Shown one piece after another: positions 1 through 64,000 of a DNA stretch of 64,000 bases; position 1 is the first letter of the stretch, and each line of letters opens with the position of its first letter. The stretch is from Henricia sp. BOLD:AAB3569. Taxonomy: Eukaryota > Echinodermata > Asteroidea > Spinulosida > Echinasteridae. The position numbers were made by a program, and so were the translations under genes. The notes under the pieces are model-generated. The model was not told the origin of the DNA and made no database searches. It saw only the letters and a list, made by a program, of their open reading frames with translations. Location: NCBI GenBank assembly GCA_037783545.1, contig JBBELK010000396.1, forward strand, positions 666,947 through 730,946. Direction: 5' to 3'.

Positions 1-1850
1 AGGCTTGTATCCACTCTCCATGTTTATATAAGCCTAGGACAATATAATATTTAAAAAAATTAATTTTTCCGACTTGACGTCCTCCAATCTAGATACATCG
101 CTGGAAATGGTGGCGGAAAGCGCGTGCTGCAGCCAAAATCTTCTGAAAGTTTCGCGCAGCTCATCAAGAGATGCGACATAGACAATTCCCTTGACATTGA
201 AGGACGCCAGTCGAAAGTGGATGATTTTGAAATTATTTTGTATTCCTTTTTCGTATGGCTTTTAAATCTCACCCTCTCGGTTAATGCCGATACAAGTCGT
301 TCAATAAAATATGCCAAGCCTTGTTTACATGATCTGTAATTTTGGTTTAAATCCATTGGCTAATGACAGTTATTTACGATCAAAAGTAGGACCTTGTTTG
401 GGACACGTATCATAGTAGTATAAATTTACAGTGCAACACCATGTTCCAAAATTTACAGGGAAATGCATTTTTGTTGGGGGCACTAGACCTTTTTGTGGGT
501 GAAGGTGCTAAAGCCCCCTAGCAGCCAACATAATCCCCTTCGGCAGAACCGCGCTTGTCCAGCCTTATAATTCAGCAGCCACATCATCAATAACGGCGAG
601 TAAATATGATTTGATAGATAGGGCACAAGTATGTAAAATGAGCTTCCCGTTGGCACCTCTAGCGGAAACATTAGGTTATCGGAAACGTGACCAAGAATGA
701 AGGGCTAGCGGTGTCATGGATACAAAAATCGTATTTCATTGATGCTGTGACACTATGCTGCTCACCATCCATGATATGCAGGGAGAGTAGTCGGAAATGC
801 TCTGGAACGTGCTTGACAAAGGCATCGTGTATTTTAAAGCCTGTAAATAGCATCTACAATGACCCCACATTTGAATTGATCATTTGACCAGAAAACCTTA
901 TTCTAATACAGAAAATAGAATGAATCAAACTGTCCAATACAATGATTCCGCCTGACTTTTTTTTTTGTATGAGAAAACTTCAATTGAAGATGAATTGAAA
1001 TGCATCTTTTCTTTATAAGAGAGCCATCGTGTGAACAAAACTAGGCCCCCGACTGCCGTGCGTTATTGTTTTGTTGTTGGGGGTTACAGTAAATTAGCTT
1101 CATCCTCCAACCTGCTCAATTCTTTATGACCTATATTTGCAAGACAAATCAAGTGCAGAGGGAATTATCCACATTTTATATAAAAAAGCGTCAGTAATGC
1201 TGTGGGCGGAAGCTCGATATGACCAAAAAGCAACATTTATATAAAATCTCTTAAAACCCGATATTCATTAGCACGCTAATGGAAAACAACTGCCTTTGGC
1301 ATAATTTGAACAGATTGGATTGATATGGGCACAATTAGGTCCGGGTGGAGTGACGTCAGCCGATGAAAATATCTTTTGTTTGGCTAAATGGAAACTTGTG
1401 GCAATTGATGAAAACGAACGGCGCTGCCAGGACATTTTTCCGGCCGCATGACCTATTCACTTCCAATTAGTGAAAGAAGCTGGATAAAGGCACCGATGTA
1501 ATTTGTCCCCGTTTTGTTCAAACGTTCCCAATAAAATATTGAACTCATTCAAATTCAAGATTTCTTTCATCTAGCTTAGGTTTTTGTTTCTCGGTTTTTC
1601 TGAATTGTTTTCCCACTATTAGCATGATACAGCATTGTGTTGTCTGGAGTGGGATGGTGGACGGTTGCTTCAATCGCACGCGTGAGTTTTGGGCCTACAA
1701 TATAATACTGGTCTTGGACCATAAGCCCAATTTTTTTCATTTTTCTTTAACACATTTAACACTCTGAACAAAGACTAAAAATTTATCTGGCTCTGTCAAG
1801 CTTCTAACTACTTTTTCTTTTAAAACAAAGTAGGACGAGTATTGTACAAA
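1..1850. other. No gene recognised
   Basis: Only short ORFs in both strands, none with a family signature I know. A 98-codon minus-strand ORF at 60-356 has no recognisable domain. Confidence 0.5.
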
Positions 1851-1852
1851 AT

Positions 1853-1952
1853 TTGTCAAATGGGAATCGAACCAGGGACATTCGTAACTGCAAACGAACA
1901 CGCTGCAAGCGTGGGGGTGTGTGGATGGGGGGGGGGGGGGGGGGGGGGGGGG
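1853..1952 (-). repeat. tRNA-like B-box fragment next to a poly-G run
   Basis: The minus strand reads GGTTCGATTCCC, a Pol III B box, with a tRNA-like arm beside it; upstream, where an A box would lie, is a run of about 24 G on the plus strand (1929-1952). Probably a decayed tRNA-derived SINE with an expanded homopolymer. Confidence 0.4.
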
Positions 1953-2574
1953 TGAGCCTGCACGCGCCAGTCCTATGCCCGACTTGTGATCATCGTAATC
2001 ATTGGTCAACGAAGTCGGACACAGATGAGACACTCTCCTGGGACACTGTTGTTATATCTGTTCAATATGCATCGCACAGAAATAAGACGGGGAGTACAAA
2101 ACGCTGTCTGCTGCCACCAAGCGTTGGAAACCAATTATAGTCTAATACGCGAAATTGGAGTTTCACTGGGCATGCAATCATTCGGTTGACCTCCAAGGTC
2201 ATTTGATAGTAGCTCGATTAAAACGTAATACATGGGCCGAGCGCTTTAATTCAACGGTGCTGGGAAATTACATGTATGTCACAACAACATGAACGTCGCA
2301 GCGCGAAAATGAAAGGAAACTGCCAATACCAACAGCATCGGTCTGATTGGCAATTCTTGGGAAAGACTATAGTACGCTACAGAACATGCAAAATACATGT
2401 CTGTTGCTTAGCATTATGTGCGACACTTTTAGTGCCACCATCACCACCGCCGACCTAAGAGTATCCCGACCAGTATAAACTGCATTGGCCAGCAATCGCT
2501 CCTGCGTTGTCGCCATGTACTTTGTGTCACATCAAGTGAGCTTTTGAGTCTCGCTCTCGACCGGTCGCGATGGA

Positions 2575-2786
2575 TTCATTTATTATTATTATTTTTTTAT
2601 TATTTATTCACCACATCCAACAGCGGAGGGACCGCCAATTACAGGAATGGGAGCAAGTGTGGTTGAGTGCCTTGGTCAAGGGCACGGGTGCCACAACCCG
2701 TCGCGTCCCGGAATCGAACCTACATTCTAGTACTAGCACAGGAACTTAAGTTCGACGCACTAGACCGCTCGGCCATAACACCCCCC
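2575..2786 (-). repeat. tRNA-derived SINE, minus strand, shortened
   Basis: The minus strand starts GGTGTTATGGCCGAGCGGTCTA (A box) and carries GGTTCGATTCC (B box), like a Leu/Ser tRNA head, and ends in an ATT/AAT-rich tail. Same family as the elements at 9890 and 33924. Confidence 0.8.
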
Positions 2787-3812
2787 ACAAATAATAAATT
2801 GGTCAATTATGATCGCCAGGGGAAGGAAGAGCCATTAATCGACACGGCAGATTTACCGTCAAGGTGAAAGATAGCAGCCCGGTTTAGTGGCTTGATGGAT
2901 AGGCTTAATGGCGTTAATAAGGGACGTTATGTTTGTAGTATATCGCATGGGTGACTCTATGGTCGAGCGGGCCGGGAGTTGATGGTGCCTTTATTTATCA
3001 TTCATGACATGAGTGGATGCGATCAATGAAGTCTGAGGAATGCCTGCATCCATTCTCATCGCTTCACGTCTAATTTGGCAAGCTTGTCGAGACGCAACAG
3101 TTCACTTGTGCTCGCATATAGTTGTGTTAAACGCATATACGGATTGATGTAGTGGGATGAGCCAGGTATTATGCGACCGCATACGTTTTGGCAAAGATAA
3201 ATGTTCAAACTGTTGATTAAATGTGTATTCTTGCAGCTACTTGACAATTTCTGCACCCCGAATCTGATGTAATATACAATCATGTACCATGTATGAAACG
3301 ATGCCCAATGTTCACACAAGTATTCCTTCAAAATGTCTCGCAACCACCCTATACTGCTGCTGTTGTCTAGCAAGTTTGGCCGAGGGGAGGTGTTAGGAGG
3401 CTTTGTGCCCTATCTCCCTACCACCCCCTCCCCACAATTGTTTTTCCCAAATTGTCATATCTTTGAATAAGAGCATCGTGTTTGATGATAACAGAGATAC
3501 CTGATAGCATCAACAATTGCCGACAACTTGTGTGTGTGTATTGCCATAGGAATGCATGCAGGATTTTAACACAATTATTACTAATCATTCCATGCTCGAC
3601 TTCCAGATGATGTTATCAGAACTTTGCTACTTCATCTCTCCAGATGGCGCTACACTGTGTTTAATTTCTATTACATGTACCTGAACATTTAAATGGTAAA
3701 AACTCGGTATTTTCGTTTTGCAAAAATAAAAACTTGTCAGAAATTGTGGAGTCTACATTAATTGACAAACCATTTTACATTTTTGTTTTGTTTGTTTTGT
3801 GGTTTGTTTTGG
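2787..3812. other. No gene recognised
   Basis: Unannotated sequence with short, unsupported ORFs; no splice-linked coding signal seen. Confidence 0.5.
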
Positions 3813-4014
3813 CATGTACCGGCACTTCAATGTATTGTCATTCGGCATGGTAAATGCCCTAGCTTTATTCCCTCGTATGGAGTTGTTGTTTGGTCTGACT
3901 AATGTAATCAATTACATTGACGACATTTTGATATTTTCAGAGACATGGGACGAACACTTGGAATTGGTTCAGGACGTTCTCACCAGGCTAGAGCAAACGG
4001 GTCCAAGAGCCTAG
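3813..4014 (+). pseudogene. Ty3/gypsy-type reverse transcriptase fragment
   Basis: The frame reads FNVLSFGMVNALALFPRM and then NYIDDILIFSETWDEHLELV: the FGxxNAP-like motif and the YxDD catalytic box followed by the W.EHL..V..VL..L helix typical of Ty3-type reverse transcriptases. The residues around them are degraded (FGMVNAL instead of NAP, a shortened linker), and no integrase, protease or LTR is seen nearby. An old truncated copy. Confidence 0.85.
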
Positions 4015-4645
4015 TGCTTACATCATTTAGTGATGTAGCATCTTTACAATAATTTTCAATGATGGCCCTTTTGAAAAAAAGATCATCAAAGTGTCCCGTA
4101 ATTAACCACAAAAGCTTAAAATTCATAAAAACGGTCAATAGTCGAGTTACACGCTGTAGCCTACCAGCCGTTCGCTATCGCGCGAGACTCCCGACTTTGT
4201 CGGAAACTATTCGCTCTTCACTTGGCAGCTTTTGCTTTGGAAATCTCTCATTTTCTGCTGAAGATTTCACTGGACAGCCCGGACCACCTAATGGGTCTAT
4301 CCGTTTTCTGTAGAGGAGCCGGCATTCATGGTTTGTCTTCACGAACGTACAACTGTAGTTCTTCGTGGAGCCAGAATATAGGTGTACAGACTAAAACACC
4401 TAATGACGAAACACATCAGGCGGTCTGGCTGCACGAACCCAACGTGTGTGTGCCGTGGGGCTAAATATTACATTGTTCGCTAGACTTTCCACGGTGAAAC
4501 TCGCTTCGGTTGCTCAGACTTTGTATCAAAATTTTATTTTCGATTTTTCAGAGTTATATTTAACTTTGTTTCACAACATAGTCTCTGTTGTCAAATACTC
4601 AAGGGCAGTGCGCCACCTAACGTCCGCGAAGGGTTAAGTAGCCGC
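4015..4645. other. No gene recognised
   Basis: Short open frames on the plus strand (4059-4464) with no family signature. Confidence 0.45.
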
Positions 4646-5000
4646 GACTAACTCGACCGTTTACCATTACCAACTCGACTCGAACCAACTCAACTGCTGT
4701 GTGTATTCAATGCACAACGGTCGAGTTGGTTCAACGGCGAGTCGGCATACGGGAACTGGTCTAATCTTTAACACGCGCAGTGCACTCGACTTCATGGACT
4801 TGGCGCAAAGGGAACGTGCAAACCAGATCTTCCCAATATTTCATTTGGACGTGCTTCTTTCTTCGTGGTCGACTACCGAGATACGATCGACAGACAAGTA
4901 GGGAATCCAGCAGGACGATAATTATATAGATTGAGTAGCACGCATTTTCAGAAGAAATAGCCATTCGAAAATTTCTAGGTGCGATGTAGGCCGACCGCAG
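4646..5000 (+). repeat. Dispersed repeat, copy 1 (pair with 11560-11915)
   Basis: Begins ACTCGACCGTTTACCATTAC and ends TTTCTAGGTGYGATGTA; shares the order ACTCGACC...CGGTCGAGTT...TTGGACGTGCTT...GTAGCACGCATTTT with the copy at 11560. Both contain a similar weak plus-strand frame (HLDVL), which may be a relic of an element's gene. Confidence 0.7.
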
Positions 5001-5234
5001 TTTAGTAGGTTGGTTAATGTATCTGACATCAGTATTATTTTAGATCAGAGGTAACCTGTTTACTTATATATATCTGGTTTAATTAAATAATTGTTTTTAT
5101 ACTGAAGTTTTTTTGTACTTTGCATTCTTCCTTTGTTAAATTGCCTGGCAATAATAACTATTACATGCACTGTGCGCCAGACGGTATAAATCACTGTCCA
5201 CAAAACTAAGGTACACTCTAAGAAATAATGGTTC

Positions 5235-5575
5235 AAGTCTGCACCTTAAGGGGTGCTTATCTTTGATACAATAGCAGCACCCCAATAGGAGCAAATGTGC
5301 ACCCTGTGAGTATGGAGCAAGTCTGCACCCCACATGAAGGTGCAAGCCTGCACCCCGTGTGGTGCAGGCTTGCACCTCCAGAGGTTAAATCGTGCACCTT
5401 TAAGGGTGCAGAGCTTTGATACAATAGCAGCACCCTAAAGGGTGCAAAATTGAACCCAAAGACCAAGGTGCAAATATGCACCTAAAAAATAGGGTGTAGG
5501 CTTTCAAAGCGGGGTGCAATTGCACAACATGGCTGCATCCGCACCGAGGTGCAACTCTGCACCCTTAAAGTTCAA
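5235..5575. repeat. Left subterminal hairpin array of E2
   Basis: Many imperfect copies of GTGCAAGTCTGCACCC in both orientations, such as GGTGCAGGCTTGCACC, which is a self-complementary hairpin. The same motif recurs at the right end. Confidence 0.85.
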
Positions 5576-6806
5576 TTATCAACCATGCAATAAATTCACG
5601 CTAGGGAAAAAATCACTGTTAATTTGGTCAATTAAAAATTATCGAAACATTTATTTACAAAGCAAAAACTGTTTTAACATCTGGCAAGTATTGTGCGCGG
5701 GAGGTAAATTCCCTGTAACAAGGAGCAGTTTTTCATACATACAATGTACAAGTATATATGAGAGTTACAGTAATTACATGTATTAGAAAGCACATCAAAC
5801 AACACTGCATTATTTCGGAAAAGGTAAATGTATAAATTGACACTATAACCAAAAAAATGATGTCTTTGGCAAGGCTCCAGCGTCCTAGGTACAGTTACAT
5901 TTTAAAACAAAAGTACAGAAAGATCCACATAGCTAAACTACAATTTCCCCATTTTTTTTCCCCAATAACAAGTGGTATGCAAGTGATACATTTCATAGAA
6001 CTTGGCAAGGTTTTTTTTGTTGTAATTTTCAGCAAAACTCATACTTCTGATTAAATCCTAAATTTGTTTATAAACGAGTGTTTAAAATTCGTGCAATAGA
6101 ACGAACACTTTCATTCGTTGATAGATTTATTGTTCACCTCGTGGAATAAGATATTTCTGTCAATTTATTAACATTATTTGTACTACTGCACTGACAAACA
6201 TTATTTGCATATTACTATACCTCATAAAATGTCCCATTTGGAATCACTAACTTCAATAAAACAGCGAGCAAAACTGGGTTTGCTGCAATATTTTTTTTAT
6301 GTAGCTTGGTGGCATAATGCGGTGATATATGTGCTGCACCCGAAAGGTCTTTTACAACTGCAAAAGCGTATGTGTTTAATGTGCATGTGTATTACCTGGA
6401 TACAGATCACTATACACTGGTTGTAATTTATTGTAGAAATTAACAACAAAAAAATAGACAACTGATATGTGGTGTTCAGTGGACTAGAATACAAATATTG
6501 ACAGCTCATGAGGGTGTTGGTGCAAACTACAGGCATGCAACTGTGTCATTACAAAAAGAGCAAAATGCAAAAAATCGCCAACTTTGTACAGTGTTTTTTA
6601 ATTTTCAATGAAACAAACAAAAAAGAGGAAATCTGCTGAAAAGTTGCATGTTTGAAACTATCGTCCCGAGGTTATTTTTAGATGGCATGCCTGATATTTT
6701 CCCCGAGGCCGTTGGCCGAGGGAAAATAGCAAGCCTGCCGTCTCAAAATCACAGAGGGGGCAGTATTTTGCAACACCCGAATAAAGAGCAGTCGATATTT
6801 GTTTTA

Positions 6807-7159
6807 TATACCTCATACATTGATCTTATATGTCAAATGATTAGTATTTTTGGACAAAATTGAGTTTTCTGACAGCCGAGCGCAAGCCAAAATGCACATT
6901 TTCCACGTGAATGCGAACATCACTTCTAGTTGCTTCTCGCGTACGCCCGCATGTACTGACACACCTTTGACCTATGACGCAAAAGGTCAAACAATAGTAC
7001 TTTTTCAGTTGCGCAAAAATGTACTATCCTTTGATCTATGACACAAAAGGTCGAACAATAGTACTTTTTTTAAGTTGCCCTCAGGAATGGTTCAACTAAT
7101 ACATGTCAGGTGATCTGCTTTTAACCAATCAGTGAACGAGACTCAATATATGAGGTATA
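6807..7159 (+). repeat. MITE, TATACCTCATACATTGAT family, copy a
   Basis: Ends TATACCTCATACATTGAT and ATATATGAGGTATA. Contains the paired motif CTTTGACCTATGACGCAAAAGG. Lies in the opposite orientation to copy b; the similarity extends beyond the MITE (about 6756-7165) so a larger segment was inverted. Confidence 0.75.
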
Positions 7160-7277
7160 TAATAAGAATTTGCTCTAATGATTATGTATGAGGCATGATA
7201 ATATAAGTTTCCTTGGCATCTAGTAGGAAATTGCATTTATAAAACGCTGTACCTTGGCAGGCAAGGACTTGTTTTGG

Positions 7278-7493
7278 TTAAGACGTGCAAGGTACTGCTA
7301 ATAAAAAAGGAGTGTTTTTACCATGCCGAGGATATTCTACACCATACACATAAAAAGCTGCAAAGGTTGCAGAAACGCCCAATGGTATACTGCTGGTGAT
7401 GCACAGAACTGTTCCATCGATTTTGATGGCAAGGTCCACTGTGGTGAAGGGGTTTCCCTTGATGACCAGGGTAGGGGTTAGAACTATAGGCTC
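7278..7493 (-). CDS. Last exon of the E2 internal gene (element-borne protein, C-terminus)
   Basis: Acceptor TTTGAACAG|GAG, then EPIVLTPTLVIKGNPF, and later FAAFYVYGVEYPRHGKNTPF, stop TAA; 71 residues. The segment recalls the C-terminus of a widespread family of uncharacterised fish and invertebrate proteins (pattern L.KGNP...A...FA.YYVFN.EYP....TF.FL), which I know only by pattern memory. It joins in phase 0 to the exon at 8098-8177. Presumably the gene of E2, perhaps its transposase or a partner; function unknown. Confidence 0.5.
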   Translation of the reverse strand, partial: EPIVLTPTLVIKGNPFTTVDLAIKIDGTVLCITSSIPLGVSATFAAFYVYGVEYPRHGKNTPFLLAVPCTS

Positions 7494-7552
7494 CTGTTCA
7501 AATGTAAGTAAAAAATATAGCAATAATCAGTTAACTGAAATATTAAATATTA

Positions 7553-7879
7553 TATACCTCATACAATGATTCTCGTTCACCGCTTGGTTAAAAGCAGATC
7601 ACGCGACATGGATTAATTTCAATCTTTTTCGTGCGCAACTATTGTCTGACCTTTCGCATCAAGGTCAAAGGATAATACGTTTTAAAGTACTATTCCGCAG
7701 GGCGTACAGAATAACACGCACGCATGTGCCAGTATGTGTGCGTGTGCCAGCAAGCGGGCATTTGCGTCAAGCAACCAGTAGTTCACGCAGACAATGTGCA
7801 TTTTGGCTTGCTCTCGGTTAACTTAATTTTGTCAAAAAATACCAATCATTTGACACAAAAAATCAATGTATGAGGTACA
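7553..7879 (-). repeat. MITE, TATACCTCATACATTGAT family, copy b
   Basis: Starts TATACCTCATACAATGAT and ends ATCAATGTATGAGGTAC, inverted relative to copy a. A 40-bp end of the same family is at 54390-54429. Confidence 0.75.
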
Positions 7880-8097
7880 TATAAAACAAATATGGACTGC
7901 TCTATTTTTGGGTGATGGTGCAAACTATACCAGTTTTCCTTGGAATAGTCTTCGATAAAACTAAAGTATTGAACAGTTAAATAATAGTACTGAACAGTTA
8001 AATAATCTATTACTGCAACCCCTTTTACCACCACCAGCTATGATGCACCGGGCAGCACAGCCATGAGCCTTGAAATTACATTAGACAATTAAGTTAC

Positions 8098-8177
8098 CTT
8101 GTCAATGACATCTATAGTCGGATCCCTTTCGGCCATCAACAATGGAATGAGCAGGCAACAGGCAGTAACTGTAAGCT
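8098..8177 (-). CDS. Internal exon of the E2 gene
   Basis: 80 nt between acceptor TTTTGTTTCAG|AG and donor AAG|GTAACT; reads LTVTACCLLIPLLMAERDPT then IDVIDK, continuous in phase 0 with the next exon. Hydrophobic LLIPLL followed by an acidic stretch is typical of the same family. Confidence 0.5.
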
Positions 8178-8346
8178 CTGAAACAAAATTAAACATTACA
8201 TTTTAGTACTTATTTTAGCACAATATTGTCTTCTTTTCTTTGGTATCCCACTTTCTTGTCCTCTCCCCTTCACATTTTTGCCTGTCTTCAAAACAAAAGC
8301 AAATACAAAATGAATACGTACCTTATGTGCTTATCGTTGGCGTTTT

Positions 8347-8481
8347 CTAGTTGAAGTATATTTTTGCAGGCACTGCATAATGGTTTCTGCCTGCTTTATG
8401 ATTCCTGACCGCCATGGCGACTGTCTTCTGTAGGCACTCGTAAATGTCCTTTCTGTAGCTGCACTGCAATTCTTTTAGCAG
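8347..8481 (-). CDS. Possible upstream exon of the E2 gene
   Basis: Strong acceptor TTTTCTTTGCAG|CTG followed by LLKELQCSYRKDIYECLQKT to a TAG at 8347. No visible donor in this exon leaves the one-base overhang that the 8098-8177 exon needs, so either another exon lies between, or this is an alternative 3' end, or the copy is broken. A further donor (AAAAG|GTGAGT) near 9279 could end a 5' exon. Confidence 0.35.
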   Translation of the reverse strand: MLKELQCSYRKDIYECLQKTVAMAVRNHKAGRNHYAVPAKIYFN

Positions 8482-9747
8482 CTGCAAAGAAAATATCAAA
8501 AAGAAAACATTACTCACAGAAAAACTAAATAATGAGTGTGGATTTTCTACTGGCATGGCCCATTTATCACAGTTTTTATAACGACAAACATGCATTTTTT
8601 AAAAACTAATAGGCCTACTACTAACTGAAATTAGAGCAGGCCTAAAAAAAAAACAGAAAATGAAGATGAGATGACTATCTGTATCACTATTTTCCCAACA
8701 TAACCGTGACAACAGGCCTAGGTCCTAAATTAACAAGTTAGTATAGTAAAGTGGTATTTGTAAATTCGTATGGCCTCTATATACGGCACATGTACTGTAC
8801 TTATGTAGGCCTATGTTTTTACAACTCTGTGACAAGCACTTCCCATACCAGGGCCCGCCCACTGGCACTAGACTGCACTACAGCATTTTCATTTTATAAT
8901 GTACTGTACATGCTGAACAATGTCAATGTACATTCAGACCTATAGCAAAAACCTCAGTACACATGGTACAGTAGTACATACATACAATCAGAAATGTAGA
9001 CCTAGTACGTGTACATGTACCTATACGTACGTATACATAGTACATGTACACGGAAGGGCTAGGGCTACTTGTATCATGGAGCCATGCTTGTATCGATACA
9101 TGCACAAATAAGGAATAGTTCGCCATGCACAACTCGACCAGGCCCACAGTATAGTAGTCGATCGGCCGTGCATGATATGTGCAGACATGAAAAACTGACT
9201 GAACACAATGACTGGTTAGCAATAAACAATAAAAATGGCAATAAAAACCCACTTGAAGATGCAAATATAACACTCACCTTTTACAAATTATTCTCTTGTT
9301 CGAATGTTGAAGTCTGGACAATCGTAGAAAAGTGCAAACACACGGGACCTCACTATGCGTGACGATATAGTAGGCACTCGATGTGACACGTTGGCGGTTT
9401 ATTTAGACTGGCTCCCCGGCCGGAAAACCTAATATTGTAGATTGGACTGGCGTGGCACCAGACTTGGTTTAAGCGGGAATTTTCAGGTACATAAATCACA
9501 GGAACGACAGATTGATTTCGCAATGCCGTAACAGCCTTTTTATAAGTCGTTTCGGTACGCGTTGTCATACAGAGGCACTAAATTTCTCGGGTTTTCGTTG
9601 TTATCCATTAAATATTGACTTTATTTCCATCGGTTTACTAAACGACGGTAATTTAGATATGAAACAGTCACGGTATTTTGTACCATTCATTGCAAAATAA
9701 GCTGACAGCAATTTGTCAGACTTGTTGTGAGACTAATCCTGAGAGCT

Positions 9748-9878
9748 GGAAGGTGCAGATTTACACCCCAACATGTGTGCACCCAAAGAGGTGCAGATTC
9801 GCTCCCTTCAAGGTGCAAATCTGCACCCACCAGAATTGCGCACACTTCAGCAACATTCTGCACCCCAGTTGCACCCTA
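9748..9878. repeat. Right subterminal hairpin array of E2
   Basis: Copies of AAGGTGCAAATCTGCACCC and relatives, shorter than the left array. Candidate transposase-binding repeats by analogy with CACTA elements. Confidence 0.8.
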
Positions 9879-9889
9879 ATTTCTTAGAG

Positions 9890-10243
9890 TGTACCGTGGC
9901 CGAGTGGTTTAGGTCAATGACTCGCAATCACAGGTGAAGACTTGGCGTTGCGGGTTAGAAACTCGCCCTGGCTGGGGTACCTGTGCCCTTAAGCAAGCAC
10001 TTAATCACACTTGCTCCATCCTTTGGAAGGGATGTAAAGCCGTTGGTCCATATTTAAAGATCCAGAGCATTCTTTCGTGAAGAGCAAAGGGATTCCCCGG
10101 TGTCTCTGGCCATTTATAATTCATCATAGGTTTCCTCACGCATTTTAATTGGGAGCGACAGTGCGGGAGCGACAGTGCAATGGGCGCTTTTGAGGAATCC
10201 TTGGTTTCAGTACCGGAAAGAAATAATAATAATAATAATAATC
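9890..10243 (+). repeat. tRNA-derived SINE, full length
   Basis: TACCGTGGCCGAGTGGTTTA head, B-box region GCGGGTTAGAAACTCGCC, body with CACTTAATCACACTTGCTCC and CCTTGGTTTCAGTACC, tail (AAT)n. E2 ends exactly at its first bases, so E2 appears to have inserted into the SINE head. Confidence 0.85.
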
Positions 10244-10559
10244 ACGTAGGTAGCTAGATGAACTGCAAATGATCACATGTATTATAATTGTAAACGGAAC
10301 AGCACTGATCCAGTTTTCTGTCAAAGTGAACTGCAGCGTATTTAGCAGCCCTTTGTCATGGAACATAAACAATTCGCTAATTTCTGCCCCAGATCCATCA
10401 GCTTTAACTAGACTGGATGGACATGAACCAAACAGGAAATAAGAAAATGGGTATTCTTTTACCCATTTCTTATAATTACCTTATGATGACGCATGTCTAT
10501 ATGTCCCTACTCTTCAAGCTTTAATATGGAATCATATTGGAAAGCATGACATCCACATC

Positions 10560-10665
10560 CAAGACCTCGCATACGGTACACAGTGGGCCTCACAACACAG
10601 TAGGTTGTGCATCTACCTATTATGTTGGAAGTCTCAGGTTCGAATCCCATTCCTTTAATGATTGG
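10560..10665 (+). repeat. tRNA-like fragment
   Basis: AGTAGGTTGTGCATC...AGGTTCGAATCCC: an A-box-like and a perfect B-box sequence about 55 bp apart. It does not fold into a complete cloverleaf by eye; probably a SINE head or tRNA pseudogene. Confidence 0.4.
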
Positions 10666-10803
10666 CTGTCAATTGGTTAAACATAACACTAACACTGCTG
10701 TCAGTTCCATCTATTTAGTTTTAATATATACATGTACATGTAAATTGAGCAACTTGAAATTTGTCACATAACGACATTTCAACTAAAGGGCCCGTATGCA
10801 TGA

Positions 10804-11048
10804 GGGTCTTTCTATAAATTAGGGGTCCAATGTTGGTGTCCCCCGTTACATTTTACATCTTGTTTTTGTAAATTCAGGACACATTCTTTAAATACTTTCC
10901 ATCTCAAAGACTGAGTACATAAAGTACAATTCATACAAAATGGTTTAAAAGCCATTTTAATGATTTTTGTACGAAAAATAACACATATCAGGTGTAACGG
11001 GGGACACCAAATGTCACACTTTTGGACCCCTAATTTATAGAAAGACCC
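10804..11048. repeat. Palindromic MITE, GGGTCTTTCTATAAATTAGG family
   Basis: 245 bp with inverted ends GGGTCTTTCTATAAATTAGG / CCTAATTTATAGAAAGACCC, flanked by ATGA on both sides (possible 4-bp target duplication). Same family as the MITE into which E1 is inserted. Confidence 0.85.
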
Positions 11049-11559
11049 ATGAAGGCGCAGATAGGCTATTCAGTAATAATCGTACATCCACGATTAGCTA
11101 TCCCGGCACTAACCTCGGTTAGACTCTATCCGAATTTCATATGCATGGCACTCTATTCGGTGTCGAATAGCTATCCCGCGGAGAGCACAAAATACAGTGT
11201 CTAAATTTCTGCGTCCAAATTATGCAAACGTCAAATTGACGCGTTGTGTATGTAATGTGTTGTGTTCTGTCGTGCGTGATATGACATTATGAAAAAGTCG
11301 GCAGGGAAAAGGTCACGGAAGCCAAATTTCAGTGAATGTGAAGTACGCACATGCAGTAGAGTTCACAATCTTCTAAGACTTCAAACGGAGTTCTCAACCG
11401 TCGCTGTCTCCATTTCAAGACAAAAATGTCCGACATGGCGTTTGCGCTCTCCTTGGCAACTACTTTTATTTCCAGATAGCGCGCCTTCGCGGACTTACGT
11501 GGCGCACTGCCCTTGTCTGGTTTCCAGACTTAAAGTTACCGGTTATTCGGTCACGCTAC
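11049..11559. other. No gene recognised
   Basis: A 130-codon plus-strand ORF (11289-11681) has no recognisable domain and runs into a dispersed repeat; I do not regard it as a gene. Confidence 0.45.
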
Positions 11560-11915
11560 CAACTCGACGGTTTACCATTACCAACTCGACCGCTGTGCGT
11601 ACCGTACTTAACATACAACGGTCGAGTTCGTTCAAAAGCGAGTTGGGATACGGGAACCCATCTAACAGTTTACATGCATGAGTTCACAAATATTATGAGC
11701 TTGGCAAAGGAGGAGATAGCGAGGCGGATCTTTCAAAGATTTGGTCGAAATCCGGATGTTTTGTGCGAAAATTTTCATTTGGACGTGCTTTTTTCTTGGT
11801 GGTTGACTACTGAAATACAACAGACAAGTAAAGAATCCAGCAAAACGATAAATAGTGAGTAGCACGCATTTTAAGAAGAAATAGGCATTCGGAAATTTCT
11901 AGGTGTGATGTATCG
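11560..11915 (+). repeat. Dispersed repeat, copy 2 (pair with 4646-5000)
   Basis: Same landmarks as copy 1, with an extra 60-bp stretch around GGTCGAAATCCGGATG. The frame SLAKEEIARRIFQRFG... HLDVLF is longer than in copy 1. Confidence 0.7.
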
Positions 11916-12322
11916 TAGCTAATTCCTACCCAGACCCAGGTATAACTTTATCCGCAAAATCTGGGGTCGGATAGTCTATTCCAACCTTCATGCATACCGA
12001 TTTTCGCAATTTATTCCCTAAAATATGAGCTAATCGGGAGTAAGAGCCTATCCGCGCCTTCACGCATACGGACCCAGAATTGTACACCGTAATTGGCAAC
12101 TGAAAAATTAATGCATGTATTGAGTCCATGAGTGTCGCGAGGCATAGGACAAAAGCACTAATAGGACAAATAGAAAAATGGGGTGGAGGAACAGGAAAAA
12201 GACAATCTTAGGAGGTACGATGTTTGTTTCCATTTTTAACTTGAAAATGCCAGAAGTGACCTCTTTGCTATCCTCTTGCAACAGGCCCCTTTAATGCACT
12301 CCTCTACTCGCACGTCTGAGCC

Positions 12323-12328
12323 TTTATT
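12323..12328 (-). promoter_or_regulatory. Candidate MAIP1 polyadenylation signal
   Basis: AATAAA on the minus strand, about 230 bp past the MAIP1 stop. It is the first canonical hexamer I see downstream. No transcript evidence is available. Confidence 0.4.
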
Positions 12329-12554
12329 GAAATTCGCCCTATTTCATTGTGAAAGCAGTGACACTGCATCCCAATTAATTTAAAAAACTGCAGCGCAAAT
12401 AAAAATGTCGAAAAAATTTCGGTATGAAGGGAGTCATAACCCCTTCCCCGATAATGCTGTACCATACAGGTTAAAAGCCGATGACGTGGTTCCACAAAGC
12501 CCCGATTTCAACTAACATTCACACCAAAAAAACAGCAGTGAGGTGCTTACTAAG

Positions 12555-12666
12555 TCATGACCATTCCTTTGGCAGCCATCGAGCCTCACTGTTTAACCAC
12601 TTGCCATGTTGGATGTATGTCACTACCCAGCTTGGATCCACACCTGCTGAGAAGTCACGGTGGAAT
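12555..12666 (-). CDS. MAIP1: MAIP1 coding exon 5 and stop
   Basis: Acceptor TTTCTGTAG|A, then FHRDFSAGVDPSWVVTYIQH and a short Trp-rich tail ending KEWS, TGA. The first base completes Glu, giving YEFHRDF against YEFQREF in human. A dispersed repeat ends only about 25 bp upstream of the acceptor. Confidence 0.92.
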
Positions 12667-15600
12667 CTACAGAAAGATATAAACAGAAAGTTTAAAGGAG
12701 CTTGTTCAGATTTGTCCATAAACTGGATTTTGTTCTAACCTAACAATCATACAAAAACTCCCCAAAATAGTATCCATACGAAGAAAACAGGTAAAAGTTT
12801 GGTGTAGTCATCACCGCACTGCTTTATACAAATCATCAGGTTTATTTGAAAATATCTTTAAAAATACATTTCAGAATGGTAATTAGAAAAACATGACAAA
12901 TGATAATGGTATCAAAATCTCAACATCCATGGAAAAAATGGGGTGGGCGCTACAAATGTGATCTGGACACACTATTTTAAAGTCAACATGGTATGGTACC
13001 TGATTACAACGGTAAACTCTCGTTATACATGTAAGCTTCCCTGATATAAAGCTCTTTTTCTGACATAAAGCTCCCTTTTCTACAGTCAGTCTCAGCCATT
13101 ATGCTATTCATGTTATTCATTGCATATATGCATAAGAGTTATTGCGCTCTCTAGATATAAGGGTCGTGTTACTTTGGACCCTTGAAGAGCACTGTAATGA
13201 GAGTTCACCGCACAGAAATTCAAAAAAAATATACATATGGTTAATTACTGAGACTCAAATTGAAAACTGCTGCAACTCTGGGCAGAAGCGCAGTGGCATA
13301 AGTCCCAGATTTCCCTTAAAGACCAAAGAACTTGTTCTCTATTGGACTACATCCTCAGGCAAAGTCTTGAGACCCCATCTGTGACAAGGGCATAACTATC
13401 AAGCAGCGTCAATCAAGATGTCACCAGGCCCTGTACCTCACTGATCGTGACTACGCAGATGATCTGGCACTCATTGTTGATCAACTTTGTGATGCGCAGC
13501 AGTTGTTGGCATCACTTGAGAATGCTGCAGCTAAGGTCGGTCTGCTTCTCAACACATAGAAGACAGAGTACCTGACCAACAACGAGAATAAAGACCATCT
13601 ACCAATATCTTCTAAGGATGGTAAACAACTAAAAGAAGTCAGTGATTTTACATGTAGGTACCTTGGTTCCTATATTGCCGACTCCAAGAAGAACTTTTTA
13701 ACACGCAAAGGTCAAGCTTGGAATGCCTGTAACAAGCTTCACAACATCTGGCAATCAAGCATAACAAAGTCAACAAAACTGGCGTTCTTCAGAGCCTGTG
13801 TAGAGAGCATCCTTACGGAGCCGAAACGTGGACCATGAAGAAGGAACTTCAAGACCGTCTTGATGGTACCTACATTAGGCTTCTTATGAGGGTGCAAAAC
13901 ATCTCGTGGCGTGAGCACAAGACAAAGATCAAATCTATGGCGACATTCCATCTATTTTGCAACCAATTCAAGAGCACGCTTTGCTGGTCACTGCTGCCGT
14001 GCTGAAGACCAGGTCATATCTGATTTGATGTTGGAGACTTCCGTGCCCCAACAGAGGACGAAGACCCTTCGACTACATCAACGTGATCAGCAGAGACACA
14101 CTTCACAATCGAGGACCTCCAACACAATGAGGGATAAGAACACCTGGCTCGGCGTTGCGAAAGAAATCTCGGTCGCGACCGCCAGATGATGATGACGATG
14201 TTCTCTAGTATTGCATACAGTTGAACCTTGATAGTAAGAGCACTGTTAATATATAACAAGGGAAAATTTAGGTCCCAATCTTATGTTCTTTATTGTTTCA
14301 ATTCCTGATAATACAAGGTACCATTCGAACAAGGTAATCTTTAAAGTACCAAGGACATTTTATTATAAAGGTTTACTGCATGCACAAAATGTTTATCACA
14401 TTTTGTAAGGTGCCTAATCACAATGGCAGTGGAATTTATAACCAAATATGAAAGGGGGGCGGCGAAGACTCAAGACCTACTCAAGACAACTCAAGACCTA
14501 CCGGTATGATGACACAGTTGGCAATGCTCTACTACAGATGAGCCATGGGGAAAGTGTTTATATTATTACCCATCATTAGGTTTTTAAGGACGATACAGTA
14601 CACTGTTCTCTTGGTGTTTCGTGGATGGCCAATTTGAATTTTATTAATGACTGCGAACTCCGTCTCCAATTTTAACTTCTTCAGTGTAGTGCAAGGAGAC
14701 ATTTTTATAAATCCAACAAATGTTTGAATAAGCAAATATTTTTGCTTAACGGCTTTATGAAATTGGCCCTTGATCATGCAAAACATACAACGCAGGGTTT
14801 TGTTTTGAAATCTGGGAATACTGGTCATCAAACCTCATTGCTAGACAGGACTTTTGAAAACAGTTTAACTTGGACTCACAAGGACAAATGAAGCCAACGC
14901 TACGCAAAATTAGTCATCTTAAAGGTAATGTTAAACTTTATTAATTAATGCCCACAGTCGCCACAGACATCAACTGATTTTAGGAAAACGCATGTACCTC
15001 CCTTTCCCTCCTATTTTTTTCATAAATGTGTGCTTTTTTTCGTACTCGCATTTCAATTCCAAAATTGTCCACCATGTTTTACTACTTGCAACTTCCGCAC
15101 AATTGCCAAGTGACGTCTTTACACTGAACTTTTGCACTGGAAACCCGCCCGTGAGCTGGGGCAAAGATGGCTGACACCGGAGCAGACAGGTGTTTCGCAT
15201 TTGTAAGCTCAACGAGTGCCACTAACATGGAGCTGGGAACTTGGAGTAATCATTTCCACTCCCCGTTTTCCTTTTCACTACGCTCACTCACTCCCCACCC
15301 CCTTTCTTCTCCGACTTACTCGTACGTGCAGCTTATGACACTTCCCATGTTCTTGAATGCTTCCTCAGATGTTCCTGGGTAAGGTCTGCCGATGCGCAGT
15401 CCAACCACTCCCTTGTCGCTCTCCTCGGAAGCCATGCTGTGACACCAGAACCGCATCAGGATATTCAGAAACTTTCCACCTGAGTGCAATATGGCACAAA
15501 CATACATGTATTATTCCATGGGTCATTCCATGTCAATTCAACACGCTTTTGAACCTGACTCTCACGGATTGAAATTAAATCCATTTTCTAGAAAAACATG

Positions 15601-18600
15601 AAAAACTCCTTTAATTGAACAGCATATTACATTGCCTATTTATTTCCATAAACACTTGATTCAATAAAAATTATACACTGTACCAGGCCTGCAAAACAGG
15701 GCTGACTACACAATTATGTATATATTTATATAATCATTATTAGGCCAAAAAAAAGGAACGATGTTTACCGGTAGCGTAAGTTGAAGCCTCCCAAAATGAC
15801 GCGGGGACGCAGTTTTCTTTGGGGGGTGGGGACGAGGGCGGGGGTAAGTGAATTCCAAGCAATAGTCAAGTTGACATGAAGCCAACAGGCATGTTTTTAA
15901 TCAAAACACTCAATTAAAATAAAAAACCTTTGACGCGCAGGGTTGAAAGTGACGCACACTAACGATATAGGTTTTTTTTTTGCGGGTTGAAAGTGACGCG
16001 CACTAATGCTAAACAAAGTTCTTTTTTTTTGCCTTTGTGACACGAACATTAATATTGATGTACTGATATACATGTACCTCTATCATCATAATGCACAGCT
16101 ACATTTTGTGGGAAAACATGTAAAACATCGTCTGTGGTGATCAGGATGTTGGAACGATCTCTGACCGCTAGACCTTGGCATGTTTTTTTCACTTCATCCA
16201 GCAGCTAAAAATGAGCAACAATTAAAATTTGTCAATTACAGATGTAATTTGGACCGCATGGACCCATGCTTTATCATCTTGAAGTGGGCGAGTAGCATAT
16301 TATGCACCTATCAATTGTTTCCCCCACCCCTCCCCTACTCGGGCTACCCCACCTAAGAGGTGGGGATTGTCACTTTTTGCGTGACAAAATCATCACCCCT
16401 GGGGCAACATTTAGGTGACCAAAATTACCACCCTCGGGTGCAAAACATGCGCGTCTTGTATACAAATGCACAGAAAATCTAAATTTAAAAGTGTTGATTG
16501 CCCCACCCAGTGGGGCATGAAAAACACCCACCTAGGGGGTGGGGCAGCGCGGGGGAGGGGAGGAGTGGGGGAAACAATTGATAGGTGCATCACAGGGTGT
16601 CCCAATATACCAAGGGCATAGGGGTCTTTCTATAAATTAGGGGTCCAAAAGTGTGACATTTGGTGTTTCCCGTTACACCTGATATGTGTTATAATTATTT
16701 TACATACAAAAATCATTAAAATGCCTTTAAACTATTTGTGTATGAATTGTACTTTATGTACTCACTCTTTTAGATGGAAAGTATTTGAAGAATTTGTCCT
16801 GAATTTAAAAGAACAAGATGTAAAATGTAACGTGGGACACCAAAATTTGACCCCTACACTCTAAAAACAGATTGGTTAAAAAAACTACCAATCTAATTGG
16901 TTGACCCCATATTGGTTGTTTCCAACCAATATATTGGTTAACTAGTGACCAATACGTTGGTTGTTCAGCAACCAATGACATTGGTTGAGTAATAAACCAA
17001 TCCTTTAACCAATACATTGGTCAATTCTGACCAATATGTTGGTTGTCCAGCAACCAATGGCATTGGTTGAGTAATAAACCAATCCTTTAACCAATACATT
17101 GGTCAATTCTGACCAATGTGTTGGTTGTCCAGCAACCAATGGCATTGGTTGATAAATAAACCAATCCTTTAACCAATACATTGGTCAATTCTGACCAATA
17201 TGTTGGTTGTCAAGCAACCAATGGCATTGGTTAAGTAATAAACCAATCCTTTAACCAATACATTGGTCAATAACGACCAATATGTTGGTTGTCCAGCAAC
17301 CAGTCACATTGGTTGAGTAATAAACCAATCCTTTAACCAATACATTGGTCAATAGTGACCAATATATGTTGGTTGTCCAGCAACCAATCACATTGGTTGA
17401 TCAATAAACCAATCCTTTAACCAATACATTGGTCAATTCTGACCAATATGTTGGTTGTCCAGCAACCAATCACAGTTGGTTGAGCAATAAACCAATCCTT
17501 TAACCAATACATTGGTCAATTGTGACCAATATGTTGGTTGTCCAACAACCAATCACATTGGTTGAGTAATAAACCAATCCTTTAACCAATACATTGGTCA
17601 ATTCTGACCAATATGTTGGTTGTCCAGCAACCAATCACATTGGTTGAGCAATAAACCAATCCTTTAACCAATACATTGGTCAATTGTGACCAATATGTTG
17701 GTTGTCCAACAACCAGTCACATTGGTTGAGTAATAAACCAATCCGTTAACCAATACATTGGTCAATAACGACCAATATGTTGGTTGTCCAGCAACCAATC
17801 ACATTGGTTGAGCAATAAACCAATCCTTTAACCAATACATTGGTCAATTGTGACCAATATGTTGGTTGTCCAACAACCAGTCACATTGGTTGAGTAATAA
17901 ACCAATCCGTTAACCAATACATTGGTCAATAACGACCAATATGTTGGTTGTCCAGCAACCAATCACATTGGTTGAGCAATAAACCAATCCTTTAACCAAT
18001 ACATTGGTCAATTGTGACCAATATGTTGGTTGTCCAGCAACCAGTCACATTGGTTGAGTAATAAACCAATCCGTTAACCAATACATTGGTCAATAACGAC
18101 CAATATGTTGGTTGTCCAGCAACCAATCACAGTTGGTTGAGCAATAAACCAATCCTTTAACCAATACATTGGTCAATTGTGACCAATATGTTGGTTGTCC
18201 AACAACCAATCACATTGGTTGAGTAATAAACCAATCCTTTAACCAATACATTGGTCAATTCTGACCAATATGTTGGTTGTCCAGCAACCAATCACATTGG
18301 TTGAGCAATAAACCAATCCTTTAACCAATACATTGGTCAATTGTGACCAATATGTTGGTTGTCCAACAACCAGTCACATTGGTTGAGTAATAAACCAATC
18401 CGTTAACCAATACATTGGTCAATAACGACCAATATGTTGGTTGTCCAGCAACCAATCACATTGGTTGAGCAATAAACCAATCCTTTAACCAATACATTGG
18501 TCAATTGTGACCAATATGTTGGTTGTCCAGCAACCAGTCACATTGGTTGAGTAATAAACCAATCCGTTAACCAATACATTGGTCAATAACGACCAATATG

Positions 18601-21600
18601 TTGGTTGTCCAGCAACCAATCACATTGGTTGAGCAATAAACCAATCCTTTAACCAATACATTGGTCAATTGTGACCAATATGTTGGTTGTCCAGCAACCA
18701 GTCACATTGGTTGAGTAATAAACCAATCCGTTAACCAATACATTGGTCAATAACGACCAATATGTTGGTTGTCCAGCAACCAATCACATTGGTTGAGCAA
18801 TAAACCAATCCTTTAACCAATACATTGGTCAATTGTGACCAATATGTTGGTTGTCCAGCAACCAATCACATTGGTTGAGTAAAAAACCAATCCGTTAACC
18901 AATACATTGGTCAATAACGACCAATATGTTGGTTGTCCAGCAACCAATCACATTGGTTGAGCAATAAACCAATCCTTTAACCAATACATTGGTCAATTGT
19001 GACCAATATGTTGGTTGTCCAGCAACCAATCACATTGGTTGAGTAAAAAACCAATCCGTTAACCAATACATTGGTCAATAACGACCAATATGTTGGTTGT
19101 CCAGCAACCAGTCACATTGGTTGAGTAATAAACCAATCCTTTAACCAATACATTGGTCAATAGTGACCAATATGTTGGTTGTCCAGCAACCAATCACATT
19201 GGTTGGGCAATAAACCAATCCTTTAACCAATACATTGGTCAATACGACCAATATGTTGGCTGTCCAGCAACCAATCAAATTGGTTGAGCGATAAATCAAT
19301 CCTTTAACCAATATATTAGTGACCAATATATTGGTTGTCCAGCAAACAATCATATTGGTTGAGCAATGATGAGCAATTTGTTTAATACATAGGCGAAATG
19401 ACGGTGACCAATTAATGTTGGTTATCCGGCAGTCAATCATTGTTTTAGTCATATTAACCATTGATTTAAACTTTTGTGATTGGTTGTAAAACAACCAGTC
19501 ACATTATTTACAATTTGTGACCAACTAGGCTAGATTCATTATCAGATATCAAGCAGCCTTTCAGCAATTAACCAATCTCCAATGGTTGACATTAGAATTG
19601 TGGCACAATCACATTGGTTCAGATATTAACCATCGTTATATTGGTAATTGGTTCACACATGAGCCAATTTTCAATTGGTTTCAACTAATACCTAATTGGT
19701 GCAGAGCTCTGTTAGGCTGATTGTCCGGTAACCAATCACATATTGGTTCAACTATCAACCAATCCTTGTTGGTTGCCTACAGTAGGACCGATTCCACTAT
19801 TTTGGGGGAGGTCACTGGTGCAAGATGATCCATTCCAAAGAGAAGTAGAACATAATTGTATATTCAAACTTTGTCATGCAATATCAAGGAATTGAAATTA
19901 TTGAAATTTCAGTCCTATTATTTTGTCAAAGATTTTAAGCATTATAGCCTTTATTTACTCATTTCTTAATGCATTTGGAATGACCCTGTATGAAAGTGGA
20001 ATTACCATGAGCCACGAGGAGCGCTTCATGCTGTGGTCAGCATTTTTACTGCATGCAGTAGTTTCAAACGGTCAAACACTAGTCAAACTATTACCTTCGA
20101 TCCTCTACAATCCGCTGCTTTCTTGCATCCGTTGTCAGTTTCCTCTGCTTTTCACCCGCTTTTCAGGTAGGACATATGTTTACATTTTATTTTGTATCAA
20201 CTTGGACAAAAGTAGTTATTGTATAAATTATCTGTGTATCTTCCGAATAGTGTGGTCTAAAATTCACCGTTTTGTAGAGGTTTTGAAATGAGAGCACGAA
20301 ACCGATAGAATAATGGGAGAAGCTTTTTGTATATTCATCCCACATAAATGAATATTTGAGAAAGATAAGCGATGTTAAGTTGTAATTTAGTGAGTTTTTA
20401 CTTTGAGGACAGTTCTGACTTTTTCAAAGTTGCATGGCATTTACAAAGTACATGTAAAAACATTATAATTATATATGGGACGTCCATACAGTACGCACTT
20501 TGTATATTCATCCATGGTATATGCATGGGTATGTACAGTGGTCAGTGCAATCCCCCTCCAAGGACGGCCACCATGTGCATGCTGTGTGGAGGCTCATGAC
20601 CAGTTCTTGGCATGGGGTCCTGGTTAGCCTTGAATTTTATAGCAGTGCAAACTGCAGTATTTGTGTATCAACTTCCACAGTAATGTCATGAGACAGTTTA
20701 CACTATATGCCTGTGAAGCAATCTTCCCTGCATATTTTAACGTGTTTTTGTTGTTGTTCATTTCATAATTATTGCGTATCTCAGATTGACGTGGACTTCG
20801 ATCTCTTTTCGGGGAACAGGCTGACACTCGAGGTACATGTAGCCTCCATGATGTAGCAGATAATGGACTTCCATGAGCTAGACTGCTGTAATGACACAGC
20901 TGTGCGTCTTGTAGCAGATTTGAATAAACAACATGGAACAGAATGATGATGCAGAAGAGGATATGGATGCCGACTACTCCCTATTCCCAGGTTAGTTTTG
21001 CTCTCTTTATTAAGCTTACTCTTTTTGCACAGTATTTTTTAAAACATGACAGAGGTGGTTCGATTTTTAAAAATAATGTTGACATTCACCGTGCACCTTA
21101 GGTAGGTGACCATCCTAGCGCCAGTGGATTCATAAGAATTGGTCAGAGTTGACATTACACAGAAAAGACTGATTTAGAAGCCCAGGTTGTATGTTTTATA
21201 TTAAACTGGAACTTCTCAGGAGAGGGGTCTCTCGAGAGGTACTACAGCAGTGCACTTGCCAGACATTGCTTTAAGGAAATTCGCCATTTATTTTGGTGTG
21301 ACCAATATCTAGTGATATGTTATTAATGCACTCCTATTTATTATTCCTTGATTGCTTCTTTGCAGAGGACATTATACTACATGTGTAACACAAAGAACAG
21401 AGTCTACCTCGAAGGAAAAAAAGGTGGAAGCTAGCCAAGCATAGTGGAAAAACGGAGAACCTTCATTGCACTGAAGGTAATTGGTACCATTGAAGATACT
21501 TTGGTTTTTGAGGTTTTGGAAACAAAATGTATGCGACATGTTAAATGCCGCCAGTTAGCATAGACAGGGTTGGCAGTCACACACATCAATCTGCATGGAA

Positions 21601-24600
21601 AACTTGCGGTAGGATACTGTATCTGATAGTCCAGATGTAAGGAAAAGAGGACCCAATTATAGCAGTTAATATGCTTTGCAAGTTTGTGATATTTTACATT
21701 GTGTGAGCCTGCTGACTGAAAACTTTAATACACCTATGTCAACAGTTTAACAATTTCGAGTTTCATATTTGCTAACATATATGAACCTTGCTTTTCAGCG
21801 TGGAGCCGACTTTGCTGGCTATATCCAGGTGAGGGACGAGGAATGCAGAAATCGGGAAGTGACTAGGCAGCTACAGGTCCTCATTCTTAGGAAACACAAT
21901 GCTGGATGCCAAGGAATTGTTTGTTTGTATTAAACAGTCAGGTTATCTATAAAGTGAATTATCTTGTGAAGGCAAGAAAAGCCATCATCATGTTTGCCTA
22001 TTACTATTTCTTAAGGAACAATAACGTAATCAGGATACAACAAATTAATATAAAAAAACAAAGTGACGCAATAACGTTTGTTTACAAACACAGCTAGCGC
22101 CAATCAAATATGCATGTAACAGCAGTGACGCTCCAGACGCTTGCGTCTTTTAAAAAATTGTAATATTAAATTAAATGTCCACTCCATGCATGCAGTACAG
22201 AGATAAATAATAATAATCTTTTCAACTCTGCAGCTGTACTGTATAGTATGTGAATCCATGCTCGGTGTCCATTTTAAATGTATATGCAGCGACATTCTTT
22301 AAAATAAAACATGTACAGGATGAACCCCAGCAATTATGTTGGTCTATATTAAATCATGTTGTTCTGTAAACAAATTAAACCAAACCACTTGCCTGGCAAC
22401 TTTAACCAATAATATTGGTCATTTCAGCCATTACAATTGGTTAATGTTGACAATTTTTTGGTCTTTTAAAGCAATATATTTGGTTATCTTTAACAAATAT
22501 ATTGGTTGTCTTGACCAATATGAAATGGTTAGTATTCTAACCAATATGTATTGGCTGGGAATTTAACCAATCAAGATTGGTTATGGATTGGTTAAAACGT
22601 TAACCGATCTAGATTGGTTAAATAAACAACTAAGATATGTTGGTTAATATTTTAACCGATATGGATTGGTTAAATAAACAACCAAGACATGTTGGTCAAT
22701 ATTCCAACCAATATGGATTGGTCAACTAAACAACCAAGACATGTTGGTTAGTATTCTAACCAATATGGATTGGTTAAATAAACAACCAAGACATGTTGGT
22801 TAATATTCCAACCAATATGGATTGGTCAACTAAACAACCAAGACATGTTGGTTAGTATTCTAACCAATATGGATTGGTTAAATAAACAACCAAGACATGT
22901 TGGTTAATATTCCAACCAATATGGATTGGTTAAATAAACAACTAAACAACCAAGACATGTTGGTTAGTACTCTAACCAATATGGATTGGTTAAATAAACA
23001 ACCAAGACATGTTGGTTAATATTCTAACCAATATGGATTGGTTAAATAAACAACCAAGACATGTTGGTTAATATTTCAACCAATATGGATTGGTCAACTA
23101 AACAACCAAGACTTGTTGGTTAGTATTCTAACCAATATGGATTGGTTAAATATACAACCAAGGGATGTTGGTTAATATCGTAACCAATATGGATTGGTCA
23201 ACTAAACAACCAAGACATGTTGGTTAGTATTCTAACCGATATGGATTGGTCAAATAAACAACCAAGAGATGTTGGTTAGTATTCTAACCAATATGGATTG
23301 GTTGAAAAAGTAAACCATATCAGATTGGTTATTTTAACCAATAGATTGGTTGGACACATATCTACCAACCACATTGGTTGAATTTGACCAATATATTGGT
23401 TAATTCAACCAATCTGTTTTTAGAGTGCTAAAAACAGATTGGTTAAAAAAACTACCAATCTAATTGGTTGACCCCATATTGGTTGTTTCCAACCAATATA
23501 TTGGTTAACTAGTGACCAATACGTTGGTTGTTCAGCAACCAATGACATTGGTTGAGTAATAAACCAATCCTTTAACCAATACATTGGTCAATTCTGACCA
23601 ATATGTTGGTTGTCCAGCAACCAATGGCATTGGTTGAGTAATAAACCAATCCTTTAACCAATACATTGGTCAATTCTGACCAATGTGTTGGTTGTCCAGC
23701 AACCAATGGCATTGGTTGATAAATAAACCAATCCTTTAACCAATACATTGGTCAATTCTGACCAATATGTTGGTTGTCAAGCAACCAATGGCATTGGTTA
23801 AGTAATAAACCAATCCTTTAACCAATACATTGGTCAATAACGACCAATATGTTGGTTGTCCAGCAACCAGTCACATTGGTTGAGTAATAAACCAATCCTT
23901 TAACCAATACATTGGTCAATAGTGACCAATATATGTTGGTTGTCCAGCAACCAATCACATTGGTTGATCAATAAACCAATCCTTTAACCAATACATTGGT
24001 CAATTCTGACCAATATGTTGGTTGTCCAGCAACCAATCACAGTTGGTTGAGCAATAAACCAATCCTTTAACCAATACATTGGTCAATTGTGACCAATATG
24101 TTGGTTGTCCAACAACCAATCACATTGGTTGAGTAATAAACCAATCCTTTAACCAATACATTGGTCAATTCTGACCAATATGTTGGTTGTCCAGCAACCA
24201 ATCACATTGGTTGAGCAATAAACCAATCCTTTAACCAATACATTGGTCAATTGTGACCAATATGTTGGTTGTCCAACAACCAGTCACATTGGTTGAGTAA
24301 TAAACCAATCCGTTAACCAATACATTGGTCAATAACGACCAATATGTTGGTTGTCCAGCAACCAATCACATTGGTTGAGCAATAAACCAATCCTTTAACC
24401 AATACATTGGTCAATTGTGACCAATATGTTGGTTGTCCAGCAACCAGTCACATTGGTTGAGTAATAAACCAATCCGTTAACCAATACATTGGTCAATAAC
24501 GACCAATATGTTGGTTGTCCAGCAACCAATCACATTGGTTGAGCAATAAACCAATCCTTTAACCAATACATTGGTCAATTGTGACCAATATGTTGGTTGT

Positions 24601-27600
24601 CCAGCAACCAGTCACATTGGTTGAGTAATAAACCAATCCGTTAACCAATACATTGGTCAATAACGACCAATATGTTGGTTGTCCAGCAACCAATCACATT
24701 GGTTGAGCAATAAACCAATCCTTTAACCAATACATTGGTCAATTGTGACCAATATGTTGGTTGTCCAGCAACCAATCACATTGGTTGAGTAAAAAACCAA
24801 TCCGTTAACCAATACATTGGTCAATAACGACCAATATGTTGGTTGTCCAGCAACCAATCACATTGGTTGAGCAATAAACCAATCCTTTAACCAATACATT
24901 GGTCAATTGTGACCAATATGTTGGTTGTCCAGCAACCAATCACATTGGTTGAGTAAAAAACCAATCCGTTAACCAATACATTGGTCAATAACGACCAATA
25001 TGTTGGTTGTCCAGCAACCAGTCACATTGGTTGAGTAATAAACCAATCCTTTAACCAATACATTGGTCAATAGTGACCAATATGTTGGTTGTCCAGCAAC
25101 CAATCACATTGGTTGGGCAATAAACCAATCCTTTAACCAATACATTGGTCAATACGACCAATATGTTGGCTGTCCAGCAACCAATCAAATTGGTTGAGCG
25201 ATAAATCAATCCTTTAACCAATATATTAGTGACCAATATATTGGTTGTCCAGCAAACAATCATATTGGTTGAGCAATGATGAGCAATTTGTTTAATACAT
25301 AGGCGAAATGACGGTGACCAATTAATGTTGGTTATCCGGCAGTCAATCATTGTTTTAGTCATATTAACCATTGATTTAAACTTTTGTGATTGGTTGTAAA
25401 ACAACCAGTCACATTATTTACAATTTGTGACCAACTAGGCTAGATTCATTATCAGATATCAAGCAGCCTTTCAGCAATTAACCAATCTCCAATGGTTGAC
25501 ATTAGAATTGTGGCACAATCACATTGGTTCAGATATTAACCATCGTTATATTGGTAATTGGTTCACACATGAGCCAATTTTCAATTGGTTTCAACTAATA
25601 CCTAATTGGTGCAGAGCTCTGTTAGGCTGATTGTCCGGTAACCAATCACATATTGGTTCAACTATCAACCAATCCTTGTTGGTTGCCTACAGTAGGACCG
25701 ATTCCACTATTTTGGGGGAGGTCACTGGTGCAAGATGATCCATTCCAAAGAGAAGTAGAACATAATTGTATATTCAAACTTTGTCATGCAATATCAAGGA
25801 ATTGAAATTATTGAAATTTCAGTCCTATTATTTTGTCAAAGATTTTAAGCATTATAGCCTTTATTTACTCATTTCTTAATGCATTTGGAATGACCCTGTA
25901 TGAAAGTGGAATTACCATGAGCCACGAGGAGCGCTTCATGCTGTGGTCAGCATTTTTACTGCATGCAGTAGTTTCAAACGGTCAAACACTAGTCAAACTA
26001 TTACCTTCGATCCTCTACAATCCGCTGCTTTCTTGCATCCGTTGTCAGTTTCCTCTGCTTTTCACCCGCTTTTCAGGTAGGACATATGTTTACATTTTAT
26101 TTTGTATCAACTTGGACAAAAGTAGTTATTGTATAAATTATCTGTGTATCTTCCGAATAGTGTGGTCTAAAATTCACCGTTTTGTAGAGGTTTTGAAATG
26201 AGAGCACGAAACCGATAGAATAATGGGAGAAGCTTTTTGTATATTCATCCCACATAAATGAATATTTGAGAAAGATAAGCGATGTTAAGTTGTAATTTAG
26301 TGAGTTTTTACTTTGAGGACAGTTCTGACTTTTTCAAAGTTGCATGGCATTTACAAAGTACATGTAAAAACATTATAATTATATATGGGACGTCCATACA
26401 GTACGCACTTTGTATATTCATCCATGGTATATGCATGGGTATGTACAGTGGTCAGTGCAATCCCCCTCCAAGGACGGCCACCATGTGCATGCTGTGTGGA
26501 GGCTCATGACCAGTTCTTGGCATGGGGTCCTGGTTAGCCTTGAATTTTATAGCAGTGCAAACTGCAGTATTTGTGTATCAACTTCCACAGTAATGTCATG
26601 AGACAGTTTACACTATATGCCTGTGAAGCAATCTTCCCTGCATATTTTAACGTGTTTTTGTTGTTGTTCATTTCATAATTATTGCGTATCTCAGATTGAC
26701 GTGGACTTCGATCTCTTTTCGGGGAACAGGCTGACACTCGAGGTACATGTAGCCTCCATGATGTAGCAGATAATGGACTTCCATGAGCTAGACTGCTGTA
26801 ATGACACAGCTGTGCGTCTTGTAGCAGATTTGAATAAACAACATGGAACAGAATGATGATGCAGAAGAGGATATGGATGCCGACTACTCCCTATTCCCAG
26901 GTTAGTTTTGCTCTCTTTATTAAGCTTACTCTTTTTGCACAGTATTTTTTAAAACATGACAGAGGTGGTTCGATTTTTAAAAATAATGTTGACATTCACC
27001 GTGCACCTTAGGTAGGTGACCATCCTAGCGCCAGTGGATTCATAAGAATTGGTCAGAGTTGACATTACACAGAAAAGACTGATTTAGAAGCCCAGGTTGT
27101 ATGTTTTATATTAAACTGGAACTTCTCAGGAGAGGGGTCTCTCGAGAGGTACTACAGCAGTGCACTTGCCAGACATTGCTTTAAGGAAATTCGCCATTTA
27201 TTTTGGTGTGACCAATATCTAGTGATATGTTATTAATGCACTCCTATTTATTATTCCTTGATTGCTTCTTTGCAGAGGACATTATACTACATGTGTAACA
27301 CAAAGAACAGAGTCTACCTCGAAGGAAAAAAAGGTGGAAGCTAGCCAAGCATAGTGGAAAAACGGAGAACCTTCATTGCACTGAAGGTAATTGGTACCAT
27401 TGAAGATACTTTGGTTTTTGAGGTTTTGGAAACAAAATGTATGCGACATGTTAAATGCCGCCAGTTAGCATAGACAGGGTTGGCAGTCACACACATCAAT
27501 CTGCATGGAAAACTTGCGGTAGGATACTGTATCTGATAGTCCAGATGTAAGGAAAAGAGGACCCAATTATAGCAGTTAATATGCTTTGCAAGTTTGTGAT

Positions 27601-30600
27601 ATTTTACATTGTGTGAGCCTGCTGACTGAAAACTTTAATACACCTATGTCAACAGTTTAACAATTTCGAGTTTCATATTTGCTAACATATATGAACCTTG
27701 CTTTTCAGCGTGGAGCCGACTTTGCTGGCTATATCCAGGTGAGGGACGAGGAATGCAGAAATCGGGAAGTGACTAGGCAGCTACAGGTCCTCATTCTTAG
27801 GAAACACAATGCTGGATGCCAAGGAATTGTTTGTTTGTATTAAACAGTCAGGTTATCTATAAAGTGAATTATCTTGTGAAGGCAAGAAAAGCCATCATCA
27901 TGTTTGCCTATTACTATTTCTTAAGGAACAATAACGTAATCAGGATACAACAAATTAATATAAAAAGACAAAGTGACGCAATAACGTTTGTTTACAAACA
28001 CAGCTAGCGCCAATCAAATATGCATGTAACAGCAGTGACGCTCCAGACGCTTGCGTCTTTTAAAAAATTGTAATATTAAATTAAATGTCCACTCCATGCA
28101 TGCAGTACAGAGATAAATAATAATAATCTTTTCAACTCTGCAGCTGTACTGTATAGTATGTGAATCCATGCTCGGTGTCCATTTTAAATGTATATGCAGC
28201 GACATTCTTTAAAATAAAACATGTACAGGATGAACCCCAGCAATTATGTTGGTCTATATTAAATCATGTTGTTCTGTAAACAAATTAAACCAAACCACTT
28301 GCCTGGCAACTTTAACCAATAATATTGGTCATTTCAGCCATTACAATTGGTTAATGTTGACAATTTGTTGGTCTTTTAAAGCAATATATTTGGTTATCTT
28401 TAACAAATATATTGGTTGTCTTGACCAATATGAAATGGTTAGTATTCTAACCAATATGTATTGGCTGGGAATTTAACCAATCAAGATTGGTTATGGATTG
28501 GTTAAAACGTTAACCGATCTAGATTGGTTAAATAAACAACTAAGATATGTTGGTTAATATTTTAACCGATATGGATTGGTTAAATAAACAACCAAGACAT
28601 GTTGGTCAATATTCCAACCAATATGGATTGGTCAACTAAACAACCAAGACATGTTGGTTAGTATTCTAACCAATATGGATTGGTTAAATAAACAACCAAG
28701 ACATGTTGGTTAATATTCCAACCAATATGGATTGGTCAACTAAACAACCAAGACATGTTGGTTAGTATTCTAACCAATATGGATTGGTTAAATAAACAAC
28801 CAAGACATGTTGGTTAATATTCCAACCAATATGGATTGGTTAAATAAACAACTAAACAACCAAGACATGTTGGTTAGTACTCTAACCAATATGGATTGGT
28901 TAAATAAACAACCAAGACATGTTGGTTAATATTCTAACCAATATGGATTGGTTAAATAAACAACCAAGACATGTTGGTTAATATTTCAACCAATATGGAT
29001 TGGTCAACTAAACAACCAAGACTTGTTGGTTAGTATTCTAACCAATATGGATTGGTTAAATATACAACCAAGGGATGTTGGTTAATATCGTAACCAATAT
29101 GGATTGGTCAACTAAACAACCAAGACATGTTGGTTAGTATTCTAACCGATATGGATTGGTCAAATAAACAACCAAGAGATGTTGGTTAGTATTCTAACCA
29201 ATATGGATTGGTTGAAAAAGTAAACCATATCAGATTGGTTATTTTAACCAATAGATTGGTTGGACACATATCTACCAACCACATTGGTTGAATTTGACCA
29301 ATATATTGGTTAATTCAACCAATCTGTTTTTAGAGTGTAGTTTATAGAAATACCCATAATGTATCTAAAGAAAATAATTGGTAAACCAACATGCAGAAAT
29401 TTAAAATAAATAGATGCACATTTATGTGTTAGAAAACCTTGGTTTTTGTGTCAAGTGAATGGCAGTGTTGTAGTCGAGTCACCAATATCGAGTCCGAGTC
29501 CGAGTCTTGAGTCACTTGTTCGCCAAAATGAAACACAGTTTCGTGCACACAATGTGTGAAATGAAAAGTGGGGCAGTGTAAACGTACATATTAACGCGTC
29601 GTACTGTGTTTTCCCCCAAGAATCCTGTATTAAGGGCGCAAATTTCTGTTTTCTTTTCCTTTTTTTAAATATGCGACTCGTGAGTGTTCTCCACTGCCGG
29701 TTTTGCCGGGCATGCCACCATGGCCACCTGGACAGAATCATCACAGGTACCGTTAAGCGCCCGGACAAAAATTTGCCGCCCAGACAAAAAACTGGGCCGC
29801 CCGGACAAAATTAATAAATGTTCCCCTCTAAAAAACTGTGAAAGTACAGCCAAGTCATTCTAAAATTAGGTGTAAATTCACCATACATGTACGTGATTCG
29901 CTAGCCACTATCGTTCACTTACATGTACCACGCAAATCTATCGTTTCAGCGCCGATAACGACCATGACAGTTGCATGCATTTGTTTTGAACAGCACCCTC
30001 AAGTGTTGAATGTGTTCACATCTTGAGGGAGCTGCACGCCCGGACAAAATCTGTACCAGTGGAGAACAGACTAGCGAGTCACGAGTCACCATGTTCGAGT
30101 CCGAGTCATCATGGTCGAGTCGGAGTCATCATGGTCGAGTCCGAGTCCAAATCATTTTCCAATATGACTTGAGTCGAGTTAGCCTTTTGACAAGGCCTCG
30201 TGAATTTGGGCGATTTGGTGACTTGAGTAGAGTCTACACACGTCGAGTGTCTCATTCATTTGGCCTTTTCCGAACTGCGAGGCAATTCTTATGTTTTTCT
30301 TTATAACCGCTACCGAATTCAGTAGCAGAAATCAGCCAGTCACGTGCAGGTCACCCTATGCAAATTACGTCGTGAGCTCCTACAAACAAGGGAGGTAGGC
30401 TTACGCTTTTGAATTCACGGGGCAAATTAAACAGCAAAGTAATGAAATCAAATAAATTATATTCGTTCCGTATAAAACTTGGATGTAATAAACAATTTGT
30501 CAAATTTCAACGCATTTACATGGAGTTCAATTGGGTATTTTTGAAGTAAGTGTAAATGCCGTACCTAATGTACATTGATAATGAACCAGTCCACAACGCC

Positions 30601-33600
30601 GCAGGCGATGTGATTGGTCGGATTGTCCTGCGGGAACTGTACGTGACTAGACTCGACTTGTATTACACGCGCGCGTGCCAGAAAGGTTCCTAGCGCTCAT
30701 TGGCTCAGTTCAGAGTTTGTTTTCAAAATCTTTACCGGTACGTGTCGAGGGGCGTGGGTAATGTTGTTGTGACGTTGCATGTTCGGGTCAACTGCTTGCA
30801 TGTAATGAATAATGTACATGTACATGTAGCAGTTGCCAGTTCGGAAAAGGCCTTCTGGCAAAACAGAAGGCATAACGTTTGCACAGCCTCCACTCAAGAT
30901 GCTCAATTGTCTCACATTTTAATTACTAAACAAAATAACTCCAAAGCCATACCGGTAAGGCCTTGCCAAAAGAACACCGGTTGAGTCGAGTCCGAGTCGA
31001 GTCCTAGACTCGAGTACTACAACACTGGTGAATGGTAAAAAAAAATGTGCATCACCTTTTTGCTAATTAATACATTCATGTGGTGTTTGTTACCATTACT
31101 GTCAACACTTTGAGTACATGTAACAGTTTTGGGTCACTGCAAATGATATACCGGTACATGTACTTATGTACATGTAACCTGTGTAATGGGCCAAAATGCA
31201 TCAACTTGATTTTTACTAGCTTGATCTCGGGGAGTTCTACAGGGTACATGTATATCAAATTTGTAACAAGTCCATTGACCAAGAGCCTCAAAATTGTCAC
31301 AGATTGTGCTGTACTATTGCAAGGAAAAGTCCAAATGGAACCAAAGCAGCAGTACTGCATTCAAAGACTGGACGGGAGCAAAGACTGGATTGGAGGGTGT
31401 ACTTGATTTAAAAAAAAAAATTACCTTTTTGGACAAAAGACCCTCCAGTTGTTCAAAATTGCCTTCAGACATACATTGCGATATTGTACACAAAGCCTGC
31501 GGATCAGACAAAATTAAACACATGGCTGTTATTAACTGTATTCATGAGATTACATGTCAATAAGATAGGGTGGGATAATGTTAGATTGGTTCCCGATCCC
31601 TATAGATTGGTTCGCTTATTGTGAAAATATAGGGATCGGTAAAGAGCAGCCATGACGGGCAGAATTTTGCCCGTCACGTGGTTATTATTATTATTTTTAT
31701 AGTAAGTGCACAGATTTTGCATTGACATTTGTAACTTGGCCGTGCGTGTTAAACATATCCAATTATGTAAGTAAAGTGTACATTGCCTAAAGCAAAGGGC
31801 TTGGCCAATTTTTAAATATAAAAAACAATGCGCACGCACAAAGACGACCAATTACAGATCAAGATGAAGCGCCCTTTACCTGTCCTTATATTCTCCTGTG
31901 TGGAATATGTGGACGGGAACCAGTCTAGGATAATGTCAGCCAGTCAAACGATCCATTGTTATTCACCACATGTGCATAGGAACCGGTGATTTTTCATCGG
32001 CACGCTGAGTCTGTGTGTCAGACTTGTAACCTACATTAAGTGTTCTCCACTGCCGGTTTTGGCCGGGCGTGCCGCCCGGACAAAATCGATACAGGTACCA
32101 TTAGCGCCCGGACAATAATTTTCCGCCCGGACATAAAACTCGGCCGCCCGGACAAAATTAATAAATGTTCCCCTCTAAAACACTGTGGAAGTACAGCCAA
32201 GTCATACCAAAATTAGGTGTAAATTCACCAATCGTGCTGAGCGATGTCAGCGCGCCCGGACAGAATTTGTACCAGTGGAGAACACTGACATTGTATTCAC
32301 TTTTAAGTGAATGAAGTTTAATAGAAACAAGACAAAAGTTCTCACAGATGCCCGCACCTGTCCATACAATTACAAGTCGGCCATCACCTGATGAGCCTTC
32401 GTGTAGAAATTTTACTCTCCAAATAATTTGTTTTACTTATATTCTCTGACAAGATTTTTTTTTTTCGTATCAACTTGCACTGACTGATTTTAAGGTTAAA
32501 CTTTGCACACTCGACTTTGACAACTTGTTTCCAGCCATTTGTGCAGCGTTCACCGCGGGTGTTTTATTCCACTAAAAAGTGAATGTTGCCAATTGATGTT
32601 TATTAATGTTACTGGTTACATCGACGCAGCTGACCGCAGCTGGGTACAACTAGTTGCCAGAAAGTAGAACATGAGCAACTCGCGGCAACTGAGATTTTTT
32701 CAGTTGCCGGTAGTTGCAAGTGCGCTTACATGTACATCTACTTTTAGCCCCTTAACATTTTAACCCCCTTCGTCGTGTGGAACATTCTTACACGCCCTCA
32801 AGAGTCTAAATACCCGTCTGAAAATTCTTACCGTAAATTCCAAATCAGACATTTAAAAGCACACCATCGGGGTCCTTGTAATCTCAAGACTTCTGCACCC
32901 TTGTCGTTCACTGTCCATGATGACTCAAACATCAAAAAAGGATAAAAGGGAGCAAAATCTGGAGTAAAATCGAAAATTTTCAGCCAGCGTGGTACACAGA
33001 CTTCATACAGAGACGTGTCAAAAGGAAAGTAGTCCCACCAATGCGGATGGATTTTGTTTAGCCTAGACTGGACCCCTGTCCACATATTTACTTCCCCACT
33101 CGTTGTATAGGAGCGAGAGCAGCGTAGCGCACATAGACAGGGGGCAGGTCTAGGCTAAACAAAATCCATCCGCGTTGGTGGGACTACTTTCCTTTTGACG
33201 CGATCATATAGTAGCGAAGTCAACATGCATGACATGGTCAAGTCTCCCGTCTGTCCAGATTTGTCGATTTTACTCTGGACAGATTTTGCTCCCTTTTATC
33301 CTTTTTTGATGTTTGAGTCATCATGGACAGTGAACGAAAAGGGTGCAGAAGTCTTGAGATTACAAGGACCCCGATGGTGTGTTTTTAAATGTCTGATTTG
33401 GAATTTACGCTAAGAATTTTCAGACGGGTATTTAGACTCTTGAGGGCGTGTAAGAATGTTCCACACGACGAAGGGGGTTAAAATGTTAAGGGGCTAAAAG
33501 TGTAATATAGAAAATGATAACGTCCCAATATAAACGTCAAAAACAACACTTTTAGCCTTCTAAAAGTAATGTACATCGACCTTTTTGAGCAACTGATCAG

Positions 33601-35405
33601 TTGCTCCCAGTATACTGCCAGTTGCTGGAAACGCCAGTTGCCACTAGTTGCTTCCAGTTGCAAGGTCGATGTACGCTAGGCTTTAAGATCGTAGTAGGGG
33701 TCATTGTATGAATTCTACATGATTTGTAATAGGATGTGTTTATTTAGTGTCAATTATTTGTCGTTTTCTGCGGAAAATGGTTTTAATTTGGGTGTCTAGC
33801 ATGCATTTTTGGCTTTTCCCTACCTCCGTGTGCAATTCACGCGGTGGGCACTGGTGTGTGTAAACATTGTCCGTCATTGTCGGTGTGTGTGTGAGCGCGC
33901 GCCCACACAAGTACACACACACGAGGTGTTATGGCGGAGCGGTCTAGTGCGCCGAACTCGAGTTCCTGCCAGTACTAGAATGTGGGTTCGATGCCGGGCA
34001 GCGACAGGTTGTGACACTTGTGCTCTTGAGAAAGGCACTTAATCACACTTTCTCCATCCTTCGGAAGGGATGTAAAGCCGTTGGTCCGGTGTGTTAGGTA
34101 AAGTAACGCACTTTAAAGATCCCAGAGCATTTCTTCGTGAAGAGAAGGGGAGGGATTCCCTGGCCGTATCTAATTCAACATGGGTTTCATCACGCTTGCC
34201 GCGCGAGCAACAGTGCAATGGGCACTATTAAGGAATCCTTGGTTTCAGTACCAGAAATAAATAATAATAATAATAACACACGTTTGTTTCGGTGCCACAT
34301 TTGAGCAACGTTCACAACGAGGCATGATAATGTCTCACTAATTAATATGGCAAACTTTTTCGCACAAAATTAATGATATCTCAAAAACCATTTGTCCCAT
34401 TGTGAAAATTCAGAAAGGAATGCGTTTTCAAATGACAGCAGCTTTCATTTGATGCCAAATTTATATGACACTTTGTTAACAAATAAATTTTCACCCGACA
34501 ACCCCTGTACTACATCATGTTAATGATGTACATGTAGGCAGTCTGTGAAAGTCGGACCCTCCGGATCTTCCGGATCTTTGTTAAAAATTGATATTTAACG
34601 AACAGAAAGACCTAGTTTGACTTCTAAATACGCTTACATACCTTTTACCACCGTGTATTGCACCAATTTGTAATCATACACCGCATCAACTATCCATAAA
34701 GTAAAATTTTCGAAGAAATAGGCGTAGGAAGTGCAGGACACTAAGAAAAAAGAAATTGTTTTTTTTCTACGCCGGATCTTTAAAAATAGGGCCTGTACAT
34801 GGCGGTAAAAGGTATGGAAGCGTATTAAGAAGTCAAACTAGGCACTTTCTGTTCATTAAATAGCCATTTTTGAAAAAGATCCGGAAGATCCGGAAGATCT
34901 GGAAGGATCCGGAGGGTCCGTTTTTCACCCACACCCGTACATGTACATGTACCTGCTTAGCTCCACGAATAAACTCCTCTGCCTTGAATTCTGCATCAAA
35001 ATACGACCTGATCATCCAAAAGTACAGTTTATTTCTGATGACTTTAATGGGGTTTGGAATTGCAACAAACACTGGTTTAATTCTCCGGACACCACCCGAG
35101 TCACTGCAGAAGAAACGTCGCGTCGTGCAGACCGTACGTCGAACATTCATGTCATGATCACTCGTCATCATGGTCATCATGGTCATCGCCGAATCATGAC
35201 GATAAGGATTCGCGAGACGATGTAGGGTGCTGATTAACGGGTGTCGACATTTTATTTTCTTCTTATTTAGCGTCTGTGTATAACCTAAGTATCTCTGAGA
35301 TGCATTTGTACTTCCAACAACGTTTAAAATGGGCAGATTCAAGTTGCACGGGAGGTATTTTAATTGAGCCGATGAATACACAATTTTACGACAGGAGGCT
35401 GCCAT
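12555..35405 (-). CDS. MAIP1: MAIP1, matrix AAA-peptidase-interacting protein 1 (five coding exons)
   Basis: Joined exons on the minus strand: 35405-34953, 31496-31425, 16204-16078, 15479-15320, 12666-12555, giving 307 aa (human MAIP1 is about 291). All introns are GT-AG and all phases agree. Recognised by collinear similarity to human MAIP1/C2orf47 as I remember it: IPNP...SYFD.EF...EF..GAKQ (about residues 116-151), then a helical Tim44-like segment, HYDDRGGKFLNILMRFW, and FHRDFSAGVDPSW near the C-terminus. The N-terminus (MAASCRKIVYSS...) is basic, poor in acidic residues and fits a mitochondrial presequence. The family binds the matrix m-AAA protease and helps EMRE, the calcium uniporter subunit, reach the inner membrane. 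The start ATG has A at -3 and G at +4. Intron 2 is 15.2 kb, almost all mobile DNA. The C-terminus is longer than the human one by about 10 residues. Identity is an inference from homology but every exon fits. Confidence 0.93.
12691..12982. repeat. Dispersed MITE, AAAGGAGCGTGAC family, in MAIP1 intron 4
   Basis: Collinear with the element at 41411-41742: AAAGGAGC..., TTTTAACCTAA.AATCAT, CAGAATGGTAAT, AAAATCTCAACA.CCATGG, AATGTGAT. Its edge is about 25 bp from the acceptor of MAIP1 exon 5. Confidence 0.75.
13400..14195 (+). pseudogene. LINE reverse-transcriptase 3' fragment
   Basis: Reads YADDLALIVDQLCDAQQLL, then KTEYLTNNEN after a stop, FTCRYLGSYIADSKKNFLTR, WNACNKLHNIWQSSITKSTK, GAETWTMKKELQDRLDGTY and FAGHCCRAEDQVISDL, in shifting frames with in-frame stops. 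This is the YADD box, the post-RT region and C-terminus of a non-LTR retrotransposon, ending in a GATGATGATGACGATG tail of the kind RTE-type LINEs have. Dead copy in MAIP1 intron 4. Confidence 0.85.
14200..15319. other. MAIP1 intron 4, remainder
   Basis: No RNA gene, repeat family or second gene recognised; short ORFs only. Confidence 0.5.
15320..15479 (-). CDS. MAIP1: MAIP1 coding exon 4
   Basis: 160 nt, starting with GT that completes a Gly codon, then GKFLNILMRFW; ends TAC GA|GTAAGT (phase 2). Reading past the donor meets TAA at once, which supports the splice. The GxKFxNILMxFW motif is the most conserved part of the family. Confidence 0.93.
16078..16204 (-). CDS. MAIP1: MAIP1 coding exon 3
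   Basis: 127 nt (42 codons plus one base), from LLDEVKK to VAVHYDDR. Acceptor TTTTTAG|CTG; donor GAG|GTACATGTA, again inside an ACATGTA motif. It contains no Met early enough to stand out as an ORF, and was found by reading the minus strand for the missing middle of the protein. Confidence 0.9.
16303..16589. repeat. Palindromic MITE, TGCACCTATCAATTG family
   Basis: Ends TGCACCTATCAATTGTTTCC / GGAAACAATTGATAGGTGCA with C-rich then G-rich arms (GGTGGGGATTGTCAC, CCCCACC). Lies in MAIP1 intron 2 about 100 bp upstream of exon 3. A decayed copy is at 59085-59270. Confidence 0.85.
16621..16856. repeat. MITE split by the E1 insertion, left part
   Basis: GGGTCTTTCTATAAATTAGG family, collinear with 10804-11048. 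The element stops at GACCCCTA, continues after 12.5 kb of E1 as TAGTTTATAGAAATACCC (29338-29355), and so dates before E1. Confidence 0.85.
16877..19400. repeat. E1 copy 1 left satellite array, 82-bp monomer
   Basis: Monomer runs TTGGTTGTCCAGCAACCAAT, CACATTGGTTGAGCAATAAA, CCAATCCTTTAACCAATACA, TTGGTCAATTGTGACCAATATG. It holds several short inverted repeats. Two subtypes alternate (TCCTTTAACC with CAATTGTGACC; TCCGTTAACC with CAATAACGACC), giving a higher-order repeat of about 164 bp. Confidence 0.9.
19790..22330 (+). other. E1 core, copy 1: possible exons, function unknown
   Basis: The only non-satellite part. On the plus strand I see a 122-codon ORF (19923-20291), a Met-led acidic exon candidate MEQNDDAEEDMDADYSLFP ending at a G|GTTAGT donor (20932-20991), acceptor TTTGCAG at about 21366 followed soon by a stop, and acceptor CTTTTCAG then RGADFAGYIQVRDEECRNRE (from about 21800). 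No transposase signature is recognisable and the pieces do not join into one frame. The copy may be non-autonomous or broken. Confidence 0.4.
22400..23400. repeat. E1 copy 1 right satellite array, 52-bp monomer
   Basis: Monomer ACATGTTGGTTAGTATTCTA, ACCAATATGGATTGGTTAAA, TAAACAACCAAG; TTGGTTA.TATT.TAACCAA forms a hairpin. Different sequence from the left array but the same TTGGTT core. Confidence 0.9.
23440..25300. repeat. E1 copy 2 left satellite array, 82-bp monomer
   Basis: Same monomers and alternation as copy 1, shorter by roughly 656 bp (eight monomers); outer and inner edges match copy 1, so the loss is internal. Confidence 0.9.
25700..28240 (+). other. E1 core, copy 2
   Basis: Duplicate of 19790-22330 at a constant offset of 5910 bp, with the same exon-like pieces and one visible A-to-G change (Lys to Arg in a short frame at 27816-28007). 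Confidence 0.6.
28310..29310. repeat. E1 copy 2 right satellite array, 52-bp monomer
   Basis: Copy of the 22400-23400 array with the same monomer number and only scattered substitutions. Confidence 0.9.
29338..29355. repeat. MITE split by the E1 insertion, right end
   Basis: TAGTTTATAGAAATACCC, the missing right terminus of the MITE at 16621-16856; the TA is the target duplication. Confidence 0.85.
29693..30068. repeat. MITE, AGTGTTCTCCACTG family, copy 1 (nested in the hAT-like element)
   Basis: Ends AGTGTTCTCCACTG and CAGTGGAGAACA, body with repeated GCCCGGACAAAA. Interrupts the CGAGTC repeat zone of the host element. Confidence 0.8.
30836..30975 (+). repeat. Dispersed repeat CTTTCTGGCAARACAGAAGG, copy 1
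   Basis: Shares CTGGCAAAACAGAAGGCATA, CCAAAGCCAT and AAGGCCTTGCCAAAAG with 38240-38358. Lies inside the hAT-like element, so it may be part of it. Confidence 0.6.
31425..31496 (-). CDS. MAIP1: MAIP1 coding exon 2
   Basis: 72 nt, 24 codons (ALCTISQCMSEGNFEQLEGL then LSKK), phase 0 at both ends. Acceptor GATCCGCAG|GCT and donor AAG|GTAATT. It aligns with the helix that follows GAKQ in human MAIP1. Confidence 0.9.
31581..31927. mobile_element. MITE, TTAGAYTGGTTCCCG family, copy 1 with 8-bp target duplication
   Basis: Ends TTAGATTGGTTCCCG / CGGGAACCAGTCTA, with GGATAATG at 31573-31580 and 31928-31935. The 8-bp duplication suggests hAT. It sits just upstream (on the minus strand) of MAIP1 exon 2. 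Confidence 0.88.
32039..32286. repeat. MITE, AGTGTTCTCCACTG family, copy 2
   Basis: 248 bp with perfect 14-bp ends AGTGTTCTCCACTG / CAGTGGAGAACACT and four GCCCGGACA motifs. Shorter than copy 1, which has about 130 bp more in its middle. Confidence 0.85.
32741..33500. mobile_element. Fold-back element 1 with about 330-bp arms
   Basis: Left arm 32741-33070 and right arm 33150-33500 are inverted copies (CTTTTAGCCCCTTAACATTT...AAATGTTAAGGGGCTAAAAG). Each arm, read inward to outward, encodes the same peptide segment (DFAPFYPFLMFESSWTVN, then AEVLRLQGPRWC), ending at a stop. Outside the arms are repeated CAGTTGC motifs. In MAIP1 intron 1. Confidence 0.88.
33924..34275 (+). repeat. tRNA-derived SINE, full length, in MAIP1 intron 1
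   Basis: A box TGGCGGAGCGG, B box GGTTCGATGCC, body TTAATCACACTTTCTCCATC, GGATGTAAAGCCGTTGGTCC, CCTTGGTTTCAGTACCAG, and an (AAT)n tail. Same family as 9890-10243. Confidence 0.88.
34545..34928. repeat. Palindromic MITE, CGGACCCTCCGGATCTTCCG family, at the MAIP1 exon 1 border
   Basis: Inverted ends GTGAAAGTCGGACCCTCCGG / CCGGAGGGTCCGTTTTTCAC with repeats of GATCCGGAA. Ends 24 bp from the MAIP1 exon 1 donor. Confidence 0.85.
34953..35405 (-). CDS. MAIP1: MAIP1 coding exon 1
   Basis: Residues 1-151, ending in GAKQ. The 5' splice site is CAG|GTACATGTACATGTACGG, so the donor lies inside an ACATGT microsatellite. Phase 0. The first roughly 110 residues are poorly conserved and include a Met/Thr/Asp-rich stretch (MTMMTMMTSDHD); the conserved domain starts near residue 112. 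Confidence 0.93.
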
Positions 35406-35762
35406 GTTGGATCAGATGCAGAGAAGGCTGGTCAAAATTGTTACGGTAGCTACATCATCTTTACTGATAAAAGGTACAAAAGAAAATTTTCTTTTTTTAG
35501 CAATCTATACAAAATAAATATAAAAAATATTGGAAATACATATTTGCATTACGGCGATCTAAAAGACTTAAAAGATCGTATTTCACAATGTTATTTCACA
35601 AAAGTTATTACGCGATTAAAAACTTATAAACTTTGCACGCTTGGTGGCGCACTTCAGTTTTACTACTGGTGTCCGGGTGTCGAGTCTGATCTCGCAGTGA
35701 AAATTCCCACGGTTTATTCACTTTTAATCTACCGGTACTTGGAACCAAGCGACAAACCAATT
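35406..35762. promoter_or_regulatory. Putative bidirectional MAIP1/TYW5 promoter
   Basis: 357 bp lie between the divergent start codons, holding both 5' UTRs and presumably both transcription starts. The segment is AT-rich, with no clear TATA box in a useful place and no CpG island. No MITE or other repeat is seen inside it, although repeats press in from both sides (34545-34928 and 35896-36201). Promoter function is inferred from the head-to-head layout only. Confidence 0.6.
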
Positions 35763-52060
<16,298 letters not shown>

Positions 52061-52182
52061 TGAAGCTAGCAAATCTTCAAATTGGAAGTTGTTCGTGGGA
52101 TGCAGTATACCCAACCATGAACCATGCACACAAAGCACAGTGGAACGAGTAAAGACATTCACATAGTACGATTGTGTGTGAA

Positions 52183-52315
52183 TAGACCCTTTCACCGGCG
52201 GCCACGACAGGGGACATGTTTTCATATTTATATGATGTGACGATAGATCCATAAAGTACCTACTCATGCATGATACATGGTGACAATGTGACTGCCACCG
52301 GTGAAAAGGGTCTAT
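52183..52315. repeat. MITE in the presumed TYW5 3' UTR
   Basis: Ends TAGACCCTTTCACCGGCGG / CCACCGGTGAAAAGGGTCTA, 133 bp, starting 122 bp after the stop. Confidence 0.85.
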
Positions 52316-52441
52316 AAAGTTGGCAACAACAAAACATACAAAACCCATGCCCGGAATCTTCACTTGAGATACAGACCACTGACGCTCACCAATTTCATAT
52401 TTAACACACAATCAGAAATCATCCCGTGAGCACTTTTGTGA

Positions 52442-52447
52442 AATAAA
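52442..52447 (+). promoter_or_regulatory. Candidate TYW5 polyadenylation signal
   Basis: AATAAA about 380 bp after the TYW5 stop. If used, the 3' UTR contains the inverted-repeat MITE at 52183-52315. Confidence 0.45.
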
Positions 52448-52883
52448 ACCCTTGTGTGGCAGGGCTCGTAGTTTGGCAAAAATCTACTAGATCACATACT
52501 CAAGCGTTGTAGTATATACCGAAGATTTTGTACTACACTACAGACAAAAAACTATACATCATGAAATAAATGCAAACTAGACGAGTTGCGTCTGAAACAA
52601 GTTACAGACGCAAGGTGTTCAGGGTATGTAAGGACAGATGTTGAAGGTTTAAATATTGAAAAACAAGTTGAAATAAAGTATCGTCTTTATGTCGTCGCCA
52701 AGATATATCTTACAAAGTCAAAAAAATGTACCTAGTTTAAAGCTTCTGTGAACCTTTTAAAATGTTTACACGAAGGAACCATGACCATAGCTCTTAACAT
52801 ATTTTAAATAAACATTTAACATCGATTTGACAAATAAAAAATAGCAAACGTCATTTGTTTTTGGTTATTTTCAAATTATTATA

Positions 52884-53437
52884 TACTCTCCAACAAAAGA
52901 AACTGTGCATGATAAAAATTGCTGTATTTTTTCAGCCATGGCAGATAACTCGCTGGAATAAACTGTTAATGAAAGTCCATGAAATCTTTCAAATGGTTAA
53001 CCGAACTTGAAATGTACAAAATGTGTTCTTCGTGTTCTCAGAGGTTGCTGAAAACTGACTTGCCAATATTGAAGTCACAAAGTCAGTATCGAGTGTGTCT
53101 TCCTTGTGCATTAATCACTGCTGTGCATCTTCGCCTCATGGAGCCAATGACACGCGCATGAAAGAGAATATTGACTTTTGGGTAGTCCTCTTATACGGCT
53201 TGCTAACGAGACCTGAACTTTATGGAATTCTGTTACATAACAACCTGTAGGACCCCTATTGTGAAATCAACACCCAGGCATGCCTAAGTCCTGCACTATG
53301 CCATGAGCAGGTTTTGAGTGCATAACCTTTTTCTAACAATGTCAGAGAATATTGTCTGTGAATTTGGTGTTTATTTTCCACCTTCTTGAAAAAATACAGC
53401 AATTTTTACCATGCACAGTTTCTTTTGTTGGAGAGTA
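52884..53437. mobile_element. Palindrome-ended element TACTCTCCAACAAAAGAAAC
   Basis: Inverted ends of about 50 bp: TACTCTCCAACAAAAGAAACTGTGCATG ... CATGCACAGTTTCTTTTGTTGGAGAGTA, continuing through AAATTGCTGTATTTTTTCA. A TA edge fits a Tc1/mariner-derived element. A 60-codon plus-strand frame in it is not recognisable. Confidence 0.85.
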
Positions 53438-54078
53438 TAATTAGGTAACCTATGGCGTCAATTGTGGCACCACACAAAGTACAGCACGCCCCACCACGCA
53501 AAGTTTCAAGTTGATACCATCTTCTGTTTTCGAATTAGGGCGCTTTTTATTTTAAAAATCCACTTTTTGCCATTTTTAAAATATTATAATTACGTAATCG
53601 ACGACGTCATGATGACATCATACTATCATCGAGATCCCTTGTCTATGGTCCATAACTGTACCAAGGTTCAAGTTCATACCTGCTCTTTGTCCACAAATCA
53701 AATTTTTCAAATAATAAGCCAACCAATGACGTCATATAGTGGCATCACATGACGCCGGGATCCCAAGTCTAACGTGTAAAATTATACAAAATTTGAAATT
53801 CATACCTCGTTCCGTTCTCCAGTTAGGCTACATTTTGTTAAAAATGTGATTTTTGAATTTGCTGAACTTTGACCTTGAATTGACCCAGGGAGAAAGGGTC
53901 AGATGAAAATGCACACACTAAGAAAATCGTAGCCAATGGTCTGGTCTGTGTGTCTGCCAAATATGAAGATCCTTTGACACACATGAACCGCAAACGTTGC
54001 CCAAGACAGCTGAGGTTTATAATCAGCCAACGCAGATGTAACCTGTATCTCGGGCTCAAGTTCAAGCCCATCGTAGTG
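53438..54078. other. No gene recognised
   Basis: Contains repeated TGACGTCAT-like words and two similar phrases (AAGTTTCAAGTTGATACC, AAGGTTCAAGTTCATACC), suggesting a decayed duplicated repeat. Confidence 0.4.
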
Positions 54079-54345
54079 TAGACTTGGTTCCAAGTCCGAA
54101 ATCGTGGTTTGTTTTCCGTAGGGCCCTCTTTTGATTTGTGAAATGTATGGACAGGGAACTAGTCTATTTCGGTCCACAATCTCGGACTTGGGAATCCTGC
54201 ACGCCAGCTACATTCATGTATTCACCAGTTGGATTTACATACAGTGCGGTTTCCGTAGCGACGGCCAATTGGAATAAAAATCCGGGTGGTCGGGTCTATA
54301 TGCTTCACAGGTAAGATGAGGTGTACCATTTTCGCAGCCTTTTTT
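54079..54345 (+). repeat. Dispersed repeat TAGACTTGGTTCCAAGTCCG, copy 1 with shared flank
   Basis: TAGACTTGGTTCCAAGTCCG ... ATCTCGGACTTGGGA inverted pair, followed by CATACAGTGCGGTTTCCGTA and TGGTCG.GTCTATATGCT, also found at 57400-57740. Confidence 0.75.
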
Positions 54346-54389
54346 AAAAACTGTTTCTGTGGTTTGTTCTGGGTGTATTCGGTTCTGCG

Positions 54390-54429
54390 TTTAACCAATC
54401 AGTGAACAAGAATCAATGTATGAGGTATA
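54390..54429 (-). repeat. End fragment of the TATACCTCATACATTGAT MITE family
   Basis: TTAACCAATCAGTGAACAAG then AATCAATGTATGAGGTATA, matching the 3' end of the copy at 6807-7159. Confidence 0.75.
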
Positions 54430-54452
54430 TAACATAAGATATGGGCTAGTAG

Positions 54453-54534
54453 TATGGAAATAGGGGCTTCTACGACGACAACGAAAACGATCGCTAGTTT
54501 TGATATCGCCGTCGTAGAAGCCCCCATTTCCATA
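54453..54534. repeat. Short hairpin, 82 bp
   Basis: TATGGAAATAGGGGCTTCTACGACG paired with CGTCGTAGAAGCCCCCATTTCCATA; arms of 25 bp with one bulge. A very short MITE, or a hairpin RNA source. Confidence 0.75.
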
Positions 54535-55082
54535 CATTTTTGATCGGAATTGAACTCTACTAAAATAGTCTCAAGAAAAATGAGATTTATTCCCCACATC
54601 CTGTTGCGGGCTAAAGCGCGCGAAAATTCCAGGGGAGCCCGCGCTCGTATTATGTACACGTGTACACGTAGTACATGTATACACGCACACAGGTACCACT
54701 GGTTCCATATGCCATGACAAAATGCATGATACCCCGACGCGACTCATGTGATGCAACGCTGAGAATCTCGCTGGTGTCCGTTACGAAAACACAACGTACT
54801 ACAAACGTAATTAGTATCCTGCATTCAGCAATCTCTTTTGCGTGTCCGATACAAACTTCACACGTTGAGAAAAAGTGTTTCTGTATTTCCTCTACTTTCT
54901 GCAACTTCTCTACTTTCTGCAACACTTTGTCATTACCATACAGCTTAGTTTTTAGTTGTTATATCAAGGATTTCGGAGTGTCATTCAACGATTTCCGACA
55001 TAGCATAAGTTGACATTATTTCGTCGTGAAGAGAAGTTGACGAAGACGAAGTAGCCTAGTCGAGTTGTCTTCGTGTGAAAAG

Positions 55083-55211
55083 ATGGCAAACGAAGTTAGC
55101 GGGCTCTCGTGGAGCAACGACGAACTGGCGAAGTTTTTGGACATTTGGGCCAGCGCAGAAATAATGGCTAAACTGGACGGAACATCTCAGAATTCTGCTG
55201 CATTAGCTTGA
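55083..55211 (+). CDS. Small ORF resembling the start of a Myb/SANT-like domain
   Basis: 42 codons: MANEVSGLSWSNDELAKFLD, IWASAEIMAKLDGTSQN. The W.N.EL..FLDIW......LDG pattern resembles the first helices of Myb/SANT-like domains found in PIF/Harbinger accessory proteins and related host factors. It stops before the remaining helices. A following open stretch in another frame (55240-55380) and further AT-rich pieces up to 55737 look like decayed coding DNA. Probably a transposon relic. Confidence 0.4.
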   Translation: MANEVSGLSWSNDELAKFLDIWASAEIMAKLDGTSQNSAALA

Positions 55212-55239
55212 CCTTTGACTGCAACTTCTGGCTCCGCGC

Positions 55240-55737
55240 TCGGGATCAACAACAGATATAAACGCGGCACTCGAGGCCATTGCGGTTAACCTCAACACAT
55301 TCTTATCAGGGGTCAATCTTGATCCCGAGCTCGGGACCAGTGTAAACACGGTGCGAGACCGACGGGTTATTCTAGATGAAACAAAAATCGACCGACGGTA
55401 ATTGATACTGGAGATAAAATTGGAACGAGAAAACAACTACTAAAAACGGTTAAGCGGTATGCCGACGAATTTAAAAATATTAGAGGTAAAACTAAACAGA
55501 ATCTGTTATCACTCATCGACAAATATAACGTAAATAAGGGTGGAGCCCCCGGTAAAAATAACAAGTATACAAAGAAAGATTATTTACTGGCAACCCCTAC
55601 ACCGCGAGAACATAAAGCCTGTCGATTTTGAAGGGGCAGTGCCTCGCAGATTTACCAACGTCATTCAAAACTACGAAATTAAAATTAATCGAGAGAATGT
55701 AGATTACGCCGATTTCTTCAGAGACAACAAAAATTAA
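55240..55737 (+). pseudogene. Decayed coding stretch, family unknown
   Basis: Successive frames stay open and protein-like: INAALEAIAVNLNTFLSGVN, YADEFKNIRGKTKQNLLSLI, and VDFEGAVPRRFTNVIQNYEI to DYADFFRDNKN, broken by stops and frame changes. Lys/Asn-rich and AT-rich compared with the genes here. I do not recognise the source. Confidence 0.35.
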
Positions 55738-55982
55738 ATTAGAAATAAAATGGTCGCAATTATACAAAACAACCCAAATTATAATTTTCAGTTGGGTTAA
55801 CTCTAAAAGAATTAAACACGTAAGGGGAAACTGAAGAAAAAGAAATCACATTCCAAACGACCACTACACTGGTTTTAAATAATAGTGACATTTAAGTAAG
55901 GTTGTTTTTGCCCTTACTCGACGTATTTATTAACACTGTATACCCAGTGCTTTCCCGAGACACTATGAAAAACTTCATAGCG

Positions 55983-56054
55983 TGCTCGGGTGGGACTCGA
56001 ACCCACGACCTCCTGCATACAAGGCAGACGTCTTAACCACTCGACCACCGAGCT
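55983..56054 (-). tRNA. tRNA-like sequence, anticodon region TGT, inverted copy
   Basis: 72 nt, same sequence as the two plus-strand copies. See the copy at 56277-56348 for structure. Confidence 0.4.
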
Positions 56055-56276
56055 AGCCGGTGTTGAATGGCCGGTTCGAATCCCACCCGAGCACGCTATG
56101 AAGTTTTTCATAGTGTCTCGGGAAAGCACTGAGTATACAGTGTTAATAAATACGTCGGGTAAGGGCAAAAACAACCTTACTTAACATTCAATTTCCCCGA
56201 CGCAAGTCTAAATCAAATTCTGACTAATTGCAATCCCCGTTGCGAAATGATTCGAACCGGCCATTCAACACCGGCT

Positions 56277-56348
56277 AGCTCGGTGGTCGAGTGGTTAAGA
56301 CGTCTGCCTTGTATGCAGGAGGTCGTGGGTTCGAGTCCCACCCGAGCA
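56277..56348 (+). tRNA. tRNA-like sequence (Thr-TGT-like), probably SINE head
   Basis: Folds by eye: acceptor AGCTCGG/CCGAGCA (six pairs, first pair A-A mismatched), D stem GTC/GAC, anticodon stem TCTGC/GCAGG with loop CTTGTAT (anticodon TGT, Thr), T arm GTGGG TTCGAGT CCCAC. A box TGGTCGAGTGG and B box GGTTCGAGTCC are intact. The mismatched first pair and the repeat context suggest a tRNA-derived element more than a working tRNA gene. Confidence 0.5.
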
Positions 56349-56531
56349 CGCTATGAAGTTTTTCATAGTGTCTCGGGAAAGTACTGAGTATACAGTGTTA
56401 ATAAATACGTCGGGTAAGGGCAAAAACAACCTTACTTAACATTCAATTTCCCCGACGCAAGTCTAAATCAAATTCTGACTAATTGCAATCCCCGTTGCGA
56501 AATGATTCGAACCGGCCATTCAACACCGGCT

Positions 56532-56603
56532 AGCTCGGTGGTCGAGTGGTTAAGACGTCTGCCTTGTATGCAGGAGGTCGTGGGTTCGAGTCCCACCCGA
56601 GCA
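56532..56603 (+). tRNA. tRNA-like sequence, third copy
   Basis: Identical to the copy at 56277-56348, 255 bp downstream, followed by the same hairpin GCTATGAAGTTTTTCATAG. Confidence 0.45.
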
Positions 56604-56894
56604 CGCTATGAAGTTTTTCATAGTGTCTCGGGGAAAGCACTGAGTATACAGTGTTAAAGGCAGTATACATCATTGGTAATTCGAAAATCAGAAATGTTCA
56701 CAGATTTACGCCTAACTTACACAATATAAACATGATGACCGTAGAAAACTTCCCCTGAAATGATTTTGTCTAAAGTGCTATAGTCTTTGAGAAATGAGCA
56801 AAAGAAATAGTTTTGGTCTCATGAGACGAAAATTCGTTTTTTTTAAACATTTCGTTCAATGCTGCCCTCACACGACCGATTGTCAGGATGTAAC

Positions 56895-56977
56895 TTAGAC
56901 TGGTTCCCGCTCTACATATTCCACATACAACGAAAATTCAGTCTAGTCAAAAGATTTTTGGTCCGGGTACCAGACTA
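56895..56977. mobile_element. Minimal MITE, TTAGAYTGGTTCCCG family, 83 bp with perfect 8-bp duplication
   Basis: TTAGACTGGTTCCCGCTC ... GGTCCGGGTACCAGACTA flanked by GATGTAAC at 56887-56894 and 56978-56985. The shortest copy here. Confidence 0.85.
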
Positions 56978-57396
56978 GATGTAACTTTGCAAATGCCCTT
57001 CTCCAAATTTAAACTTGGGCTAAGGCTCCGGCTCTATGTGGCCGTACACCTTTTCGCAAATACTTCTGCAACAGTACTGCAATGATATGCGGGAAGGATA
57101 GTTATTCAACAACCTTCGCCCAATGTCACTCTGTCTTTTGTCCAAGTTCACTCAAGCAGTATTTGTGAAAAAGTTACAGTTGATGCCCGAGCCTCAACCT
57201 TAGTCTTAGTCGAGATTTGGAAAAAGACAATTTTTTATTCGCGAATGGGGGGCCGTGTTGCTGAACAAATCGGGAGAAATGGAAAAGGAGCGGCGAAAAT
57301 CAGGAAGATCGAAGGCAAAGCAAACAGACAGCGCAAAAAAACGGCTTTTGACGGACAACATAGCACTCCCAGTTTCCATGCTGCATCGCCAGATCG

Positions 57397-57740
57397 CTGG
57401 TAGACTTGGTTCCAAGTCCGAGATCCTGTTTTGTTTTCCGTTTCCGATTTTTGAAATGTATGGACAGGGAACTAGTCTATTTCGGTTCAGTATAGGTTCC
57501 AAGTCCGAGATCCTGTTTTGTTTTCCGTTTCCGATTTTTGAAATGTATGGACAGGGAACTAGTCTATTTCGGTTCAGTATCTCGGACTTGGGACTATCGC
57601 CGCCAGCTATATTCATGAATTCACCAATTTGATTTACATACAGTGCGGTTTCCGTAGCGACGGCCAATTGGAACGTATAACAATCCGGATGGTCGAGTCT
57701 ATATGCTGTACAGTTAAGAATAGGTTAAACAATTTTCGCA
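57397..57740 (+). repeat. Dispersed repeat TAGACTTGGTTCCAAGTCCG, copy 2, internally duplicated
   Basis: The 87-bp unit from AAGTCCGAGATCCTGTTTTG to CTATTTCGGTTCAGTAT is present twice in tandem (57414, 57501), followed by the same flank as copy 1. Confidence 0.8.
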
Positions 57741-59084
57741 GTGTTCATTTTAAGGGCGTTTTTGTGGCTTGTAGTTATTAATATTATTAAGAACTAGTGC
57801 ATAAGAGTAAAATGTTGTAATATTCTGGAAGAAAATGAAAATAAAACGTACTCCTGACACTTACTCGTGTCAAAATACCCATCTCTTACCTTTTAATATA
57901 ATGGAATAGTCGCTTTGTAATCCTCTAAGTGCATGTATTTTAGCACAACTGCACCGCCGTGTTGCGTTGCGAATAAACTTGAAATATTTATTTTGCGCTA
58001 GTTTGAAGGCAAATGCCGAGACCAAAACGCGATAAAAGCAGGTACTGGGGTACTTTTGTACATGTATTTATCAAAACTGGGGACACGCAACACCAACATC
58101 AGAACCTTTTTGATGACGAAAGCTATATTTTTTAGGCAGTTTGCGAGTGATCGTAACCGATCGTGGGCCCCGGCCGGCCCGGCGAGTTCCCCGCATGCAT
58201 GGCATGCGCAGTATTGCGCAGGGCCCAGCCGGCCGTACAAAAGACAAGAAGCAGTACTCCAATAGTATAGTACAGCATCCATTTCGTAACAAATTTACCT
58301 AGTTTTATGATGAATTTGGACTGAAAACACGTACGTTGTGTAAAATCCAACCGATTGTCCACGTTTTAGAAAATAATTTACAAGTCGGACGTCACATAAG
58401 CCCTGCATTTAAAGTTAATTCTATGGGACAACTCAAAATAATTTTTAGGTTTTTCTCGTCAAAGTGCTTGAAAAACTTCAAATGAGAGGTCTGCAATTCC
58501 CAGGGGGTTATTAAAACTGAAGTTTATATGGATTATGATGCACAAAATAAGGCAAATTTTGATAATCATGTTTAAGAACCTTCAACTTTATTTCGGCCCT
58601 TTTAAACAGCAAGAGCTTATATGCTTTAATACACTGTTGTAATTCAGATATTGAGGTATTCAGGTTTTGAATGCTGCATCCCTTTTAAATTTTGTTTTAC
58701 ATCAAACATTTTATACATGTATTGCTTATGCCTCCCCATGAAATTTAGGTTTAAAAACTGGTCACAATCTGGATGCACAAAATGGGTTTCATTAACGCCC
58801 TCATTCTTGCAGCTTGTGAATCTAGGTAATACAGTACAAGAAATAGGAAATCACACAAAGATCACAGCAAAGTGTAGCAAATTGTACCTGTATTGTATCT
58901 TTGGAAATTGTACTTCAAAAAATGTCAGAAACCTCAGTGAAACAGAGTGAAATAGATTTTTTGTTTTAAATTTGGCTAATTAACGAGAGGCCCCAGTGAT
59001 AGTGTCCATAGCCTTGGAAATCAAATATTGGATCACCTATCTTGAATTATTAAAAAATAAACACTTCTCTTTCCCTCAAGCCCC
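57741..59084. other. No gene recognised
   Basis: Includes a GC-rich patch at 58165-58240 (CCCCGGCCGGCCCGGCGAG), akin to one at 60330-60385. ORFs are short and unsupported. Confidence 0.45.
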
Positions 59085-59270
59085 CCTCCCCTCACCCCCT
59101 ATGTAGGGGTTTGGTCACCTTTTCATGCCCCAGGGTGGGGCATTTGCGCATGTTTTGCACCCGAGGGTGGGGAACTGGGGATTTTGACAAAGTGACAATC
59201 CCCTTTTAGGTGGGGTAGCCTCTTAGGTGGGGTAGCCCGGGGGGGGGGGGGGGGACAATTGATAGGTGCA
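59085..59270. repeat. MITE, TGCACCTATCAATTG family, decayed reverse copy
   Basis: GGTGGGG.ATTTTGAC, AGTGACAATCCCC.TTTTAGGTGGGGTAGCC and CAATTGATAGGTGCA match 16303-16589 reversed; the left end is lost and a G run (59239-59254) has expanded. Confidence 0.75.
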
Positions 59271-60780
59271 TTATGTACATGTATTTATTTTTGTCGGGTT
59301 GTAGGTGGTCCAATAATTTTTTCCAAGGTTGTGTTGGAACTATACATGTAGGTGCATGGAGGAAGGAAAATATCATCATACATGCTGTCCATATCATGCT
59401 GAACTCCTCTTTAAATTTTGTGCCAGTTCCTTTCAAGCTTTAACCATGCAGTTAACGTCAAGATTATTTCAAACATTGCTGTCCATAGGCATGTTTATTT
59501 TCAGTTAAAGCATGGAGGAAGGAAAACAACTGAACTCACCATGCGCGGTAAAGTTATATTGTTATGTCGGTGCACTGTCATTGTACACCCCAATGTTGCT
59601 TTGTTATACAGTATATATAAACTGTTTTGCCAATTTCCCCCGTCAATTACTGCAAGTATATAGAGGTTAATATCAGTAACAAGTGAATTTCCCCTAAACA
59701 TGTTAATAAGTCTTCCGTTTAACACCGATGCGGAAATCTTGGCAGTCTAAACGTCCTCCGGCATCAAATGGTTAAACTTGTGAATAGTCCCTGAGAGTCT
59801 GCAACGCATTACGAAGGCATTGCCGAGGCTTCCTCGGTTCCTCCAGTGAGTTCAAGCTGAGCCCTCGATGAAGTAGTCCTGCCTCAGTTGGACTCTGTGC
59901 ACAAATACAAGTAAAATTATTATTGGTAAATATTTAGCATACTAACTAATGTGTCACAAGAGATAATTAACAGCTAAAGTTTTTCCCAGCATGCCTATCT
60001 TGTGGTGAAATCATAGAAAATCAATCAAACATACCAAAAATGAAGCTAACTTGAGAAGCACCCCTCCACCACCCCCCAAAAGTTTCTGTTTCCTGATAAA
60101 ATGTTAAATATTTCTCGCTCCTAAAAGGCTAAAATTGGGTTTTTCATCAAATCCAAATACTGAGGTTTGATAATGATAGCCTAAGTGATTAACAACAAAT
60201 TATTTCTGGTCAACTTCTCTATTCTTACTACTACATGATGTATACAGTCTGATTAATATGATGGGAGTATATCAACGTAGGCGTACCCTATGCGGTATGC
60301 CTTGCCGCATGCATGTACCGTGGAACAAAGCCGGGGACGGCCCGGCCCTAGGCCTGGCCCTGGGCCCGGCCCCGGCGCCGCCCAGCTCCACTGTTGGCCA
60401 AGCCAGGCACTGTCCGTGTATCACGGTCGTGACGGTGTCAATGATAATATTTACTCATTTTAAGCGATTACCTGTTGAGGCTTCATCAGGTGATGCCATA
60501 CATAGGCTATGTCAATGTTCACCGTCTCAACCATATGCGAATGCCAGTAAATTCTCAACCGATATGATAATGTCCGATGTTTGTCTTCTTATTTACGATA
60601 GGTTTGTAAACACTTTATTTATATTACTTCGACTCGACATGAATCGTATGTACAGTACATCCTCCAGAAGATTTTAATGAATATGCATTGCACAGAAGGC
60701 TTCGTGCGATTTCAACCAATCACATCGTTACGTCCTGTTTTGGACTAATTTCCCATAGACCGTGTACAAACAGCCGATCG
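59271..60780. other. No gene recognised
   Basis: Short repeated phrase CATGGAGGAAGGAAAA at 59354 and 59511; a GC-rich patch at 60330-60385 with GGCCCTGGGCCCGGCCCCGG. A 139-codon ORF (60258-60677) crosses it and has no domain signature. Confidence 0.45.
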
Positions 60781-60782
60781 AA

Positions 60783-60889
60783 TGTCCCAAGTCCGAGATA
60801 CTGAACCGAAATAGACTAGTTCCCTGTCCATACATTTCAAAAATCGGAAACGGAAAACAAAACAGGATCTCGGACTTGGAACCAAGTCT
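60783..60889 (-). repeat. Dispersed repeat TAGACTTGGTTCCAAGTCCG, copy 3
   Basis: Reverse orientation, single unit: TCCCAAGTCCGAGATACTGA ... GGATCTCGGACTTGGAACCA, without the shared flank of copies 1 and 2. Confidence 0.8.
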
Positions 60890-62325
60890 AGATCGCTGGA
60901 GGCAGGAGGATAAGCTCTCGATCCACATCGAGCTCTGCGAATCTACATGCATGACATGCATGCATGACATGTCAGATGTAGGCCTAGCCAGAATGCTTCT
61001 GGATATGCATGATAAGTAAGTAAAGTACATGTATGATGTAGCCTAGGCTATTAGTATTTTATAATTTGGAAAGAATTCCGTTAACTGGTCTCCACTTATT
61101 CTCCATGCATATACTGACTTGATAAAAAGGCATAGAGCAAGGAACAGAAGGAGTTACAACTCAGCTCCCTTCGCTCTATGGATAACCTAACCAATGAATG
61201 CTAACCATGCTAACTGGATGTGGGTAATTTGCGGAACTGTGGAACTTTAACTCTGCGGACAGGTCAACTCGTACGCTAGACAGAATGATTCTGTCCCTAC
61301 GGGTTCCCGTAGGGACAGAAGGTACCCCTTTCATACAGTGGATTGTTGTCATTTTGCCTCGAAATTAGAATCACACCCAACTATTTCCAGCTAGTTGTTT
61401 CCTGTAGTGGTTTTATATATTCTTGATTAGAAGACAAATAAAAAGCACTACTTACATTGCCGTTATTGAATCAAAAACGTCTATTTCCGACAATCTTCGA
61501 CGAAGAAATCTGTTGTCAACTCCTTATCAAGATATCATTTTTACTAACGTGTAGTTGTGCATTGACGGATGCCCAAAGAGAACGTCTAACGAAACTAAAC
61601 GGTTACGTGCCGCGCTGTATAAATGCGCGTGACATGAGAGCGCCACCATGGGCCTCCCGGACGTTCTCCTTGGGCCTCCGTAGAGTCACACCAACTGTAC
61701 GTTCAAAAGAAAAACCACGTTGAGCTTTGGGCTCCATTCTACGCTAGCTTGGGCGACTCCACACTGGAATCGATTAGAATGGGTTGTCCTTGACACAATA
61801 AGAAATCGCAATGTACACGTATGTTTTCATACGAAAAATGGAATCGATTTCGAATGGAATTGGGATTCTTTTTGGAATCGGATACGCGGAGTCGACTCCG
61901 AAAATGCTGGAGCGCGCCCAAGCCAACCTCATAGCAGCATGGCAACATCGTAAGGAGATATTTATTCGTGAAAGAGTGTCGGAAATATACGTTTTTGATT
62001 TGTAACCGAGTTGGTTAAATAAAGATATAAAATAGGGATGGCGAACAGAGGCGTAAAATAATGCACGAAACAAATCTGTAATTCAAAAGTAGTGGGTTAT
62101 TTATTTCAAAATGATTATTCAAACGTTTACAGTATTAGTTTATTTTACATTGTATTGCACGGTATTGGTGTATGCAAAACGAAACTAAACGAAACAAAAC
62201 GGCAGTCATGTAGCATAGGCATAATGTTGATCAAGCTACAAGAAAGCAGAAGAAAAAAAAGGATTTTGAATTAAAAGGATTGAAAAGCAGCAAACGTATT
62301 CAAACATAATATATAAAATAAGCTA
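60890..62325. other. No gene recognised
   Basis: A 15-bp perfect hairpin lies at 61289-61320. Several ORFs of 60-99 codons overlap on both strands between 61457 and 62073 without any family signature. Confidence 0.45.
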
Positions 62326-62329
62326 CTTT

Positions 62330-62700
62330 TCAATTAAAGAAATAAACTCACTTGATAAATGATGACAGACAGTAGTAGCAGCACCACGGCCCATGCACAG
62401 GCAGTGCACAGCCTGTGTTCCACCAGCAGCCAGAACAGAAGAACTGCAGAACCTGGCCTGCACTCCCTTTATATAGGAACACAGACTGAGCACCTGGAAT
62501 CTCAAGTATGCCAGAATACAAACAAAAGAATGTAGGCTAGCTCCCGCCACCTGCAGCCAGGGGACCCACTGTAAATGCAACTGTTCCTCACAAAAGAATT
62601 CCAGAAATTCCAAGGAACAATCGCACACAGTGGCACCCCCAACATGCAGATGGCAGAGCTTTAAAAAATTACCGTGACCAGACAAGCTGGCCTGGTCACA
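62330..62700 (-). mobile_element. Possible solo or 3' LTR
   Basis: The minus strand starts TGTGACCAGG, directly after a purine-rich AATCAAGGGGCGAG (a polypurine-tract-like stretch), and contains CCTATATAAAGGGAG as a TATA box at about 62476-62462. No second LTR or coding region is visible, and the 3' limit is not defined. Confidence 0.35.
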
Positions 62701-64000
62701 CTCGCCCCTTGATTTTTTAAAAATCTTTTTAAGAAAATATATATATTAAATGGACATTTCTATGTAAGTTTGAACATGCAATTTATTGTCTGCGTCCCAA
62801 GCATATTTATGTTGAATAAGATTTGGCAATTTCATGTGCTTGTAAAACACTAAATTTGACATGATTCTGGGGTAACCAATCCTTAACTGTATAGCCATTG
62901 GACAAATCAGGTGTATCATAAAAGGTCGAGAGGCTGCGTACAATACGTCCACTTCCAGGATGTCCCTGGAAAATGCGAGTTTACCTCTAAATGGACAAGT
63001 ACAAATAATTCCTCCCAATTTGGCCTAAATATCACCAAAGCCGAATATTCCACAAATCTGGCTACTAAAAAGTATTTAAAATAATATTCTCAAACAGTCT
63101 TTTCACAGACCGTATACAGGAATAAATTTACTACATACTGTGATTGACAACACGTAGCTACAAGTATTCGTATTTAAAAAGTCATTCCAATAAAAGGATC
63201 AATACAATCCTCCAACCAACGTCATTACTCAATTTGGGCTTGCTAATTCCCGAAGCAATTGAGCAAAGACGAGGTTGAAATCAAGAATAAAATTACCACA
63301 ATCGTGGTTTCAACCACACAGAAAAATAATGGTAAATACCTAAAAACCAGTACTACCGAATGAAGTGTTTAAAAGCATCTGGACCTTACAAGAAAAAGCT
63401 TTTTTTTTATAGTGGTTTCCCAGATATGTATAAAAACACGTGACATTAGCATTTGGTGAAACGGCACATATATGCACATTAGTTTTTGTAAGTTATTACC
63501 GTATATCCAAAATGTATTATAAATTGCATAAAAATTACTAAAATAAGATCTGGCATACTTGCAATCAACGTGTGCACGAGTCGTAGGCAGCCGCACAAAT
63601 ATCTGCAAAAATAAGAAAATCATATCTACCGTTAAACAATACACAATACATTTCCACAAACACATCACAATATTAACATCAAAACTAACGAAAAAGAAAA
63701 TTATACTACGTGAGTTTTCTGCCCTGGCTGCCGAAGGTGGAATCCGGCTGCATAAACTTAGCCATGGTGCTTGCTCGAAGCTGCTCTTTCATGGATCCAG
63801 AGTTTCGAGACATCAGTCACCCCACAGGGACGTCCCGAGCATGCTGCAGAGAATCCGGTCTTGTTCAAGCCTCGGCTGTACCCAGATTGTCTACTGACTG
63901 CCGTTTTAATTTTAGTCGTTTTATTTTTTTATATAATTATTTTATAAAATCCCACTCTTCAAAATCATTGGAATAATAAGTGCATCACCTGAACGCCACC
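62701..64000. other. No gene recognised
   Basis: Two minus-strand exon-like pieces were noticed (about 63606-63558, after acceptor TTATTTTTGCAG; and MAKFMQPDSTFGSQGRK near 63761-63708) but they cannot be joined or identified. Confidence 0.4.

Follow-up and report, generated by a model that had tools for sequence, protein, structure and literature searches.

How two copies of one transposon, here called E1, came to abut head to tail at a single insertion site is the question raised by positions 16857-29337 of the window, a stretch of 64,000 nucleotides from Henricia sp. BOLD:AAB3569 (contig JBBELK010000396.1 of assembly GCA_037783545.1, forward strand). Our analysis points to a real, recent and so far single TIR-TIR joint, which is most likely an end-joined by-product of transposition. 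The pair and its parts are laid out as follows.

16857..23427, plus strand: E1 copy 1, 6571 bp, with 21-bp TIRs complete at both ends
23428..29337, plus strand: E1 copy 2, 5910 bp, left TIR without its initial CACT, right TIR complete
16924..19367, plus strand: 82-bp tandem array of copy 1, 29.8 units
23491..25277, plus strand: 82-bp tandem array of copy 2, 21.8 units
22601..23303, plus strand: 52-bp tandem array of copy 1, 13.4 units
28511..29213, plus strand: 52-bp tandem array of copy 2, 13.4 units
23407..23444, plus strand: TIR-TIR joint, 17-bp inverted arms around AGTG (23424-23427), break at 23427/23428

The full 21-bp TIR, CACTCTAAAAACAGATTGGTT, was present at the left end of copy 1 and at both right ends, and in each copy the 82-bp array lay near the left end and the 52-bp array near the right end. 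Copy 1 contained 93 ATTGGT and 133 ACCAAT motifs; elsewhere in the window, a stretch of equal length had approximately 3 of each. The copies differed in length by a single 657-bp block of the 82-bp array, missing in copy 2, whose start in copy 1 can be placed anywhere in 17441-17873. Besides this block and the CACT, only 2 substitutions were found in 5910 bp; an alternative alignment with four gaps in the arrays led to 3 mismatches, and the alignment with one 657-bp block was adopted. At the joint itself the sequence reads AACCAATCTGTTTTTAGAGTG|CTAAAAACAGATTGGTT; one break coincides exactly with the right tip of an E1, and the second lies four bases inward of a left tip. The two sides of the break had no bases in common (end side, TTTTAGAGTG|TAGTTTATAG; start side, CCCCTACACT|CTAAAAACAG), and the target duplication expected between adjacent double insertions was absent at 23427/23428.

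The pair interrupts a short host repeat, of which an uninterrupted relative occurs elsewhere in the window.

16622..16856, plus strand: left part of the host repeat, with TIR GGGTCTTTCTATAAATTAGGGG; its final TA (16855-16856) is the left target duplication
29338..29355, plus strand: right-hand target duplication (TA, 29338-29339), then the rest of the host repeat
10804..11048, minus strand: relative of the host repeat without insertion, serving as the empty site

The empty relative reads GACCCC-TA-ATTTATAG, while the filled site reads GACCCCTA-[pair]-TAGTTTATAG; this empty site is a paralogue rather than an allele and differs in one base beside the TA. The empty repeat has a single TA whereas the filled site has one on each side of the pair, and therefore the pair shares one 2-bp target duplication. 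The initial annotation had described two almost identical copies, a second TIR lacking CACT, a joint with neither host DNA nor TA, and one TA per outer side. These descriptions agree with what was read directly from the sequence, in which the right tip of copy 1 was also found to be complete.

We then compared the pair with other E1 copies in the assembly, whose 2104 contigs total 740,731,340 bases. With a 160-bp query spanning the joint, 404 candidates were returned, 40 of which were scored. The right end was present in all 40, including 38 outside the window, and among these 40 only the window locus matched the query over its whole length. Twenty of the 38 outside loci were studied further. 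Both ends were visible in 18 of them, which were complete single insertions of 4276-6650 bp, with one (L014) accepted by hand despite a variant left TIR; of the remaining two, L011 was cut by a contig end and L022 had no left end in its 8.5-kb stretch. L022 was also considered as a longer E1 copy, and no frame of at least 110 aa was found in it. All 18 complete copies were flanked by matching 2-bp duplications, 16 of them TA. The two TG duplications (L009 and L010) indicate that the target is not strictly TA. In the 6650-bp copy, L017, approximately 2.2 kb separate two E1 matches, probably a nested insertion. The length of the 82-bp array (16857-19367 and 23428-25277 in the pair) varied strongly among copies.

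Because none of the six E1 frames scanned gave a Pfam family at E ≤ 0.01, E1 looks non-autonomous. The same six frames contained neither a Tc1/mariner DDE transposase at this threshold nor a transposase with the C(2)C and H(3-4)H motifs of EnSpm-like elements. As described in the sections consulted, EnSpm-like (CMCT) elements, including the fungal ESTA with TA duplications, have 5'-CA..TG-3' termini and duplications of 2-5 bp (PMC12730594); E1 likewise has CACT...AGTG termini and 2-bp duplications in 18 of 18 copies. These termini and the non-strict 2-bp duplication tentatively favour an EnSpm-like (CMCT) assignment. Tc1/mariner elements duplicate TA; with TA in 16 of the 18 copies and TG in 2, a strict Tc1/mariner assignment was not adopted.

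Further joints were sought with the pattern CTGTTTTTAG-N(0-30)-CTAAAAACAG, which by means of exact 10-mers catches joints that are perfect or trimmed on one or the other side, as well as E1-TA-E1 doubles, so that inexact joints would escape. It matched once in the assembly, at this joint; no other E1 joint, and no intact E1-TA-E1 junction, was recovered with exact 10-mers. Taken with the query across the joint, this speaks against a chance resemblance. The joint and end patterns had 0 matches in viral contigs. Occurrences of the TIR string in the literature were set aside as chance occurrences in unrelated work, judging by titles and abstracts. The joint pattern read backwards, used as a control, had 1595 matches on each strand, all of them to another sequence and not to E1; these hint that a further inverted repeat, with ends GACAAAAATC...GATTTTTGTC, is abundant.

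A tree of the 3.1-kb middle was inferred for copies 1 and 2 and 17 other copies (L011, L017 and L022 were omitted). Copies 1 and 2 grouped as sisters (support 1.000). They differed at 2 of 3091 sites, and in each case the derived base seems to lie in copy 2, the other copies having A in 17/17 at one site and T in 16/17, with G in one, at the other. The nearest of the 17 others, L025, was 0.69-0.75% from the pair, and the median pair differed by 2.09%; the next closest pair overall, L018-L027, was a separate pair of dispersed copies at 0.26%. The private branch common to copies 1 and 2 had a length of 0.006, and 0.0007 followed their split. Furthermore, the distance from the left end to the middle was 2534 bp in copy 1 and 1877 bp in copy 2, versus 622-1594 bp in 18 other copies. 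The comparison shows that the pair stems from one E1 lineage, and the recent origin proposed earlier is borne out. The tree ruled out two unrelated family members inserted side by side (2/3091 versus at least 0.69% to the 17 others). To this extent the earlier claim that the pair does not reflect two independent insertions holds; it does not extend to local hopping of near-identical copies followed by a 6-bp deletion.

We lean, somewhat beyond an even balance, towards an origin by end joining of transposase-cut E1 ends, an intact 3' tip having met a 5' end recessed by four bases. E1 would be a non-autonomous cut-and-paste DNA transposon with a 2-bp target duplication, usually TA, and two ends of one E1 lineage would have been cut by a transposase supplied in trans. 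Cleavage of the transferred strand would fall precisely at the tip (...TTTTTAGAGTG-3'), that of the opposite strand four bases further in (5'-CTAAAA...), and 4-nt 3' overhangs would remain. Instead of entering a new target, the cut ends may have been sealed by end repair: if a right end contributed its 3' tip and a different left end its recessed 5' end, and the second overhang was trimmed away, exactly the observed joint would result. Three routes can be envisaged: single-end cuts on two sister chromatids might be joined in place, an excised circle bearing the joint might recombine into a resident E1, or an excised dimer might insert via its intact outer ends. We slightly prefer the in-place route. 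The tree fits duplication of one E1 lineage, and would accommodate an in-place event and insertion of a preformed dimer alike. The initial annotation had proposed a tandem joint arising from a circle-like or replicative intermediate or by recombination. Its tandem-joint part is consistent with the empty joint and the one outer duplication, while in-place duplication fits as well as a circle, a replicative intermediate or insertion as a unit.

Three observations speak for end joining: the geometry of the breaks, exactly at a right tip and four bases inside a left tip, with no common bases; a pair with one TA duplication where 18 of 18 single copies each have their own 2-bp duplication; and sister copies whose left arrays are longer than those of 18 other copies. 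According to the portions consulted of one article (PMC7827188), Sleeping Beauty and mariner show comparable chemistry, with nicks three bases within the element and 3' overhangs left behind, and extrachromosomal circles arise from a Sleeping Beauty variant deficient in integration. The 4-nt offset proposed for E1 is deduced from this single joint. Among excision-footprint-like strings, the window contained one TAAGTGTA at 30547, too short to mean anything, and none of two longer or inverted forms. On the other side, more joints would be expected if end joining were common, and none was found with exact 10-mers; close copies need not adjoin, as L018-L027 at 0.26% illustrate; and one tip is not necessarily preserved when 3' overhangs are joined, so that the exact form of the joint could be luck.

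The main rival is a double insertion, in which a near-identical E1 hopped locally into a TA beside the resident copy to give E1-TA-E1, and TACACT (6 bp) was then lost. The intermediate junction would be a 44-bp perfect palindrome (21-bp TIR, TA, 21-bp TIR), from which bases near the centre could be lost by repair; palindrome centres are deletion-prone, which counts in favour of this scenario. The copies would need only to be recent relatives, as L018 and L027 are. According to the source portions consulted, cut-and-paste transposons are known to hop locally (PMC7827188), and P elements can form adjacent doubles that carry a target duplication at their junction (PMC9659126). Nevertheless, a double insertion requires two events, the deletion must have ended exactly at the tip of copy 1, and the exact 10-mer pattern revealed no intact E1-TA-E1 junction; we consider it rather unlikely.

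Replication slippage or template switching could also have duplicated a resident E1 in tandem, independently of any transposase. The copies represent one lineage and E1 arrays are unstable in length, as such a duplication would have it, but both breaks would then have fallen at, or no more than four bases from, the element tips, with no common bases at the break and no flanking DNA carried along, and this makes it distinctly improbable. The locus was judged from the assembly alone and E1 copies are long and repetitive, so we also weighed an artefact in which only one E1 is truly present. We give this little credence: a duplicated allele would carry flanking DNA too, a misjoin has no reason to hit TIR tips, and the 657-bp block and the 2 substitutions tell the copies apart.

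The closest precedent for the E1 pair is provided by the Bari1 arrays. In the printed junction between Bari1 monomers, TTTGACCACCTCTGGTCATGGTCAAAATTAT (PMC8834629), CTG may be taken as a full right tip, after which comes a left end without CA. In the sections consulted, Bari1 clusters of Drosophila melanogaster, namely h39 and a small X-linked cluster, are described as head-to-tail copies each lacking the first two bases; a circular transposon intermediate was proposed, and the authors considered the array an enigma without comparable examples (PMC8834629). Bari1 and E1 are therefore alike in being TIR transposons with a head-to-tail joint free of host DNA and a downstream copy without its first few bases, two in Bari1 and four in E1. 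They differ in copy number (approximately 80 and 6 versus 2), so that E1 does not share the many-copy array; in addition, Bari1 is Tc1-like, heterochromatic and encodes its own transposase, whereas E1 had none in the six frames scanned. Bari1 excision data were considered as a test of an offset rule and set aside, the source having detected no excision in the part consulted (PMC3828361).

Other systems resemble the pair less closely, as far as the consulted parts of their sources describe them. P-element adjacent doubles are likewise two tandem copies of one DNA transposon, but their junction is of target-duplication size (PMC9659126), unlike the E1 joint, which has no duplication between copies. 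In sister-chromatid and reversed-ends alternative transposition of maize Ac/Ds, ends on sister chromatids are used together and duplications result (PMC3744419); there the freed ends enter a new target, whereas in E1 the two ends would have been joined to each other.

The E1 joint is of moderate interest alone, and of greater interest if the missing bases report a cut offset. It is conceivable, although we regard it as doubtful, that head-to-tail joints of eukaryotic cut-and-paste transposons are generally end-joined transposase products whose missing bases (four in E1, two in Bari1) record the offset of the second-strand cut. If so, such joints would be fossils that reveal the cutting geometry of uncharacterised transposases, and this one would predict, testably, the behaviour of a transposase that nobody has purified. 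They would also mark the point at which a transposon begins to become a tandem array. The E1 joint, which unites two copies of an element of another kind than Bari1, has lost four bases and is dated as recent, would be the simplest such beginning for a Bari1-like array.

Several other features were observed in the window. At 55982-56604, repeated units contain three tRNA-Thr (TGT) genes that score identically, two of them on the plus strand and the third on the minus strand; they are possibly part of a SINE-like or tandem repeat. A Tc1-like transposase fragment was found on the minus strand at 47172-47639 (Pfam HTH_Tnp_Tc3_2, E 1.9e-16). Frames at 51414-52060 gave a cupin-like match (Cupin_8, E 1.2e-09), and we presume that they are probably exons of a host JmjC/TYW5-like gene.
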